DNA from: Kutzneria chonburiensis
GTDB taxonomy: Bacteria; Actinomycetota; Actinomycetes; Mycobacteriales; Pseudonocardiaceae
Length of the DNA stretch: 64,000 bases
Reading direction: 5' to 3'
Assembly (NCBI RefSeq): GCF_028622115.1
Contig: NZ_CP097263.1
Location: 5,270,001 to 5,334,000 of the forward strand
Within the stretch, counting starts at the first letter, position 1; each line of letters opens with the position of its first letter. Below are positions 1 through 64,000 of this stretch, in pieces. The notes beneath the pieces were generated by a model, which did not search any database, had not been told where the DNA came from, and saw only the letters and a list, made by a program, of their open reading frames with translations. Position numbers and translations under genes: made by a program.

Positions 1-106
1 AGGTCACCGGCCGGAACGACACCGTTCCCGACTGTCAAGAGTCGAGCCGGACATGATACGCCTTCGCGCGGGATTGATGTCCACAATGGAATTGCGGCGT
101 GACGAT

Positions 107-1102
107 TCAGTCGCGCCGGGCCTTGCTCGGCTGGACCCGCTTCGGTTCTCCGGCCATCTTCGGATAATCGGGCGGATAGGGCATCTCGCCGCGGTCGTCG
201 GCCGCGTACCAGTCCAGCAGGCGTTCGATGCCGTGCGCCTGGTCGTCGATGCCCTCGAGCGCGTCACCGTGCTCGGCCAGCCAGCCCGGCGCCGTCAGCA
301 CGTCGAAGTCGTTCGGGTCGACCGTCGGCAGCTTCTCCCAGGTCAGCGGCATCGACACGGTGGCCCTCGGGGTTCCTCGCACCGACCAGGCCGAGGCGAT
401 CGTCCGGTCGCGGGCCGCCTGGTTGTAGTCCAGGAAGACCCGCTCGCCCCGCTCTTCCTTCCACCAGGCCGTCGTCGCCTTGTCCGGCAGCCGGCGCTCC
501 ACCTCGCGGCCCAGCGCGATCACCGCGTGCCGGACGTCGATGAAGTCCCACTCCGGCCGAATCCTGGTGAGCACGTGGATCCCGCGCCCGCCCGAGGTCT
601 TCGGGAAGGCCGTCATGCCCAGCTCGTCGAGGACCTCCCGCAGCGTCAGCGCCACCTCCACCGCGTCCGCGAAGTCCGTGCCCGGCTGTGGATCCAGGTC
701 GATGCGCAGCTCGTCCGGCCGGTCGACGTCACTGCGCCGCACCGGCCACGGGTGGAAGTCGAACGTGCCCAGGTTCGCCGCCCAGGCCAGCACCGCCGGC
801 TCCGTCGGGCACACCTCGTCCGCCGTGCGCCCCGAGGGGAAGGTGATCTTCGCCGTCTGCACCCACTCCGGCGCGCCTTTGGGGATCCGCTTGGCGTAGA
901 ACGCTTCCCCCGTCACCCCGTCCACGTACCGCTTCAGCGTCGTCGGCCGGTCCCCCACCGCCCGCAGCAGCGGCTCGGCGACCTGGAGGTAGTACTCCAC
1001 CACCTGCCGCTTGGTGATGCCCCGGTCCGGGAAGTACACCTTGCCCGGGCTCGACACCCGAACGGTGCGCTCCCCCACCTGCAACTCGATCGCCTCGGCC
1101 AC
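107..1102 (-). CDS. Stand-alone LigD-type NHEJ polymerase domain protein
   Basis: The 331-residue product matches the polymerase (primase-like) domain of bacterial LigD, which fills gaps and adds nucleotides at double-strand breaks during Ku-dependent end joining. The metal-binding DLDP motif is at residues 135-138 (Asp135, Asp137), SGGRGIHV follows at 170-177, and FLDYNQ supplies the third acidic residue near 225. The length equals one polymerase domain: there is no ligase or phosphoesterase domain here, and neither Ku nor a ligase is nearby, so partners must be elsewhere. It lies downstream of the TetR gene on the same strand, separated by a large inverted repeat. Confidence 0.9.
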   Translation of the reverse strand: MAEAIELQVGERTVRVSSPGKVYFPDRGITKRQVVEYYLQVAEPLLRAVGDRPTTLKRYVDGVTGEAFYAKRIPKGAPEWVQTAKITFPSGRTADEVCPTEPAVLAWAANLGTFDFHPWPVRRSDVDRPDELRIDLDPQPGTDFADAVEVALTLREVLDELGMTAFPKTSGGRGIHVLTRIRPEWDFIDVRHAVIALGREVERRLPDKATTAWWKEERGERVFLDYNQAARDRTIASAWSVRGTPRATVSMPLTWEKLPTVDPNDFDVLTAPGWLAEHGDALEGIDDQAHGIERLLDWYAADDRGEMPYPPDYPKMAGEPKRVQPSKARRD

Positions 1103-1123
1103 GCCAGCACCCTATGCCGCCCA

Positions 1124-1239
1124 CGCGAGTCACGCTCTCGGGCAGGAGAGTTCCGTCCTCGGGCCCACCCGCCCAGCCAGCACCCGCACTACTTGCCCGA
1201 GGGCGGAACTCGCCTCGGCGCCCGAGAGCGTGACTCGCG
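1124..1239. repeat. Nested long inverted repeat between tetR and the LigD-type gene
   Basis: A perfect 20-bp arm, cgcgagtcacgctctcgggc at 1124-1143, is matched by its reverse complement at 1220-1239. An inner pair of 16-bp arms (1149-1164 and 1195-1210) has one mismatch. Only about 30 bp separate the inner arms. The element starts 4 bp after the TetR stop codon (read on the minus strand) and shares the post-stop string CCCCCGCGAGTC with the element at 32923-33011. It is probably a transcription terminator for the TetR gene, but it is much larger than a usual one. Confidence 0.75.
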
Positions 1240-1243
1240 GGGG

Positions 1244-1864
1244 TCACACCACCTCATGCTTCGCGTCCAATGTGGTCAGCAACCCTTCCAGCGCCAGCTC
1301 GAAGCTGTCCTCATCCACTTCCTCGGCGTGCTCCCGCAACAGGTGCGCCTGATTCAGGTGCGGATACCGCTCCACGTACAGCTGGGCGTCGTCGGAGAAG
1401 CCGGCCGCGAAGGAGCTCGTCGCCGCGCCGATCACGATGTACTTCACCGCCGCGCCGATCATGGTCGCCTCCCGCGGCGGCCAGCCGGCGCCGACCAGGC
1501 CGCCGTGCACGGCGTCGGCCATGCGCAGGGAGGCGTCGCGGCGGGCCGGACCGCGGGCGACGAACGGGACCATGTTGGGGTGCTCGGCCAGCGCGGCCCG
1601 GTAGGACCGGGCCCAGCGGACCACCCCCGGCCGCCAGCCCTCGTCGAATCCGCTGACGTCGACCCGGCCGATGATCTCGTTGGCCACGTCGTGGAGCAGG
1701 TCGTCCTTGGTCGGCACATGGCTGTACAGGGACGCGGCCTGGACGCCGAGCTCGGCCGCCAGTTTGCGCATGGACAGCGCCTCGAGGCCGTCGCGGTCGA
1801 CCAGCGCCAGCGCCGTGGCGCGGATGCGGGTCGGGCTGAGGATCGGGGTGTGCGGTCTTGGCAT
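1244..1864 (-). CDS. TetR/AcrR family transcriptional regulator
   Basis: A 206-residue protein with an N-terminal TetR helix-turn-helix (about residues 10-50, including LSMRKLAAELGVQAASLYSH) and a longer C-terminal ligand domain of the tetracycline-repressor class. It is divergent from the acyl-CoA dehydrogenase gene, with only 63 bp between the two starts. That gap holds a 23-bp near-palindrome, so the simplest reading is a repressor of itself and of the neighbouring acyl-CoA dehydrogenase/hydratase pair, perhaps responding to an acyl-CoA. The ligand is inferred from context, not visible in the sequence. Confidence 0.88.
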   Translation of the reverse strand: MPRPHTPILSPTRIRATALALVDRDGLEALSMRKLAAELGVQAASLYSHVPTKDDLLHDVANEIIGRVDVSGFDEGWRPGVVRWARSYRAALAEHPNMVPFVARGPARRDASLRMADAVHGGLVGAGWPPREATMIGAAVKYIVIGAATSSFAAGFSDDAQLYVERYPHLNQAHLLREHAEEVDEDSFELALEGLLTTLDAKHEVV

Positions 1865-1886
1865 GGCGACCTCCTGCGGCGTACAT

Positions 1887-1909
1887 TAAAACTAACAGTG
1901 TTCGGTTTA
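1887..1909. promoter_or_regulatory. Candidate TetR operator
   Basis: A 23-bp near-palindrome with outer arms taaaac and ggttta and inner halves aac/gtt. Only two base pairs and the central base break the symmetry. It lies in the 63-bp divergent gap between the TetR and acyl-CoA dehydrogenase starts and is conspicuously AT-rich for this genome, so it probably overlaps promoter elements. Confidence 0.65.
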
Positions 1910-1927
1910 GTCGGGAAGGGACGCGCG

Positions 1928-3097
1928 GTGGACTTCTCACTCAGCGACGAGCAGCGGGAGATCAGGGACTGGGTGCGCACCTTCGTGCGCAAGGAGGTCA
2001 TGCCGCTGGAACCCGAGGTGCTGCGGCGCGAGCGCGCCGGCCAGCGCGGGTTCACCGCGGAGGAGTCGCGGGCCCTCCAGCTCAAGGCCAAGGAGGCCGG
2101 CTTCTGGGGCGTGCTCACGCCGCAGGAGCACGGCGGCATGGGCCTCGACGCCGTCACCGCCGCGCTGATCGAGGCCGAGCTCGGCCGCTCCTTCGTGCCG
2201 TTCTACCTCGGCGGCAAGGCCGACAACATCCTGTTCCACGCCAACGCGGAGCAGCAGGCCCGCTACCTCGTGCCGACCATCGCCGGCGACCGCAAGTCGT
2301 GCTTCGCGATCACCGAGCCCGGCGCCGGCTCGGACGCCCGCAACATCCGCACCACCGCCCGCAAGGACGGCAACGAGTGGGTGATCAACGGCGAGAAGAC
2401 GTTCATCACCGGCGGCAACGAGGCCGACTTCGTGATGGTCTTTGCCGTGACGGACAAGGACAAAGGTGCCGACGGCGGCGTCACCTGCTTCCTCGCCGAC
2501 CGTGACATGGGCTGGAAGTCCGAGTACATCGACACCATGGGCGAGTGGGGCCCGGCGTCGCTGATCTTCGAGGACGTGCGGGTGCCCGAGGAGAACATCC
2601 TCGGCGAGGTCGGGCAGGGTTTCCGGCTGGCCATGCAGTGGATCGGCCAGGGCCGCTACCTGCTGCCGGCGCGGGCCATCGGGGCCACCGAGCGGCTGGT
2701 CGAGATGGCCATCGAGCAGAGCAAGAGCCGCGTCACCTTCGGCCAGCCCATCGCCGAGCGGCAGGCCATCCAGTGGATGATCGCCGACTCCGCGGTGGAG
2801 ATCGAGGCGCTGCGCTGGCTGGTGCTGCACGCCGCGTGGCAGGTCGACCAGGGCGTCGACTCGCGGCAGGCGCAGTCCATGGCCAAGCTGTACGGCGGCG
2901 TGAAGGCCAACGAGATCGTCGACCGGGTGCTGCAGATCCACGGCGGCATGGGGTACACGCGGGAGCTGCCGGTCGAGCGGTGGTACCGGGAGCTGCGGCT
3001 GCTGCGCATCTACGAGGGCACCGACGAGATCCAGCGTCGGACCATCGCGCGCAACCTGCTCAAGGGGCACGCCAGGGTGGGCGGCTTCCTCGGGTGA
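1928..3097 (+). CDS. Acyl-CoA dehydrogenase
   Basis: A 389-residue flavin-dependent acyl-CoA dehydrogenase, catalysing alpha,beta-dehydrogenation of acyl-CoA. It has the N-terminal helical domain, the middle beta domain with CFAITEPGAGSD, and the C-terminal helical domain ending in the IYEGTDEIQRRTIARNLL signature. Glu363 in YEGT is at the usual catalytic-base position. The reading frame is open for a long way upstream, but the family alignment begins at the GTG at 1928 (VDFSLSDEQREIRDWV), just past the TetR operator. The next gene overlaps its stop by 4 bp (GTGA), so the two are co-translated. Confidence 0.93.
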   Translation: MDFSLSDEQREIRDWVRTFVRKEVMPLEPEVLRRERAGQRGFTAEESRALQLKAKEAGFWGVLTPQEHGGMGLDAVTAALIEAELGRSFVPFYLGGKADNILFHANAEQQARYLVPTIAGDRKSCFAITEPGAGSDARNIRTTARKDGNEWVINGEKTFITGGNEADFVMVFAVTDKDKGADGGVTCFLADRDMGWKSEYIDTMGEWGPASLIFEDVRVPEENILGEVGQGFRLAMQWIGQGRYLLPARAIGATERLVEMAIEQSKSRVTFGQPIAERQAIQWMIADSAVEIEALRWLVLHAAWQVDQGVDSRQAQSMAKLYGGVKANEIVDRVLQIHGGMGYTRELPVERWYRELRLLRIYEGTDEIQRRTIARNLLKGHARVGGFLG

Positions 3098-3906
3098 TCG
3101 ACTTCGACATCCTCGGCGTCGTCGAGGGTCCGTGGCGCAAGTCGTGGACCTCCGACGACGCCTTGCGTTACGCCGTCGGCGTCGGGGCCGGCGAGTTGGC
3201 CTTCGCCACCGAGAACTCGTTCGGCGTCGCGCAGCAGGCCTTGCCGACGATGGCGTTGGCACTGACCCATTTCACCGAGCCCGCCCAGGTCTTCGGCGAC
3301 GTCGACCTGACCCGGGTGCTGCACGCCGAGCAGTCTTTGGTGCTGCACCGGCCTTTCCCCGTTTCCGGGTCGATCGAGGTCCGCCGCCAGGTCACCGACA
3401 TCTTCGACAAGGGCTCCGGCGCGTTGATCGTCAGCCGCGTCGACGCCGCTGGCCCGTTGTTTTCCGCCGTATCCTCGGCTTTCCTGCTCGGCGAGGGCGG
3501 TTTCGGCGGCTCCCGCGGGCCTTCTTCCCGGGCTCCCATGCCTTCCCGCCCCGCCGACCGCCGTCTGGAGTTCGCCACCGCTTCGAACCAGGCGTTGATC
3601 TACCGCCTGTCCGGTGATCGCAATCCCTTGCACAGCGACCCTTCTTTCGCCGCCCGTGGCGGCCTACCGCGGCCCATCCTGCACGGCTTGTGCACCTTCG
3701 GCATCACTTGCCGTCTGCTCATCGGCGCTTTCGCCCACGGCGACGCCCATCGCGTCACCGGCATCTCCAGCCGCTTCACCGCCCCCGTCTTCCCCGGCGA
3801 CACCCTCCTCGTCGACGCTTGGCTCGACGGCGACACCGTCGCCTTCCGCACCAGCACCTCCGCCGGCACCGTCATCGACAACGGACGCCTGTCCCTTCTA
3901 GGGTGA
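3094..3906 (+). CDS. MaoC-type double-hotdog enoyl-CoA hydratase
   Basis: About 270 residues from the GTG at 3094, which overlaps the acyl-CoA dehydrogenase stop. The C-terminal half carries the (R)-specific hydratase motif YRLSGDRNPLHSDP, with the Asp/His catalytic pair at Asp175 and His180, and then GLPRPILHGL. The N-terminal half looks like a degenerate hotdog fold, the arrangement of peroxisomal-type hydratase 2 and PaaZ-like proteins. It would hydrate the enoyl-CoA made by the preceding dehydrogenase. Substrate chain length cannot be read from the sequence. Confidence 0.88.
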   Translation: MIDFDILGVVEGPWRKSWTSDDALRYAVGVGAGELAFATENSFGVAQQALPTMALALTHFTEPAQVFGDVDLTRVLHAEQSLVLHRPFPVSGSIEVRRQVTDIFDKGSGALIVSRVDAAGPLFSAVSSAFLLGEGGFGGSRGPSSRAPMPSRPADRRLEFATASNQALIYRLSGDRNPLHSDPSFAARGGLPRPILHGLCTFGITCRLLIGAFAHGDAHRVTGISSRFTAPVFPGDTLLVDAWLDGDTVAFRTSTSAGTVIDNGRLSLLG

Positions 3907-4073
3907 TTTCCCCTCCCCGCCCGTGTGCGGACCGCTACCATCGAACGGCGCAGCGTCACCGCCCGGGGGAACCACCCGGCCGTGACTTGCGTCGGAGTAC
4001 CCGGTGGCCGGCGTTTCGTCGCCACCCACTCCGCAGGGTGCCGCGGGCACGAGGGGAAGAGGCACGAGACGCC

Positions 4074-4499
4074 ATGGGCGACCAGGCAACCGGGCAGGCG
4101 CAGACGCCGCCGAACGAGGTCAGGGGCTTCACGCGCAGCGAGGCCATCCAGGCCCTCGCCACCCACGTCTTCGGCGGCCCGCCGCCATCGGGTGGCAGGT
4201 TCACCATGGATGCGGACCAGCTCAACGACGCCATCAAGCAGTGGAACGACCTGCTCATCGAGCTGCGCAAGGACGTTGAGACGGGTCACGTGATGGCGAG
4301 TGTCAGTGCGGCGGGCAGTCCGCTCGACCAGGCAGGTAAGGCCTTTGTCGATGCCGCGAACGCATCCGGTGTCGCCTATCTGAAGGCCAACAAGGCTCAG
4401 CAGGACTTCGTAACCGAGTACATCACCAAGCTGACAGCCGTGAGAGACGGCCATGTCGAAGCCGACCAGACCGGTGCCGACCATCTCAAGAAGGCGTGA
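4074..4499 (+). CDS. Small helical protein at the head of an ESX accessory cassette
   Basis: A 141-residue, Ala/Gln-rich, probably helical protein with no signal peptide. I chose the ATG at 4074, preceded by a purine-rich GAGGGGAAGAGG site. I do not recognise a named domain. The segment around AIKQWNDLLIELRKDVE looks like one arm of a WXG100-like helical hairpin. It sits 10 bp before a DUF3558 lipoprotein, then a PPE-like gene and an EspG-like gene, so it may be the small partner secreted with the PPE-like protein. That role is inferred from gene order. Confidence 0.6.
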   Translation: MGDQATGQAQTPPNEVRGFTRSEAIQALATHVFGGPPPSGGRFTMDADQLNDAIKQWNDLLIELRKDVETGHVMASVSAAGSPLDQAGKAFVDAANASGVAYLKANKAQQDFVTEYITKLTAVRDGHVEADQTGADHLKKA

Positions 4500-4509
4500 G
4501 GAACTGCCA

Positions 4510-5145
4510 GTGCGTCACCACACCTTGAAGATCGGCTTCGTCGCTGCGGCGCTTATAGCGGTCGCAACGGCCTGCTCGACGCCGCCATCGGTCGGTGGCA
4601 CGCCCGCGCCGCAGACCACCGGGGTCAATGCCGAGGGCAAGTTGCCGTCCGGTGCCCCCCACGTGGCGAAACCACTCGACGTTTCGCGCGCACAAGCCAC
4701 ACCTTGCATCACATTGACCGCTGCACAGATCTCCGCCCTCGGTATTGTCGCCACCGGAAAATCCAGTCAATCCGCCGTCGGCCCCGCCTGCGATTGGGCG
4801 GACACATCAGCGACCCCGTCACCCATGAGCATCGGCATCCGCTTCGTCACCAACAGCACGGGCGGCCTCAGCTCGCTCTATGTTCAGGCCGAGTCGCTCA
4901 AGAAAGTCGGCGGCTACTTCGAGCCCATTGACCCGATTCAGGGATATCCGGCCCTGCTGTACTCCCAGTACGACGACCGGAAGGCTCGGACGAACGCCGG
5001 TTGCAACCTGGGCATCGGGGTCAGCGACACGCTCCAGATCGCCGTCGGCGTCGTCGTTGGAGCCCCCTCTTCGCAGTCCGATCCGTGCACGATCGACAAG
5101 AAAGCCGCCGACATGATCATGACCAATCTGAAGGCGGGGTCGTGA
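4510..5145 (+). CDS. DUF3558 family lipoprotein
   Basis: From the GTG at 4510 (GAGG site 8 bp upstream) the product is 211 residues. A short basic start (VRHHTLK), a hydrophobic segment and the lipobox VATAC predict a cell-surface lipoprotein. The body has paired Cys residues and the CDW and NLGIGV segments seen in DUF3558, a family of actinobacterial lipoproteins of unknown function often found beside PPE/EspG genes. Its stop overlaps the start of the PPE-like gene by one base (TGATG). Confidence 0.8.
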   Translation: MRHHTLKIGFVAAALIAVATACSTPPSVGGTPAPQTTGVNAEGKLPSGAPHVAKPLDVSRAQATPCITLTAAQISALGIVATGKSSQSAVGPACDWADTSATPSPMSIGIRFVTNSTGGLSSLYVQAESLKKVGGYFEPIDPIQGYPALLYSQYDDRKARTNAGCNLGIGVSDTLQIAVGVVVGAPSSQSDPCTIDKKAADMIMTNLKAGS

Positions 5146-6407
5146 TGGGAACACTTGGACCGGGCGATATCCACAATGCCCTGACTCAGGGGCCTGGCAC
5201 TGACAGTTTCCAGTTGGCCAAGCAGGCCTCGAATTCGCTGGCGGCCTCTCATCAGGAGCGGGAGAGCCAGGCTATGGCGCTGGTGATGAAGATGGGCTCC
5301 GCCTGGACGGGGGATGCTTCCGAGGCGGCGCAGGCGGGGGCGGCGCCGTTGTTGCGGGCGTTTCGGGATGGGCAGGAGGCGCTGTCGACGCATCAAGATC
5401 TGATGGGGCGGCAGACGGAGTCGTTCGGGGTGGCCAAGACGAGCGTGCACGACGTGCCGAACCAACCGCCGTCGGCGTCGTTCGGGGACATGGTGAGCGA
5501 CGCGAGCGGGGTGAGCCTGTTCACGGGCGGCGGCTACCTGAACAAGGTGCAGGACTGGTCGGAGAAGGCCAACGCGAACGTGGCGGCCTACTCGAACTAC
5601 GCGAACGCGAGCACGTACAACCGGGCGAACATGCCGAACGAGTACGGGGATCCGAGCGGGTCGAGCTCGGATGTGGCGCTGGCGTCCCAGCAACCGGGGC
5701 CGAACGGGCCGGGGCCGGGGGGACCGAGCGGGGTGCACGAGCCGGGAGGCACGGGCGGACCGAACGCGCCGGTGTCGCACTACAGCGGCGGACCGGGCTC
5801 GTCGCAATGGACGCCGAACGGCGTCGGAACGCCGGGGCCGGGAACGGGCAGCCTGCCGAACACGGGCACGGGATCGGGGACCACGAGCACCCAGGGCTGG
5901 CCGGGTGGACCGTCGACGCCGGGCACCGGCGGCGGCTGGCCCACGGGCGGCGGTCCAGGCGGTCCAGGCACGGGGCCGGGCACCGGAATGGGAGGCGGCG
6001 CTGACGGCGGTTTCCCGGGCGGAGGCGCGCCCTTCGGCGGAGGCGTGGGCGGATACGGCACAGACGGCAGTGGCAGCGCGGCCGGTGGGACAAGAGGCCT
6101 GCGTGGCGGTGGCATGGCCGGCACCGGAGGCGGCGGCACGGCCCGAGGTGGCGGCGTGGCCGAGGGCAAGGTCGGCCCGGGAGCCCGTGCCAGCACGGGA
6201 ATGCCGGGCGCGGGCGGTACGACGGTGGCGGCAGCACGGCCCGGCACGCCTGGCGCACAGGGTGCGAGCGGTATGCCCGGCGGGGCCCAAGGCCGCAAGG
6301 AGGAGGACAAGGAGCACAAGTCGGCGGCCTACCTGGAGGACGACTACTCCGACGAGCTCATCGGCGAACTCCCCCGCACCACACCGACGGTGATCGGCCT
6401 GGACTGA
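5145..6407 (+). CDS. PPE-domain-like ESX substrate with Gly/Pro-rich linker
   Basis: A 420-residue protein. The first 180 residues are helical, with a Trp-x-Gly turn (WTG at 54-56) and a VAAYSNYANASTYNRANMP segment like the end of a PPE domain. Residues from about 183 to 380 are a low-complexity Gly/Pro/Ser region, and the last 25 are acidic and conserved-looking. There is no N-terminal signal peptide, as expected for type VII substrates. A YxxxD motif (Tyr396-Asp400) lies in the C-terminal tail. The downstream EspG-like gene is the expected chaperone. Confidence 0.78.
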   Translation: MGTLGPGDIHNALTQGPGTDSFQLAKQASNSLAASHQERESQAMALVMKMGSAWTGDASEAAQAGAAPLLRAFRDGQEALSTHQDLMGRQTESFGVAKTSVHDVPNQPPSASFGDMVSDASGVSLFTGGGYLNKVQDWSEKANANVAAYSNYANASTYNRANMPNEYGDPSGSSSDVALASQQPGPNGPGPGGPSGVHEPGGTGGPNAPVSHYSGGPGSSQWTPNGVGTPGPGTGSLPNTGTGSGTTSTQGWPGGPSTPGTGGGWPTGGGPGGPGTGPGTGMGGGADGGFPGGGAPFGGGVGGYGTDGSGSAAGGTRGLRGGGMAGTGGGGTARGGGVAEGKVGPGARASTGMPGAGGTTVAAARPGTPGAQGASGMPGGAQGRKEEDKEHKSAAYLEDDYSDELIGELPRTTPTVIGLD

Positions 6408-6439
6408 CGGACAACACAAAGCTGACTGGGGGTTCGGCT

Positions 6440-6937
6440 GTGCTGAGAGAGCGCGTCGAGTTGTCGATGGATGCGCTGAAGGCGTTCTGGCGGTGGGAAG
6501 GCCACGACCGGATGCCGGCGGTGCTGGTGTCCACTGTGGAATGGATGGACGACGACAGCCGGCACGAGGCCGACCGGAGCGTGCTCGAAGAGCTGGCTGG
6601 ACGGGGCTTGCTGGCCGGCGGTGGGGTGCCGGAAGAGGTGCGGGCGACGTTTCATCTGCTGACCAGGCCGGAGTACGAGGTGTTCGGGTGGATCACCTCG
6701 CCACGAAAGACGACGGGGGTGCTGGCGGCGGCCGGCGCCAAAGAAGCCGCGCTGGTGGTTCGTGAAGGCGAAACGGCCTGGCTGTCGCCGATCCGGACGG
6801 ACGAAGTGGTCGAAGCGGTGGTGGCGCAACTGCCGGCGCTGCCAGCGGCTCACGGCCGCTCGATGAACGTGTGCGAAGCCGACTTCACCGGAGCCCGACC
6901 CCAGGAGGAAAGCGGCTGGAACGGCTTCAAGCCATGA
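6440..6937 (+). CDS. EspG-family ESX chaperone, N-terminal part (frameshifted)
   Basis: A 165-residue product beginning RERVELSMDALKAFWRWEG, the start of the EspG family of cytosolic chaperones that bind PPE substrates of type VII secretion. It carries the family's central beta-sheet segments (EVFGWITSP; ETAWLSPIRTDEVVEAVVAQ) but stops abruptly after WNGFKP, about two-thirds of the normal 250 residues. The remaining third continues in the -1 frame. One extra base in the string aagccatg (6929-6936) would restore a continuous GFKAMTEAHDVRALKALL reading, so a 1-bp deletion or an assembly error is likely. Confidence 0.75.
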   Translation: MLRERVELSMDALKAFWRWEGHDRMPAVLVSTVEWMDDDSRHEADRSVLEELAGRGLLAGGGVPEEVRATFHLLTRPEYEVFGWITSPRKTTGVLAAAGAKEAALVVREGETAWLSPIRTDEVVEAVVAQLPALPAAHGRSMNVCEADFTGARPQEESGWNGFKP

Positions 6938-7197
6938 CCGAAGCGCACGATGTGCGGGCGCTGAAGGCGTTGCTGGGAGAACCGGTGCTGGGAGTCAGCC
7001 AACTGTGGGCGGCGGCCCGCGGCACGGACGGCCGGCTGCACCAAGTGGAAACACCGCTGACCGTAAGGGATACGGCCGAAGGCCGCTGGCTCACGCAGAC
7101 CACGACGACGTCCGGCCAACGCTGGGCGACGGCGACCCCGGCCAGCCCACAGCTGCTGACCAACAAGCTGTACGAGACTCTCCGCAAACTCGGCTAA
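6934..7197 (+). CDS. EspG-family ESX chaperone, C-terminal part
   Basis: From the ATG at 6934 (ATGA overlap with the stop of the preceding frame) this encodes 87 residues. They correspond to the C-terminal third of EspG, with the LLGEPVLGVSQLWAAARG strand-helix unit and the final SGQRWATATPASPQLLTNKLYETLRKL. The overlap could allow coupled translation into two polypeptides, but the upstream extension of this frame and the family length argue for one ancestral gene broken by a frameshift. It ends tail-to-tail with the small gene on the other strand, with a 4-bp overlap. Confidence 0.7.
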   Translation: MTEAHDVRALKALLGEPVLGVSQLWAAARGTDGRLHQVETPLTVRDTAEGRWLTQTTTTSGQRWATATPASPQLLTNKLYETLRKLG

Positions 7198-7520
7198 CGA
7201 CGCCACCACGAACGACGTGGCGGCGCGAGATGTCCCTGTGCTACCAACCAAAGCCGGAAGCGTTCGGCGTCATCCCGCATCCGCACTTCGACGGTTTTGG
7301 GATGCCCCAAAGCAAACTCGGCGAACAACGGCCCGAACCGGTCGCCAAGCGCGTCGGCGAGGTCGGGCCGCAGGTGCCAAATAACCCTACGGCGCTTGGA
7401 CAACAGGGCATCGGCCTGCGCACGCAGCCGACCGGAATCAAAACCACTAGGCGCAGGCCCATCGGCCAACAGAGCGCGCAGCAACGAAGCCTGCTGGGCG
7501 GCGAGCTCCGAGCGGCTCAT
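7194..7520 (-). CDS. Small SCO6045-like protein, probable MNIO partner
   Basis: A 108-residue cytosolic protein starting [21 protein letters not shown], with a C-terminal [16 protein letters not shown] segment. It resembles the small hypothetical protein found next to DUF692 genes in streptomycetes (SCO6045-like). Its ATG overlaps the DUF692 stop by 4 bp, so the two are translationally coupled. MNIO enzymes of known pathways need a partner protein that binds the substrate. The Gln/Leu-rich helical start recalls the DUF2063 partner family. The partner role is inference from gene order and weak similarity. Confidence 0.7.
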
Positions 7521-8323
7521 GTCAGCACGGCGCGAATGGCCGCGAGCTCGGCGGCGAGCTCCTCGTCGGACGGATAGTCGTCGTCCCGTTCGAGCAACAC
7601 GCCGGGCGGATCGACCCGGGCGCACAGCTCGCCCAGCAGGTCGAGCACGGCACCGGGCATCGCATGGGCATGGGTGTCGTGATAGAGCCCGTCCCGCTCC
7701 ACGCCACCGGCAACGTGCACATAAGCCAAGCGCTCCAACGGAAGCGTGGCCAGGAACTCGGCCGGGTCGGTGCCGATGTTGTGGGCGTTGGCATGAAGAT
7801 TGGCCACGTCGATCAGCAGCCGGCAGTCGGTCCGCTCGACCAGCGAAGCCAGGAACTGGCCCTCGGTCATCTCGGCGTCCGGCCAGTCGATCAACGCGGC
7901 CACGTTCTCCAGCGCCAACGGCACGGGCAGCGCCCGCTGCGCCTGGAGAACGTTGGCCACCAACACATCCAGGGCCTCACGCGTACGCGGCACCGGCATC
8001 AGGTGCCCGGCGTCGAGACCGCCGGCCCGCACGAAACACACATGGTCGCTGACCAGAGGGGCCTCCAACGCCGAGGCCACGGCCCCGAGGTGCTCGACCC
8101 GGGCCATCTCCAACGGCTCGGCCCCGCCCAGCGACAGGGAAACGGCGTGCGGCAGCACCGGCACGCCGCGTTCCCGCAGCAGTCGCAGCGACTCGGGCAG
8201 GTCGCCGTGACCGAGGTTCTCGGCGACCACCTCGACGAAGTCGACATCGGGCAGACGCTCGACGGTCAGATCGATCTCCGGCCGCCACCCGATGCCGACT
8301 CCGAGCCGTGGCAAGGACTTCAT
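7517..8323 (-). CDS. DUF692 (MNIO) family iron-dependent oxidative enzyme
   Basis: A 268-residue TIM-barrel protein of the DUF692/MNIO family, whose characterised members (MbnB, TglH, bufferin enzymes) oxidatively modify Cys or other residues of peptides using a multinuclear iron centre. The expected metal-ligand positions are present: [10 protein letters not shown] (His59), VSDH (His94), LEN (Glu139), [13 protein letters not shown] (Asp172 onward), YVHVAGG (His203), YHDTHAH (Asp216, His218) and LERDDDY (Glu245). The ATG at 8323 overlaps the TIGR04222 gene's stop as ATGA. An in-frame TTG at 8332 is less likely. The substrate is probably the upstream protein's Cys-rich tail (inference). Confidence 0.9.
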
Positions 8324-9213
8324 CCGCCACAACCCCCGCCGCCACCGCAGCCGCCGCCCCCACCGCAGCTGCTCCCGCCACCGCCGCCGCTGCTACAGCC
8401 GCCCCCGCCGCCCCAGAAGTAGCCACCGGCCGCGGCGGCCCCGACGCCCGCACCCGAGCGCCGCCGCGGCGGCTCGATCGACCTCTGGAGGGCCTCGGCG
8501 GTCCGGGCGTCCGGGTACGCGGTGACGCCGATCAGGGCGACCGCCATAGCCGCGTCACGGACGGTGCCGCGACGCAACTCCCGCAGCGCCCGGCCGCCGG
8601 CGAGGGTGCGCAGCTGCCGGTTCCGCTGGAAGTTCAGCGTGCAGATCAGCAGCACGATCGTGGCCAGCAGGGACAGCACGAGGAAGGCGACGGGCCGGTG
8701 CAGGCCGAAGCCGTTGGCGAACCGCACGCAGCCCACGATCATCACGGCCAGCAACGGCACCGTCGAGGCGTAGCGGAAGCGAGCCGCGACGTGCGCCGGC
8801 ACCAGCAGGCCGAGGTCGGCCAACTCGTGGCCGATGTCCCACAGCGTCGACCGGCTGCGCAGGTACTTGGTGATGGCCCGCAGCGTCTGGCTGGCAGCAG
8901 CCCGAGCCAGGATCTGCGCGGCCAGCGGACTCGGCGCCACGGCCTGCCCGGTGGCCCGGACCGTGCCGGAGCTGTCGGCCCGCAGCGCGCCAGCTGCCAG
9001 CAGTTCGGCCGCGGCGGCCTGGACCGCGCGGTCCGGGCCGGCGGCGAGAAAGCCGGTCTCCACCGCGGCCGGCCGCCATACACCGGTATGAACGCGGCCG
9101 AAAAATGTCGGCAGAATTCTGATCAGCACGGCCAGCGCCAACGCGCAGACGATACCGATCCAATAGATTTGCAGGAACTGTTCTCCGGACAGTCCCCACG
9201 GCTCCTGGCCCAT
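8320..9213 (-). CDS. TIGR04222 membrane protein with Gly/Cys-rich C-terminal tail
   Basis: A 297-residue protein with a membrane segment at about 12-34, a soluble middle domain (45-145), two further membrane segments at about 149-168 and 174-194, and another soluble stretch. It ends in a tail (265-297) made almost only of Gly, Ser and Cys. Cys273, 283, 289 and 295 are present, the last three spaced by exactly five glycines each, and the protein ends CGG. TIGR04222 is defined as a domain preceding such low-complexity Cys-bearing tails. It is the first gene of a fully overlapping unit with the MNIO enzyme and the small partner. Confidence 0.85.
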
Positions 9214-9484
9214 TTCCCCACCCCCGTAGGGTCATCCAACCCCAATGGACGCAACGCGTTTCGCCGTGCGAAACACGCTCCACACCGAGGTCACCGGGCG
9301 CCACGGCCGACCCCCAGCCAGTCGCGGCGCCCGGCGACACCCCCGGTCCCGCCGGCTCCTCCCCAGGTGCCGGCGGCGTTGATGTCGTCGTCCCTTCGCC
9401 GTTTTCCGGCTCCGGGTAGCGCATATCGTGGGCGCGTCGAAAAGCGCGGGCAAGGCCTCTTGAGGAAGCCTTAGGGTGGGTCGC

Positions 9485-9916
9485 TCAGGCTTCGTCCGTC
9501 TGGGGGACGAGGCGCAGGGAAATACTGTTGATGCAATACCGCTGGTCGGTCGGAGTGGGGTAGCCCTCGCCCTCGAAGACGTGGCCGAGGTGGCTGTGGC
9601 AGGTGGCGCAGAGGACCTCCACGCGGACCATGCCCAGCGCGCGGTCCTCACGCAGGATCACGCTGTCGCCGGCCAGCGGCGAGAAGAACGACGGCCAGCC
9701 GCAGTGCGAGTCGAACTTGGTGTCGCTGCGGAACAGCTCGGCCCCGCAGGCCCGGCACTCGTAGACGCCTTCGGTCTTGGTGTCGGTGTACTCGCCGACG
9801 AACGGGCGCTCGGTGCCGGCCTTGCGCAGCACGGCGAACTCCTGCGGGCTCAGCTGGGCCCGCCACTCCTGCTCCGACTTGACGACCTTGGGGGTGGTGC
9901 CGACGACGGGTTCCAT
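9485..9916 (-). CDS. msrB: Peptide-methionine (R)-S-oxide reductase MsrB
   Basis: The 143-residue product is a complete MsrB, reducing methionine-R-sulfoxide in oxidised proteins. It has the zinc-binding Cys pairs (ECRACG and CATC), the HSHLGHVFEGEG segment and the catalytic Cys128 in RYCINS. The start at 9916 (MEPVVGTTPKVVKSEQEWRAQL) fits the family length. The gene lies alone on the minus strand. The 271 bp between its end and the TIGR04222 start (9214-9484) show no gene or structure I can support. Confidence 0.95.
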   Translation of the reverse strand: MEPVVGTTPKVVKSEQEWRAQLSPQEFAVLRKAGTERPFVGEYTDTKTEGVYECRACGAELFRSDTKFDSHCGWPSFFSPLAGDSVILREDRALGMVRVEVLCATCHSHLGHVFEGEGYPTPTDQRYCINSISLRLVPQTDEA

Positions 9917-9950
9917 GTCTGAAAGTTTATGGATTTGCCAACCCGTGTGC

Positions 9951-10904
9951 TCAGGCCACGGCCATTACGAAAGCGGGACGTACCTCACCGACGCGCCGAC
10001 CGTGCCCCAGCACCGGGACGTCGGCCAGGCCCTCCACCGCGGTCACGTCCACGCCGAGCCGGCGCAGCGCCTCGACCAGCACCACGGGCCGGGCCCGGTT
10101 GGAACCGTCGGCGATCTTCACGGCCACCGCCGAGCCGTCCGGCAGGCCGATGCCGTAGACGCCTTCGGCGCCGTCCTTGGCCACCGCGCCGGGCAGGCCG
10201 CGCATCAGGTCCGTGACGTCACGGCCGGTGCCGCCGACCCACTCGGGGTGCCGGCTCATCGCGCGGGCGACGCGATGCTCAGGAGTGCCGGCTGGGGCGG
10301 CGGCGAGCCGGCCGAACGCGCGGGCCAGGCCGGTCAGCGTGATCGCGAACAGCGGGGCCCCGCAACCGTCGACTCCCACTGCGCCGACGGTCTCGCCGGC
10401 CAGGTCCTCCAGGGCGGCGCGGGCGGCCAGCTGGAGGGGGTGGTCGGCATCCAGGTAGTTCTCGGTCGGCCAGCCGTTGGCCACGCAGGTGGCGAGCATG
10501 GCCGCGTGCTTGCCGGAGCAGTTCATGTAGATCGGGGCGGCGTGGCCGCCCGCGGCGAGGTGGTCGGTCTTCGCCTGCTCGCCGAGGGGCAGATCGGCGG
10601 TGCACTGCAGGGCGTCCTCGGTCAGGCCGGCACCGGCCAGGATGCGACGGACGCCGTCGATGTGGAAGGGCTCGCCCGAGTGGCTCGCGCAGGCCAGCGC
10701 CAGCAGCTCGCCGTCGAGCGCCAGGCCGCTGCGGACCATGGCCAGCGCCTGGAACGGCTTGTTGGACGAGCGCGGGAAGCACAGCGCGTCCGGCTGGCCC
10801 ACGCCGAGGACCGGGTGGCCGTCGCCGTCCACCGCGACCACCGATCCGTGGTGCACCGATTCGAGGAAGTCGCCTCGCCACACCTCAGCCACGAGCTCGT
10901 GCAT
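9951..10904 (-). CDS. Asparaginase (rhizobial/thermolabile type)
   Basis: A 317-residue protein of the Asparaginase_II family (PF06089), unrelated to the E. coli-type enzymes, that hydrolyses L-asparagine to aspartate. The start MHELVAEVWRGDFLESVHHG, the RSSNKPFQAL segment (a Ser-x-x-Lys dyad at Ser46/Lys49) and NCSGKHAAML are typical. It is divergent from a GntR regulator across an 86-bp gap containing a palindrome, which suggests that regulator controls it. No signal peptide is visible, so it is cytosolic. Confidence 0.92.
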   Translation of the reverse strand: MHELVAEVWRGDFLESVHHGSVVAVDGDGHPVLGVGQPDALCFPRSSNKPFQALAMVRSGLALDGELLALACASHSGEPFHIDGVRRILAGAGLTEDALQCTADLPLGEQAKTDHLAAGGHAAPIYMNCSGKHAAMLATCVANGWPTENYLDADHPLQLAARAALEDLAGETVGAVGVDGCGAPLFAITLTGLARAFGRLAAAPAGTPEHRVARAMSRHPEWVGGTGRDVTDLMRGLPGAVAKDGAEGVYGIGLPDGSAVAVKIADGSNRARPVVLVEALRRLGVDVTAVEGLADVPVLGHGRRVGEVRPAFVMAVA

Positions 10905-11019
10905 ACCGGCCTCCCTCGACTCCGTGATCCTGCCAACTGTCGACAGTTAACAACTTGCTCGCGGACGTTGTAAAGGCGGATGTTCGTCACATGAGCGTCG
11001 ACCTCGTGCATACCGGCCT
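10896..11019. repeat. 17-bp direct repeat bracketing the asparaginase/GntR divergent region
   Basis: The string ctcgtgcataccggcct occurs exactly at 10896-10912, across the asparaginase start codon, and again at 11003-11019, inside the beginning of the GntR reading frame. The copies are 107 bp apart in the same orientation and flank the whole intergenic region. A chance 17-bp match over this distance is very unlikely. Confidence 0.7.
10935..10948. promoter_or_regulatory. Candidate GntR/FadR-type operator
   Basis: A perfect 14-bp palindrome, aactgtcgacagtt, lies in the 86-bp gap between the divergent asparaginase and GntR-family starts. Palindromes of this size are typical operators for FCD-type GntR dimers. 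The assignment is from position and symmetry only. Confidence 0.6.
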
Positions 11020-11626
11020 GGCCGGGCAGACCGTGGGCGTGCTGCGGGAGCTCGTGCTGACCGGGGAGATCGCGGCCGGCGAGCGGGTGAACGAGGTGGG
11101 CCTGGCCCAGCGGCTCGGCATCAGCCGCGGGCCGCTGCGGGAGGCCATCCGGCACCTGGCCAGTGAAGGCCTGCTGGTGCTGACGCCCAACCGCGGCGCG
11201 CACGTGCCCATGGTCGACAACGACGGGGTGCGGGCCCTGTTCGAGCTGCGCGCCGCCCTTGAGTGCGCCACCGCCCGCCTCGCCGCCGCGCGGCGCACCG
11301 ACGCCGACCTGGCCCGGATGCGCGAGGTCAGCGCCGCTTCACGGGCCGCCTTCACCACCGGCGAATTCCCCTACCGGCTCGATCTGGCCTTCCACGGCGC
11401 GCTATTGGACGCCGCCCGCTCCCCACTCATCACCGAGCAGGTGCGGCTGGCCCAACAGCGCGTGATCCTGCTCCGCGCCGCCCAGGAAGTGGCCTTCTCG
11501 CACGAGCAGGCGTCCATGGACGACCACGACTCGATCATCGCGGCCATCGAGGCCCATGACGGCGAGCGCGCGGCCCACGTGATGGCAACCCACCTGGACC
11601 GCGTGCGGGACCAGCTGCTCACCTGA
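10991..11626 (+). CDS. GntR family regulator with FCD domain
   Basis: From the ATG at 10991 the product is 211 residues. The N-terminal winged helix (about 10-75) includes INEVGLAQRLGISRGPLREAIRH-like residues (VNEVGLAQRLGISRGPLREA) and the FCD ligand domain follows (about 80-205), with the Asp/His pattern LDLAFHGALLDAA and DDHDSIIAAIEAHD that usually binds a metal and a carboxylate effector. The divergent asparaginase is the obvious target. The TGA stop is also the first three bases of a 31-bp phased repeat. Confidence 0.9.
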   Translation: MSVDLVHTGLAGQTVGVLRELVLTGEIAAGERVNEVGLAQRLGISRGPLREAIRHLASEGLLVLTPNRGAHVPMVDNDGVRALFELRAALECATARLAAARRTDADLARMREVSAASRAAFTTGEFPYRLDLAFHGALLDAARSPLITEQVRLAQQRVILLRAAQEVAFSHEQASMDDHDSIIAAIEAHDGERAAHVMATHLDRVRDQLLT

Positions 11627-11766
11627 GTGGCTCACTTGCGCTTCAAGGCCCACGTGAGTGGCTCAGGTGGGCTTTCCAGCCCACCTGAGTGGCTCACTTG
11701 GCATTTCCAGCCCATGTGAGTGGCTCAGGTGGCGATAGAAGCCAAATGAGCCACTCACGTGGCTTA
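11624..11766. repeat. 31-bp phased repeat between convergent genes
   Basis: The 11-mer tgagtggctca recurs at 11624, 11655, 11686 and 11717, exactly 31 bp apart. Its inverse, tgagccactca, is at 11747, 30 bp after the last. Between the cores are variants of cttg..cttTcca.gcccac. The unit from 11665 to 11684 forms a perfect 10-bp stem (aggtgggct-type arms around ttcc). The first core begins with the TGA stop of the GntR gene, and the array runs up to the patatin stop. It may act as a bidirectional terminator. Five spaced cores are more than termination needs. Confidence 0.8.
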
Positions 11767-13461
11767 GACGTCCGGCGTGATGCGCATGGCGACGGAGGGC
11801 TTGGGGTCGGCGCCGTCGACGAAGGTCTCGCCGCAGCGCAGCCACGCGTCGGCGCCGTCGAGGAGCTGGGCGGTGGCGGCGGCGGCCTCGGCCGACCACG
11901 CCTCCGCGTGACCGTCGGCCGCACCGCCGGAGGCGAGCCACTCCTGGTACTCGGTGGTGAAGGCCTCACGCATGCTGATGTGGCCGTCGTCCGGCGCGAC
12001 GAGGTTGCGCTGGAGCATGCGCATGGCGATCAGGTAGCGCTCGACCCAGTGCTTGCGGAAGTCGAAGTCGACGAGCGACCGGCCGGCATCCGCGCCCTTG
12101 GCGTCGATGGCGGAGATGGTCGCGGGCGGCATGGTGAGGTTGAAGCCGCCCTCGCCGTCGGTCAGGTCGATGGCCCGCACCCGGTCGTTGAACCCGGGCA
12201 GCCGGGCCTGCAGGGTGTCGTGCCAGTTGAGCCCAGCGCCGAGAATGCCCCCGAGGTAGCCGAGCAGCCCGGGCGAGGTCGGGACCCGCTCGGGGTCGAC
12301 CGGCGGCTGGTCGCTCTGCGATGACGGCACCTTCGGTCCGAAGTAGAGGCCGAAGGTGGGCCGGGTCGGCAGCCACGCGTCGAAGAACTGGATGGGGAAG
12401 TTGCTGGAGATGCCGCCGTCGGCGAACCAGTGCCGGGCCACGGTCGACCCATCCACCGTCCACAGTGGAACGGCGGAGAGCAGCACGGGAAACGTGAGGC
12501 TCATCCGGGTCGCGACCAGCACGGGCAGGTCGTCGGTCGGCAGCGCGCGGAGTTCGCCGGCGCCGGGATAGACCACGGGACTGGTGCGCCCCAGGTGATC
12601 AAGCACCTCGGCCGGGAACAGCTTGCGCCATTCGTCCAGGCTGAACAGGTAGTTGACATCCGAGTACGCCTCGTTGGGCAGCCGCACCGGCCGCCCGCCG
12701 GTGACGTCGGTAGTCATCAGCTGGAGGTTGATGCCCTTGGCCTTGAGGTCGCTGAAGGTCAGCGGGTCCGCGACGTCCTTGCCGGCGACGATCTGGATCT
12801 GCTTGTACAGCCAGTCGGCCAGCGCATCGGGATCACGCGGCCGCTGCTTGTGGCCGATGCACATGCCGTAGTAGTTCTTCGGCAGATCCCGCACCAGGCG
12901 CACCACCGACCACACCAGTGCCACGGTGAGCCCGAGTCCGCCGGTGATCACCGTGCCGACCACGAACACGACCCAGCCGCTCCAGCCGATGCCGCCGAGC
13001 GTGCCGCCGGCGCTGGCCACGAGCAGCCAGCCGAGTCCGAACGCGACCGCCGCCGACAGCAGCAGCGGCAGGAACAGCCAGCGCAGCAGCCCCCACAGAT
13101 ACGTGACGGCCTTGGCGCCGGTGGTCCGCTTTGCCTGCGCCGCAAGCAGAATCCGGAACAGCGGCTTGGCCTGCCTTGTCGGCCGGAACTGCCGGACGAT
13201 CAGGCCGGGCTCCTGGAGCTGCTGGCGTAAGGCCTGCAAACGCTCAAAACCGCCGCTGTCACGGGCGTACTCGGCGGCGGCGGTCACCGCGGCCGCCATC
13301 GCGCCCGCGGACGCCCCGCCGATCGAGCGGAACCGGAATGTCTTGTACAGCTCCAGAACCGCCGCCGGGTAGGCGACGCCGCTGGTGATCCCGCCCTGCA
13401 TCACCAGGTCGCACTCGGTGGGGCGAGCCGGGATCCCCCCGGGATTGGTCATGACCGACAC
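11764..13461 (-). CDS. Patatin-like phospholipase with internal membrane hairpin
   Basis: A 565-residue serine lipid acyl hydrolase. The nucleophile is Ser51 in GGASAGAMA (GxSxG) and the dyad Asp348 is in FADGGISSNFP; the oxyanion Gly-rich segment is VMQGGITSG near 20-28. Between the two catalytic residues there are two strongly hydrophobic segments (about 122-148 and 159-187), so the catalytic fold is interrupted by a membrane hairpin. The 565-residue length exceeds the usual 300 of a bare patatin domain. It would act on membrane lipids from the inner face. It is convergent with the GntR gene. Confidence 0.85.
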   Translation of the reverse strand: MSVMTNPGGIPARPTECDLVMQGGITSGVAYPAAVLELYKTFRFRSIGGASAGAMAAAVTAAAEYARDSGGFERLQALRQQLQEPGLIVRQFRPTRQAKPLFRILLAAQAKRTTGAKAVTYLWGLLRWLFLPLLLSAAVAFGLGWLLVASAGGTLGGIGWSGWVVFVVGTVITGGLGLTVALVWSVVRLVRDLPKNYYGMCIGHKQRPRDPDALADWLYKQIQIVAGKDVADPLTFSDLKAKGINLQLMTTDVTGGRPVRLPNEAYSDVNYLFSLDEWRKLFPAEVLDHLGRTSPVVYPGAGELRALPTDDLPVLVATRMSLTFPVLLSAVPLWTVDGSTVARHWFADGGISSNFPIQFFDAWLPTRPTFGLYFGPKVPSSQSDQPPVDPERVPTSPGLLGYLGGILGAGLNWHDTLQARLPGFNDRVRAIDLTDGEGGFNLTMPPATISAIDAKGADAGRSLVDFDFRKHWVERYLIAMRMLQRNLVAPDDGHISMREAFTTEYQEWLASGGAADGHAEAWSAEAAAATAQLLDGADAWLRCGETFVDGADPKPSVAMRITPDV

Positions 13462-13525
13462 CTCGCTAAGCCGTTCGCACCAAGGCTAGTGATCTTGTGC
13501 GTCGGACAGAAGAGGGGTCCAGGGC

Positions 13526-13561
13526 TGGGCTGGATACCAGTAGATGTCGGTATCCAGCCCA
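13526..13561 (-). terminator. Hairpin downstream of hemQ
   Basis: Perfect 13-bp arms (tgggctggatacc at 13526-13538 and its complement at 13549-13561) with a 10-base loop begin 5 bp after the hemQ stop codon. It probably ends the hemE-hemG-hemQ transcript. No U-tract follows. Confidence 0.7.
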
Positions 13562-13566
13562 ATCCG

Positions 13567-14262
13567 TTACGGCAGGTTGGCCACCAGCTCCACCGGCGGC
13601 ACCCGCGTCCCGGTGTAGAACGGGATCTCCACGCGGACGTGCCGGCGGGCCTCGGTCTCGCGCAAGTGGCGCATCAGGTCGACGATGCGGTGCAGCTCAT
13701 CGGCCTCGAAGGCGAGGATCCACTCGTAGTCGCCCAGCGCGAACGAGGCCACCGTGTTGGCCCGCACGTCCGGGTAGTCGCGGGCCTCCTTGCCGTGGTC
13801 GGCGAGCATCTTGCGGCGCTCGTCGTCGGGCAGCAGGTACCACTCGTACGACCGCACGAAGGGGTACACGCAGAGGTAGTTCTTCGGCTCCTCGCCGGCC
13901 AGGAAGGCCGGGATGTGGCTCTTGTTGAACTCGGCCGGCCGGTGCAGCGCGACCTGGCTCCACACCGGGGTCGAGGCCCGCCCGACGGCGGTGGTGCGGC
14001 GGAAGTCGGCGTAGGCCGCCTGCACCTGCTCGATCTCCTCGGCGTGCCACCAGATCATGTAGTCGGCGTCGGCCCGCAGGCCGGACACGTCGTACACGCC
14101 GCGCACCACGACGCCCTTGCTCTCAAGGGAGTCGAAGAACTCCTGGGCCTCGGACGCCGCCGGCCCGCGGTCCTCGCCGAGCCGTCCGGGTTCGCTGCGG
14201 AACACCGACCACATCGTGTAGCGGATGGTGTCGTTCAGTTCGTTGTAGTTCAAGCGGGCCAT
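13567..14262 (-). CDS. hemQ: Coproheme decarboxylase HemQ (chlorite dismutase family)
   Basis: A 231-residue HemQ starting [21 protein letters not shown]. It decarboxylates coproheme III to heme b in the coproporphyrin-dependent pathway of Gram-positive bacteria. The Tyr-bearing [18 protein letters not shown] segment and the proximal-His region [14 protein letters not shown] are present. The distal Arg that marks true chlorite dismutases is not evident. Its start overlaps the hemG reading frame by 13 bp, and it is last in the hemE-hemG-hemQ operon. Confidence 0.93.
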
Positions 14263-15692
14263 GAGCCCATGGTCCCACCGGACCCACGGTGTCTGCCCAA
14301 GAGGTGTGCAGCCACACGTGCCGCAGCTGCCTGACTGGTCGCAATGCAGGCCGGGACGCCGACACCGTGCAGGCTGGCACCGGCCACGGCCAGCCCCGGA
14401 AGTTCGGCCACGGCGGTCTCGATGGCGGTCACGCGGCTGAGGTGCCCGACGCCGTACTGCGGCAGCCCGCCGCCCCACCGCGTGACGGCGGAGTCGATCG
14501 GCGCGGCGGTGATGCCGGTGAGCTCGGCCAGGTCGGCCAGCACGGTGCGGACCAGCTCGTCGTCGTCGACCTGGAGCGCGGCGGTCTCGCCGGCCTTGCC
14601 GACCGAGCCCCGGATGACCAGCGTCTCCTCGCCGTCCAGGTGGGCCCACTTGCGGCTGGAGAAGGTGAACGCCTTGGCGGTGAAGCGGGTGCCGTCGTGC
14701 CAGCGGTCGTCGCCGGCGATGAGCACGCCGGAGTTCCGCGGCAGGGCCACGTCGGCCGGCAGCACCAGCGAGATGACGGCCATGGACGCCAGCTCGATGC
14801 CGCCGAACGCGGCCGCGGCCACCGGCGCGACGTCGGCGAGCAGCTTCGCGGCCGCCGGGGCGGGCACGGCCAGCACCACACCGTCGACGTCCAGGGCATG
14901 CTCGCCGAACTCCACGGTCCAGCCGGCCTCGCGCCGCCGCAGCCGACGGACCGGGCGGCCGTACTCGATGGTGGCGTCGGCCACCTTGGCCAGCCGGTCG
15001 GTGAGCGAGCCGAGGCCGTCGCGCAGCGTGCCGAACACCGGCGGCCTCTTCGCGCCCTGCTGCGGCGGCGCCGGGACCAGCGCGGACGCCGCGGCAACGA
15101 GCGAACCGGCGCCACGGTCCAGCGCCCCGGCGAGCGGAGCCATGGTCGCGCGCAGGCTGAGGCCGTCGGCGTGACCGGCGTAGACGCCGCCGAGCAGCGG
15201 GTCGACCAGCCGGTTGGTCACCTCGGGCCCGAACCGCTCGCGCAGCAGCTTGCCGACGGAGATGTCCTCGCCGTCGAGGTGGATGGGCGGCAGCGCCGGC
15301 TCGTGGGCCACCCGGGCCACCGCGGCGTCGGACAGCACGCCGCGGACCGCGTCGGCCGAGGCCGGCACGCCCTGGAAGGTGTGTCCGGGCAGTGGGTTGA
15401 TCCGCCCGGCGGCCCGGACCGTTGCCGACGCCGAGGTCGGGTGGACCAGGTCGTCGGCCATGCCGATCTCGGTGATCAGCTCGGTCGCCTCGCGGCGGCG
15501 GGCCAGGAAGGCCTCCGCGCCGACGTCGTACGAGCGGCCGCCCAGCTCCACGGTGCGGAGCTTGCCGCCGACGCGGTCCGTCTGCTCGATGACGGTGATG
15601 GTGGCCAGCGGTCCGAGCAGCTTGCGCAGCCGGTAGGCGGCGGCGAGGCCGGACACGCCGCCACCGACGACGGCGACATGGGGCTCGGTCAT
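14250..15692 (-). CDS. hemG: Coproporphyrinogen/protoporphyrinogen oxidase (HemY/HemG type)
   Basis: A 480-residue FAD-dependent oxidase with an N-terminal dinucleotide-binding motif ([15 protein letters not shown] at about 8-22) and the [17 protein letters not shown] segment typical of the HemY family. The C-terminal [18 protein letters not shown] stretch is the FAD-binding end. With HemQ next door, the likely reaction is oxidation of coproporphyrinogen III to coproporphyrin III. Its GTG/ATG region overlaps the hemE end (15689-15692). Confidence 0.92.
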
Positions 15693-16762
15693 GACAGCGA
15701 ATGCACCAGCTCTGTGACTCGGGTGACGACCGTGGGATCGGTGTCCGGCAGGACGCCGTGGCCGAGGTTGAAGATGTGCCCGGCGGCCGCCTTGCCCTCG
15801 GCGACGATCCGGCGCACCTCGCGCTCCAGCACGTCCCAGTCGGCGAACAGCAGCGCCGGGTCGAGGTTGCCCTGCACGACCGGCACCGGCCCGTCCGGAC
15901 GGGCCGCGGTCAGCCGCCGTACCGCCTCGTCCAGCGGAATCCGCCAGTCCACGCCGACCACGTCGGCCCCGGCGTCACGCATGGCCACCAGCAGCTCGCC
16001 GGTGCCGACGCCGAAGTGGATCCGGGGAATGCCGGCGTCGCGCACGCTGTCGAACACCCGGCTGGAGTGCGGCAGCACGTATTCGCGGTAGTCCCGCTCG
16101 GACAACGCGCCGGCCCACGAGTCGAACAGCTGCATCGCGTCGATGCCGGCCTCGACCTGCACCCGCAGGAACTCGGTGGTGATGCCGGCCAGCTTGGCCA
16201 GCAGCGAGTGCCACACGTCGGGCGAGCTGTGCATGAGCGCCTTGGTGCGCTCGTGGTTCTTCGACGGGCCGCCCTCGACCAGGTACGAGGCCAGCGTGAA
16301 CGGCGCGCCGGCAAAGCCGATCAGCGGGGTGTCACCTAGCTCAGCGGTCAGCAGCCGGATCGTGTCGGCGACCGCGGCGACCTGCTCGGCGGCCAGGTCG
16401 GGCAGCGCGTCCACGTCGGCCTTGGTGCGCACCGGGTTGGCCACCACCGGGCCGACGCCGCCGACGATCTCCACGCCGATACCGGCGGCGTAGACCGGGA
16501 CGACGATGTCGCTGTACAGGATGGCGGCGTCCACGCCGTGCCGCCGGACCGGCTGGAGAGTGATCTCCGCCGCCAGATCCGGTGTGAGACACGACTCGAG
16601 CATCGGGATGCCCTCGCGCACCTTCTTGTACTCGGGCAGCGACCGGCCGGCCTGGCGCATGAACCAGACGGGGGTCCGGGTCGGCTCGCCGCCCCGGGCC
16701 GCGACCAGCAGGGGAGCGTCTGAGAGGTCGCGGCGGGCCGAGACCGGAGCAGTGTTCGTCAT
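15689..16762 (-). CDS. hemE: Uroporphyrinogen decarboxylase HemE
   Basis: A 357-residue HemE, which removes four carboxylates from uroporphyrinogen III to give coproporphyrinogen III. The family signatures [15 protein letters not shown] near the N-terminus and the later [16 protein letters not shown] are clear. It opens the operon hemE-hemG-hemQ, whose genes overlap and carry consecutive steps. The 116-bp region upstream is shared with the divergent DUF3000 gene. Confidence 0.95.
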
Positions 16763-16878
16763 GGCCCTCCAATGGTGCCACGCGGCCGGAATCGTTGGTC
16801 ACGGAGTCGTCTCGGGGATGCGGAATCCGTCGTGTCGTGCGGGACTTCGGCGCGGTTCAACCCGTAAGGTCACCGGAC

Positions 16879-17445
16879 GTGACCGGGATGTCGGAGGAGC
16901 CAGCGCTGTTCCGGCAGGCAGTGGAAGCGCTCAGGTCGGTGCGTACCCGACCGGAGATCGAACTGACGGAGGTCCGTGCGCCGCAGCGGTTGGCGCCGTG
17001 GTCGTTCGCCTACAGCGCGGAAGCCGACGGGCCTGCCGACGTATTGGCCACTGGCCGGTTGGTGCTGCTGCACGACCCGGACGGCGAGGAGGCGTGGGGC
17101 GGGGTGCTCCGCGTGGTCGCCTTCGTCCGGGCCGAGCTGGACGCCGAGCTGGCGGTGGACCCGCTGCTGCCGGCGGTGGCCTGGTCCTGGCTGACCGACG
17201 CGCTCGAGGGCTCATCGGCCCGGTGGACCGCGCTCGGCGGCACCGTCACCCAGAACTCCTCGGCCCGTTTCGGCGACATCTCCGGCCCGGCCCGCACCGA
17301 CGACCTGGAGCTGCGGGCCTCCTGGACGGCGCTGGACGCGGAGCTGACCGCGCACGGCGACGCCTTCTGCGAGCTGCTGTCCAGCACCGTCGGCCTGCCC
17401 CCGGTCGGGGTCACCCTCTTCGGCCAGCGCCAGAGCAGCCTCTGA
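16879..17445 (+). CDS. DUF3000 domain protein
   Basis: A 188-residue cytosolic protein from the GTG at 16879 (AAGG about 10 bp upstream; an ATG at 16888 is possible). It belongs to DUF3000, an actinobacterial family of unknown function usually found between hemE and the RNase D gene, as here. The sequence is acidic with a conserved LAPWSFAYSAE region and a central VVAFVRAELDAELAVDPLLP segment. It is followed at once by a very strong terminator-like palindrome. Confidence 0.85.
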   Translation: MTGMSEEPALFRQAVEALRSVRTRPEIELTEVRAPQRLAPWSFAYSAEADGPADVLATGRLVLLHDPDGEEAWGGVLRVVAFVRAELDAELAVDPLLPAVAWSWLTDALEGSSARWTALGGTVTQNSSARFGDISGPARTDDLELRASWTALDAELTAHGDAFCELLSSTVGLPPVGVTLFGQRQSSL

Positions 17446-17450
17446 CTCTT

Positions 17451-17507
17451 CACGCTTGGAAGGGGCTTTCCCGCACTCGGAGTGCGGGAAAGCCCCTTCC
17501 AAGCGTG
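17451..17507. terminator. 27-bp perfect palindrome after the DUF3000 gene
   Basis: Arms at 17451-17477 and 17481-17507 match over 27 consecutive base pairs, with a 3-base loop (cgg). The core includes ttggaaggggctttcccgc. It starts 5 bp after the DUF3000 stop and 61 bp before the end of the convergent dipeptidase gene, so it may terminate both. The arms are unusually long and error-free for a terminator. Confidence 0.8.
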
Positions 17508-17567
17508 CACGTGCAGCGGCCGCGAGGCCCGAGGGGCTCGCGGCCGCTCGTCATTGCCCCGGTGTGA

Positions 17568-18752
17568 TCACACGATCGAGTGAAGTTTGCGGGCGATCTG
17601 CTCGGCCTCCCGCAGCACCCGCAGCGTGTTCGCGCCGGCCAGCTTCTCGCAGTCCGACTCGCTCCAGCCGCGGTCCAGCAACGCCGTGAACAGGCGCGGA
17701 TAGCAGGAGACGTCCTCGAGACCGGCCGGCAGCCGGTCGGCGCCGTCGTAGTCGCCGCCGAGGCCGATGTGATCGATGCCGGCGACCTCGCGGGCGTGCT
17801 CCAGGTGCCGCACGACGTCGTCGAGCGTCGCCTCGGGCTGCGGGCCACCGCCGGTCCAGGTCTGCGCGAACCGGTGCCGTGCGTCCAGGTCACGGTGGTC
17901 GGCGCCGGCGGCCGTCATGGCCTCCCGCAGCCGGGCGTCCCACTCGGCCCGGGCCGGCGACACGAAGCTCGGCACGAATGTGATCATGCACACACCGCCC
18001 TTGGCCGCCAGTTCGGCCAGCACGTCGTCGGGGACGTTGCGCGGGTGGTCGGCGACCGCGCGGCAGGAGGAGTGGCTGAAGATGGGCGGCGCCTCGCTCA
18101 CGGCCAGCGCGTCACGCATGGTCGACGGCGCGACGTGCGACAAGTCGACCAGCATGCCCAGGCGGTTCATCTCCCGGACCACGTCACGGCCGAAATCGGT
18201 GAGGCCGTTGTGCACGGGCTCGTCCGTGGCCGAGTCGGCCCAGTCGGTGTTGTTGTTGTGCGTGAGCGTCAGGTACCGGACGCCGAGCCGGTGCAGGGCG
18301 CGCAGCGCGCCGAGCGAGTTGTTGATGCTGTGGCCGCCCTCGGCGCCCAGCAGCGAGGCGATCCGGCCGGACCGGAACGCGGCTTCCGCGTCGTCAACCG
18401 TGAGGGCCAGCTGAAGATGGTCCGGATAGCGGTTGACCAGCTCATACACGACTTCGATCTGCTCGAGCGTGGCCGTGACCGCGCTGTGACCCTGGAGCCG
18501 GCAGGGCACGTAGACCGACCAGAACTGCATGGTCAATGCGCCTTTTCGGAGTCGGACCAGGTCCGTCTGCAGATCTGTCCGCTCTTTCGTCAGATCGGCC
18601 GCCGCCCACTCGGCCGGCCAGCCGGCTCCGCCGGCCAGTTCACGCAGCACCCACGGCAGGTCGTTGTGCCCATCCGCCAGTTGGACCCGCCGCAGTAGGG
18701 CGTTTGCACGTGCAGAAGCACGTCCATCTGCGTGTTCCGACCCGTCCGTCAC
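17568..18752 (-). CDS. Membrane dipeptidase (renal dipeptidase family, M19)
   Basis: A 394-residue zinc dipeptidase of family M19, hydrolysing dipeptides, sometimes including D-amino-acid forms. The metal ligands appear in ADGHNDLPW (His/Asp), LLGAEGGHSI (bridging Glu) and FSHSSCRAV with VDLSHVAPSTM (His). No signal peptide or membrane segment is seen, so it is probably cytosolic despite the family name. The 255 bp between this gene and the response regulator (18753-19007) contain short gatcg repeats and the small hairpin cggtcg/cgaccg but no gene. Confidence 0.92.
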   Translation of the reverse strand: MTDGSEHADGRASARANALLRRVQLADGHNDLPWVLRELAGGAGWPAEWAAADLTKERTDLQTDLVRLRKGALTMQFWSVYVPCRLQGHSAVTATLEQIEVVYELVNRYPDHLQLALTVDDAEAAFRSGRIASLLGAEGGHSINNSLGALRALHRLGVRYLTLTHNNNTDWADSATDEPVHNGLTDFGRDVVREMNRLGMLVDLSHVAPSTMRDALAVSEAPPIFSHSSCRAVADHPRNVPDDVLAELAAKGGVCMITFVPSFVSPARAEWDARLREAMTAAGADHRDLDARHRFAQTWTGGGPQPEATLDDVVRHLEHAREVAGIDHIGLGGDYDGADRLPAGLEDVSCYPRLFTALLDRGWSESDCEKLAGANTLRVLREAEQIARKLHSIV

Positions 18753-19007
18753 GACCGCAACTCCTTCATGTCGTTATGAAGCCTTCTCGCGTTAGCCACC
18801 TCGCCAGGAGTCCCTCGATCGTGCGACAAACCTGGCCTCTGGTGACAACTCGATCGGGACAGATACCCATTTGATCGTCCCGCTGACCCGCTTGGGCGGC
18901 TACGCTGCTGCCGTCGACACCACTTTCGGTCGATCAGTGGCGCGGCTGATTGGACGAAAGTCCCGGTGCCGGTCGGGGGGCACGACCGACTCCAGGGAGG
19001 TAGTGAC

Positions 19008-19724
19008 GTGGCTGCCGTCGGCTTAGGTCAGGCCGTTCGTACCACGCCAGCCGGCTCGTTGCCGGCGAACATGGTCCCGCACCCGCGGGAAGAGCTGTTT
19101 TCAGTGTTGGTGGTTGACGACCACCCACTGTTGAGGGAGGCGATAGCGGCTCGGCTTACCCAGATGGGTGCCGGCACAGTGCATGAGGCCGCATCGGTGG
19201 CCGAGGCGAGGGCGCGTGCCCTGGCCACGGGGCCGTGCGACCTGGCGATCCTTGATCTCGGGCTGCCCGACGGAAGCGGCATCGACCTGGTCACGGAACT
19301 CCGTGCTCAGGGCTGGCCGCGCATCGTGGTGCTCGCGTCCTCCGACGACCCCTATGCGGTCCGCTCGGCCTTCCAGGCAGGCGCTCAGGCCTACCTGCTG
19401 AAGTCCGCGTCGCCGATGGTGGTCACCGACGGAGTGCGCCGAGTTCTCGACGGTGGCGTCTACGCGGACCCGAGCGTGGCCCCGGTCCTCGCTGCGGGAA
19501 CCCGGGTCCCTGGCACCGACAACACGCCGCGGGAACTGTCCGCACGTGAGGTCGAGGTGCTCCAGCTGGTCGCCGATGGCCAGTCCAACAAGGAGATCGG
19601 CGAAGCTCTGAACCTGTCCGCGCTCACGGTGAAGTCTCACCTGTCGCGGATCGGCCGGAAGCTGGGCACCGGGGATCGCGCTCAGATGGTTGCGTTGGCC
19701 ATGCGGGCCGGCGTGATCCGCTGA
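19008..19724 (+). CDS. NarL/LuxR-type orphan response regulator
   Basis: From the GTG at 19008 (AGGGAGG site 8-10 bp upstream) this is 238 residues. The receiver domain has the acidic pair in VVDDHP, the phospho-acceptor Asp83 in LAILDLGLPDG and Lys132 in YLLKSA. A LuxR helix-turn-helix follows (LSAREVEVLQLVADGQSNKEIGEAL). About 30 extra residues precede the receiver. No histidine kinase is adjacent, so its signal is unknown. It lies upstream of the RNase D gene on the same strand, 66 bp away. Confidence 0.9.
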   Translation: MAAVGLGQAVRTTPAGSLPANMVPHPREELFSVLVVDDHPLLREAIAARLTQMGAGTVHEAASVAEARARALATGPCDLAILDLGLPDGSGIDLVTELRAQGWPRIVVLASSDDPYAVRSAFQAGAQAYLLKSASPMVVTDGVRRVLDGGVYADPSVAPVLAAGTRVPGTDNTPRELSAREVEVLQLVADGQSNKEIGEALNLSALTVKSHLSRIGRKLGTGDRAQMVALAMRAGVIR

Positions 19725-19790
19725 GCAAGGAAAACGGATGGATCGGCGACGCGAGGACCGAGCAGAACGTGATCCACGCCCGCGCGGGGC

Positions 19791-21059
19791 GTGGAGGACG
19801 TAGGGTCTTCCGCCGTGGATGCACCCTGCTCTGAACCGAAGGACCCGACCGGAGAAACCCCGGTGCTGCTGACCGAACCCGCTGAGGGGGTTCCGCCAGT
19901 GGTGTCCGATCCGGCAACGCTGCGGCGCGCGGCCGCAACGCTGGCGGGCGGGACGGGTCCGGTGGCGGTGGACACCGAAAGGGCATCGGGCTACCGCTAT
20001 TCGCAGCGCGCCTACCTGGTGCAGCTGCGACGAGAGCAGGCAGGCACCGTGCTGGTCGATCCGGTCGCCCTAGGCGGCCGGATCGACCCGCTGGTGGACG
20101 CCCTTGCCGACACCGAGTGGGTGTTGCACGCGGCGTCCCAGGACCTGCCGTGCCTGGCCGAGCTCAACCTGCGGCCGGCGGTCCTGTTCGACACCGAGCT
20201 GGCCGGTCGGCTGGCCGGCTTCGACCGGGTCGCCCTGGGCTCGATGGTGGAACGCCTGCTCGGCTACCACCTGGAGAAGGGCCATGGCGCCGCCGACTGG
20301 TCGCGCCGCCCGCTGCCGCAGGACTGGCTGACGTATGCGGCCCTGGACGTGGAGCTGCTGGTTCCGCTGCGCAACGTGCTCGAGGACGAGCTGCGTGAGC
20401 AGGGCAAACTCGACTGGGCGTTGCAGGAGTTCGAGGCGGTGCGCACCGCGCCGCCGGCCAAGCCGCGGGCCGAGCCGTGGCGGCGCACGTCCGGCATCCA
20501 CCGGCTGCGCAATCCCCGCCAGCTGGCCGCCGTGCGGGCGCTGTGGGAGGCCCGGGACGGGCTGGCCCGCCAGCGTGACATCGCCCCCGGCCGGGTGCTG
20601 CCGGACAGCGCCATCATCGACGCCGCCGTGACCGATCCGGCGACGGAGGCCGACCTGCTGGCCCTGCCGGTGTTCCGCGGCCGTTCGCAGCGCCGGACCG
20701 TGAAGGTGTGGGCCGACGCCCTGGTCAAGGCCCGTGGCCTCAACCGCAAGGAGCTGCCCGAGGTCTCCCCCGCGCACGACGGCCCGCCGCCGCCCAACCG
20801 CTGGGCCGACCGCGACCCGGACGCCGCGGCCCGGCTGGCCGCCGCGCGGGCGGCGCTGACCGGCATCGCCGAGAGCCTGAAGCTGCCGGTGGAGAACCTG
20901 CTGCTGCCCGACCTGGTCCGGCGGACCTGCTGGGAGCCGCCGGCCGACCTGGACCCGGCCACGGTGGCCGAGGTGCTGCGCGCCGGGCACGCCCGGCCGT
21001 GGCAGGTCGAGCTCACCGCGGAGCCGCTGAGCAACGCGCTCAAGGCTGCGGCAGCATGA
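19791..21059 (+). CDS. Ribonuclease D-like 3'-5' exonuclease with HRDC domain
   Basis: A 422-residue protein of the DEDDy exonuclease family. The acidic residues lie in VAVDTERASG, AASQDLPCL and the final YAALDVELL (YxxxD), all within the first 200 residues. An HRDC domain follows (about 220-300: RNPRQLAAVRALWEARDGLARQRDIAPGR-type sequence, centred on ALWEARDGLARQRDIAP). Expected role: trimming of stable RNA 3' ends. The GTG at 19791 is taken as the start; a GTG at 19815 would lose eight residues. Confidence 0.9.
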   Translation: MEDVGSSAVDAPCSEPKDPTGETPVLLTEPAEGVPPVVSDPATLRRAAATLAGGTGPVAVDTERASGYRYSQRAYLVQLRREQAGTVLVDPVALGGRIDPLVDALADTEWVLHAASQDLPCLAELNLRPAVLFDTELAGRLAGFDRVALGSMVERLLGYHLEKGHGAADWSRRPLPQDWLTYAALDVELLVPLRNVLEDELREQGKLDWALQEFEAVRTAPPAKPRAEPWRRTSGIHRLRNPRQLAAVRALWEARDGLARQRDIAPGRVLPDSAIIDAAVTDPATEADLLALPVFRGRSQRRTVKVWADALVKARGLNRKELPEVSPAHDGPPPPNRWADRDPDAAARLAAARAALTGIAESLKLPVENLLLPDLVRRTCWEPPADLDPATVAEVLRAGHARPWQVELTAEPLSNALKAAAA

Positions 21060-21076
21060 GTTCAGCCACCCTGCTG

Positions 21077-21123
21077 GTTACCGGCCAGTAACTCGGACTA
21101 GAGTCCCGGTTACCGGCCGGTAC
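21077..21123. promoter_or_regulatory. Tandem operator-like palindromes upstream of the fadA-like gene
   Basis: Two near-identical sites, gttaccggccagtaac (21077-21092) and gttaccggccggtac (21109-21123), each palindromic around taccggccrgta, have centres 32 bp apart (three helical turns). They lie on the 5' side of the thiolase gene and bracket a tagagt -10-like hexamer at about 21098. This is the layout of a cooperative repressor, plausibly of the fatty-acid degradation type. No regulator gene is adjacent. Confidence 0.65.
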
Positions 21124-21163
21124 GGACGGCCGACCCGAACTCAAAGCTGAGGAGGAGCACGCC

Positions 21164-22390
21164 GTGGCCGCACCAGTAGCGCCGATGACGGACCGGGCCG
21201 TGCGCAACGTGGTCTTCGTCGACGGCGTGCGCACGCCGTTCGGCAAGGCGGGCCCCAAGGGGATCTACGCCGAGACCCGGGCGGACGACCTCGTCGTCAA
21301 GGTGATCCGCGAGCTGCTTCGCCGCCATCCCGAGCTGCCGCCGGAGCGGGTGGACGAGGTCGCCATCGCGGCCACCACCCAGATCGGCGACCAGGGCCTG
21401 ACCATCGGGCGCACCGCCGCCCTGCTGGCCGGCCTGCCCAAGTCGGTGCCGGGTTACGCCATCGACCGCATGTGCGCCGGCGCGATGACCGCCGTCACCA
21501 CCGCGGCCGGCGGCATCGCCTTCGGCGCGTACGACGTGGTGATCGCCGGCGGCGTCGAGCACATGGGCCGGCACCCGATGGGCGAGGGCGTCGACCCGAA
21601 CCCGCGGTTCCTGGCCGACCGCCTGGTCGACACCTCCGCGCTGGTCATGGGCCAGACCGCGGAGAACCTGCACGACCGCTTCCCGCACATCACCAAGGAG
21701 CGGGCCGACACGTTCGCCGCCGCCTCCCAGGCCAAGTACGACGCCGCGGTGAAGGCCGGCAAGATCGGCCCCGAGTTCGTCTCGGTCGCGACCCGCTCGG
21801 CCGACAAGGGCTGGGGCCTGGCCACCGCCGACGAGCCGCCGCGTCCCGGCACCACTGTCGAGGACCTGGCCGGACTGAAGACGCCGTTCCGTCCGCACGG
21901 CCGGGTGACCGCCGGCAACGCCGCCGGTCTCAACGACGGCGCCACCGGCTGCCTGCTGGCCGACGAGGCCACCGCGCAGGAGCTGGGCCTGCCGGTCGCC
22001 ATGCGGCTGGTCGGCTACGCCTTCGCCGGCGTCGAGCCCGAGGTGATGGGCGTCGGCCCGGTGCCGGCGACCGAGAAGGCGCTGGCCCGTACCGGTCTGA
22101 GCATCTCCGACATCGGCCTGTTCGAGGTCAACGAGGCGTTCGCCGTGCAGGTGCTGGCCTTCCTCGACCACTTCGGCATCGCCGACGACGACCCGCGGGT
22201 CAACCAGTGGGGCGGCGCCATCGCGACCGGCCACCCGCTGGCGTCCTCGGGTGTGCGGCTGATGACGCAGCTGGCCCACCAGTTCGCCGAGCGGCCCGAC
22301 GTCCGCTACGGCATCACCACCATGTGCATCGGTATCGGCATGGGCGGCACCGTGATCTGGGAGAACCCGCACTTCGAGGGGGACAAGTGA
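21164..22390 (+). CDS. Acetyl-CoA acyltransferase (thiolase, FadA-like)
   Basis: A 408-residue thiolase from the GTG at 21164 with a strong GAGGAG site. The nucleophilic Cys104 is in DRMCAGAMTA, the His in NEAFAVQ, and the C-terminal Cys in MCIGIGMGG. It cleaves 3-ketoacyl-CoA in the last step of beta-oxidation. The stop overlaps the GTG of the fadB-like gene (GTGA), giving a coupled fadA-fadB operon. The GHPLASSG motif is a variant of the usual GHPLGASG. Confidence 0.94.
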   Translation: MAAPVAPMTDRAVRNVVFVDGVRTPFGKAGPKGIYAETRADDLVVKVIRELLRRHPELPPERVDEVAIAATTQIGDQGLTIGRTAALLAGLPKSVPGYAIDRMCAGAMTAVTTAAGGIAFGAYDVVIAGGVEHMGRHPMGEGVDPNPRFLADRLVDTSALVMGQTAENLHDRFPHITKERADTFAAASQAKYDAAVKAGKIGPEFVSVATRSADKGWGLATADEPPRPGTTVEDLAGLKTPFRPHGRVTAGNAAGLNDGATGCLLADEATAQELGLPVAMRLVGYAFAGVEPEVMGVGPVPATEKALARTGLSISDIGLFEVNEAFAVQVLAFLDHFGIADDDPRVNQWGGAIATGHPLASSGVRLMTQLAHQFAERPDVRYGITTMCIGIGMGGTVIWENPHFEGDK

Positions 22391-24492
22391 TCACCGCAGA
22401 GCAGGCCGCGCAGGCCTTTCCCGACGAGGTCGTCACCAAGGCCGTCACGCGGCTGATCCCCGTGCCCGGGCTTTCCAAGCCGGTCGCCCTGATCACGATC
22501 GACAACGGCTTCGACCACACCCGGCCGTCGACCTTCGGGCCGCAGAGCCTGGTGTCGCTGAACGCCGCGCTGGACGAGGCGCTGGCCGCCGAGCCGGCCG
22601 CGATCGCCGTGACCGGCAAGCCGTTCGTGTTCGCGGTCGGCGCCGACCTGTCCGGCGTGGAGCAGCTGTCCTCGCCGGAGCTGGCCCGCCAGATCGCGCA
22701 GACCGGGCACGACGTGTTCCGCCGGTTCACCGAGTCGTCGATCCCGACCTTCGCCTTCGTCAACGGCGCGGTCATGGGCGGCGGCCTGGAGCTGGCGCTG
22801 TCCTGCCACTACCGGACCCTGGTGTCCAACGCCGCCGCGATCGCGTTCCCCGAGGTGTTCCTCGGCCTGTTCCCGGGTTGGGGTGGCACGCAGCTGCTGC
22901 CCAACCTGATCGGGGCCGACGCCGCGGTGACCGTGATCATCGAGAACGCGTTGAACCAGAACAAGATGCTCAAGCCGGCGCAGGCCGCCGAGCTCGGCAT
23001 CGTCGACGTGGTCTTCGACTCGGCCGACTACCTGGAGCAGTCGTTCGGCTGGCTGGCCGACGTCGTCAACGGCAAGGTTTCCGTCTCCCGCAAGGAGATC
23101 GACCGCGGCGACGCGTGGGACACCGCGCTGGCCCGCGGCCGGGCCTTCGTCGAGGCCAAGACCCACGGCGCTTCTCCGGGCGCGACCAAGGCGCTCGAGC
23201 TGCTGGAGCTGGCTCGCGGCAACGACCTCGACGCCGGCTACGCGGCCGAGACCGACGGTCTGGCCTCGCTGCTGATGACCGACGAGCTGCGCACCGGGCT
23301 GTACTCGTTCAACCTGGTGCAGAAGCGGGCCCGCAAGCCCGCGGGCGCGCCGGACAAGTCGCTGGCCCGGCCGGTGACCAAGGTCGGCGTGGTCGGCGCC
23401 GGCCTGATGGCCAGCCAGCTGGCCCTGCTGTTCGCTCGGCAGCTGAAGGTGCCGGTCGTGCTGACCGACATCGACCAGGCCCGCGTGGACAAGGGCGTCG
23501 GCTACGTGCACGGCGAGATCGACAAGCTGGCGGCCAAGAAGCGCCTGTCCCCCGACGCCGCGAATCGGTTGAAGGCCCTCGTCACCGGGTCCTTGGACAA
23601 GGCCGCCTTCTCCGACGCCGACTTCGTCATCGAGGCCGTTTTCGAGGAGCTGTCGGTCAAGCAGCAGGTGTTCGCCGAGGTCGAGGAGCACGTGTCGGCC
23701 GAGTGCGTGCTGGCCACCAACACCTCGTCGCTGTCGATCACCGAGATGGCCGCGAAGCTGGCCCACCCCGAGCGGGTCGTCGGCTTCCACTTCTTCAACC
23801 CGGTCGCCGTGCTGCCGCTGCTGGAGATCGTCCGCGGCGAGCAGACCGACGACGCCACGCTGGCCACCGCGTTCGCCGTCGGCAAGCAGCTGAAGAAGTC
23901 CAGCGTGCTGGTCAAGGACGCGCCCGCGTTCGTCGTCAACCGGCTGCTCACCCGCTTCCTGGGCGAGGTCATCCGGGCCGTCGACGAGGGCACGCCCTTC
24001 GAGGTCGCCGACAAGGCCCTCGACCCGCTCGGCCTGCCCATGAGCCCGTTGATCCTGCTCCAGCTCGTCGGCCCCGCCGTCGCGCTGCACGTGGCCGAGA
24101 CCATGCACCAGGCGTTCCCCGACCGGTTCGGCGTCAGCGAGAACATGAAGCGCTTCGTCGCCGCCGGCAAGACCGCCGTCTACACCTGGGACGCCACCGG
24201 CAAGCCCCAGGTCGACCCCGAGGTCGCCGCCCTGTGGCAGCCCGGCTCGTCGCCGCTGACCGCCCAGGAGTTGCGGGACCGGGCCGAGGAGGCCCTGGCC
24301 CAGGAGATCCGGATCATGCTCGACGAGGGCGTGGTGGCCGAGGCCCAGGACATCGACCTGTGCCTGATCCTGGGCGCCGGGTGGCCGTTCTGGCTGGGCG
24401 GCATCACGCCGTACCTCGACCGGGCCGGCGTCTCCGAGCGCGTCACCGGGAAGCGTTTCCTGGCGCAGGGTGTGGCCTCGGTTCCGGCCTGA
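22387..24492 (+). CDS. FadB-like enoyl-CoA hydratase / 3-hydroxyacyl-CoA dehydrogenase
   Basis: A 701-residue bifunctional enzyme. The first 300 residues are a crotonase fold (oxyanion segments FVFAVGADLSG and NGAVMGGGLELALSC; the Glu in FPEVFLGLFPGWGGTQ). From about 332 comes a Rossmann domain (VGVVGAGLMASQ) with the dehydrogenase residues in NTSSLSITEMA and GFHFFNPV, then a C-terminal helical domain. It performs hydration and NAD-dependent oxidation in beta-oxidation and should form a complex with the thiolase encoded just upstream. A hairpin follows 12 bp after the stop. Confidence 0.94.
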   Translation: MITAEQAAQAFPDEVVTKAVTRLIPVPGLSKPVALITIDNGFDHTRPSTFGPQSLVSLNAALDEALAAEPAAIAVTGKPFVFAVGADLSGVEQLSSPELARQIAQTGHDVFRRFTESSIPTFAFVNGAVMGGGLELALSCHYRTLVSNAAAIAFPEVFLGLFPGWGGTQLLPNLIGADAAVTVIIENALNQNKMLKPAQAAELGIVDVVFDSADYLEQSFGWLADVVNGKVSVSRKEIDRGDAWDTALARGRAFVEAKTHGASPGATKALELLELARGNDLDAGYAAETDGLASLLMTDELRTGLYSFNLVQKRARKPAGAPDKSLARPVTKVGVVGAGLMASQLALLFARQLKVPVVLTDIDQARVDKGVGYVHGEIDKLAAKKRLSPDAANRLKALVTGSLDKAAFSDADFVIEAVFEELSVKQQVFAEVEEHVSAECVLATNTSSLSITEMAAKLAHPERVVGFHFFNPVAVLPLLEIVRGEQTDDATLATAFAVGKQLKKSSVLVKDAPAFVVNRLLTRFLGEVIRAVDEGTPFEVADKALDPLGLPMSPLILLQLVGPAVALHVAETMHQAFPDRFGVSENMKRFVAAGKTAVYTWDATGKPQVDPEVAALWQPGSSPLTAQELRDRAEEALAQEIRIMLDEGVVAEAQDIDLCLILGAGWPFWLGGITPYLDRAGVSERVTGKRFLAQGVASVPA

Positions 24493-24504
24493 TCCCTGGC
24501 TCAC

Positions 24505-24538
24505 GAAAGCCGGTCGTCCGCGCGGGCGACCGGCTTTC
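24505..24538. terminator. Hairpin between fadB-like gene and toxin gene
   Basis: Arms gaaagccggtcg (24505-24516) and cgaccggctttc (24527-24538) around the loop tccgcgcggg. It ends one base before the toxin gene's stop codon and follows the fadB-like stop by 12 bp, so it serves both convergent transcripts. A 33-bp exact copy lies at 25144-25176. Confidence 0.8.
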
Positions 24539-24814
24539 TCAGTAAGCCCGATAGGCGTCGCGTCGGTGGCTGATCCTGGTGACGTAGACCTGGTGCTTGT
24601 CCTCGTGGATGCGGTAGAGCACGCGATAGTCACCGCGGCGTGCGGACCACTGGTCGTCCATGGGCGGATCCAGCTGCTTGCCGATTCGGTGCGGGTTGGT
24701 CGCCAGCGGACCGGTGACCAGCTCGTACACCGCCATCGCGACGTGAACGGGAACTTGCTCTGCCATCGCCCGCCGCGCCTGCGGTGACCAGGCGATGTCG
24801 TACGACTCGCTCAA
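24539..24814 (-). CDS. RelE/ParE-family toxin
   Basis: A 91-residue RelE-type toxin, probably an mRNA interferase acting at the ribosome. The family core WSARRGDYRVLYRI and the terminal VTRISHRRDAYR are present; the basic residues Arg and His are those used in catalysis by RelE-like folds. It starts with an ATGA overlap to the upstream antitoxin gene, the classic order of a phd/yefM-relE module. Confidence 0.88.
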   Translation of the reverse strand: MSESYDIAWSPQARRAMAEQVPVHVAMAVYELVTGPLATNPHRIGKQLDPPMDDQWSARRGDYRVLYRIHEDKHQVYVTRISHRRDAYRAY

Positions 24815-25104
24815 GCGACGCTGTCCGTTCCATCCGTACGCGCACGCAGGATCGCCGCGATCTCCGAACTGTCGTACACCTCGCCGCGGGCGTATGCGTC
24901 ATCGGATTCCTTGATGTCCCGCAACGCCTCGGGGTCGGCCAGCACGTCGAGCGTCTCGTTGATGCTCTCCCACTCGCCCACCGAGACGAGAATCGCGGCG
25001 GGCTTGCCGTTTCGGGTGATGGTGATCCGGTCGCGCTGGGTCTCCACCTGCACGACCAGCTCGGCCAGCCGGGCCTTCACCTCTGTGATCGGCATGGTCT
25101 CCAT
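24811..25104 (-). CDS. Phd/YefM-family antitoxin
   Basis: A 97-residue antitoxin beginning METMPITEVKARLAELVVQV, the DNA-binding Phd/YefM fold (ITRNGKPAAILVSVGEWESI). The C-terminal acidic helix DIKESDDAYARGE should wrap the toxin. It likely represses its own promoter in the 40 bp upstream, where the unusually AT-rich stretch ccgaattatagtcgctattcgg (25109-25130) has gaat/attc symmetry. Confidence 0.9.
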   Translation of the reverse strand: METMPITEVKARLAELVVQVETQRDRITITRNGKPAAILVSVGEWESINETLDVLADPEALRDIKESDDAYARGEVYDSSEIAAILRARTDGTDSVA

Positions 25105-25143
25105 GGTCCGAATTATAGTCGCTATTCGGTGCCACTACCACCT

Positions 25144-25176
25144 GAAAGCCGGTCGTCCGCGCGGGCGACCGGCTTT
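25144..25176. terminator. Second copy of the fadB-type hairpin
   Basis: Exact 33-bp copy of 24505-24537: stem gaaagccggtcg / cgaccggcttt with the same loop tccgcgcggg. It begins 8 bp after the stop of the DUF6790 gene (minus strand). Together the two copies flank the toxin-antitoxin module. Confidence 0.75.
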
Positions 25177-25183
25177 GCCGTGT

Positions 25184-25699
25184 TCAGACCAGGTGGGCGG
25201 TCGGGGCGGGGGCCAGCCGCCGGGCCCGGACGGCCAGGGCGATCATCACGGCCGGGATGAGGATGTCGGTGACCAGCACGCCGCCGGTGTTGCCGGGGGC
25301 GTGGTCGCCGTTGGCGAACCACTGGTAGACGTGGCCGACCACGGCGCCCCAGAGGAACATGCCGGCGCCGAGGCCGATGGTGAGGCGCTCACGGGTGCCC
25401 GCCGACGCGGCGCGGAAGCCCATGATCGCCAGGCCGAGGTTGGCGAAGGCGATCTCGAACAGGAACGGTGTGCGCGGGAAGCCGATGGCCTCGGCCATGA
25501 CGTCCGGGAAGACCAGGAACGCGACGGTCATCCACAGCGACCCGATGCCCATGGCGCCGATGCCCCACCAGCGCTGCCAGATCTCCAGCTTGGCCGCGGG
25601 CGTGTCGGCCCGCCGGGCCTTCAGATACGCCCCGACGGCCGGGACCAGGATCCAGATGACGGGGAAGGCCGACTGAAGCAGATACGAGGTGGTGTCCAT
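25184..25699 (-). CDS. DUF6790-like four-helix membrane protein
   Basis: A 171-residue inner-membrane protein with about four or five hydrophobic segments (near 5-25, 45-65, 78-100, 106-125 and 138-158). It resembles the DUF6790 family; the function is unknown. It is divergent from a MarR regulator, with a palindrome between the starts that is probably that regulator's operator, so it may be a MarR-controlled membrane protein. Confidence 0.75.
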   Translation of the reverse strand: MDTTSYLLQSAFPVIWILVPAVGAYLKARRADTPAAKLEIWQRWWGIGAMGIGSLWMTVAFLVFPDVMAEAIGFPRTPFLFEIAFANLGLAIMGFRAASAGTRERLTIGLGAGMFLWGAVVGHVYQWFANGDHAPGNTGGVLVTDILIPAVMIALAVRARRLAPAPTAHLV

Positions 25700-25713
25700 G
25701 ACGTCAGTCTTAC

Positions 25714-25731
25714 CTAGTTAATATTAACCAG
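25714..25731. promoter_or_regulatory. Candidate MarR operator
   Basis: An 18-bp near-perfect palindrome, ctagttaatattaaccag, with a perfect 12-bp AT-rich core, is centred in the 45-bp gap between the DUF6790 and MarR starts. AT-rich palindromes of this length are usual MarR sites, and the base composition stands out here. Confidence 0.7.
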
Positions 25732-25744
25732 TCAACACTCCTGT

Positions 25745-26176
25745 ATGCTGGCTCACGTGGACGACGGACTCGCAGACCTGCTGCACCGGGTGGTGCTGCT
25801 GCTGGGCGACGCCGCCCGGCAGCGCACCGACGACCGGGACGGCCTGACCTACAGCCAGATCCGGCTGCTGGGCACGCTGGAGGACATCCAGCCGGCGACA
25901 CAGCACCAGCTCGCCCAGGCGCTGTCGATCTCCGACCCGGCGGTCAGCCGGGCCCTGCGGCCGCTGGAGGCCGACGGCCTCGTGCAGGTGACGATCGACC
26001 CGGCACACGCCCGGCGGCGGCTGGTCCGGCTGACCGACACCGGCCAGAAGGCCTTTCACACGGCCGGAAAACCCCTCTACGACGAGCTGAAGACCGGGCT
26101 GCTCGCGGCGGGCTTCCCGTACCAGCGCTACCTCGACGACACGAAGCGGCTGGCTGAGCTGCTCGAAGGCGCCTGA
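25745..26176 (+). CDS. MarR family transcriptional regulator
   Basis: A 143-residue winged-helix regulator (ATHQLAQALSISDPAVSRALRPLE-like core, here QHQLAQALSISDPAVSRAL, followed by the wing DPAHARRRLVRLTDTG). The ATG at 25745 or the GTG at 25757 may be the start. It is divergent from the membrane protein gene and probably represses both through the AT-rich palindrome. The effector is unknown. Confidence 0.9.
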   Translation: MLAHVDDGLADLLHRVVLLLGDAARQRTDDRDGLTYSQIRLLGTLEDIQPATQHQLAQALSISDPAVSRALRPLEADGLVQVTIDPAHARRRLVRLTDTGQKAFHTAGKPLYDELKTGLLAAGFPYQRYLDDTKRLAELLEGA

Positions 26177-26213
26177 CACTGCGCGCGGCGGGGAATCGCC
26201 CCACCATGGAGTG

Positions 26214-26936
26214 ATGATCAGGATCGGCACCTCGGGCTGGAAGTATCCGGAGTGGCGCGGGGACTTCTACCCGACCGGCCTGGTGCAGCGCCGGGAGCTG
26301 GAGTTCCTGGCCGGGCACGTGGACACCATCGAGATCAACGGGACGTTCTACTCGCTGCGGACGCCGGCGAACTTCCGGTCGTGGGCGGGGCAGGTGCCGG
26401 CGGAGTTCGTGTTCGCGGTGAAGGGGATCCGCGAGGTCACGCACGTCCGGCGGTTACGCGGCGTGGACGAGGCGCTGCGGGGGTTCTTCGCCTCGGGGGT
26501 GCTGGAACTGGGGGCACGGCTGGGGCCGGTGCTGTGGCAGCTGCCGGACCGGGTGACGTTCGACGCGGCGGTGGTGGCGGAGTTCCTGGCGCAGCTGGAT
26601 CCGGTGGCCAGGCACGCGATCGAGGTACGGCACGAGAGCTTCCGGACCAACAAGTTCTACGACCTGGCCCGGGAGCACAACGTGGCGGTCGTGTACTCGG
26701 ACGGGGCCGGGAAATGGCCGGTGTTCGACGTGACGACGGCGGACTTCAGCTACATCCGGCTGCACGGCGGCAAGGAGCTGTACATCAGCGGGTACGGTGA
26801 CCAGGAGCTGAAAAGCTGGGCCGACCGGATCGCGGACATGGCCGGTGACGTGTTCGTCTACTTCGACAACACGATGCGCGGGCGAGCCCCTCGGGACGCG
26901 GTGCGGCTGGCCGATCTGGTGCGGGAACGGGCCTGA
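26214..26936 (+). CDS. DUF72 domain protein (first of two paralogues)
   Basis: A 240-residue TIM-barrel-like protein of the DUF72/YecE family, whose biochemical role is unsettled. Signatures are IRIGTSGWKYPEWRGDFYP at the start, IEINGTFYSLRTP, FVFAVKGIREVTH, AIEVRHESF and the late VFVYFDNTMRGRAP. The start is the ATG at 26214 (a GTG at 26211 directly precedes it). The second copy begins 17 bp after its stop, so the pair arose by tandem duplication or is co-selected. Confidence 0.88.
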   Translation: MIRIGTSGWKYPEWRGDFYPTGLVQRRELEFLAGHVDTIEINGTFYSLRTPANFRSWAGQVPAEFVFAVKGIREVTHVRRLRGVDEALRGFFASGVLELGARLGPVLWQLPDRVTFDAAVVAEFLAQLDPVARHAIEVRHESFRTNKFYDLAREHNVAVVYSDGAGKWPVFDVTTADFSYIRLHGGKELYISGYGDQELKSWADRIADMAGDVFVYFDNTMRGRAPRDAVRLADLVRERA

Positions 26937-26953
26937 CGGCGCAGGATGGGCCG

Positions 26954-27757
26954 GTGATCCGGATCGGGACGTCGGGCTGGGTGTACCCGCCGTGGCGCGG
27001 CACCTTCTACCCGAAGGGCGTCACGCAGAAGCGCGAGCTGGCGTACCTGGCCGGGCGGCTGAACTCGGTGGAGATCAACGGCACCTTCTACGGGCGGCAG
27101 AAGCCGGCCAGCTTCCTGTCCTGGGCCGCGCAGACGCCGGACGACTTCGTGTTCGCGGCCAAGGGGCCGCGGTTCATCACGCACATGAAGCGGCTCAAGG
27201 ACGCCGAGATCCCGGTGGCCAACTTCCTGGCCTCGGGAGTGTTGCGGCTGGAGGAGAAACTCGGCCCGCTGCTGTGGCAGCTGCCGGGCACGCTCCAGTT
27301 CGACGCCACCGTGCTGGCTGAGTTCTTGGCTCTGCTGCCGCAAACCACGGCCGCGGCGGCAAAGCTCGGGGCCCGGCACGACGACCGTATCGAGGACGAC
27401 ACGGGCCTCCAGATCGACGTCGACCGGCCCATGCGGCACGCTCTGGAGCCCCGGCACGTGAGCTTCCAGGACGAGCAGTGCCTACGCCTGCTGCGTGAGC
27501 ACAACGTGGCCCTGGTCGTGGCCGACACGGCGAAGAAGTGGCCGTACTTCGAGGAGTTGACCGCCGACTTCGCCTACGCCCGCCTGCACGGCGACGAGGA
27601 GCTGTACGTAAGCGGCTACACCGACGAGGCGCTGGACCGCTGGGCCAAGAAGGTCCGCAAGTGGCACAAGCGCGGGGACGCGTACGTCTACTTCGACAAC
27701 GACGCCAAGGTACGGGCGCCGGTCGACGCCATGGGCCTGTCCAAGCGACTCCACTGA
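26954..27757 (+). CDS. DUF72 domain protein (second paralogue, with insertion)
   Basis: A 267-residue DUF72 protein sharing the IRIGTSGWVYPPWRGTFYP start, VEINGTFYGRQKP and the final YVYFDNDAKVRAP with its neighbour. It has about 28 extra residues after the LAEFLALLPQ segment (around 120-150), just before ALEPRHVSF, which the first copy lacks. The rest aligns throughout. It probably sits in the same transcript as the first copy, ended by the small hairpin that overlaps its stop. Confidence 0.88.
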   Translation: MIRIGTSGWVYPPWRGTFYPKGVTQKRELAYLAGRLNSVEINGTFYGRQKPASFLSWAAQTPDDFVFAAKGPRFITHMKRLKDAEIPVANFLASGVLRLEEKLGPLLWQLPGTLQFDATVLAEFLALLPQTTAAAAKLGARHDDRIEDDTGLQIDVDRPMRHALEPRHVSFQDEQCLRLLREHNVALVVADTAKKWPYFEELTADFAYARLHGDEELYVSGYTDEALDRWAKKVRKWHKRGDAYVYFDNDAKVRAPVDAMGLSKRLH

Positions 27758-27777
27758 GGGCTCGTACGGGCCCTCAG
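27754..27777. terminator. Short hairpin at the end of the DUF72 pair
   Basis: Arms ctgagggc (27754-27761) and gccctcag (27770-27777) with an 8-base loop, starting on the stop codon of the second DUF72 gene. The convergent gene ends at 27805. Confidence 0.55.
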
Positions 27778-27804
27778 CGCCGCTTCTGACGGCCGAAAGG
27801 GGCC

Positions 27805-28494
27805 TCAGCCGTTGACCGCCACACGGCACACCGGGCGCGTCGTCGGCCGGGCCTCGTAGCGGCCGGTGCCGACCAGGCCGGCGTGGCCGTCGATCTCGGC
27901 CACGATCTCGTCGGTGATCTCGACCTCGACCATCCGGCTGGCCGGCCGGGTGACGGAGGTGCCGGCGTACAGGGCGGTGACGACCATGCCCTCGATGGTC
28001 GGCTTGAGCACCAGCTCCTCGGCCGGCCGGGCCGGGGCGGTGCCGTCGGTCCAGGTGACCGGGCCGAGCAGCCGGAGCTGGCGGACGACCACGTCCTGGC
28101 CGCCGGTCTCGTTGCTGACGAACACCGCGGGCTGCCGGGTGCGCACCAGGCGCCCGTGCTCGCTGCCCTCGCCGAGCACGACGGCCGGCACGTTCCAGTA
28201 CGCGGCCAGGCGCTCGGCCGCCGGGGCCAGCGCGCGACTGGTCGCGACGACGAGGTCGGCCGCCGGCACGGCGGCGAGCTCGCCGAGACCGGGCACCGGC
28301 GTCACGTCGATGATGTGCCCGCCGTGCTCGCGGACGGCGTCGTTGATCGCGTCGCGGGTGGCCCGGCTGGTCTTGTCGAATCCACGCAGCACGGCCACCG
28401 CCTCGAAGTCCGTCATTCGCCGGATCGCCTCCACCAGCGCGCGCTGGTCACGACGGAGCTGCGGGGCGGGACGGGTCAGGAGAGTGGTTGCCAC
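27805..28494 (-). CDS. Uncharacterised cytosolic protein
   Basis: A 229-residue protein I cannot place in a family. The N-terminal half alternates helices and hydrophobic strands like a Rossmann-type or periplasmic-binding-like fold (FEAVAVLRGFDKTS, GGHIIDVTPVPGLGE, ADLVVATSRALAPAAERLAAY). A strand-rich segment follows (AVFVSNETGGQDVVV, RLLGPVTWTDGTAP) and a C-terminal part ends RPTTRPVCRVAVNG. There is no signal peptide or membrane segment. It is convergent with the DUF72 pair and divergent from the secreted I36-like gene. Confidence 0.65.
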   Translation of the reverse strand: MATTLLTRPAPQLRRDQRALVEAIRRMTDFEAVAVLRGFDKTSRATRDAINDAVREHGGHIIDVTPVPGLGELAAVPAADLVVATSRALAPAAERLAAYWNVPAVVLGEGSEHGRLVRTRQPAVFVSNETGGQDVVVRQLRLLGPVTWTDGTAPARPAEELVLKPTIEGMVVTALYAGTSVTRPASRMVEVEITDEIVAEIDGHAGLVGTGRYEARPTTRPVCRVAVNG

Positions 28495-28663
28495 AACACT
28501 GTCTTACCCCCTTCCGTAGCGGTCCGAACACGAACCCGGGGTGGGGTAGCTCACCGGTGGGTGAACCTCATCCACGGACAGGTGAACGGGAATAGTTCCG
28601 CGTACACGGACCGCTGCCGCGACAAGGCTCCTAGCTGCGAAAACAACTGGGGAAGGAGTCGTC

Positions 28664-29023
28664 ATGGTGGTGCGCACGGCACTCGTATCGGCAGCCATGG
28701 TGATCATCACAGCAACGCCTGCTCAGGCAGGTCCCGAGGCCGTTTCGACCTGTGACGCTGGCTCGTTCTGCGCCTGGGGCGCGGAGAACTACACCGGCAA
28801 GGTCGCCCGGCTGTCGCTGGAGACGGTCTCCGGCACCAGCATCTGCGTTCCCCTGCCCGAGAAGCTGGTGGCCAGATCGCTGGCCAACCTGATGACCAAG
28901 GACGTGTCGGTCTACGAAAGCGCGAGCTGCTCGACCGAGGCCGAGTTCACCACGTACCCGAAGGGCGGGACCTACGTGCCGCGTGCGCCATTCGTGGTAC
29001 GGGCGATCGAGGTGTGGGAGTGA
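28664..29023 (+). CDS. Secreted peptidase-inhibitor-I36-like protein
   Basis: A 119-residue precursor with a clear Sec signal peptide (MVVRTALVSAAMVIITATPAQA, cleavage likely after AQA at about 22) and a strong GGAAGGAG ribosome site. The mature 97 residues contain four Cys and the CDAGSFCAWGAENYTGK motif typical of the small secreted gamma-crystallin-like/I36 family of actinomycetes, members of which inhibit metalloproteases. Inhibition itself is inferred from the family. Confidence 0.8.
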   Translation: MVVRTALVSAAMVIITATPAQAGPEAVSTCDAGSFCAWGAENYTGKVARLSLETVSGTSICVPLPEKLVARSLANLMTKDVSVYESASCSTEAEFTTYPKGGTYVPRAPFVVRAIEVWE

Positions 29024-29042
29024 CGCCCCTACTGTTGGGCCC

Positions 29043-29984
29043 GTGAGCGTTGTGGTCGTCGGCGCCGGCATCGCCGGCCTGGCCTGTGCCCGGGTCCTGG
29101 TCGATGCCGGTATCGACGTCCGCGTGCTGGAACGCACGCCCGTGGTCGGCGGTCGCCTGGCGACACGCCGCTACGACGGCCGCCCGGCCGACATCGGGGC
29201 CGCCTACTTCACGGTGAGCGACCCGTCGTTCGACGCCGTCGTGCAGGGTTGGCGGCGGGCCGGGTTGGCCCGGGAGTGGACCGACACCCTGGTCGCCTTC
29301 CAGGACGGCCGGCGTGAGCCGCGGCCCGGCCCCATGCGCTGGGCCGCCCCGCAGGGTCTGCGGAGCCTGGCCGAATCCTTGGCCGACGGGCTGACCGTCA
29401 AGCTCCAGCACGCCGTGGCGTCGGTGGAGCCCGGGCCGTTGGTCGACGGCGTGCCCGTGGACGCCGCCGTGCTGGCCGCGCCCGGTCCGCAGGCGCTGGC
29501 CGTGCTGGATCCGTGCCTACGGGCCGCACGGGCCGCCGCCGACGGGCAGGACTGGCAGCCCGCTTTCGCCGTCACCCTGCGCTATCCGGCCCGCACGTGG
29601 CCCGACTTCCGGGGCGCTTTCGTCAACGGGCACGACGTGCTCACGTCCATTTGCGACGACGGCCACCGGCGCGGCGACCGCGCCCCCGTGCTCGTCGCCC
29701 ACACCACCGCCGCCTACACCGCCTCCCGCCTCGGCGCGCACGACCAGGTGATCGCCGAGGTCGAGGACGCCGTCGAGGCCGTCCTCGGGCTGACCGCGCG
29801 ACCCGTCACCGGCTACGCCCACCAGTGGCTGCACGCCAGCCCCGGCAGCCCGTCGACCGAGCCGTACCACCTGGACGACGACAACATCGGGCTCTGCGGC
29901 GACGCCTGGGGGCCGCCGCGCGTGCAGACCGCGTGGCTGTCCGGCACCGGCCTGGGCCGGGCGCTGGTGAGCCGTCTCGGTTGA
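29043..29984 (+). CDS. Renalase-like FAD-dependent oxidoreductase
   Basis: A 313-residue flavoprotein from the GTG at 29043, starting with VVVVGAGIAGLACARVL (FAD-binding Rossmann motif) and the ERTPVVGGRLATRRYDG segment. The C-terminal NIGLCGDAWGPPRVQTAWLSG stretch is the second FAD contact. The layout matches small renalase-like NAD(P)/FAD amine or NADH oxidases. The substrate is unknown. It starts 19 bp after the I36-like gene, which suggests a shared transcript without a clear functional link. Confidence 0.85.
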   Translation: MSVVVVGAGIAGLACARVLVDAGIDVRVLERTPVVGGRLATRRYDGRPADIGAAYFTVSDPSFDAVVQGWRRAGLAREWTDTLVAFQDGRREPRPGPMRWAAPQGLRSLAESLADGLTVKLQHAVASVEPGPLVDGVPVDAAVLAAPGPQALAVLDPCLRAARAAADGQDWQPAFAVTLRYPARTWPDFRGAFVNGHDVLTSICDDGHRRGDRAPVLVAHTTAAYTASRLGAHDQVIAEVEDAVEAVLGLTARPVTGYAHQWLHASPGSPSTEPYHLDDDNIGLCGDAWGPPRVQTAWLSGTGLGRALVSRLG

Positions 29985-30063
29985 CCATTTCGGGCGACCC
30001 CGTCACTCCACTCGGGGACGTCTGTTGCGTCGACCGGGTGAGCACCCGGAAGAATGATCTCCA

Positions 30064-31137
30064 ATGTTCACCCCGGCCCGTCTCAAGCTCGCCCGCCAGC
30101 GGCGTCAGCTGACCGCCGCGGCCCTCGCGCGAGCGCTGGACGTGGGCCCGCGGTCGGTGTCGGACTTCGAGCACGGCCGGCGGACGCCGACCGGGGCCGA
30201 GCTGGCCGAGCTGGCGCGGGTGCTGGGCTTCCCGGTGGAGTTCTTCGCCGCCGGCGAGCCGGCGGAGCTGGCCGAGGACGTGGTGTCGTTCCGGGCCCGG
30301 GCCAAGCTGCCGGCCCGGCGGCGCACCGGCGCGCTGGCCGCCGGCCGGCTGGCGATCGAGTTCAACGCCTTCCTCGAGCGGCGGTTCACGCTGCCCGAGG
30401 TGGACGTTCCGGTGGTCGACAGCACGCCGAGCGCGGCCGTTGACGCCGTTCGCGAGCAGTGGCAGCTGGGCAGCAAGCCGGCGCCGAATCTCGTGCATCT
30501 GTTGGAGGCACACGGAGTTCGGGTGTTCTCGCTCGGCGTGGACCACACCGATGTTGACGCCTTCTCGTTCTGGCACGACGGAACCCCGTATGTCTTCCTC
30601 AACACGGCCAAGTCGGCCGAGCACGGGCGGTTCGACGCCGCGCACGAGCTCGGGCACCTCGTCCTGCACGCCGGCGGCCGGCCGCTGAACGGCGTCGACG
30701 TCGAGGCGGAGGCCGATGCCTTCGCCAGCGCCATGCTGATGCCGGACGTGGACGTGCTGACCTACGTGCCGGACGACCCGACCAAGGACCAGGTGCTGCG
30801 GGCCTGTCCGCGCTGGCGGGTGTCGCCGCTGGCGCTGACCCGGCGGCTGCGCGAGCTCCGGCAGGTCGGCGACGACGTCTACCGGGCGCTGGGCGCCGAC
30901 CTCGCGAAACTCGACAGCGACAGCGACCAGGCCCGGGAGTCCTCGCAGCTGCTGGCCAAGGTGTTCAAGGCGCTGCGTGAGCAGGGCATGAGCCCGCACG
31001 AGCTGGCGGCCGAGCTGATGCTGAGCACGCAGGAGCTGAACAACATCGTGTTCGGGCTGGTGGTCACCGCCCTGCCCGGCCGCTCCTCCGCGCTGCGCAC
31101 GCCCGGCGGCCGGACCGCCCACCTGCGGCTGGTGTGA
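30064..31137 (+). CDS. XRE-type regulator fused to ImmA/IrrE metallopeptidase
   Basis: A 357-residue fusion. Residues 1-60 are an XRE helix-turn-helix (LARQRRQLTAAALARALDVG then SVSDFEHGRRTP). Residues 140-235 are an M78 peptidase with the zinc motif HELGH (His194, Glu195, His198) and the downstream EAEADAFASAMLMP. About 100 C-terminal residues add another helical, HTH-like region (MSPHELAAELMLSTQELNNI). Such proteins cleave a partner repressor under stress or phage induction. The partner is not obvious here. Confidence 0.9.
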   Translation: MFTPARLKLARQRRQLTAAALARALDVGPRSVSDFEHGRRTPTGAELAELARVLGFPVEFFAAGEPAELAEDVVSFRARAKLPARRRTGALAAGRLAIEFNAFLERRFTLPEVDVPVVDSTPSAAVDAVREQWQLGSKPAPNLVHLLEAHGVRVFSLGVDHTDVDAFSFWHDGTPYVFLNTAKSAEHGRFDAAHELGHLVLHAGGRPLNGVDVEAEADAFASAMLMPDVDVLTYVPDDPTKDQVLRACPRWRVSPLALTRRLRELRQVGDDVYRALGADLAKLDSDSDQARESSQLLAKVFKALREQGMSPHELAAELMLSTQELNNIVFGLVVTALPGRSSALRTPGGRTAHLRLV

Positions 31138-31219
31138 CCACCCGCCAGGGTCTTTCCGCCGCCGCGTCCCACCGCCTATCGTCGAGTGATCTTGTTCAGC
31201 CGGCGGAAAAGGGTGAGTC

Positions 31220-31612
31220 ATGGCGACGTGGGGCGACCTGGTGGCCTTCGTGCGCAGCGAGTACCAGGTCGTCGACCTGACGGCCGACGAGGTGAGCATC
31301 CACGTCGAGTTCGACGACGAGCGCAGCCAGGTGATCTGGCTCAGCCACGAGGTGCTCGACGGCAAGGAGGACTGGGTGCAGATCGCCTCGCCGTGCGGCT
31401 TGGCGGCCAAGGTCGATCTGGCCGCGCTGCTCAAGGAGGTCGGGCACACCACCGTGGTCGGCGGCGTCGCGATCATCGGCGAGCACGTGGTGCTGCGGCA
31501 CGCGCTGCCGCTGGAGAACCTGGACATCAACGAGTTCGTCGACCCGCTCACGCTGCTCGCCGGCACCGTGGACACGCTGGAGGAGCAGTTCTCCGGCGGG
31601 GACTCGTTCTAG
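31220..31612 (+). CDS. Small acidic YbjN-like protein
   Basis: A 130-residue acidic protein alternating strands and helices (VSIHVEFDDERSQVIWL, WVQIASPCG, VGGVAIIGEHVVLRHALPL). The pattern recalls the YbjN/type-III-chaperone-like fold, which binds other proteins. No catalytic motif is visible. It follows the XRE-ImmA gene by 82 bp and precedes a lipoprotein gene by 4 bp. Family assignment is tentative. Confidence 0.7.
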   Translation: MATWGDLVAFVRSEYQVVDLTADEVSIHVEFDDERSQVIWLSHEVLDGKEDWVQIASPCGLAAKVDLAALLKEVGHTTVVGGVAIIGEHVVLRHALPLENLDINEFVDPLTLLAGTVDTLEEQFSGGDSF

Positions 31613-31616
31613 CGCC

Positions 31617-31979
31617 ATGAGACACGCGCTGGTCGGCCTCGCCGCGCTGTCACTGCTCGCCGGCTGTTCCGGCGGGCCGGCCACGCCGCCCGCGGCCACC
31701 TCGACGTCCACAGTGGACCCGGTGGCGGTGTGCACGAACCAGCTTGTCTACTGGGCCAAGGACATTCTCGGCAACGCCAAGGACACCGGGCTGGACTACC
31801 AGGAGATGGGCCTGGACGGCGACCAGTACGAGGCGTTGCAGGCGTTGATCGACGAGGCCCGCAAACACCAGTCCGGCGGCGCGGTGCCGCCGGACTGGTT
31901 GCAGGAACAGGCAAAGGCCGCCTGCGTGAAGCTCGCCGCCAAGCCGACGCCGACGTCACGCGGCAACGGCTGGCCGTAA
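31617..31979 (+). CDS. Small lipoprotein
   Basis: A 120-residue precursor with a signal peptide ending in the lipobox LLAGC (Cys17). A Thr/Ser/Pro-rich spacer follows, then a helical domain with two Cys (VCTNQLVYWAKDIL; AKAACVKLAAK), which may pair. The function is unknown. It begins 4 bp after the preceding gene, so the two are probably co-transcribed, and it is convergent with the aldo/keto reductase, 4 bp away. Confidence 0.75.
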   Translation: MRHALVGLAALSLLAGCSGGPATPPAATSTSTVDPVAVCTNQLVYWAKDILGNAKDTGLDYQEMGLDGDQYEALQALIDEARKHQSGGAVPPDWLQEQAKAACVKLAAKPTPTSRGNGWP

Positions 31980-31983
31980 CGCC

Positions 31984-32817
31984 TCAGGCGCCGGCGTTGA
32001 ACGTGTCGGGGTCCGGGCCGGTGCGGTGGCCCCGCTCAAGGGTGGCGATGGCCGCCAGGTCGTCGCCGTCCAGCTCGAAGTCGAACACCTCGATGTTCTC
32101 CTTGATGCGCTTGGGCGTCACCGACTTGGGGATCACGACGTTGCCGAGCTGGAGGTGCCAGCGCAGCACGACCTGGGCCGGCGACTTGCCGTGCTTCTCA
32201 GCCGCCTTGGTGATCTCCGGGGCGTCCAGCACCTCGCCCTGGGCCAGGGGGCTCCAGGCCTCGGTGGCGATGCCGTGCTCGGTGTGGAACGCGCGCAGCG
32301 TGGCCTGCTGGAGCGCCGGGTGCAGCTCGATCTGGTTGACCGCCGGCAGGGTCAGGCCCTCGTCCAGCAGCCGGCGCAGATGCGTGGGCTGGAAGTTCGA
32401 CACGCCGATGGCCCGGATCCGGCCGTCGGAGTGCAGCTGCTCGAACGCCTTCCAGGTCTCGACGAAGCGGTCGGCCTTGGGCACCGGCCAGTGGATCAGG
32501 TAGAGGTCCAGCTGCTCGAGGCCGAGCTGCGCCATGCTCTTGTCGAAGGCGCGCAGCGTGTTGTCGTAGCCCTGGTCGGCGTTCCACAGCTTGGTCGTGA
32601 TGAACAGCTCGTCGCGCTCGATGCCGGACGCCTTGATGGCCTCGCCGACGCCGCGCTCGTTGCGGTAGGCCGCCGCCGTGTCGATGCTGCGGTACCCGGC
32701 CTCCAGCGCCGCCGTGACGGCCGCGGTCGTCTCCTCGTCGGGCACCTGGAACACGCCGAACCCGAGCTGCGGGATCTCGACGCCGTTGTTCAGCTTGATG
32801 GTGGGCACGAAAGGCAT
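31984..32817 (-). CDS. Aldo/keto reductase
   Basis: A 277-residue NADPH-dependent aldo/keto reductase of the AKR5-like group (2,5-diketo-gluconate reductase type). The catalytic tetrad is recognisable: Asp in SIDTAAAYRNE, Tyr in AAAYRN, Lys in FITTKLW and His in LYLIHWPVP. The late IPKSVTPKRIKENIEVFDF segment binds the cofactor. I chose the ATG at 32817 (GAGGGAAG upstream). A longer frame reaching 32910 has no family similarity. Confidence 0.92.
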   Translation of the reverse strand: MPFVPTIKLNNGVEIPQLGFGVFQVPDEETTAAVTAALEAGYRSIDTAAAYRNERGVGEAIKASGIERDELFITTKLWNADQGYDNTLRAFDKSMAQLGLEQLDLYLIHWPVPKADRFVETWKAFEQLHSDGRIRAIGVSNFQPTHLRRLLDEGLTLPAVNQIELHPALQQATLRAFHTEHGIATEAWSPLAQGEVLDAPEITKAAEKHGKSPAQVVLRWHLQLGNVVIPKSVTPKRIKENIEVFDFELDGDDLAAIATLERGHRTGPDPDTFNAGA

Positions 32818-32922
32818 GGAGACGCTTCCCTCACACTTTCTCGATTCACGGTCCCTGTGGGCAACAGCGGGGCCGCAGGGTCTTCTTCCACCCTGAGAGC
32901 CATGTCTCACCCTCGCAACTCG

Positions 32923-33011
32923 AACCCCCGCGAGTCCCGCTCAGCGTCAGGCCGAAACGCTGAATCGGTTTCACACATTCGGTGTGACGCTAGGCGGGAC
33001 TCGCGGGGGTT
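32923..33011. repeat. Long inverted repeat abutting the histidine kinase stop
   Basis: Perfect 18-bp arms (aacccccgcgagtcccgc at 32923-32940; complement at 32994-33011) continue inward for about 9 bp with two mismatches (tcagcgtca / tgacgct). Inside is a second small hairpin. On the minus strand the arm starts right at the kinase TAA stop: TAA-CCCCCGCGAGTC. The same post-stop string follows the TetR gene at 1244. It is probably a terminator. Confidence 0.75.
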
Positions 33012-34151
33012 AGGGGCGGGCTGGCAGGCGGACGGTGACCGCCAGGCCGCCGCCGGGGACGGCGTCGGCGTGCACGGTGCCGTGATGGGCCAGCACGGCG
33101 GCCCGGACGATCGACAGGCCAAGGCCGGTGCCCGTACGGGCGGTGCGGTCGACGCCGCCGCGGCGGAAGGGCTCGAACAGCTCGCTGACCAGTTCCGGGG
33201 CGATCAGCTGGCCGCTGGACGACACGCGGAGCTGGGTCCACTCCGGATCGCTCTCCGTGGCGACCTCGATCCAGCCGCCGTCGAGGTTGTGCCGGACGGC
33301 GTTCTCCAGCAGGTTGCCGGCGACGCGTTCGAGCAGCGCCGGATCGCCGACGGTCGGGGCCGGCGAGGTGGCGAAGCGGGCTTGCACGCCCTCGCAGCCG
33401 CCTCCCGGCCGGCTGAGCGCCAGGCCGAGGCGACGACGGCGGCGAGGTCGACGGGCTCGTGCACGGCCAGGCCGATGCCGTCCGTGCGGGCCAGCAGCAG
33501 AAGGGCCTCGACGAGCTGTTCCGCCCGCAGCGCGGCGGTGCCGACGACGTCAGCCATCCGGCGCAGCTCCTCCACGTCGGCCTTGTCGTCGGACAGGGTC
33601 ACGTCGAGCTCGGTGCGGATGACGGCCAGCGGGGTCCGGAGCTCGTGGCTGGCGTTGGCCACGAACCGGCGCTGGGAGTCGAACGCCCCCTGGAGCCGGT
33701 CCAGCATGGCGTCGAAGGTGTCGGCCAGCTCGGCCACCTCGTCGTTCGGGCCGTCGAGGGCGATCCGCTCCCCCAGCGACTCGGCCGACAGCCGCCGGGC
33801 CGTCGAGGTGACGTCGTGCAGGGGCCGCAGGGCACGGCCGGTGAACGTCCAGGCCAGGATGGCGGCGGCGGTCAGCAGCAGCACGAAGGCGACGATGCCG
33901 GCGCCGAGGACCTGGGTGCGGGCGTGCTGCTCGAGCACCGCGCCCAGGCTGGAGGCGTCGACCGCGACCCCCTCGACGAGGATCTTGCTGCCGGTCGGCA
34001 GCTGCGGCACCGCCCCGCGCACGACGAGGCCGACCAGCAGCCAGCCCAGCCACAGCAGCAGGGCGCTCACGGCAGCGACGATGACCACGGCGACGGCGGT
34101 GATGCGCAGCCTCAGCCCCGGCCCACGCCGCCGGGGCGATGCCGCGGGCAC
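33010..34151 (-). pseudogene. Sensor histidine kinase interrupted by a frameshift
   Basis: A complete HAMP-type kinase is present but split over two frames. The first frame (GTG at 34151 down to about 33400) gives two membrane segments, a HAMP linker (RALRPLHDVTSTARRLSAES) and the H-box VANASHELRTPLAVIR. The second frame (to 33010) holds the N-box NLLENAVRHN and the G-box RTGTGLGLSIVRAAVLAHHG. The switch is near 33400-33440, after VDLAAVVASA. It follows the response-regulator gene with a short overlap. A 1-bp indel, real or an assembly error, explains it; as read, the kinase lacks its ATP-binding domain. Confidence 0.75.
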
Positions 34152-34152
34152 G

Positions 34153-34872
34153 TCAACTTTCAGCAGGTCGGGCTCCTGTTGCCGAGTCCAGTGCCGGCCC
34201 GGTGGCCCGGCCGGCGGCAGGCACACGGTAGCCGGAGCCCACGACCGTCTCGATGATGCCCGGCTCGCCCAGCTTCTTGCGCAACGTCATCACGGTGACC
34301 CGGACCGTCGTGGTGAACGGGTCGGCGTTCTCGTCCCAGACCCGTTCCAGCAGCTCCTCGCTGCTCACCACGGTGCCGCCGGCCGCCATCAGGACCTCGA
34401 GGACACCGAACTCCTTGCGGGTCAGGTCGACCAGCTGGCCGGATCGCGTCACGGTCCGCTTGGCCGGATCCAGCTCCACGTCCGCCGCCACCAGCACCGG
34501 CGGCGTCGCCGGCGTCGCCCGCCGGGCCAGCGCCCGCACCCGGGCCACCAGCTCGGCGAAGGCGAACGGCTTGGCCAGGTAGTCGTCGGCGCCCAGCGAC
34601 AGGCCCTCCACCCGGTCCTCGATGGCCGAGCTCGCGGTGAGCATGATCACCCGGGTCAGCGCCCCGGATCGCACGATCTCCTGGCACAGCTCGTCGCCCG
34701 ACATCTTCGGCAGGTCGCGGTCGAGCACGACCACGTCGTACCGGGTGACGGTGACCTTCTCGTGGCCGGACTCGCCGTCGAAGGCGACGTCCACGGCCAT
34801 ACCCTCACGCCGCAGGCCCCGGGCGATCGCCTCGGCCAGCGGCTGTTCATCCTCGACTACCAGGATCCGCAC
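34153..34872 (-). CDS. OmpR/PhoB-type response regulator
   Basis: A 239-residue regulator from the GTG at 34872: VRILVVEDEQPLAEAIARGL opens the receiver, the phospho-acceptor is in DVVVLDRDLPKMSG, and Lys is in DYLAKPFAFAEL. A winged-helix DNA-binding domain follows (LTRKEFGVLEVLMAAGGTVV; TVRVTVMTLRKKLG). It is paired with the frameshifted kinase directly downstream. If the kinase is really broken, the regulator would be orphaned. The 150 bp upstream, to the dxs end, hold no gene. Confidence 0.92.
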   Translation of the reverse strand: MRILVVEDEQPLAEAIARGLRREGMAVDVAFDGESGHEKVTVTRYDVVVLDRDLPKMSGDELCQEIVRSGALTRVIMLTASSAIEDRVEGLSLGADDYLAKPFAFAELVARVRALARRATPATPPVLVAADVELDPAKRTVTRSGQLVDLTRKEFGVLEVLMAAGGTVVSSEELLERVWDENADPFTTTVRVTVMTLRKKLGEPGIIETVVGSGYRVPAAGRATGPALDSATGARPAES

Positions 34873-35021
34873 CTGTCCACCGTGCCACAGCCCGGCGGGA
34901 AAGGGCGCGGCGGGAGGTCGGGGCGGAGAAAGCCGGCCGGGCGAAACGGGCGGCCGGGAGCCGTGCGGGCGGGAAAGCCGGCCGGGGCTGGTGGCTCCCC
35001 GGCCGGCGTCCTCACAGGTAC

Positions 35022-36956
35022 TCAGCCGTGCTTGCGCTCCTCGGCCGGCACGTCGGCCTGCGCGGCGGTCGGCTCGCCCATGCGGCCGGCGACCCACTCG
35101 GTGACCCGGCGGGCGACGTCCTGGGCGGTCAGGCCGACCTGGGCCAGGACCTCGGAGCGGGAACCGTGCTCCAGGAACTGCTGCGGCACGGCCAGGTCGC
35201 GCATCGGCACGTCGACGCCCGCGTCACGCAGCGCGGCGGCCAGGGCCCAGCCGAAGCCGCCGTGCCGGCCGCTGTCCTCGACCGTGACGACGAGGCGGTG
35301 CTCGGCGGCCAGCTCGGCCAGCTCGGCCGGCACCGGCAGCACCCACCGCGGGTCGACGACCGTGACGCCGATGCCCTGGTCGGCCAGCCGCTGAGCGGCC
35401 GCGACACCGAGCTCGCCGAAGGCGCCCACGGCGATCAGCAGCACGTCGGAACCGGTCGAATCGGCCGGCTTGCTGAGCACGTCGACGGTGCCCACGCGCT
35501 CGAGCGCCGGCACGTGCTCCACCACCGCGCCCTTGGAGAAGCGCAGCGCCGACGGCCCGTCGTCGATGGCCAGCGACTCCCGGAACTCCTCACGCAACGT
35601 GACGGCATCCCGCGGCGCGGCGACCCTGATGTTGGGGACGATGCCCAGGATGGACAGGTCCCACATGCCGTTGTGGCTGGGTCCGTCGGAGCCGGTGATG
35701 CCGGCCCGGTCCAGCACCAGCGTGACCGGCTGCTTGTGCAGCGCCACGTCCATCAGCAGCTGGTCGAAGGCCCGGTTGAGGAAGGTGGAGTAGATCGCCA
35801 CAACCGGGTGCAGCCCGGCCATGGCCATGCCGGCGGCCGAGGTCAGCGCATGCTGCTCGGCGATGCCCACGTCGAAGCAGCGGTCCGGGTAGGCCTTGGC
35901 GAACTTGTCGAGACCGGTCGGGCCGAGCATGGCCGCGGTGATCGCCACCACGTCCTTGCGTTCGGCCCCGGCCCTGATCAGCTCCTCGGCGAAGATGGAC
36001 GTCCAGGAGGTCGCCTTGGGGCCGAGCGGCTTGCCGGTGACCGGGTCGATCGCGCCGGTCTGGTGCATCTGGTCGGCCGGGTCGTTCTCGGCCGGGGCGT
36101 AGCCGTTGCCCTTGCGGGTCACCGCGTGCACGATGACCGGCCCGTTGAACGCCTTGGCCCGCTTGAGCGCCGCCTCCAGCGCCACCAGGTCGTGGCCGTC
36201 GACCGGGCCCAGGTACTTCAGGCCCAGGTCTTCGAACATCGCCTGCGGGGCCAGCGCGTCCTTGATGCCGCGCTTGGCCGCGTGCAGCGCCGCGTAGACC
36301 GCCGGGCCCACCACCGGAGTCCGCTGCAACGTGCGCTTGCCGCTCTCCAGCGCCCGTTCGTAGCCCGGCTGAAGGCGCAGCGACGCGAGGTGGTCGGCGA
36401 AGCCGCCGATCGTCGGCGAGTAGGAGCGGCCGTTGTCGTTGACCACGATCACCACCGGCCGGGTCTGGTCGGCCGCGATGTTGTTCAGCGCCTCCCAGCA
36501 CATGCCGCCCGTGAGCGCGCCGTCGCCGACCACCGCCACCACGTGCCGCCGGCTGCCGGCCAGCTGGAACGCCTTGGCCATGCCGTCGGCGTAGGACAGC
36601 GCCGTCGAGGCGTGGCTGTTCTCGATGAAGTCGTGCTCGCTCTCCGCGCGGTTCGGGTAGCCCGAGACGCCGCCGGTCTGCTTGAGCAGGTCGAACCCGT
36701 CGGCCCGGCCGGTCAGGATCTTGTGCACGTAGCACTGGTGCCCGACGTCGTAGAGCAGCGCGTCGCTGGGCGAGTCGAACACCCGGTGCAGGGCGAGCGT
36801 CAGCTCGACGATGCCCAGGTTGGGGCCGAGGTGGCCGCCCGAGCGGGCCACCTTCTCCACCAGGAAGGACCGGATCTCGGTCGCGAGCTGCTCCAGCTCA
36901 CCCTGCTCCATCCGCTTCACATCGGTGGGTCCGTGCACGGATTCCAGCAGCGTCAC
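35022..36956 (-). CDS. dxs: 1-deoxy-D-xylulose-5-phosphate synthase
   Basis: A full-length (644 residues) thiamine-diphosphate enzyme condensing pyruvate and glyceraldehyde-3-phosphate, the first step of the MEP isoprenoid pathway. The ThDP/metal motif [16 protein letters not shown], the [12 protein letters not shown] region, the catalytic Glu in [16 protein letters not shown] and the C-terminal [11 protein letters not shown] are all present. It has its own 310-bp upstream region (36957-37266), which contains a 22-bp palindrome and no gene. Confidence 0.96.
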
Positions 36957-37070
36957 CGCTTCACCTCGCCTTTGGCGCCGGGGTCAATTCCTCGCCGTCC
37001 ACTGCGTCACGTCGCCGCCGCGGCGGCGCATGTCAGTCTACGGAGATCGTGGGATTTCACCTGTCGAGGT

Positions 37071-37092
37071 GGTGACGGAACGTACCGTCACC
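37071..37092. promoter_or_regulatory. 22-bp palindrome upstream of dxs
   Basis: ggtgacgg (37071-37078) and ccgtcacc (37085-37092) flank aacgta, and 20 of 22 positions are symmetric. It lies 115-136 bp upstream of the dxs start. It looks like a TetR- or LacI-type operator; the cognate regulator is unknown. Confidence 0.5.
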
Positions 37093-37266
37093 GCCCCGGG
37101 TCCCTCGCCCGTCCAGCAGAGCCGGCGTCTCCGACGGCCGGTCGAGTCCCCGCTCAATTAGACGCTCGGTGCGCGGCGCAGTTGACGTTCTGCACAGGAT
37201 CACCACATCGATGAGTCCTTACTCACGGTCGGTCGCCGGCCGGCAAGGGTTGGCCCGCGACGCACA

Positions 37267-37824
37267 TCACTGGCGTCGCCCTAGAAACGCCGCCAGCGCG
37301 TCGGCTGCGGTGGCCCCGTCCGGAACCGGTTGCGGATCATCGAACGGCATCGCCGGCGGCCGTGGGCCGTCCCCGAGCCGGGCCCGCCATGCCGCCAGGG
37401 CGTTGGCCGCCAGCGTCGGGGCGATGTCCGTCTCCTGACCGGTCGCGGCGGCAATGTCCCAGCTGTGCACGATCAGTTCGTTGATCCGCATCGTCACCAG
37501 GAACGAGCCGGGCTGCGGTCCCAGGGGCGTCGGATAGACCTGCTCCAGTACCCCCGGCTCGGACAGCGCCGCCCGCAGATCGTCCAGAGCCGCCTCGAAC
37601 GTCGCCACCGGACGCGGGCCGAGGTGGTCCGCCTGTCTGTCCGGCGGCGGTCCTCCGCGGATCGCCGACACGGCCATCAGGCCACCGGTCACCATGTGGT
37701 TGAGCACGTCTCTCACGGCCCAGCCCGCGCACTTGGACGGCGCGCCGAGCTGGTCGGCGGTAAGGGCCCTCGCCACGCGTCGGGCCTCGTCAGCGGCTAC
37801 ATCGAAGTCATCGAGAACGGCCAT
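37267..37824 (-). CDS. TIGR03086-type metal-binding protein (DinB/MDMPI-like)
   Basis: A 185-residue four-helix-bundle protein of the TIGR03086/maleylpyruvate-isomerase-like superfamily. The characteristic CAGWAVRDVLNHMVTGG segment and the later ELIVHSWDIAAATGQ supply the likely His metal ligands. The biochemical role is unknown; some relatives are mycothiol-dependent. The ATG at 37824 was chosen over a GTG-led extension to 37845. Its upstream side is occupied by the 160-bp repeat array. Confidence 0.82.
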   Translation of the reverse strand: MAVLDDFDVAADEARRVARALTADQLGAPSKCAGWAVRDVLNHMVTGGLMAVSAIRGGPPPDRQADHLGPRPVATFEAALDDLRAALSEPGVLEQVYPTPLGPQPGSFLVTMRINELIVHSWDIAAATGQETDIAPTLAANALAAWRARLGDGPRPPAMPFDDPQPVPDGATAADALAAFLGRRQ

Positions 37825-37884
37825 GCGTCGATGGTGGCACCGCACCCTGACAGAACCGGAGCGGCGAGGTCGTTGTTGCGTGTC

Positions 37885-38650
37885 GGTCCGGTCTGGTGCC
37901 CGCGCCGCGCGCTCACCGCGTTAGTGATTGCCAATCGCCCACGGATCGACAGCGCCTGGCGGGCAGAAGGTCGGCAAATGCGCGGCGCGGGCACGAGACG
38001 TGGCCCCGCACCAACCGACCGGCGCGGCCCTACACGACCTGGTGGTCCGGACTAGCGCCCGCCCCGCGCGCTCACCACCCTGCCCGTCGCCAACCACCCA
38101 CGAATCAACAGCCCCCAGGCAGGCAGAAGATCGGCAAGCGCGCGGCGCGGGCACCACACGCAGCCCCGCACCAATCGACCGGCGCGGCCCTACACGCCTG
38201 GTGGTCCGGACTAGCGCCCGCCCCGCGCGCTCACCACGTTGGTGATTCCCAATCGCCCACGGATCGACAGCGCCTAGCGGGCAGAAAGTCGGCAAGCGCG
38301 CGGCGCGGGCACCAGACGCCACCCCGCGCCAACCTCCATCACGACAAGGCCGAGATCAATCTGGTGGCCGAGTCGGATGCCCGCACCGCGCGCGCACCAC
38401 CCTGGTGATGGCCAACCACCCACGAATCGACAGCTCCCCGACGGCAGAAGATCGGCAAGCACGCGGCGCGGGCGCCCCAACGCGACCACAACCCAACCGC
38501 CCAGAACGGCCCTACAAAACCTGGTGGTCCGGACTAGCGCCCGCCCCGCGGGCTCACCACCCAGCCGGTCGCCAACCACCCACGAATCGACAGCCCCAGG
38601 CAGGCAGAAGACCGGCACACGCGCGGGCACCACACGCCACCACGACCGAT
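37885..38650. repeat. Array of about five 160-bp tandem repeats
   Basis: A landmark gctcacc recurs at 37911, 38070, 38229, about 38392 (degenerate) and 38552, giving periods of 159, 159, 163 and 160 bp. Each unit carries the same ordered blocks: cgaatcgacagc (or cggatcgacagc), ggcagaagatcggcaagc, gcggcgcgggcac, ggccctacac and ggtggtccggactagcgccc. The copies differ by scattered substitutions and small indels that break any reading frame. The array fills most of the 987 bp between the RNA methyltransferase stop and the TIGR03086 start. I see no protein-coding signal in it. Confidence 0.85.
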
Positions 38651-38811
38651 CCCTACCCGACACCAAGCCGCACAGCGACATCGCCCGCCACACCCAAGGG
38701 GGCCACCGCCACGGCCAATTCTACCGCCGCGAAGCCCTGAGCGATCTTGAACTGGGCTCGCCTGTGGACAGCCCGGAGTTGTCCACAGTCCTGGCGGGAA
38801 GGCTTGACAGG

Positions 38812-39999
38812 TCAGCGAACCAACAGCGCGATGCACTCCACGTGATGGGTCATGGGGAAGGCGTCGAACGCCCGAAGTCGCTCCAACCGGTAGCCGTGCT
38901 CGGCGAAGCCGGCGACGTCGCGGGCCAGAGCGGCGGGGTCGCAGGCGACGTAGATGACCCGAGAGGGCTGGCAGGCGGCGATGGAATCCACCACAGCCTT
39001 GCCGGCGCCCTTGCGGGGCGGATCCAGGACGACGACGTCGGGCCGGCCGGTCAAGGACGTCTCCTCGACCAAGCCGGTCTTGAAACGGACCTGGGGCAGG
39101 TCGGCGAGGTTGCGACGGCCATCGGCGACGGCGCTGCGGGAAGACTCGACGACGAGCACGGAGCCGTCGGGACCGACCTGTTCGGCCAAGACGGCGGCGA
39201 AGAGGCCGGCGCCGCCGTAGAGGTCCCAAGCGGTCCCGCCGACGGGGGCGGCGGCCCACTCGGCGACGATGTCGGCGTACAGGTCGGCGGCCTCGGGATG
39301 CACCTGCCAGAAGCCGTGGGCGTCGACCCGCCACTCACGGCCGCCGGCCCGCTCTACGGCGACGCCGTCACCGGTGACGGTCCGAGGCCGACCCCGCTGC
39401 GGCCGCTCGACGATGTCCATGTGCCCCATGGAGTCGGCGGTCAGGTCGAGCTCGGCCCCACGGGTCCAGTGCCGAGCGGTGACGTCCTCGACCAGGTCCG
39501 GCGCGGCGATGGTGCAACGGCGCACGGGCACAACCTTGTGGCTGCGATGGGCCCGGAAACCGGCCCGCCCCTTGCCGTCCACGACCATGCGCAAACGTGT
39601 GCGCCACTCACCAAGGCCGCCGGGCAACGCCTCCATCTCCACGGCGACGTCGAGCCCGGCCAAGCGCTGGAGCTGCTCGGCGACGACGGCGGCCTTCAAC
39701 GACCGCTGCGCCTCGGCGGAGGCGTGCTGCCAGTCGCAGCCGCCGCAACCGCCGGGACGGGCCACCGGGCACGGCGGCTCCACACGGTCCGGTGACGGCG
39801 ACAGCACCTCCACGGCGTCGGCGCGGCAGAAGGAGCCGCCCTTGTCCTCGGTGACCTCGACGACGACCCGCTCCCCTGGCAACGCATGCCGGACGAACAC
39901 CACCCGCCCCTCGGCGCGGGCGACGCAGTGGCCGCCGTGGGCGACCGGGCCGACCTCGACCTCGAGGCGGCGGCCGGTCCAGGGCTGAGTCTGCGTCAC
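38812..39999 (-). CDS. TRAM-domain class I RNA (uracil-5) methyltransferase
   Basis: A 395-residue TrmA/RlmD-like enzyme methylating a uridine in tRNA or rRNA. An N-terminal TRAM domain (about 10-65) is followed by the 4Fe-4S Cys pattern CPVARPGGCGGCDWQH, the SAM-binding region AWDLYGGAGLFAA, the VVLDPPRKGAGK motif and the catalytic Cys in YVACDPAALARDV. The GTG at 39999 overlaps the permease stop (GTGA). Which RNA is the target cannot be told by eye. Confidence 0.92.
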   Translation of the reverse strand: MTQTQPWTGRRLEVEVGPVAHGGHCVARAEGRVVFVRHALPGERVVVEVTEDKGGSFCRADAVEVLSPSPDRVEPPCPVARPGGCGGCDWQHASAEAQRSLKAAVVAEQLQRLAGLDVAVEMEALPGGLGEWRTRLRMVVDGKGRAGFRAHRSHKVVPVRRCTIAAPDLVEDVTARHWTRGAELDLTADSMGHMDIVERPQRGRPRTVTGDGVAVERAGGREWRVDAHGFWQVHPEAADLYADIVAEWAAAPVGGTAWDLYGGAGLFAAVLAEQVGPDGSVLVVESSRSAVADGRRNLADLPQVRFKTGLVEETSLTGRPDVVVLDPPRKGAGKAVVDSIAACQPSRVIYVACDPAALARDVAGFAEHGYRLERLRAFDAFPMTHHVECIALLVR

Positions 40000-42011
40000 G
40001 TGCGCGTCTTCCGTTTCTCGATAGGGGTGTCCAGGCCGCGGCGGATCTGGCCGGGAGTGACCAACTGGTCGGACTCGGACCGCGCCTTGGCCGACGCCAG
40101 CTGCCACGGCACGCTGGTCACCATGACGCCGGGCTGGAACAGCAGCCGGCCCTTGAGCCGCAACGCGCTCTGGTTGTGCAGCAGCTGCTCCCACCAGTGG
40201 CCGACAACGTACTCGGGCAGGAACACCGTCACGACATCACGGGGGTTGTCGGTGCGGACCCGCTTCACGTAGTCCAGCACCGGCTTGGTGATCTCCCGGT
40301 ACGGCGACTCGATCACCTTCAGCGGCGTCTTGAACGCCTGCCGGTCCCACTCGGCCACCAGCTCGCGGGTGTCGGCGTCGTCCACGTTGACGGTGACCGC
40401 CTCCAGGATGTCCGGCCGGGTCGCCTTGGCGTAGGACAGCGCCCGCAGCGTCGGCAGGTGCAGCTTGGAGATCAGCACGATGGCGTGGTTGCGGGACGGC
40501 ATGACCGCGTTGTCCCGCTCGGACTGAGCCATCCTCAGCTCGGTGGCCACCGTGTCGTAGTGCTTGCGGATGGCCGTCATCAGGGCGAAGATCGCGGCCA
40601 TCGCGGCGATGGCGATCCAGGCGCCGGCCAGGAACTTGGTGATCAGCACGACGATCAGCACGGCCCCGGTGCAGACCAGGCCGATGGTGTTGATCGTCTG
40701 CGAGCGCCGCATGCGGCGCCGCACCGACTTGTCCTCCTCGACCGCCAGCAGCCGGTTCCAGTGCCGGATCATGCCGGCCTGGCTGCACGTGAACGACACG
40801 AACACGCCCACGATGTACAGCTGGATCAGCCGGGTCACCTCGGCGTCGAAGGCGACGATGAGGATCACCGCCAGCGCGGCCAGGAAGATGATGCCGTTGC
40901 TGAAGGCCAGCCGGTCGCCACGGGTGTGCAGCTGCCGGGGCAGGTAGCGGTCCTGGGCCAGGATGGAGCCGAGCACCGGGAAGCCGTTGAACGCGGTGTT
41001 GGCCGCCAGCACCAGGATGATGCCGGTGACGAACGAGATGTAGTAGAAGGCCGGCGGGAAGTTGCTGAACACCGCGGCCGCGATCTGGGCCAGGATCGTC
41101 TTCTGCTGGTAGCCGGCCGGCGCGCCGACCAGCTGGGAGGCCGGGTCGTCGGCGAAGTTGACGTGGGTCAGCGAGGCCAGCGAGATGATGCCGATCAGCA
41201 TCACCACCGCGATCAGGCCCATCATCAGCAGCGTGGTCGCCGCGTTGCGGGACTTCGGCTTGCGGAAGGCCGGCACGCCGTTGCTGATCGCCTCCACGCC
41301 GGTCAGCGCGGCGCAGCCGGAGGAGAACGAGCGCAGGATCAGGAACGCGAAGGCGACGCCGGTCATCGAGGTCTCGGCGTGCAGGGTGAAGCCGGCGCTC
41401 TCGGCCCGCAGGTCGGCGCCGGCGATGGCCCGCACGAAGCCCCAGATCATCATGCCGACGATGCCGATCATGAAGCCGTACGTCGGGATGGCGAAGGCGG
41501 CGCCGGACTCGCGCAGGCCGCGCAGGTTCATCGCGGTCAGCAGGCCGACCACCAGCAGGCAGAACAGCACCTTGTGCTCGCCGACGAACGGCAGCGCCGA
41601 GCCGATGTTGGCGATGCCGGAGGCCGTGGACACCGCCACCGTGAGGATGTAGTCGACCAGCAGCGCGCTGGCCACGGTGAGCCCGAAGTAGCGGCCGAGG
41701 TTGGTGGTGGCCACCTCGTAGTCGCCGCCGCCGCTGGGGTAGGCGTGCACGTTCTGCCGGTACGAGGCCACCACGACCAGCATGACCAGGGCGACCACGA
41801 CGCCGATCCACGGCGCGAAGCCGTAGGCCGACAGACCGGCCACGCTCAGCGTCAGGAAGATCTCCTCCGGGGCGTAGGCCACCGAGGACAGGGCGTCGGA
41901 CGCGAACACCGGCAGGGCGATCCGCTTCGGCAGGAGCGTGTGCGCCAGCCGGTCGCTGCGGAAGGGTCGGCCGAGGACGAGGCGTTTGGCCGCGGTCGCA
42001 ATCTTGGACAC
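39996..42011 (-). CDS. APC superfamily permease with C-terminal soluble domain
   Basis: A 671-residue transporter with about 12 membrane helices in the first 490 residues (ALPVFASDALSSVAYAPEEIF near helix 1) and a 180-residue soluble C-terminal domain. The family (KUP/APC-like, often annotated amino-acid or K+ permease) is common next to the two TrkA-type genes found divergently here. That context, and the K+-transporter-like SDALSSVAYA start, suggest potassium or a cation-coupled substrate. The substrate is inference. Confidence 0.88.
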   Translation of the reverse strand: MSKIATAAKRLVLGRPFRSDRLAHTLLPKRIALPVFASDALSSVAYAPEEIFLTLSVAGLSAYGFAPWIGVVVALVMLVVVASYRQNVHAYPSGGGDYEVATTNLGRYFGLTVASALLVDYILTVAVSTASGIANIGSALPFVGEHKVLFCLLVVGLLTAMNLRGLRESGAAFAIPTYGFMIGIVGMMIWGFVRAIAGADLRAESAGFTLHAETSMTGVAFAFLILRSFSSGCAALTGVEAISNGVPAFRKPKSRNAATTLLMMGLIAVVMLIGIISLASLTHVNFADDPASQLVGAPAGYQQKTILAQIAAAVFSNFPPAFYYISFVTGIILVLAANTAFNGFPVLGSILAQDRYLPRQLHTRGDRLAFSNGIIFLAALAVILIVAFDAEVTRLIQLYIVGVFVSFTCSQAGMIRHWNRLLAVEEDKSVRRRMRRSQTINTIGLVCTGAVLIVVLITKFLAGAWIAIAAMAAIFALMTAIRKHYDTVATELRMAQSERDNAVMPSRNHAIVLISKLHLPTLRALSYAKATRPDILEAVTVNVDDADTRELVAEWDRQAFKTPLKVIESPYREITKPVLDYVKRVRTDNPRDVVTVFLPEYVVGHWWEQLLHNQSALRLKGRLLFQPGVMVTSVPWQLASAKARSESDQLVTPGQIRRGLDTPIEKRKTRT

Positions 42012-42163
42012 AACGGCACAGCGTAGGCGAGGTCGTCACCACTTCGGAGCAGTCGTCGGTAGGTTGGGGAACAAACCGGTCCATTGGTGCATTGGGGGGT
42101 TGCGGGGGATCGCCGTCTCCGCCGCCAGGTACGGTGCAGCCGCATCGCGGAGGAGGACTATTC

Positions 42164-42829
42164 GTGCACGTGGTGGTCATGGGCTGCGGCCGGGTGGGGG
42201 CATCGCTGGCCAAGGCGCTGGAGCGCCTCGGCAACCAGGTCGCCGTCATCGACAAGAACGGGCAGGCCTTCCGCCGGCTCGGCAGCGATTTCCACGGCCA
42301 GCAGGTCGTGGGCAACGGCTTCGACCGGCAGGTACTGGTGGCCGCCGGCATCGAGCGGGCCGGCGCGCTGGCCGCCGTCTCCAGCGGCGACAACTCCAAC
42401 ATCATCGCGGCCAGAGTGGCCCGCGAGACCTTCGGCGTGCAGCACGTCGTGGCCCGGATCTACGACCCCAAGCGGGCCGCCGTCTACGAGCGCCTCGGCA
42501 TCCCGACGGTGGCCACCGTGCCGTGGGCCACCGACCGCTTCCTGCGCATGCTGGTGCCCGAGGGGCAGGCCGCGGCGTGGCGGGACCCGTCCGGCACGGT
42601 GGCGGTGATGCTGCTGCCGGTGCACGAGGGCTGGGTCGGCCGCAAGATCGCCGAGCTGCAGGAGACCGTGGGCTGCCGGGTGGCCTTCATCATGCGCTTC
42701 GGCACCGGCGTGCTGCCCGAGCCGAGCACCGTCGTGCAGGCCGACGACGAGATCTACGTCGCCGCCCTGTCCGGCACCATCACCGAGATCACCGCGGCGG
42801 CGGGCCAGGCACCCGAGGAGAGCCACTGA
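42164..42829 (+). CDS. TrkA/CeoB-type potassium channel regulatory protein
   Basis: A 221-residue RCK protein from the GTG at 42164 (GGAGGAGG site). The N-terminal Rossmann domain starts VVVMGCGRVGASLAKALERLG and binds NAD(H) or ATP. The RCK_C domain spans about 140-215 (EGWVGRKIAELQETVGCRVA). It forms the cytosolic gating ring of K+ uptake systems. The following paralogue starts on its stop codon (TGATG), so the two are made in equal amounts. Confidence 0.92.
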   Translation: MHVVVMGCGRVGASLAKALERLGNQVAVIDKNGQAFRRLGSDFHGQQVVGNGFDRQVLVAAGIERAGALAAVSSGDNSNIIAARVARETFGVQHVVARIYDPKRAAVYERLGIPTVATVPWATDRFLRMLVPEGQAAAWRDPSGTVAVMLLPVHEGWVGRKIAELQETVGCRVAFIMRFGTGVLPEPSTVVQADDEIYVAALSGTITEITAAAGQAPEESH

Positions 42830-43488
42830 TGCGAGTCGCGATCGCGGGCGCCGGCGCCGTCGGCCGGTCCATCGCCCAGGAGCTGCTGGGCAGCAATCAC
42901 CAGGTGATGCTCATCGAGCGGGACGCCGCGCACTTCGAGCCGAGCACCGTCGAGCAGGCCGAGTGGGTGCACGCCGACGCGTGCGAGCTGTCCTCGCTGG
43001 AGGACGCCGGGCTCCAGCTGTGTGACGTGGTCATCGCCGCCACCGGCGACGACAAGGTCAACCTGGTGGTGTCGCTGCTGGCCAAGACCGAGTTCGCGGT
43101 GCGCCGCGTGGTGGCCCGGGTCAACGACCCGACCAACGAGTGGCTGTTCACCGACGCGTGGGGCGTCGACGTGGCCGTGTCCACGCCGCGCATGCTGGCC
43201 GCCATGGTCGAGGAGGCCGTCAACATCGGCGACCTGGTGCGGCTGATGACGCTGCGGCAGGGCCAGGCCAACCTGGTGGAGATCACGCTGCCGGACGACA
43301 CCTCGCTGGCCGGCCAGGCCGTCAGCCAGCTGGCGCTGCCCCGGGACGCGGCGCTGGTGACCATCCTGCGCGGCGGGCGGGTCATCGTTCCGCAGGCCGA
43401 CGACCCGTTCGAGCAGGGCGACGAGCTGCTGTTCGTGGCCTCGGCCGACGTCGAGCACGAGATCAGGATCGCGCTGGGCCTGGACTGA
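42829..43488 (+). CDS. TrkA/CeoC-type potassium channel regulatory protein
   Basis: A 219-residue RCK protein, paralogous to the preceding gene: RVAIAGAGAVGRSIAQELL Rossmann start, conserved acid in LIERDAAHFE, then a C-terminal RCK_C domain (DDTSLAGQAVSQLALPRDAA). Pairs like this (CeoB/CeoC) act with a K+ permease; the divergent APC-type gene is the candidate. A bidirectional hairpin ends the transcript. Confidence 0.92.
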   Translation: MRVAIAGAGAVGRSIAQELLGSNHQVMLIERDAAHFEPSTVEQAEWVHADACELSSLEDAGLQLCDVVIAATGDDKVNLVVSLLAKTEFAVRRVVARVNDPTNEWLFTDAWGVDVAVSTPRMLAAMVEEAVNIGDLVRLMTLRQGQANLVEITLPDDTSLAGQAVSQLALPRDAALVTILRGGRVIVPQADDPFEQGDELLFVASADVEHEIRIALGLD

Positions 43489-43495
43489 CCGACGT

Positions 43496-43535
43496 ACGAA
43501 AATGGCCCCCGGCATTCGCCGGGGGCCATTTTCGT
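43496..43535. terminator. Bidirectional terminator
   Basis: An 18-bp perfect stem, acgaaaatggcccccggc (43496-43513) with its complement at 43518-43535, and a 4-base loop (attc). The GC-rich core is flanked by AAAA and TTTT, so it can work as an intrinsic terminator for both the TrkA-type gene (+) and the DUF3159 gene (-). Confidence 0.9.
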
Positions 43536-43542
43536 GCTGACG

Positions 43543-44268
43543 TCAGGTTGCCGGGTCGGCCTGGGGCGCCGAAGGCTCGACGGCCGGCGGCTCCTCCTCG
43601 GCAGCCAGCTGGGCCAGGCGCTTGTCGGCCTTGCGCACGGCCCACACCGTCACGGCGATGGCGATCGCCGTGAGCGGGTAGCCCATCGCGATCCGGGCCA
43701 GGCCGAGCAGGCCGACGTTGTCCTCGCTGTACAGCCACTGCTGGACCACGAACTTGGACCCGAAGACCAGGATCCAGACCAGCGTGGCGACGTCGTAGTA
43801 GAGGCGGGCGGCCTTGTCGGACCGCCACTTGAAGCCCGAGTTGTTCAGCGTCGACCAGATCACGCCGGCCAGCGGCCAGCGGACCAGCGCCGAGACCAGG
43901 AACGCGCCGCAGTAGACCAGGCTGCTCCAGATGCCGAAGGCGAAGAAGCCCTTGGCCGAGCCGGTGCGGATGGTGATGAACGCGGCCACGGCGATGCCGA
44001 ACAGGCCGGAGATGGCCGGTTGCAGCGGCTCGCGGCGGACCAGCCGGACCACGGCGATGGCCACCGCGACGCCGACCGCCGCCCACAGCGCGGCCTGCCA
44101 CTCGAACAGGTAGTTGACCAGCACGAAGACCACGATCGGCACCGAGGAGTAGATCAGGCCGCTGATGCCGCCCATCTGCTCGAGCAGCGTCGGCATCGGC
44201 TTGGACGACTCGTCCTGCGCCGGTTCTTCGGTGACCGACTCGGCGGCCGGGGCTGGCTGTTCGCTCAT
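43543..44268 (-). CDS. DUF3159 membrane protein
   Basis: A 241-residue actinobacterial integral membrane protein with about five to six hydrophobic helices after an acidic N-terminal tail, and an acidic Pro-rich C-terminus. DUF3159 has no established function. It overlaps the preceding OB-fold gene's stop by 4 bp, an arrangement conserved in actinobacteria. Confidence 0.88.
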   Translation of the reverse strand: MSEQPAPAAESVTEEPAQDESSKPMPTLLEQMGGISGLIYSSVPIVVFVLVNYLFEWQAALWAAVGVAVAIAVVRLVRREPLQPAISGLFGIAVAAFITIRTGSAKGFFAFGIWSSLVYCGAFLVSALVRWPLAGVIWSTLNNSGFKWRSDKAARLYYDVATLVWILVFGSKFVVQQWLYSEDNVGLLGLARIAMGYPLTAIAIAVTVWAVRKADKRLAQLAAEEEPPAVEPSAPQADPAT

Positions 44269-44642
44269 GAACTCGTCTGCAACTCGTAGTAGGGGTTGTA
44301 GAGCACCTTGCGGCCGTCACGGACCGCGATCCGACCCCGGGCCTTGATCGTGCGCCCCGGCTCGATGCCGGCGATGCGGCGACGGCCGAGCCAGACTAGC
44401 GTCACGCCCTCGGTGCCGTCGTAGAGCTCCGCCTCCAGCGTCGCCGCCGCGTCCCGGGGGCACAGCTCGACGCTGCGCAGGCGGCCGAGCACGGTGACCT
44501 CCTCGCCGGAACGGCAGTCGCACGCCCGCTGCGCCCCGACGGCGTCGACCTCGCGCGACAGGTCGTCCGCGTCCAGTTCGGTGACGTCGCTGGTCAGTCG
44601 GCGTACGAGACGGTTCCAGTAGCCGCCCCTTGTGCTCGCCAT
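44265..44642 (-). CDS. OB-fold nucleic-acid-binding domain protein
   Basis: A 125-residue protein with a single OB-fold: VTVLGRLRSVELCPRDAAATLEAELYDG-type strands (VTVLGRLRSVELCPR, LEAELYDGTEGVTLVWLG) and RTIKARGRIAVRDGRKVLYN. It is similar to the RecG/tRNA-anticodon OB family and probably binds single-stranded nucleic acid. It is coupled to DUF3159 by an ATGA overlap. Confidence 0.88.
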   Translation of the reverse strand: MASTRGGYWNRLVRRLTSDVTELDADDLSREVDAVGAQRACDCRSGEEVTVLGRLRSVELCPRDAAATLEAELYDGTEGVTLVWLGRRRIAGIEPGRTIKARGRIAVRDGRKVLYNPYYELQTSS

Positions 44643-44751
44643 GGTCCGCGCTCCAATGCGCCTCGTCGGCCCCCACGCCGGGCCGTTCACTCGCCAGGGT
44701 AACCGCGCCGGGGCTCCGAGAACCGCCTCCGAACCGGCAAGATCTGGCAAT

Positions 44752-45462
44752 GTGAGCGACACGGCCGTCCTGCTGCCCGGAACCGGATCGGATGACGTTT
44801 TCATCCGTTCGGTCTTCGCCGCCCCGGTGGCCGCCGCCGGGGTGACCCTGGTCGCTCCGGAACCGGTTCCAGGGCCCGATCTGGGCCGTCGGCACCTGCT
44901 GTCCCTCGACGCCGCGTTCGATGCGCACGGCCCCGTGCTCGCCGGCGGCATCTCCTTCGGCGCCCACCTCGCCGCCGAGTGGGCTTGCGCACACCCTTCC
45001 CGCTGCGCCGGTCTGCTGCTCGCCATGCCCGCCTGGCACGGCTCCCCCGGCGACTGCCCAGCCGCCGTCGCCGCCCGCCACTCCGCCGCCACCGTCCTGC
45101 GCGACGGTCTCTCTTCCGCCCTCACGTTCGGCCCCGACGTGCCCCCTTGGCTCGCCGCCGAGCTCTCCCGCGCCTGGCACCGTCACGGCCCCGGCCTCGT
45201 CGACTCCCTGCTCGCCGCCGCCGACCGCCCCGCGCCGACCTTGGCCCAGCTCGCCACCCTGTCTGTGCCCGTCGGCATCGTCGCCGTGCACGACGACCCC
45301 CTGCATCCCGCTTCGGTCGCCGCCCAGTGGGCGGCCACGATTCCCGGGGCCGAGCTGCGCTCGATCTCGTTCGCCGACTTCAGCGCCGACCGCTCCGCCC
45401 TCGGCCGCGCCGCCGTCGCCGCCTGGCAGGCGTCTAGGTCAGGCTCTCGGCCAGCTGCCTGA
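44752..45462 (+). CDS. Alpha/beta hydrolase
   Basis: A 236-residue alpha/beta hydrolase from the GTG at 44752. The nucleophile elbow is GISFGAH, preceded by the strand GPVLAGG, and the HGSPGD and VHDDPLHP regions carry later conserved residues. The substrate is unknown. Its last 29 bp overlap tail-to-tail with the kinase gene on the other strand. Confidence 0.82.
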   Translation: MSDTAVLLPGTGSDDVFIRSVFAAPVAAAGVTLVAPEPVPGPDLGRRHLLSLDAAFDAHGPVLAGGISFGAHLAAEWACAHPSRCAGLLLAMPAWHGSPGDCPAAVAARHSAATVLRDGLSSALTFGPDVPPWLAAELSRAWHRHGPGLVDSLLAAADRPAPTLAQLATLSVPVGIVAVHDDPLHPASVAAQWAATIPGAELRSISFADFSADRSALGRAAVAAWQASRSGSRPAA

Positions 45463-46273
45463 ACAGGGCGGTGCCGGGGTCGTCGATGCCGCGACGCACG
45501 TGGGACATGAGCAGGAGGACGGCCAGGGCGCGGGACCACTCGTAGGCGCGGTCCTCGTCGAGCACGTCCAGGGCGGCGATACGGGTACGGACCTCGTCGA
45601 CGGTGGTGACGTCGAACAGGGTCCAGTCGACGACGTCAAGGTCGGGGTCGCCGAGGCAGGGTCGGGGGTCGATGGCGACGGGGCCACGGGCGGAAGCCAG
45701 GACGTTGCCGGGATGGAGGTCGCCGTGCACAAGACGCGCGACGGAGCCGGTGTCAGCGAGGCGTCGGGCGGCGGCGTAGGAGGCGTCCAACAAGGCAGCG
45801 GGCACGCCGGGGTTGCGGCGATGAGCCAGGGTGAACATGAAGTCGACGCGGTCGGCGACGGTGGGGAAGCCGATGGGCGCGGGCACCTCGCGGAGTTGAC
45901 GGAGGAGTGCGCCGGCGGGGCGCCAGTCGGACAGCGGGGTGCCGGGCTCCAAGGCCTCGATGAGCAGGGCGTTGTCCTCATCGGCGACGTCGAGCAAGGA
46001 GACGACGGCGGGGCAGGAGGCCCAGGCGCGCAACGCGGCCGCCTCGGTCCCGAAGACCTCGGCGTCGGGGGTGAGCTTCAGGTACGCCAAGGAGCCGTCA
46101 GCACGGCGGCAGCGGAACGTACACGAGGTGCTGCCGGCGCTCATGGTGGCGAGCACGGTCAGCCCCCACCGGACGGCCAGCCGCTCGACCAGGGCGGCGA
46201 CCCCGTCGAGCCACGGCTGGACGTCCGGCCCGAAGCGCAGGCGGAGGCGCTCGGTGAGACCGTCGGAGAGCAT
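45434..46273 (-). CDS. Aminoglycoside/hydroxyurea phosphotransferase-like kinase
   Basis: A 279-residue small-molecule kinase of the streptomycin 6-kinase type (PF04655-like). The catalytic loop is LVHGDLHPGNVL and the metal-binding Asp follows in PVAIDPRPCLGDPDLDVVDW. The N-terminal lobe has FRCRRADGSLAYLKL. It may confer aminoglycoside resistance or act on an endogenous metabolite; the sequence does not decide. It follows the DUF3710 gene with a 1-bp overlap. Confidence 0.85.
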   Translation of the reverse strand: MLSDGLTERLRLRFGPDVQPWLDGVAALVERLAVRWGLTVLATMSAGSTSCTFRCRRADGSLAYLKLTPDAEVFGTEAAALRAWASCPAVVSLLDVADEDNALLIEALEPGTPLSDWRPAGALLRQLREVPAPIGFPTVADRVDFMFTLAHRRNPGVPAALLDASYAAARRLADTGSVARLVHGDLHPGNVLASARGPVAIDPRPCLGDPDLDVVDWTLFDVTTVDEVRTRIAALDVLDEDRAYEWSRALAVLLLMSHVRRGIDDPGTALFRQLAESLT

Positions 46274-46914
46274 CAGCCCTGCTGCTGGGCCTGAATGTGC
46301 TGGGCGATGGCCGGCGGCAGCTCGACCGGCAGCGGGGTGCGGACGGGCTGGGCGGAGTCGCCACGGACCACGACGGTGCCGCGGATGACATTGCGCAGCA
46401 GGTCGGAGGCCATGACGTTGTGCTCACCGGGACCGGCGACGACCCCACGCAGCATCCAGCGCGGCCCGTCGACGCCGACGAAGCGCAGCACGACGTTGTT
46501 GGCGGTGGCGGCCAGCTCGGTGCCCCACTCGCCGGCTTCCTTGATCACCCGGGCGCCGTCGCCGCGCAGCTGGGAGACCAGCTCCTCGCAGATCTCGGGC
46601 CACAGGTCGCCGCTGCGGGGCGCGGCGTAGGCGCTGACGGTGATCTGACCGATCGGCGTCACCAGGTGCACGGCCCGCACCGGACCGGAAGGGTCGACCT
46701 CGACCTGGAGCTGGGCCCCATCGGGCACGGGCACCCGCACGGACCCGAGGTCGAGCCGGGACAGGCCGTCCTGCGGGGCGTCCGCCTCGTCGAACGGACC
46801 GGCGGTGACGACCGCCTCCTCGACGACCTCGTCGACGTCGTAGTTCGGTACCCCCAGGCGGCCGCTGTCCTTGCTGACATGGTGCCGCCCGCGCTTGCCG
46901 CGCTTGCCGAACAT
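46273..46914 (-). CDS. DUF3710 protein
   Basis: A 213-residue cytosolic protein of DUF3710, an actinobacterial family of unknown function consistently placed after dut, as here (4 bp gap). A basic N-terminus (MFGKRGKRGRHH) is followed by an acidic stretch and a beta-rich domain with RLDLGSVRVPVPDGAQLQVE and DGPRWMLRGVVAGPG. Confidence 0.9.
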   Translation of the reverse strand: MFGKRGKRGRHHVSKDSGRLGVPNYDVDEVVEEAVVTAGPFDEADAPQDGLSRLDLGSVRVPVPDGAQLQVEVDPSGPVRAVHLVTPIGQITVSAYAAPRSGDLWPEICEELVSQLRGDGARVIKEAGEWGTELAATANNVVLRFVGVDGPRWMLRGVVAGPGEHNVMASDLLRNVIRGTVVVRGDSAQPVRTPLPVELPPAIAQHIQAQQQG

Positions 46915-46918
46915 TCCG

Positions 46919-47425
46919 CTACTCCTTCGTCCCCTGCTGGGCCCCGGCGCCGGCCGCGGCCGCGAGCACCGCGTGCCCGCCGGTGGATCCGTAGCCGCCG
47001 GTGCCGCGCTCGGAGTCGGGCAGCTCGTCGACCTCCTCGAAGACCACGTGCTCGACGCGCTGCACGACCAGCTGCGCGATCCGGTCGCCCCGGCGCAGCG
47101 TGATCGGCTCACGGAGATCGTGGTTGATCAGGCATACCCGGATCTCGCCGCGGTAGCCCGCGTCGATGGTTCCCGGGGTGTTCACCACGGACAGCCCGAC
47201 CCGCGCGGCCAGCCCGGACCGCGGGTGCACGAAGCCGGCGAAGCCGATCGGCAGCGCGATGGCGACGCCGGTGCCGAGCACCGCCCGTTCGCCGGGAGCC
47301 AGGACGACGTCCGAGGTCGTCACAAGATCGACACCCGCGTCGCCGGCCGTGGCATAGGACGGCACGGGGACCCCGGGATCGATTCGGGAGAGGAGGACCT
47401 GCACGCTGGGCACGGCGCGTGACAC
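46919..47425 (-). CDS. dut: dUTP diphosphatase
   Basis: A 168-residue trimeric dUTPase, converting dUTP to dUMP. All five motifs are visible: [50 protein letters not shown] and the C-terminal [11 protein letters not shown] arm. The GTG at 47425 was chosen. It is divergent from the DUF3093 gene with only 12 bp between the starts, so the promoters must overlap the coding ends. Confidence 0.96.
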
Positions 47426-47437
47426 TACCCTGGACCC

Positions 47438-47920
47438 GTGACCGAGAGCGTGAGTGCGGTGGCAAAGACCGAGGCCAAGTCCAAGCCGGTGTTCTTCGAA
47501 CGGCTGTACGTGCCGGCGTGGGGCTGGCCGCTGCCGCTGATCGCGGCCGTGCTGATGGCCGCCGAGGTGCACATGGGCTACCCGGGCGTCCGCGCATGGC
47601 TGCCCTACCTCATCACGATCCCGCTCGTCGTCGGCGTGATGCTGTGGCTGGGACGGGCCACGGTGAAGGTGGTCGACGGCGAGCTCTGGGTGGGCGACGC
47701 CCACGTGCCGCTCGCGCTGATCGACGAGGTCGAGGTCATCCCGGCCAAGGCCAAGCGCAAGGCGCTCGGCCCCGACCTTGACCCGGCCGCGTTCGTGTCG
47801 CACCGCGGCTGGGTGGGGCCGGTCCTCCGGGTCTACCTGAACGACCCGGCGGATCCGACCCCGTACTGGCTGTTCAGCGTCCGCAAGGCGGACAAGCTGG
47901 CCGCCATCGTGCACAACTGA
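47438..47920 (+). CDS. DUF3093 membrane protein
   Basis: A 160-residue actinobacterial protein with two hydrophobic segments (about 27-45 and 54-72) and a cytosolic C-terminal beta domain ([32 protein letters not shown]). DUF3093 has no known function. It is always found divergent from dut in related genomes, as here. Confidence 0.9.
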
Positions 47921-47948
47921 CCCCCAGAACGCCCGAAGGCCGCGCCGA

Positions 47949-47977
47949 CGACGGCGGGACGGGCCCGCGCGCCGTCG
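47949..47977. terminator. GC-rich hairpin between DUF3093 and DUF4193 genes
   Basis: Arms cgacggcg (47949-47956) and cgccgtcg (47970-47977) around a loop containing gggccc, in the 69-bp gap between the convergent genes. No U-tract. Confidence 0.5.
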
Positions 47978-47989
47978 GGACGCGTCCGC

Positions 47990-48289
47990 TCAGGCGCAGT
48001 CCCGGCAGATCAACTGCCCGTTGTGCTCCTCGGCCAGTCGACTCCGGTGGTGCACCAGGAAACAGCTGGAACAGGTGAACTCGTCAGCCTGCTTCGGCAG
48101 CACCTTGACGGTAAGTTCCTCGTTGGACAGGTCGGCGCCTGGCAGCTCGAAGTTCTCATCCGGTGCATCCACGTCGACGTCGACCACGCCGGACTGCGTC
48201 TCGTTGCGCCGCGCCTTCAACTCCTCGAGGGAGTCCTCGGCCAGGTCGTCATCCTGGCTCCGGCGCGGAGCGTCGTAGTCGGTCGCCAT
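47990..48289 (-). CDS. DUF4193 zinc-ribbon protein
   Basis: A 99-residue acidic protein of DUF4193, conserved in actinobacteria. The start MATDYDAPRRSQDDDLAEDS and the C-terminal Cys pairs (CSSC and CRDC) with HH between them suggest a small zinc site. The function is unknown. The start is preceded by GTGAAAGAAG. Confidence 0.92.
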   Translation of the reverse strand: MATDYDAPRRSQDDDLAEDSLEELKARRNETQSGVVDVDVDAPDENFELPGADLSNEELTVKVLPKQADEFTCSSCFLVHHRSRLAEEHNGQLICRDCA

Positions 48290-48801
48290 ACTTCTTTCAC
48301 CCCTGCAGTCACAATTCAGACTGTGTTCGTGCCGCTGGTCAACGCTCCAGGGCCCCAATTTGTGCCCGCCGCCGGAAGTGACGGTGGTCTCGCTCCCCGC
48401 CGGCTGCCACCCAGTGATCGTCAAACGATTCCAGCCGCACCCGCAGTGGCTCGGAGCGCGTGGATGATAGCCCACTACGCAAGGGCGCACGCACACACTC
48501 ACCCATCCGTGGCCCTAGCTGGCGGGACGGGCAGCGCCCTTGAGGGAATTCGGCCGGGAAAACCCTTGCCGGGACGGCGCGGCCGTGGTGCGATTCCGCC
48601 CGTGCGGGGTTGACGGTACGCGCACGGCCGATCGCGGGGTGCGATCACGGCCCACAGCGGGACACGGACCGGACACGGACGGCGGTGCCGGCCGACGCCG
48701 GTCGGCGGTAACGCCTAGGCTGATCACAGGCGACGGTCCGGGCACGGGGTTTCACCAGTCACGAAGCGTCGTGTTGGCCGGGGTCGAGGAGGGGTGGGGA
48801 C
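48290..48801. other. 512-bp divergent intergenic region
   Basis: Separates the DUF4193 and Cei starts and must hold both promoters. I see no convincing gene, tRNA or strong hairpin. Short open frames here have no family character. Confidence 0.5.
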
Positions 48802-49518
48802 GTGACTGCGCCAGTCGGGGTCAGAGGCAACGGGAAGCCGCTGTACCGGAAGCGGCGGCCGTGGCCCGCGCTGGTCCTGTTCGCCGTCCTCGTCGTCGTC
48901 GCCGGCTTCGTCTGGGTCAAGGTCATCAACGCCACCGACGACGTGGACGCGGCTGTGCACTGCAACACACCGGGCCCGCTGCCGGCCGGGGCCGCCCCGC
49001 CGGCCACGCCCGCGCCCAAGCTCGGCACCGAGCTGGCCCACGACGCGCTGGACAAGACCGCGCCCGCCCCCGCCGCCCAGGTGCAGGTCCGCGTCTACAA
49101 CGCCAGCGAGACCCGCAACCAGGCCTCGATCGTCAAGTCCGCGGTCGACCAGGCCGGCTTCGCCAGCGCCGGCACCCCGGCCAACGACCCGATCTACCTG
49201 GCCGGCGACATGAACTGCCGGGCCCAGATCCGGTTCGGCCCCAACGGCGCCGCCGGGGCCCGCACGCTGAGCATCGTCGAGCCGTGCGCCGACCTGATCC
49301 GCGACGACCGCCAGGACGCCACCGTTGACCTGGCCGTCGGCAAGAAGTTCGACGAGTTCCGGGTCAACCCCAGCGCCAAGCAGGTCCTCCAGCAGCTGGC
49401 GACGTGGGCCAAGAGCCAGCCGCCCGCCCAGGGCGGACAGCTGGCCCAGCCGACCGGTCAGCCCCCGGTCAGCTCCGACCTCATCGACGCCGCCCGCAAC
49501 GTGCATTGCGCGGGCTGA
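48802..49518 (+). CDS. Envelope integrity protein Cei-like (LytR_C domain)
   Basis: A 238-residue protein with a short basic cytosolic start, one membrane anchor (about 21-41) and an extracytoplasmic LytR_C domain (VQVRVYNASETRNQASIVKSAVDQAGF). It matches the Cei family, needed for cell-envelope integrity in mycobacteria. Two of its three Cys lie in the exported part and may form a disulfide. GTG start at 48802 with a G-rich site upstream. Confidence 0.88.
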   Translation: MTAPVGVRGNGKPLYRKRRPWPALVLFAVLVVVAGFVWVKVINATDDVDAAVHCNTPGPLPAGAAPPATPAPKLGTELAHDALDKTAPAPAAQVQVRVYNASETRNQASIVKSAVDQAGFASAGTPANDPIYLAGDMNCRAQIRFGPNGAAGARTLSIVEPCADLIRDDRQDATVDLAVGKKFDEFRVNPSAKQVLQQLATWAKSQPPAQGGQLAQPTGQPPVSSDLIDAARNVHCAG

Positions 49519-49614
49519 GCAGCCCCTTCACCCCCCGCCCCACTGTCACATGAGCGTCATACTTGCCTCCCAGAGGCACATCCGGACCGCATGTGCCGAT
49601 TGAGGGGGTAGGGG

Positions 49615-50430
49615 CTACACCTTTCCGAAGCCGCTTTCCACCAACGCTGCCCTGAGCTGCTCGGCTACGCCGGGGGCGGCGGCGAAGGTTGCTTCCGTGC
49701 CCAAGCCGTCGGTGTCCGGGCCGGGTGGGCGGAAGACGGCGCCGGCCTCCTCGGCGATCAGGCCGCCGGCGGCCCAGTCCCAGCGGTGCAGGCCGTGCTC
49801 CAGATAGGCGTCCTCCCAGCCCGCGGCGACGGCGCACAGGTCGAGCGACGCGGCCCCACAGCGGCGGATGTCCCGCACCTTGCCGAGCATGCGGCTGATC
49901 GCGTCGGCCTGACGCAGCCGCCGCGCGTGGTCGTAGGAGAAACCGGTCCCCAGCAGAGACAGGTCCAGCCGGGTGGTGGCGGCGGCCCGCAGCCGACGGC
50001 CGTCCAGGAAGGAACCGCCGCCCCGGCTGGCGGTCCAGATCCGACCGGAGACGGGCTCGACGACCGCGCCGGCCACCGACACCCCGTCCAGCTGCGCGGC
50101 GATGGACACGGCGTAGAAGGGCAGTCCGTAGAGATAGTTGACGGTGCCGTCGATCGGATCGACCACCCAGACCAGCCCGTCCAGCGACGAGGTCCCGCCC
50201 TCCTCCTCGCCGAGCACGGGCTCCCCCGGCCGCAACTGGGCCAAACGGTCCCGAACCAGTTGTTCGGAAGCGCGATCTGCGGCCGTCACCACGTCAGTTT
50301 CGCTGGACTTGGTGTCCACCTGGGTGACAGCGTGGCTTCGGGCGTTGGTGACCAGCTCGGCGGCTTCCGTCGCGACGGTGACTGCGATCCTGACGAGTTC
50401 CTCGGATTCAGCGGCTAGCACGCTGTCCAC
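49615..50430 (-). CDS. Inositol monophosphatase family protein
   Basis: A 271-residue Mg-dependent, Li-sensitive-type phosphatase. The metal site is formed by [18 protein letters not shown] and the C-terminal [17 protein letters not shown]. It may act on inositol phosphate (mycothiol or phosphatidylinositol synthesis) or another sugar phosphate. Start: GTG at 50430, with a second in-frame GTG at 50421. It is divergent from ppgK, 97 bp away. Confidence 0.92.
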
Positions 50431-50527
50431 CGAACCACACACGTTAGGGTCTGCGCACACTCCCGAAGACCCGCGCGCAGGGTCGAGGACTGACAGCGGA
50501 CTGAATCGAGTAGGAAGGGTCCGACGG

Positions 50528-51289
<762 letters not shown>

Positions 51290-51358
51290 TGGTACCCCGA
51301 AAAAACTGACCGAATCGTGTTCCGGCGATCTACCTGCGGGAACACCGCAATTGGGCCC

Positions 51359-51398
51359 GACGGCGGCCGTGTGGCGGCAACGCGGCACGGCCGCCGTC
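51359..51398. terminator. 12-bp inverted repeat between ppgK and sigA
   Basis: Perfect arms gacggcggccgt (51359-51370) and acggccgccgtc (51387-51398) with a 16-base loop, 70 bp after the ppgK stop. It ends 2 bp before the likely sigA -10 box, so it could act as a terminator, an operator or both. Confidence 0.55.
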
Positions 51399-51400
51399 GT

Positions 51401-51406
51401 TACAAT
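51401..51406 (+). promoter_or_regulatory. Probable -10 element of the sigA promoter
   Basis: TACAAT, a close match to the vegetative TATAAT consensus, 109 bp before the chosen sigA start. The -35 region falls inside the 12-bp inverted repeat and shows no clear TTGACA. Confidence 0.5.
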
Positions 51407-51514
51407 GGAACAGCGCCCACGGTCAGCGACCGCCGGGCGATCCCCCGAAACCCCCTGGCGGCCGAGGTTCGCGCCCTTCGGTCTGCCGTGAAGGACCGTC
51501 GCGAAAGGGCGTAC

Positions 51515-52849
51515 GTGGCAGCCGCAGAAACCGCAACCCGACGCTCCGCCACCCCCGCGAGCGCCGCCGCGAAGGCACAGCAGCCGGGCGATGCCGAGGA
51601 GGCCGTGAAGGCCACCCCGGCGCGTGGCGCGGCCAAGACGGGCGCCGCGAAGCCGGCGGCCAAGAAGCCGGCCGGCCCCCGCGCCGCCGCCAAGAAGGCC
51701 CCGGCCGGTGGCAAGGCCGCGCCGGCCAAGGCCAAGAAGGACGGCGAGGAGCCCGAGGACCTCGACGGCGACGTCGAGATCGACGCCGCCGAGCTCGAGG
51801 ACGTCGTGGTCGAGGACGTGACCGTCGAGGAGCCCGACGAGGAGGAGAGCAAGAACAGCTCCGACTTCGTCTGGGACGAGGAGGAGTCCGAGGCGCTGCG
51901 GCAGGCCCGCAAGGACGCCGAGCTCACCGCGTCGGCCGACTCGGTCCGGGCCTACCTCAAGCAGATCGGCAAGGTCGCCCTGCTCAACGCCGAGGAGGAG
52001 GTGGAGCTGGCCAAGCGGATCGAGGCCGGGCTCTACGCCGCCGAACGCGTGCGCAAGGCCGAGGACGAGACCGAGAAGCTGCCCCCGCAGATGCGGCGGG
52101 ACCTGCGCTGGATCGTGCGTGACGGCGAGCGGGCCAAGAACCACCTGCTGGAGGCCAACCTCCGCCTGGTGGTGTCGCTGGCCAAGCGCTACACCGGCCG
52201 CGGCATGGCGTTCCTTGACCTGATCCAGGAGGGCAACCTGGGTCTGATCCGCGCGGTCGAGAAGTTCGACTACACCAAGGGCTACAAGTTCTCCACGTAC
52301 GCCACCTGGTGGATCCGACAGGCGATCACCCGCGCGATGGCCGACCAGGCCCGCACCATCCGTATCCCGGTGCACATGGTCGAGGTCATCAACAAGCTCG
52401 GCCGCATCCAGCGCGAGCTGCTCCAGGACCTCGGCCGCGAGCCGACGCCGGAGGAGCTGGCCAAGGAGATGGACATCACCCCGGAGAAGGTGCTGGAGAT
52501 CCAGCAGTACGCCCGGGAGCCCATCTCGCTGGACCAGACCATCGGCGACGAGGGCGACAGCCAGCTCGGCGACTTCATCGAGGACTCCGAGGCCGTCGTC
52601 GCGGTCGACGCGGTGTCGTTCACGCTGCTGCAGGACCAGCTCCAGTCGGTGCTGGCCACGCTGTCCGAGCGGGAGGCGGGCGTGGTGCGGCTGCGCTTCG
52701 GCCTGACCGACGGCCAGCCGCGGACCCTGGACGAGATCGGCCAGGTCTACGGCGTGACCCGCGAGCGGATCCGCCAGATCGAGTCGAAGACGATGTCCAA
52801 GCTGCGTCACCCGTCCCGGTCCCAGGTCCTGCGCGACTACCTGGACTGA
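51515..52849 (+). CDS. sigA: Primary RNA polymerase sigma factor (RpoD/SigA/HrdB)
   Basis: A sigma-70 factor with all principal regions: 1.2 ([20 protein letters not shown]), 2.1-2.4 ([38 protein letters not shown]), 3 and 4.2 ([20 protein letters not shown]), ending in [12 protein letters not shown] chose the GTG at 51515 (GAAAGGG 7-8 bp upstream), giving 444 residues; the frame is open back to 51317. The first 70 residues are Lys/Ala/Pro-rich and histone-H1-like, then a strongly acidic stretch, as in HrdB-type factors. Confidence 0.96.
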
Positions 52850-52863
52850 GCGCCGGTTTTCTC

Positions 52864-52906
52864 CCGAACGCCCCGTTCGACCGTTTCGGTCGGGCGGGGC
52901 GTTCGG
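52864..52906 (+). terminator. Strong hairpin after sigA
   Basis: Arms 52864-52883 and 52887-52906 pair over 20 positions in RNA (two G-U pairs) with a 3-base loop, starting 15 bp after the sigA stop, just past a gttttct run. The arms read ccgaacgccccg... and ...cggggcgttcgg. Confidence 0.85.
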
Positions 52907-53478
52907 CGTCTCTTCGGCCGGGAGATCGACTAGAGGTGGGGTGTTCACCCCGCGGCCGGCCGTTCGTGGCCCCCAGTTGGCCCGTGGGACGCCCGTGACG
53001 CGGTCGCCGGGCTGGCGGGACCCCCGAGCCGTCGGCACGCTCACGACGGCCGAAACCGAGCCCCGAACAACTGTTCGCCAGAAGCGAATATCACGCTCTG
53101 TAGTGTGACTCATCCCACAACTGGGGTGGTGATACGAACCCGGTCGTGGTTCGCTGACGTAGCTTGAGTCACTGAGTTCGTTGCACTGAGTCAGATCGGA
53201 CCCGATCCGACGACAAAATGTAACCGACTCGGCACCTGTGGGTGGCCCCGGCAACGGACCATCGACAGAGTGGGATGTCACGGAGTGTGGCTTGCTGCAT
53301 CTGGGTACATCTCACGTGACGGGCGTCGCCACTACGGTGGGGAACACCGACGAGGCGCCGAACGTCTGCAATGGTGATGGCAGCGAACACCGCGCGACGG
53401 GCGGCGACCCGGAAGCGTTGTGGTCGCAGCTGTGTAGTAGGCACCGGAGCACCGGTGCCGGGACGGAGGGAGATTTCC
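52907..53478. other. 572-bp intergenic region upstream of the DUF7455 gene
   Basis: No supportable gene. It contains AT-richer stretches around 53090-53225 with repeated cactgagt (53171 and 53185 area), tgactca/tgagtca pairs and the small palindrome gatcgg-ac-ccgatc. This is the largest non-repetitive gap in the window and probably holds complex regulation of the downstream gene. Confidence 0.5.
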
Positions 53479-53658
53479 ATGACGACCTTGCTCACCCGCC
53501 CCGAGCTGACCGCTGTCGACCGCTGCGACCGGTGCGGCGCAGCCGCTCAGGTACGCGCCGTTCTCCCGTCCGGAGGCGAGCTCCTCTTCTGCGGACACCA
53601 CGCCCGTGAGCACAGCGCCAAGCTGCGTGAGCTCTCGGCCGAGATCCAGCAGGGCTGA
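53479..53658 (+). CDS. DUF7455 small zinc-ribbon-like protein
   Basis: A 59-residue protein with ATG at 53479 and a strong GGAGGGAGA site. Cys pairs CDRCG and CGHH suggest one zinc site. It matches the short actinobacterial DUF7455 family (TAVDRCDRCGAAAQVRAVLP), consistently found near the primary sigma-factor gene. The function is unknown. Its long leader (over 500 bp) is unusual for so small a gene. Confidence 0.85.
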   Translation: MTTLLTRPELTAVDRCDRCGAAAQVRAVLPSGGELLFCGHHAREHSAKLRELSAEIQQG

Positions 53659-53707
53659 GCCCGGAGGGTTCGGGACCGGACAAGTCCACCACTTTCATAG
53701 CGACACA

Positions 53708-53740
53708 AGAGGCGCGGGCCAGGTGTGGGCCCGCGCCTCT
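53708..53740 (+). terminator. Hairpin after the DUF7455 gene
   Basis: 13-bp arms agaggcgcgggcc (53708-53720) and ggcccgcgcctct (53728-53740), with a 7-base loop, 49 bp after the stop. Confidence 0.75.
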
Positions 53741-53762
53741 TCGCTACCCGACAACGGCAGTG

Positions 53763-53819
53763 ATGCAGGGAAGGACGCCTTACCTGCGTCCAATGCAGGT
53801 AAGGCGTCCTTCCCTGCAT
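53763..53819. terminator. 25-bp perfect palindrome after the ROK gene
   Basis: Arms at 53763-53787 and 53795-53819 match over 25 consecutive bp with a 7-base loop. The core gggaaggacgccttacctgc resembles the long palindrome at 17451-17507 in its ggaagg..cttncc pattern. It starts 7 bp after the ROK stop (minus strand). Confidence 0.8.
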
Positions 53820-53826
53820 TGACTGG

Positions 53827-54999
53827 TCAGCCGGCCAGGGCCTGCTGGAAGGCCAGCTCGGCGGCACCGATGATCTTGGCTTCCTTGCCCAGCGGGGAGG
53901 CCACGATGCGGATACCGCCGACGGCCCGGCTGACCAGGCTGCGTTCCCGCACGGTCGCGGCCGCCTCGTCGACGACCGCGTCGGGCAGGGCGGCCAGCAG
54001 GTCGCCCAGCACCACCAGCTGCGGCCCGAGCAGGTTGACCACGTTGATCAGCCCGAGCCCGAGCCAGTCGGTGAACTCCCGCAGCCGGTTCAGCGCGACC
54101 TGCGGCGGCTCACCGGCCAGTGACCGCAGCTCGCCGACGACGGCCTCACGCGGCGAGCCCTCGGGCAGGCCCAGGGCTCGGCACAGGGCGTCCTCGCCGA
54201 TCTCGGTCTCCCAGCAGCCCTGGCAGCCGCAGTAGCAGGGCCGGCCGCCGGGCCGGACCACCATGTGCCCCAGCTCGCCGACGTAGCCGCCGCTGCCCCG
54301 CAGCGCCGCCCGTTCGGAGATCACCCCGCCGCCGACGCCCACGTCCACCGACACGAACACCATGTCGGCGGCCTCGGTCGCGACACCACGCGTGTGTTCG
54401 GCCAGCGCCCCGAGCTCGGCGTCGTTGCCGACCAGCACCGGCCGGTGCAGGGCCGCGGACAGCCGCTCCCCCACCGGCACGCCGGCCCAGTGCAGGTTGG
54501 GCGCTTCGTGCACGTAGCCGTCACGACGGACCACACCGGGCACCGACACCCCGACGCCGACCGGCTCGGAGCCGATCCGCTCGGCCAGCCGCCGCCCGGC
54601 GGTGCCGACCTTGGCCAGCAGGTCGTCCGGCGACCCGGAGCCGCGCGGCAGCGTCCAACCCCTGGTGCCGAGCACCTCGCCGCCGAAGCCGACGGCCGCC
54701 ACCGTGGTCTGCTCGACGCCGACGTCGACGGCGAGCACCCACAGGGACCGCGGCTGCGGCAGCACCAGCAGGGACGGCCGGCCGGCGCCGGTGCGCTTGA
54801 CCGAGACCTGCTCGACCACCACACCGGCATCGGCCAGCCCGTCCACCAGGGCCTTGATCGTGCTGCGGTTCAGCCCCAGCTCGGCGGCCAGCTCCGCCCT
54901 GGTGCACGGGCCGCCGACGTGCAGCCGGCGCAGCAGGGCGGCCCGGTTGTGCCTGCGGACCTCGTCGGGACGGGTGCCCGCGGTTGGCGGACCGCTCAC
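53827..54999 (-). CDS. ROK family transcriptional regulator
   Basis: A 390-residue NagC/XylR-type regulator: N-terminal winged helix (RAELAAELGLNRSTIKALVDGL) and a ROK sugar-kinase-like domain with the zinc-binding Cys cluster CYCGCQGCWE. It lies at the end of a sugar ABC transporter operon (31 bp after the permease) and most likely represses it until the sugar binds. Confidence 0.92.
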   Translation of the reverse strand: MSGPPTAGTRPDEVRRHNRAALLRRLHVGGPCTRAELAAELGLNRSTIKALVDGLADAGVVVEQVSVKRTGAGRPSLLVLPQPRSLWVLAVDVGVEQTTVAAVGFGGEVLGTRGWTLPRGSGSPDDLLAKVGTAGRRLAERIGSEPVGVGVSVPGVVRRDGYVHEAPNLHWAGVPVGERLSAALHRPVLVGNDAELGALAEHTRGVATEAADMVFVSVDVGVGGGVISERAALRGSGGYVGELGHMVVRPGGRPCYCGCQGCWETEIGEDALCRALGLPEGSPREAVVGELRSLAGEPPQVALNRLREFTDWLGLGLINVVNLLGPQLVVLGDLLAALPDAVVDEAAATVRERSLVSRAVGGIRIVASPLGKEAKIIGAAELAFQQALAG

Positions 55000-55029
55000 C
55001 GCACACCCCCTCGTGTCCCTTCGGGACTG

Positions 55030-56481
55030 CTAGTGGCCGGTCGCCTTGGCCCGTCGACGGGACAGCGCGTCGACGCTGGCGGCCAGCAGCAGGACCGCAC
55101 CGGTGACGATGCTGACCACGGCCGCGGGCGCGCCGATCAGACCAAGGCCGTTGCTGACGATCTGGATCACGAAGCCACCGATGATGGCGTTGGACAGCCG
55201 GCCCTTGCCGCCGAACAGCGACGTGCCGCCGATGACCGCGGCGCCGACCGCGAACAGCAGCACGTTGCCGCCACCGGCGTTCGGGTCGACCGAGCCGACC
55301 TTGGACGAGTAGACGATGGCGCCGATGGCCGAGACCGTCGAAGCGATCACGAACACGCTCATCCGGATCTTGGGCACGTTGATACCGGCGCGGCGGGCCG
55401 CCTCGGCGCTGCCGCCGACCGCGTAGATGTGCCGGCCGTACTTGGTGCGGTCCAGCACGAACGTGCCGACCACCAGCAGCACCAGCACGATCGGCACCAC
55501 GTAGGGCACGCCGGAGATGGTGATGCGGTCCGGGTTGGGCGAGCGGTTGACCGTCAGCAGGTAGGTGGCGACCGCGCCGAGCACGACGACCACGGCCACC
55601 TTGATCAGCAGCAGCGAGGTCGGCTGGGCCACCAGGCCGCGGCGGACCCGGCCGGCGTGGCGGAACAGCACCACGGCCGCGTAGCCGCCGGCGAAGATCA
55701 CGAACAGGATCCAGCTGCCCAGCGTGTTCAGGTTGTTGTTGGCCACGCCGAACAGCACCGGGTCCTGGCTGATGGACAGCGTGCCGCCGTCACCGATCAG
55801 CTTGAGGATCACGCCGCCCCAGGCCAGGAACAGGGCCAGGGTCACGACGAAGGACGGGATGCCGATCTTGGAGATCATCACGCCGGTGAGGCAGCCGATG
55901 ACCGAGCCGACGCAGACGGCCAGCAGCATCTCGACCCACGGGTTGGCCGGCACGCCGAGCAGCAGGATCAGCGTCGCGACCGCGGACAGCACCGCGCCCA
56001 GCCAGATCCGCTGCCAGACGGCGACGCCGATGGCCAGCACGCCGCCGATGATGAAGGCGTAGAAGACGGTGTCGCCCATGCCGGCCTGGAGGTTGCCGCC
56101 CTTGACGTAGTGCAGCGCCATCACGGCGGCGGCGACACCGGAGCCGGTGCCGGCGGACAGGTCGATCTCGCCCAGCAGCAGCACGAACACCAGGCCCATC
56201 GCGATGATGGTGATGCCGGCGGCCTGCGCGAGCAGGTTGGAGATGTTGTTCAGGCTGAGGAAGGTGCTCGACGAGAGGCCGAACAGGATCACCAGCACGA
56301 TCAGGCCGGCCAGCGCCGGCAGCGAGCCGAGCTCGCCGCCGCGGACGCGGTCGACGTAGTCGCGCAGGGCCTGGCCGGCGGAGCGGCGGGTGGTGTCGAT
56401 GCCGAAGTCGGCGACGGCCTGCTCCTGCTCGGCCGGCTTCTGGTCCGACGGCGGGGCGGCGGCGGCAGGTGTGTCAGTCAT
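55030..56481 (-). CDS. Sugar ABC transporter permease (XylH/RbsC type)
   Basis: A 483-residue permease with at least ten membrane helices, of the BPD_transp_2 family that imports monosaccharides. The EAA-like region AVGGSAEAARRAGINVPKIR is typical of XylH/RbsC proteins. It is about 90 residues longer than E. coli XylH, with an extra loop around 285-330 and an N-terminal cytosolic tail of about 45 residues. A single permease implies a homodimer. Confidence 0.92.
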   Translation of the reverse strand: MTDTPAAAAPPSDQKPAEQEQAVADFGIDTTRRSAGQALRDYVDRVRGGELGSLPALAGLIVLVILFGLSSSTFLSLNNISNLLAQAAGITIIAMGLVFVLLLGEIDLSAGTGSGVAAAVMALHYVKGGNLQAGMGDTVFYAFIIGGVLAIGVAVWQRIWLGAVLSAVATLILLLGVPANPWVEMLLAVCVGSVIGCLTGVMISKIGIPSFVVTLALFLAWGGVILKLIGDGGTLSISQDPVLFGVANNNLNTLGSWILFVIFAGGYAAVVLFRHAGRVRRGLVAQPTSLLLIKVAVVVVLGAVATYLLTVNRSPNPDRITISGVPYVVPIVLVLLVVGTFVLDRTKYGRHIYAVGGSAEAARRAGINVPKIRMSVFVIASTVSAIGAIVYSSKVGSVDPNAGGGNVLLFAVGAAVIGGTSLFGGKGRLSNAIIGGFVIQIVSNGLGLIGAPAAVVSIVTGAVLLLAASVDALSRRRAKATGH

Positions 56482-56501
56482 TGGAGGAGATCCCTTGCGA
56501 T

Positions 56502-57278
56502 TCAGACCGTGGCGACTTCGGGCTTGGCCAGGCCGATGTCACCCGACCGGCCGGCGGTGATCAGCTCGACGACCTGCGTGTTGGTCAGGCTCTTGGTCGG
56601 CAGCTGCGCGACCATGCGGCCCAGGTAGAGCGTCGCGACGTTGTCGGCGACCTCGAAGACGTCGTTCATGTTGTGGCTGATGAGCACGACGCCGAGGCCC
56701 TGGTCGGCCAGCCGGCGCACCAGGTCGAGGACCTGGCGGGTCTGGGCGACGCCCAGCGCGGCGGTCGGCTCGTCCAGCAGGACGACCTTGCTGTCCCACA
56801 GCACGGCCTTGGCGATGGCCACGGTCTGCCGCTGGCCGCCGGACAGCGACGCGACGAGCGTGCGCACCGACTTGACCGTGCGGACCGACAGCGAGGCCAG
56901 CGTCTCGCGGGCCGCCTGCTCCATGTCGGACTCGTCGAGCAGGCCGTACTTGCCGCGCTCACGGCCGAGGAACATGTTCTGGACGATGTCGAGGTTGTCG
57001 CACAGCGCGAGGTCCTGGTAGACGACCTCGATGCCGTAGGCGGCGGCCTCGCGGGGGCCGGAGATGTGCACCGGCTCGCCGTTGAACAGCACCTCGCCGG
57101 AGTCGATGCCGTGGATGCCGGCGATGCACTTGACCACCGTGGACTTGCCGGCGCCGTTGTCGCCGACGAGCGCGGTGACCTCGCCCGGCCGGATCGTCAG
57201 GTCCACGTCGTGCAGCACGTGGACGGGCCCGAAGCTCTTGTTGATCCCGCGCAGTTCGAGGATCGGCTGCTCGGTCAT
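56502..57278 (-). CDS. Sugar ABC transporter ATP-binding protein
   Basis: A 258-residue single ATPase domain: Walker A GDNGAGKSTVVK, signature LSGGQRQTVAIAKA, Walker B VVLLDEPTAALG and the H-loop ISHNMND. E. coli XylG/RbsA have two such domains in tandem; this has one, the form common in actinobacterial xylose-type systems. 20 bp separate it from the permease gene. Confidence 0.93.
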   Translation of the reverse strand: MTEQPILELRGINKSFGPVHVLHDVDLTIRPGEVTALVGDNGAGKSTVVKCIAGIHGIDSGEVLFNGEPVHISGPREAAAYGIEVVYQDLALCDNLDIVQNMFLGRERGKYGLLDESDMEQAARETLASLSVRTVKSVRTLVASLSGGQRQTVAIAKAVLWDSKVVLLDEPTAALGVAQTRQVLDLVRRLADQGLGVVLISHNMNDVFEVADNVATLYLGRMVAQLPTKSLTNTQVVELITAGRSGDIGLAKPEVATV

Positions 57279-57410
57279 GGGGGTGTTCTCCAGACTGTCA
57301 CTGCCCGCCCCGGTGGCGGCGGGGTGGTGGGCATGGGAAGCCGCCGCGGCCGGCCCGGGTCGGGGGTCCGGGTCGGTCGCGGCGGCGGCCTGAGCATCGG
57401 CCGTCAGCTA

Positions 57411-58529
57411 CTAGCTGATGCCGTTCGCGGTGCAGAGCGCGGCGATGTCGCCGGTGCAGACGTCGGACTTCGGCACGGCGCCGGCCGAGATGACGTCCTT
57501 GACCTTGTCCTTGGTGATCGCCTGCGGGTCGAGCAGCAGCGACGGGACCTCACGCTTGGTCTTGGGGTCCGTGGTCTTCTGCGTGGCGATCTTGTCGGCG
57601 TCGGCCTTGCTGTTCTTCAGCAGGGCGGTGGCCAGCTTGGCGGCCGCCTCGGCCTCCAGCTTGATCGGCTTGAAGACGGTCATGTACTGGTCGCCGCGCA
57701 GGATGGCCTTGAGGCCGTCGGCGGTGGCGTCCTGACCGGTCACCGGGACCTTGCCGTTGAGGCCGTTCTTCTGCAGCACGGCGATGACCGCGCCGGCGAG
57801 GCCGTCGTTCGCGGCGAGCACGCCGTCAACCTTGCCGCCGTTGGCGGTCAGGAAGTTCTCGAACGTGGTGCCACCGGTCTGGTTGTCCCACTTGTCGATG
57901 AACTGGCTCTTGACCAGCTTCAGCGTGTTGTTGGCGTAGAGCGGCGCGAGGACCGACTCCTGGCCGTCGTGGAACAGCGTCGCGTTGTTGTCGGTCGGCG
58001 CACCCTCGATCTCGATGACCTGGGCGCCCGGCTTGTCCTTCAGCGCGGTGGCCAGCGCCTGGCCCTGGAGCTTGCCGACGCCCGGGTTGTCGAACGAGAC
58101 GTAGTAGTCGGCGCTGCCGCCGGCGTTGAGGCGGTCGTAGTCGATGACCGGCACGCCCTGCTGGGCCGCCTTCTTCTCGACCGCGGCGCCCACGTCACCG
58201 GTGGTGGAGGCCAGGATCAGCACCTTGACGCCCTGGCTGAGCATCTGGTCCGCCAGCTGCGAGACCTTCTGGTCGTCACCCTGCGCGTTCTGGATGATCG
58301 GGTCGAAGCCCTCGGCCTTGAGCGCCGCTTCCAGCAGCGGGTGGTCGAAACCCTCCCACCGGGCGGACGTCGTGGTCTCGGGCAGGATCACGCCGACCTT
58401 CGCGCCGTTGCTGGCACCGCTGCTGCCCGACGTCGGGCTGCTGCCATTGCTGCTGTTGGCGCCACACCCGGTGACCGCCAGCGCGAGCCCGGTGCTCACG
58501 GCGAGCACGGCGAGAGTTCTGCTCCGCAT
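57411..58529 (-). CDS. Sugar-binding lipoprotein (XylF-like)
   Basis: A 372-residue precursor with a lipobox (AVTGC, Cys22) and a Ser/Gly-rich linker, then a periplasmic-binding-protein fold starting VGVILPETTTSARWEGFDHP, with AANDGLAGAVIAVLQKNG and VTGQDATADGLKAILRGDQYM as in D-xylose-binding proteins. It is the first gene of the operon SBP-ATPase-permease-ROK. Xylose is the best guess for the ligand; arabinose or ribose is possible. Confidence 0.92.
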   Translation of the reverse strand: MRSRTLAVLAVSTGLALAVTGCGANSSNGSSPTSGSSGASNGAKVGVILPETTTSARWEGFDHPLLEAALKAEGFDPIIQNAQGDDQKVSQLADQMLSQGVKVLILASTTGDVGAAVEKKAAQQGVPVIDYDRLNAGGSADYYVSFDNPGVGKLQGQALATALKDKPGAQVIEIEGAPTDNNATLFHDGQESVLAPLYANNTLKLVKSQFIDKWDNQTGGTTFENFLTANGGKVDGVLAANDGLAGAVIAVLQKNGLNGKVPVTGQDATADGLKAILRGDQYMTVFKPIKLEAEAAAKLATALLKNSKADADKIATQKTTDPKTKREVPSLLLDPQAITKDKVKDVISAGAVPKSDVCTGDIAALCTANGIS

Positions 58530-58578
58530 CCGGCTGTTCCCTTCATCGTGGCGCGGGTCACTGGAGGAGCCCGCGAAA

Positions 58579-58597
58579 ATGTTGTGGCGCAGAACAT
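58579..58597. promoter_or_regulatory. Candidate operator upstream of the sugar transporter
   Basis: atgttgtggcgcagaacat shows ATGTT.TG...CA.AACAT dyad symmetry, 50 bp upstream of the binding-protein start. This is a likely ROK-regulator site. A separate gagagcgctacc (58821 area) resembles half of a LacI-type sugar operator. Confidence 0.5.
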
Positions 58598-58952
58598 ATG
58601 CCCCCGGAGCCCGCTCCGAAAGGCAGCTGAAGCGGTTAAGTTCGGTTCTGGCGACACGACTCGGCAACGACCCGGTAACCGGAAGGCCGCCGCTACACCG
58701 AAAGGCCGTCTGTCAACTACGCGTTGTGACTAATACGGGGTGAACTGCCCCACGCTCGCCGCACGGTTGGCCGCTGACGCTGCGGCGAAAGGTTCACGGG
58801 TTCGATCACGGACAGGCATGAGAGCGCTACCAAGCGCCCTGCATCCATTCGGTCGTGCGGTCTAGACCACCCGCCTGGGTGAGACCCGAATGCGAGGCAC
58901 GATCACAGCCGAGGGTAGCGACCGGCTGCCGCACCCCAGCAGGAGGGCCCCG

Positions 58953-59007
58953 TTGCCACATGCGCTTCCTATGTGGCGTCTGGTGCCACATAGGAAGCGC
59001 ATGTGGC
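58953..59007. terminator. 24-bp perfect palindrome downstream of the helicase gene
   Basis: Arms at 58953-58976 and 58984-59007 with a 7-base loop. Each arm is itself a smaller inverted repeat (gccacat ... atgtggc), so a cruciform or three hairpins can form. It starts 51 bp after the helicase stop (minus strand). Confidence 0.8.
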
Positions 59008-59057
59008 ACCAAGCAGCGGGGGTGTGGTTCCCGGCGGGCGCGATGCGTGCGAGCCGG

Positions 59058-60776
59058 CTACCAGGAGCGCAGGGTGGCGATGCGTTCCTCGAGCTGCTCG
59101 ACCGAGGCCATCGCCGTGGGTGGGCCGCCGCAGTAGGCGCGGAGCTCGCTGTGGATCTTGCCGTGGGGCTTCTTGGTGCGGTGGTGGTGCATGGACACCA
59201 AGGTGTTGAGCTCACGGCGGAGCTCGGCCAGGCGCTCCTGGGTGGTGCGGGTGCGGGCGGGCTGGGCAACGGGGTCGGGCTCGGCGGCCTTGCGGGCGGA
59301 GACGTCGGCCAGCTGCTTGGCCTGGCGCTGGCGGAGCAGGTCACGGACCTGGTCGGGGGCGAGCAGACCGGGTAGGCCCAGGTAGTCCTGCTCCTCCTCG
59401 GTGCCGACCATGGCGGCGGTGCCGAACGAGGAGCCGTCGAAGATGAGCTGGTCCAGCTCGGCGGACGCGCCCAGCGAGGTGTAGCCCTTCTCCTCCTCGC
59501 CCTCGTCCTTGGTCCGGTTGGCGTCCTTGAGCAGCTCGTCGTCCCAGCCGTCGGACTCCCGGTGCGGCTTGCCGAGGACGTGGTCGCGCTCGGCCTCGAG
59601 CTCGGCGGCCAGCTGGAGCAGCACGGGCACGCTGGGCAGGAAGACGCTGGCGGTCTCGCCGGGCCGCCGCGAACGCACGAAGCGGCCGATGGCCTGGGCG
59701 AAGAACAACGGGGTCGACGAGCTGGTGGCGTAGACGCCGACGGCCAGCCGAGGAACGTCGACGCCCTCGCTGACCATGCGGACGGCGACGAGCCACCGCG
59801 ACTGCCCGGCGGCGTACTCGGCGATACGGCCGGTGGCCTTGGGGTCGTCGGAGAGCACGACCGTGGGCTCGACGCCGGTGAGCTGGGTGATGATCGTGGC
59901 GTACGCCTTGGCCGACTCCTGGTCCGACGCCAACACCATGGCGCCGGCGTCGGGAATCGACTGGCGCACCTGGTTGAGCCGCTGGTCGGCGGCGCTGATC
60001 ACGGCGGGCATCCACTCGCCGGTCGGGTCCAGTGCCGTGCGCCAGGCCCGGGCGGTCTGCTCGACGGTCAACGGTTCACCCAATCGAGCGGTGAACTCCT
60101 CGCCGGCACCGGTCCGCCAACTCGCCTCGCCGGAGTAGGCCAGGAACAACACCGGCCGGACCACGCCGTCCCGCAACGCGTCGGAATACCCGTACGAGTG
60201 ATCCGCACGGCTGCGCATCGCCCCGGCGCTGTCGGGCTCGTAGTTGACGAACGGGATCGGGCTGTCGTCGCTGCGGAACGGGGTTCCGGTCAGCGCCAAC
60301 CGGCGCACGGCCGGCGTGAAGGCCTCACGGATGGCGTCGCCCCACGACTTCGCGTCGCCGCCGTGGTGCACCTCGTCCAGGATCACCAAGGTCTTGCGGT
60401 TCTCGGTGCGCACCCGGTGCAGCGTCGGATGGGCCGCGACCTGGGCGTAGGTGACGGCGACACCGTTGTAGTCGTTGGACGTCTGCCCGGCGCCGTTGCG
60501 GAAGTTGGAGTCGATCGCGATGCCGGCCTCGGCCGCGGCCTTGGCCCACTGGTGCTTGAGGTGCTCGGTCGGCGTCACGATGGTGACCCGCTCGACGGTG
60601 CGGTCGGCCAGCAGCTCGGCGGCGACCCGCAGCCCGAACGTGGTCTTGCCGGCGCCGGGCGTCGCGACCGCGAGGAAGTCCTGCGGCTTGGACGTCAGGT
60701 ACCTGGTCAGCGCGCGGCGCTGCCAGGCCCGGAGCGGTCGTGCGGCGGTCGTCGTCGGGTTGAGGGTGTCCGTCAA
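59058..60776 (-). CDS. DEAD/DEAH-box helicase (superfamily 2)
   Basis: A 572-residue SF2 helicase with Walker A ATPGAGKTT near residue 40, the DEVH box (LVILDEVHHGG), TGTPFRSDD (motif III-like) and the C-terminal motif QAIGRFVRSRR. A low-complexity charged tail (after 420) contains coiled-coil-like segments (RLAELRRELNTLVSMHH). The family resembles the UvrB/XPB-like helicases of unknown role in actinobacteria; the substrate (DNA or RNA) cannot be told. Confidence 0.9.
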   Translation of the reverse strand: MTDTLNPTTTAARPLRAWQRRALTRYLTSKPQDFLAVATPGAGKTTFGLRVAAELLADRTVERVTIVTPTEHLKHQWAKAAAEAGIAIDSNFRNGAGQTSNDYNGVAVTYAQVAAHPTLHRVRTENRKTLVILDEVHHGGDAKSWGDAIREAFTPAVRRLALTGTPFRSDDSPIPFVNYEPDSAGAMRSRADHSYGYSDALRDGVVRPVLFLAYSGEASWRTGAGEEFTARLGEPLTVEQTARAWRTALDPTGEWMPAVISAADQRLNQVRQSIPDAGAMVLASDQESAKAYATIITQLTGVEPTVVLSDDPKATGRIAEYAAGQSRWLVAVRMVSEGVDVPRLAVGVYATSSSTPLFFAQAIGRFVRSRRPGETASVFLPSVPVLLQLAAELEAERDHVLGKPHRESDGWDDELLKDANRTKDEGEEEKGYTSLGASAELDQLIFDGSSFGTAAMVGTEEEQDYLGLPGLLAPDQVRDLLRQRQAKQLADVSARKAAEPDPVAQPARTRTTQERLAELRRELNTLVSMHHHRTKKPHGKIHSELRAYCGGPPTAMASVEQLEERIATLRSW

Positions 60777-60975
60777 CGCCGTTCACCCTCCCTAGCTGCG
60801 ACAACCTGCCGATGACGTGCGAATGCCCTCACGGTGGGGTTCCCTGAGGGCTGCCAGCAGCTTACCGAACGCCTCGGCGACGCACCGCTCGATGGCGTGT
60901 GCCGATGGACACGAGATGACGTTTCGGGGGGTGATCCAGCCGCGGCTGCCCTTATGCCGCATGCTTTGGGGTGCC

Positions 60976-62148
60976 ATGGGTCAGCAGCCTGAGCAGGACA
61001 CCGGCGCGGTCGCACCCGTCAAGCGGGGGCCGTGGCGACTCGTGGTGCGCACGGCCGGCAAGGCCTGGCACGGCGACATCTTCTCGGAGGCCGCGGAGGC
61101 GGCGTTCTGGCAGACGCTGTCGCTGCCGCCGCTGCTGCTCGGTCTGCTGGGCTGCCTGAGCTTCGTCGGCGACTGGTTCGGGCCGCAGATCGTCACCGCC
61201 GTGCAGTCCAAGATCCTTTCGTTCTGCCACACCATATTCAGTCCGAACGTCGTTGATCAAATCATCGCCCCGACGGTGGTGAGCATCCTCACCGGCGCGC
61301 ACACCGAGGTGGCCTCGATCGGCTTCCTGATCTCGCTGTGGGCCGGCTCGTCGGCGATGGCCTCGTTCGTGGACGCCATCACCGCCGCCTACGGGCAGCA
61401 CGACGTGCGGCATCCGGTGTGGCAGCGGATCTTCGCGCTGTTCATGTACGTCGTCGGCCTGGTGCTGGCGGTGATCGGGCTGCCGCTGCTGGCGCTGGGA
61501 CCGGACCTGCTGGCGACGGTCGTGCCCGGGCAGTGGCGGCCGCTGGTGCAGCAGCTGCTGAGCACGTTCTACTACCCGGTGATGGCCGTGCTGCTGGTGC
61601 TGGCGCTGACCACGCTGTACAAGGTCGCCCTGCCGCGCAAGCTGCCGTGGCACCGGGGGCTGCCCGGCGCCGGGCTGGCCATGGTGCTGTTCCTGCTGTC
61701 CAGCATCGGGTTGCGGCTCTACATCGCGTGGATCACCACCACCGGCTACACCTACGGCGCGCTGGCCACGCCCATCGCGTTCCTGCTGTTCACGTTCTTC
61801 CTGGGCATGGCGATCATCGTCGGCGCGCACTTCAACAGCGCCATCGAGGAGATCTGGCCGGCGCGGATGACCCGCCGGCAGCGGCGCAAGTGGCGGCGGC
61901 TGGAGCTGGAGCGGGCCGCGGTGCAGATCCGGGCCGGCGAGCAGGCGGCGAAGTGGCTGGCCGAGCAGCCCGAGACCCGCGAGCTGGCGACCCCGCCGCC
62001 GGCGCCGACCAACGGCGCCGAGGGTGTCACCGAGAAACTCGACACGAACGGCGTCGAGCTCACCGAGAAGTGGCAGGCGCCGTCGCCCGCCGACGTGAAC
62101 GACACCGAGCAGCTCGAGCGCCCGTCGGCGGAACGACAGAGCAAATAG
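60976..62148 (+). CDS. YihY/virulence factor BrkB family membrane protein
   Basis: A 390-residue integral membrane protein with about six helices between 45 and 300 (SEAAEAAFWQTLSLPPLLLG near the start is the family signature) and a charged C-terminal tail. The family was once called RNase BN; its true function is unresolved. The start was set at the ATG at 60976; an ATG at 60961 is also possible. Confidence 0.88.
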   Translation: MGQQPEQDTGAVAPVKRGPWRLVVRTAGKAWHGDIFSEAAEAAFWQTLSLPPLLLGLLGCLSFVGDWFGPQIVTAVQSKILSFCHTIFSPNVVDQIIAPTVVSILTGAHTEVASIGFLISLWAGSSAMASFVDAITAAYGQHDVRHPVWQRIFALFMYVVGLVLAVIGLPLLALGPDLLATVVPGQWRPLVQQLLSTFYYPVMAVLLVLALTTLYKVALPRKLPWHRGLPGAGLAMVLFLLSSIGLRLYIAWITTTGYTYGALATPIAFLLFTFFLGMAIIVGAHFNSAIEEIWPARMTRRQRRKWRRLELERAAVQIRAGEQAAKWLAEQPETRELATPPPAPTNGAEGVTEKLDTNGVELTEKWQAPSPADVNDTEQLERPSAERQSK

Positions 62149-62212
62149 CCAGCCTCACCCGGCCGCCACCCGGAGATCGCTCGGCCCCGCCCCTGTTTCG
62201 CCCGGTTGCTGG

Positions 62213-62271
62213 ATTTTCGAGGGCCGCGACCTACGCGCCCCACGACCGAGCCGGATGCGGCCCTTGAAAAT
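62213..62271. repeat. Inverted repeat after the YihY gene
   Basis: 15-bp arms (attttcgagggccgc at 62213-62227; gcggcccttgaaaat at 62257-62271) with one mismatch and a 29-base loop. Two small hairpins follow (ccctgcc/ggcaggg near 62312 and a cggc-rich one near 62355). They probably act together as termination structures in this 242-bp gap. Confidence 0.6.
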
Positions 62272-62390
62272 TCGGCAAGGGCGAGGCAGGGGTCACGAGG
62301 GGCCGAGCCGCCCTGCCGGAGGCAGGGCCATTCAACACAGTGCCGAGCCGCGACGCCGGAGGCGGCGCCAACAAGCACAGCAAGTAGCTG

Positions 62391-62624
62391 CTACTCGCTC
62401 ATCATCTCGTAGATCTTCTTGCACTCCGGACACACGGGCGATCCCGGCTTCGGCGACTTCGTGACGGGGAACACCTCGCCGCACAGCGCGACCACGTGGG
62501 TGCCCATGACCGCGCTCTCGGCGATCTTGGCCTTCTTCACGTAGTGGAACATCTTCGGCGCGTCGTCGCCGGTGGTCTCGTCGGCGTCCCGCCGGGTGTC
62601 GGTCTCGGGCAGCGTCTGGGTCAT
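62391..62624 (-). CDS. DUF3039 protein
   Basis: A 77-residue actinobacterial protein with Cys pairs (ALCGEVF and CPECKKIY) likely binding zinc, and a HYVKKAKIAESAVMGTHVVALCG core. The function is unknown. It is divergent from psuG, 54 bp away. Confidence 0.88.
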   Translation of the reverse strand: MTQTLPETDTRRDADETTGDDAPKMFHYVKKAKIAESAVMGTHVVALCGEVFPVTKSPKPGSPVCPECKKIYEMMSE

Positions 62625-62678
62625 CGGGCTCACTCGTTCATGATGCCTGATACACGCTGACGGCAGGAACGGGAGAAG

Positions 62679-63593
62679 ATGGCTACACAACCGCAGGTCA
62701 GCAACGAGGTGCGGGCCGCGCTGGACGAGGGCCGGGCGGTGGTCGCGCTGGAGAGCACGATCCTGGCCCACGGGCTGCCGCCGGGCCGCAACCGCGAGGT
62801 CGCCGACCGGGTGGAGCAGGTGATCAGGGACGCCGGCGCGGTGCCGGCGACGATCGCGGTGCTGGACGGGCGGCCGGTGGTCGGCCTGGACGCCAAGCAG
62901 CTGGACCGGGTGTGCGACCCGGCGTCGGCGCTGGTCAAGCTGTCGCGACGGGACCTGGGGCCGGCGATCGGGCTGGGCCGGGACGGGGCGACGACGGTGG
63001 CCGGCACGGCCTCGATCGCGGCCAGGGCCGGTATCGGGGTGTTCGCGACGGGCGGCCTCGGCGGCGTGCACCGGGGCGCGGCCGAGACCTGGGACGTGTC
63101 GGCCGATCTGGGCGTCTTGTCGGAAACGCCGGTTCTGGTGGTGTGCTCGGGCGTGAAGTCGGTGCTGGACATCGGGGCCACGCTGGAGCTGCTGGAGACC
63201 AGCTCGGTGCCGGTGCTCGGCTGGCGTACGGACCGGTTCCCGGCGTTCTACCTGCGGGAATCGGACTTCGAGGTGCCGTGGCGGGTGGACGACGCGAAGC
63301 AGGCGGCCGCGGCGGTCCGGGCGCACCGGGAGTACGCGCCGGGCCAGGCCGGAGTGCTGCTGGCCAACCCGGTGCCGGTGGAGCACGAGATGCCCCGCGA
63401 GCTGCACGACCGGCTGCTGGCCGAGGGCCTGGAGCTGCTGGTCACGCGGAACGTGCGCGGCAAGGACGTGACGCCGGTGCTGCTGGAGCACTTCCACACC
63501 GCCAGCGGCGGCGTGAGCCTGGACACGAACGAGCAGCTGGTGCTGTCCAACGCGCGGGTCGCCGCCGACGTGGCTGTCGAGCTGGCCCGATGA
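62679..63593 (+). CDS. psuG: Pseudouridine-5'-phosphate glycosidase
   Basis: A 304-residue PsuG that cleaves the C-C bond of pseudouridine 5'-phosphate to uracil and ribose 5-phosphate. The start (VVALESTILAHGLPPGRN), the FATGGLGGVHRGAAETWDVSADLG segment (GGLGGVHRGA) and VVCSGVKSVLDIGATLE are diagnostic. The next gene overlaps its stop (ATGA) and encodes a PfkB kinase, the expected pseudouridine kinase partner. Confidence 0.95.
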   Translation: MATQPQVSNEVRAALDEGRAVVALESTILAHGLPPGRNREVADRVEQVIRDAGAVPATIAVLDGRPVVGLDAKQLDRVCDPASALVKLSRRDLGPAIGLGRDGATTVAGTASIAARAGIGVFATGGLGGVHRGAAETWDVSADLGVLSETPVLVVCSGVKSVLDIGATLELLETSSVPVLGWRTDRFPAFYLRESDFEVPWRVDDAKQAAAAVRAHREYAPGQAGVLLANPVPVEHEMPRELHDRLLAEGLELLVTRNVRGKDVTPVLLEHFHTASGGVSLDTNEQLVLSNARVAADVAVELAR

Positions 63594-64000
63594 CGGTGAT
63601 CGTGGTCGGCGACGCCGCGATGGACGTCGTCGCCAAGCACCACACCGCGATCGAGCACGCCGGCGACTCACGGGCCGACATCACGCTGGCCGTCGGCGGC
63701 GCGGGCGCGAACACGGCCGCCTGGCTGGCCTCACTCGGCGTGGACACCGTGCTGGTCGGGCGGGTCGGCGACGACATGGCCGGCCGGCAGGTGCGCTCGG
63801 AGCTGGAGGCGGTCGGGGTGCGGTGCGCCTTCGCCACCGACCCGGCCGCGCCGACCTGCTGCGTCGTCGTGCTGGTCGACACGGAGGGCCAGCGCAGCAT
63901 GCTGGCCGATCGCGGCGCGAACGCCCGGCTGGCCGGGCCCGATCTGACCGTCAACCTGCTGGAGACGGCCAGTCACCTGCACCTGTCCGGTTACGTGCTG
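63590..64000 (+). CDS. PfkB-family carbohydrate kinase, probable pseudouridine kinase (partial)
   Basis: The first 137 residues of a ribokinase-like kinase, running off the window. The glycine-rich substrate region LAVGGAGANTAAWLASLG and VGRVGDDMAGRQVRSEL are visible; the C-terminal catalytic GAGD motif lies beyond the end. Coupling to psuG by an ATGA overlap suggests it phosphorylates pseudouridine. Confidence 0.85.
   Translation, partial: MTVIVVGDAAMDVVAKHHTAIEHAGDSRADITLAVGGAGANTAAWLASLGVDTVLVGRVGDDMAGRQVRSELEAVGVRCAFATDPAAPTCCVVVLVDTEGQRSMLADRGANARLAGPDLTVNLLETASHLHLSGYVL

What the first reader, a model, noticed from the sequence alone, without database searches (positions are those of the whole stretch)
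7194..9213. Coupled MNIO / TIGR04222 / SCO6045-like unit: possible oxidative modification of a membrane protein's own tail
Three genes overlap by 4 bp each, in the order substrate-like membrane protein, DUF692/MNIO enzyme, small partner. MNIO enzymes of known pathways modify Cys or backbone atoms of short leader-bearing peptides with help from a partner protein. Here no small peptide gene is present. The only Cys-rich segment is the C-terminal tail of the TIGR04222 membrane protein. If the tail is the substrate, a membrane-anchored protein would be modified in place at the cytoplasmic face rather than as a free peptide, which I believe is not a characterised arrangement.
Basis: partly seen in the sequence, partly recalled or inferred. 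Interest (0 to 1): 0.85.

Follow-up and report, generated by a model that had tools for sequence, protein, structure and literature searches.

The report
Enzyme operon for cysteine-tailed membrane protein
A three-gene bacterial operon appears to make a membrane protein with a flexible glycine/serine/cysteine tail plus an iron enzyme and helper likely to oxidise that tail; the idea is already in print, but comparison across genomes suggests that the tail faces the inside of the cell and that the same tail is hung on several different anchors.

Summary
In detail: three minus-strand genes at 7194-9213 with two ATGA overlaps encode a TIGR04222 membrane protein with a Gly/Ser/Cys tail, a PF05114 MNIO and a 108-aa protein. 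The central idea and the arrangement were published in 2025 (PMC12452194), so it is not new as a concept; the chemistry is untested. My survey adds: (1) of 315 class genomes 90 have TIGR04222, 79 MNIO, 66 both; all 66 nearby pairs share a strand. (2) The Cys tail tracks the enzyme: 48 of 65 genomes with MNIO, 1 of 22 without; tail ORFs on the MNIO strand at 50 of 89 places, 0 on the other strand, 0 of 56 control strands. (3) Some MNIO loci without TIGR04222 hang such a tail on single-helix micro-proteins or heads without a helix. (4) Charges, 22 paralogues lacking the first helix and the micro-anchors put the tail in the cytoplasm, against the published periplasmic prediction. The small gene is fused to MNIO elsewhere and is most likely a minimal PME-type 2 partner. 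Against: 14 loci of one family keep MNIO with only a tail-less TIGR04222 nearby.

The parts
8320..9213 (-). TIGR04222 membrane protein (297 aa): hydrophobic helix ~10-37, mixed domain ~50-150 (winged-helix-like by eye), hydrophobic hairpin ~152-194, Arg-rich segment, disordered tail
   Evidence: NCBIfam 109.8 bits; AF2 mean pLDDT 84.8, low from about residue 250 on
8323..8412 (-). Gly/Ser/Cys tail, 4 Cys; proposed MNIO substrate
   Evidence: only such ORF end in the 64 kb by the rule
7517..8323 (-). MNIO (MbnB_TglH_ChrH, formerly DUF692), 268 aa
   Evidence: PF05114 281 bits; His59, His94, Glu139, Asp172, Asn175, His203, Asp216, His218, Glu245 each at frequency 1.00 (rounded) in 150 aligned sequences, this one included
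7194..7520 (-). 108-aa minimal DUF2063-like / PME-type 2 partner
   Evidence: homologous domain fused to MNIO in 33 of 69 survey loci; AF2 pLDDT 90.6; first PDB fold hit MbnC, weak; weak DUF2063 hits in 16 of 47 homologues, none in this protein itself; 54% identical to the 115-aa protein of Saccharothrix sp. NRRL B-16314 (L032)
9485..9916 (-). MsrB (SelR), same strand, upstream neighbour; not claimed as part of the mechanism
   Evidence: found in 69 of 80 related loci, upstream on the same strand in 69 of 69

Best explanation
The operon makes a membrane-tethered, cytosol-facing Gly/Ser/Cys tail and the enzyme pair that modifies it. The TIGR04222 protein inserts N-out/C-in, leaving its disordered tail in the cytoplasm. 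The MNIO, with the 108-aa DUF2063-like protein as partner, oxidises tail Cys residues in Cys-Gly/Cys-Ser context, by analogy 4 electrons each, to a heterocycle (5-thiooxazole or oxazolone/thioamide), giving an array of soft-metal or redox-active sites at the inner membrane face. Shown here: the genes, their association, tail conservation and tail-MNIO co-occurrence. Inferred: cytosolic side (about 0.8), partner role (about 0.85), tail as substrate (0.7, the figure below), its chemistry (about 0.5) and a metal or redox role (about 0.4).
For: Co-occurrence: TIGR04222 in 90, MNIO in 79, both in 66 of 315 genomes (Fisher 3e-34, not corrected for kinship); 66 of 116 TIGR04222 places within 8 kb of MNIO, 66 of 66 same strand. 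Cys tail against MNIO in genome: 48 of 65 vs 1 of 22 (Fisher 6e-9, same caveat); the one exception is not a Gly/Ser tail. Tail ORF on the MNIO strand at 50 of 89 places, 0 of 89 on the other strand, 0 of 56 control strands (a first, looser rule gave 49 and 1 of 89). Carriers differ while the tail stays: 3-TM and TM1-less TIGR04222, eight 1-TM micro-proteins, two heads without a hydrophobic helix. Tail alphabet, from the first Cys on: G 47, S 33, C 16 %, Arg and Val 0.1 % in 64 tails. Side: 31 of 31 3-TM proteins in A2 have more K/R on the tail side; 22 TM1-less ones have no helix candidate in the whole open frame before the hairpin; micro-anchors have 0-1 K/R before and 4-8 after the helix. 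Partner: fusion to MNIO, MbnC as first fold hit. FonBC, another MNIO pair, tolerated only Ala in place of Gly after Cys (PMC12668002).
Against: 39 of 89 MNIO places have no such tail by the rule (three score 367-370 bits to PF05114 and look like another MNIO type, not tested; one, L144, has tails that the rule missed). 14 loci of one family (f5, by inference Streptomyces) keep an MNIO-partner fusion with only a tail-less TIGR04222 nearby. Of six unlinked TIGR04222-like places read in such genomes, four end Gly-rich with one Cys and two do not. Cys flanked by G/S is expected in a G/S tail, so that is not independent evidence. The partner's fold hit is weak (E 3.3, TM 0.48). The TM2-TM3 loop has as many K/R per residue (1.32 per 10) as the stretch after TM1 (1.15), so the charge rule leans on the N-terminus and the post-TM3 segment. 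Published AlphaFold-based reading puts the tail in the periplasm. No mass-spectrometry data.
Confidence: 0.7

Rival explanations
1. The tail is modified but ends up outside the membrane, as Antoine et al. propose, acting like a bufferin that buffers copper in the periplasmic space.
For: Published reading of AlphaFold models and predicted TM topology (PMC12452194); bufferins are exported.
Against: Positive-inside count 31 of 31 (stretches of unequal length); 22 TM1-less forms start with a domain lacking any helix candidate and end after a hairpin; eight 1-TM micro-anchors have Arg-rich flanks on the tail side and at most one Lys before the helix; weak homology to DUF2207_C, whose domain order implies a cytosolic C-terminus (topology by inference).
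Confidence: 0.15
2. The MNIO acts on something else (an unlinked or unannotated peptide, or the TIGR04222 body), and the tail Cys are plain thiols for metal binding, disulfides or sensing.
For: 14 loci with MNIO but only a tail-less TIGR04222; MNIO places with no tail found (39 of 89).
Against: Cys tails are nearly absent from TIGR04222 where the genome has no PF05114 match (1 of 23 places), and different carriers next to MNIO share the tail.
Confidence: 0.2
3. Low-complexity noise: Cys arises by drift in GGC/GGT repeats.
For: Cys codons TGC/TGT are one step from Gly codons (one search lists the codons of this tail).
Against: Other one-step products (Arg, Val, Ala, Asp) are 0.1-2.2 % against 14-16 % Cys; six Gly-rich tails in MNIO-less genomes have 0.8 % Cys and the window's Gly-rich PPE-like protein has none in 420 aa. 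The tails were cut at their first Cys, which raises the Cys share a little.
Confidence: 0.03

Closest known systems
TIGR04222 - MNIO - PME-type 2 loci (Antoine et al. 2025, PMC12452194)
   Same: Same three families; tail proposed as substrate. Their PME-type 2 model A is a 115-aa protein of Saccharothrix sp. NRRL B-16314; the L032 partner comes from that strain, has 115 aa and is 54% identical to this one (accession not compared).
   Different: They place the tail in the periplasm and find PME-type 2 in at least 10% of TIGR04222 BGCs; here a partner is adjacent at 80 of 80 close relatives, the side is argued to be cytosolic, and other carriers of the tail are found.
Bufferins / oxazolins / fontiphorin (captophorins): BufABC, HvfABC, FonABC
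   Same: MNIO plus DUF2063-type partner acting on Cys-rich repeats; among NCBIfam models the MNIO scores best against BufB (202 bits, cut-off 310).
   Different: No evident Sec signal peptide, no room for an RRE domain in the 108-aa partner, substrate stays on a membrane protein.
DybA/NedA DAG-RiPPs and >30 kDa C-terminal substrates of ChrH-type MNIOs (PMC12636315)
   Same: MNIO modification at the C-terminus of larger or membrane-bound products.
   Different: Lipoprotein route or different MNIO subfamily; exported products; different C-terminal motif.
DUF2207 membrane proteins
   Same: The TIGR04222 model hits one in the own genome weakly (33 bits).
   Different: DUF2207 has an extra N-domain; the own-genome copy ends without a Gly/Cys tail; a direct profile comparison found only a 21-column match.

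Membership tests
MNIO (PF05114) | PF05114 match over cut-off | tested here: met
   281 bits vs 25
MNIO (PF05114) | Conserved His/Asp/Glu/Asn residues of the multi-iron site (which residues bind iron is recalled; the motifs align with solved DUF692, TglH-type and MbnB chains) | tested here: met
MNIO (PF05114) | Multi-iron oxidase activity | not testable with these tools
   needs protein
Bufferin maturase BufB (NF050167) | Equivalog cut-off 310 bits | tested here: not met
   202 bits
TIGR04222 (near_uncomplex) | Cut-off 43 bits | tested here: met
   109.8 bits
PME-type 1 partner (DUF2063 + RRE) | PF09836 match and full RRE domain | tested here: not met
   window protein has no DUF2063 hit; 108 aa, four helices
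PME-type 2 partner | Gene follows MNIO, no DUF2063 signature, relative of the published examples | tested here: met
   position, no signature, 54% identity to the L032 protein that matches published model A in strain and length
PME-type 2 partner | DUF2063-like fold (3DEE, TglI) | tested here: inconclusive
   first fold hit MbnC, E 3.3; 3DEE not among the 18 hits; second aligner not available
RiPP / captophorin | Modified Cys (5-thiooxazole) in product | not testable with these tools
   needs mass spectrometry and NMR
RiPP / captophorin | Sec signal peptide on precursor | tested here: inconclusive
   no K/R before the first helix, or no first helix; no signal-peptide predictor was run

The most novel reading that the evidence does not exclude
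MNIO-partner pairs in Actinomycetes serve a portable C-terminal Gly/Ser/Cys(/His) tail that evolution hangs on interchangeable anchors (3-TM and 2-TM TIGR04222, 1-TM micro-proteins, heads without a helix), kept on the cytosolic side; the modified tail is a resident inner-face metal or redox device and not an exported peptide.
Probability: 0.5. Interest if true: 0.78.

Novelty: new variant of a known kind. Interest (0 to 1): 0.58.

Why it matters
MNIO products known to me are peptides or exported/lipidated proteins. A tail modified and kept on the cytosolic face of a resident membrane protein would be a different use of the chemistry, and the single-helix micro-proteins (83-119 aa from their last Met) make it testable in E. 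coli without handling a multi-spanning protein. It would also correct the predicted side of the tail, which decides whether one looks for export and copper buffering or for an internal role.

Tried and rejected
Tried without result: PDB profile search with the partner alignment (best E 0.23, unrelated); fold search with the TIGR04222 model (no hit better than E 3.4); PHROGs (none); Pfam for the two helix-less heads (none); profile comparison with a single DUF2207 sequence, a 21-column match after the hairpin, probability 5.5, so the DUF2207 link rests on the TIGR04222 model's hits and is weak; a literature link HemQ-MNIO (0 papers). Considered and set aside: a heme function from the neighbourhood. 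HemQ lies in the fetched stretch at 25 of 36 f5 places and 44 of 80 named relatives, but at none of 14 f75, 24 f76, 6 f2, 2 f3 and 5 other places, so it is lineage-limited. Counting Cys alone misled (Cys of the domain's own end were counted), so I changed to the [GS]C[GS] rule; the ORF rule was likewise tightened after (there 49 same-strand, 1 opposite-strand of 89). Limits: one search scored only 8 candidates per genome, so TIGR04222 counts are lower bounds; its list was cut below the cut-off. Rows dropped: 9 of 116 TIGR04222 places (matches ending before profile position 175) before the tail count; of 92 MNIO rows two fragments of one frame (G359) were left out and one place (G301) was not fetched, leaving 89. 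One search used the 35 rows of A2, a subset I picked from the extracted proteins; the 22 TM1-less ones were chosen for lacking a helix near the start, and two of them come from one strain.

Full report
WHAT IS THERE. The window lies in a 10.4 Mb genome; the closest named relatives of the MNIO are Kutzneria. On the minus strand, 9213 to 7194, three genes overlap by ATGA twice: TIGR04222 protein, MNIO, 108-aa protein. The genome has one MNIO and one TIGR04222 over the cut-off, plus one weak hit (33 bits) that is a DUF2207 protein.

RELATIVES. A scan of genome contigs gave 80 loci, the best 80 of 150 confirmed. All 80 have the small gene beside MNIO; with the start codon nearest the MNIO stop, 72 of 80 overlap it by 4 or 8 bp (56 and 16). 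TIGR04222 ends beside MNIO in 78 of 80. Several loci carry two to four TIGR04222 copies in a row before one MNIO (for example L022, L024, L026). In the 59 loci (a first, less sensitive pass) the last 60 residues hold a median of 5 Cys (range 2-9), and 302 of 306 Cys are followed by Gly, Ser or Ala; since the tail is G/S-rich this flanking is expected.

SURVEY. In 315 genomes of the class (names not given by the tool), TIGR04222 over the cut-off is in 90, PF05114 in 79, both in 66; Fisher 3e-34 without correction for kinship. 24 genomes have TIGR04222 only and 13 MNIO only. TIGR04222 counts are lower bounds, since 8 candidates per genome were scored. Of 116 TIGR04222 places, 66 lie within 8 kb of MNIO, 66 of 66 on the same strand, 37 before and 29 after it. 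An earlier, thinner sample of 246 phylum genomes gave TIGR04222 over the cut-off in 10 and MNIO in 14; comparing the two lists, both occur in 9. Of 107 places whose tail could be read (87 genomes), at least two [GS]C[GS] motifs occur in 45 of 65 near MNIO, 8 of 19 elsewhere in MNIO genomes (G270, G303, G309, G359, G412, G435, G437, G529), and 1 of 23 in genomes without a PF05114 match; by genome 48 of 65 against 1 of 22. The single exception is not a Gly/Ser tail. Eighteen of the 20 places near MNIO without the motif are tail-less copies that follow MNIO, all in family f5 by the tables, which I take to be Streptomyces. Scoring all ORF ends in the loci of 89 MNIO places, 50 have a Gly/Ser/His/Cys tail on the MNIO strand and 0 on the other; 56 strands of 28 loci from genomes without a PF05114 match have 0; the 64 kb window has one, this one. 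The first, looser rule gave 49 and 1.

THE TAIL IS THE SHARED PART. Among MNIO loci in which no TIGR04222 was found nearby, the same kind of tail sits on other carriers: eight single-helix micro-proteins (L196, L197, L199, L201, L202, L215, L218, L220), 83-119 aa from their last Met, each with 3-9 Cys and 3-6 His, and two heads of about 450 aa with no Pfam match and no helix candidate (best 19-residue hydropathy 1.26 and 1.39; L195, L198). Within the TIGR04222 tails Gly, Ser and Cys make up about 95 % of residues.

SIDE OF THE MEMBRANE. The AF2 model has three long hydrophobic helices and a disordered tail. K+R per 10 residues: 0.13 before TM1, 1.15 after TM1, 1.94 before TM2, 1.32 in the TM2-TM3 loop, 2.41 after TM3. 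In 31 of 31 proteins of A2 with TM1, K+R of the TM1-TM2 side plus the tail side exceed those of the N-terminus plus loop, but the first are about twice as long. Twenty-two Cys-tailed copies begin with the first domain and have no TM candidate in the whole open frame before the hairpin (22 of 22), so their tail should share the side of that N-domain. Micro-anchors have 0-1 K/R before and 4-8 within 25 residues after the helix (8 of 8). All this says cytoplasm. Antoine et al. say periplasm, from AlphaFold models and predicted topology. I know of no test in a cell.

THE PARTNER. In 33 of 69 survey loci the small domain and MNIO are one ORF, in 26 separate, in 10 not detected. The model (pLDDT 90.6, four helices) has as its first of 350,542 PDB chains MbnC, the MbnB partner, but at E 3.3 and TM 0.48. 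DUF2063 is the commonest weak Pfam hit (16 of 47, best E 0.0014), absent for the window's own protein. The L032 homologue (54% identical, 115 aa, Saccharothrix sp. NRRL B-16314) matches in strain and length the protein that Antoine et al. show as PME-type 2 model A; I did not compare accessions. I take it as a minimal PME-type 2 partner without an RRE domain. The label SCO6045-like: from memory, SCO6045 is itself a UPF0276/DUF692 protein, so the label probably refers to its C-terminal part; not tested. SCO6045 is listed as 3.01-fold up under oxidative stress in S. coelicolor and deregulated in the hbpS-senS-senR mutant (PMC4991794, passages).

LITERATURE. PMC12452194: abstract, introduction, sections on TIGR04222, other precursors and partners, and passages elsewhere. 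It proposes TIGR04222 tails as substrates for subsets, notes that more than a quarter lack C-proximal Cys and that 490 of 1372 genomes with TIGR04222 lack MNIO. PMC12668002: passages. PMC12636315: abstract and passages. PMC5183585: one passage calling a TIGR04222 protein a ribosomal peptide in a predicted cluster. I saw no paper on cytosolic tails, on 1-TM tail micro-proteins or on modification of TIGR04222 in the listings of searches of the held open-access library; the supplements of PMC12452194 could not be read.

AGAINST. 39 of 89 MNIO places lack a tail by my rule. Fourteen loci of family f5 hold the MNIO-partner fusion and only a tail-less TIGR04222. Six further TIGR04222-like places in such genomes were read (L204-L209): four end in a Gly-rich stretch with one Cys near the end (L204, L205, L207, L208), two (L206, L209) do not. 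So in that lineage the substrate is unsettled.

VERDICT.

Noticed in passing
window 6440-6937 and 6871-7197 (+): An EspG-family gene appears as two overlapping ORFs in different frames (profile 1-151 and 158-243): frameshift, decay or sequencing error; next to a Gly-rich PPE-like gene (about 5145-6407). Described only.
   Followed up: no
window 13567-16762 (-): hemE (URO-D), an amine-oxidase-family gene (HemG/HemY-like) and HemQ (chlorite-dismutase family) lie on the same strand upstream; HemQ also neighbours MNIO at 25 of 36 f5 places. Meaning unknown.
   Followed up: partly
L088, L089, L104, L110 and others: DUF4142 and PTH2-type (PF01981) peptidyl-tRNA hydrolase genes accompany MNIO at 17 and 24 of 36 f5 places; the published 'adjamnio-II' is similar but is given as PF01195.
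   Followed up: partly
L196, L197, L199, L201, L202, L215, L218, L220: Single-helix micro-proteins with Cys/Gly/Ser/His tails next to MNIO; small enough to be missed by annotation (not checked).
   Followed up: yes
L013, L014, L015, L032, L039, L044, L045, L048, L049: A middle TIGR04222 copy without tail Cys sits between two Cys-tailed copies in these Saccharothrix arrays.
   Followed up: no
window 11764-13461 (-): Patatin-like phospholipase gene between the heme genes and the asparaginase/MsrB genes.
   Followed up: no
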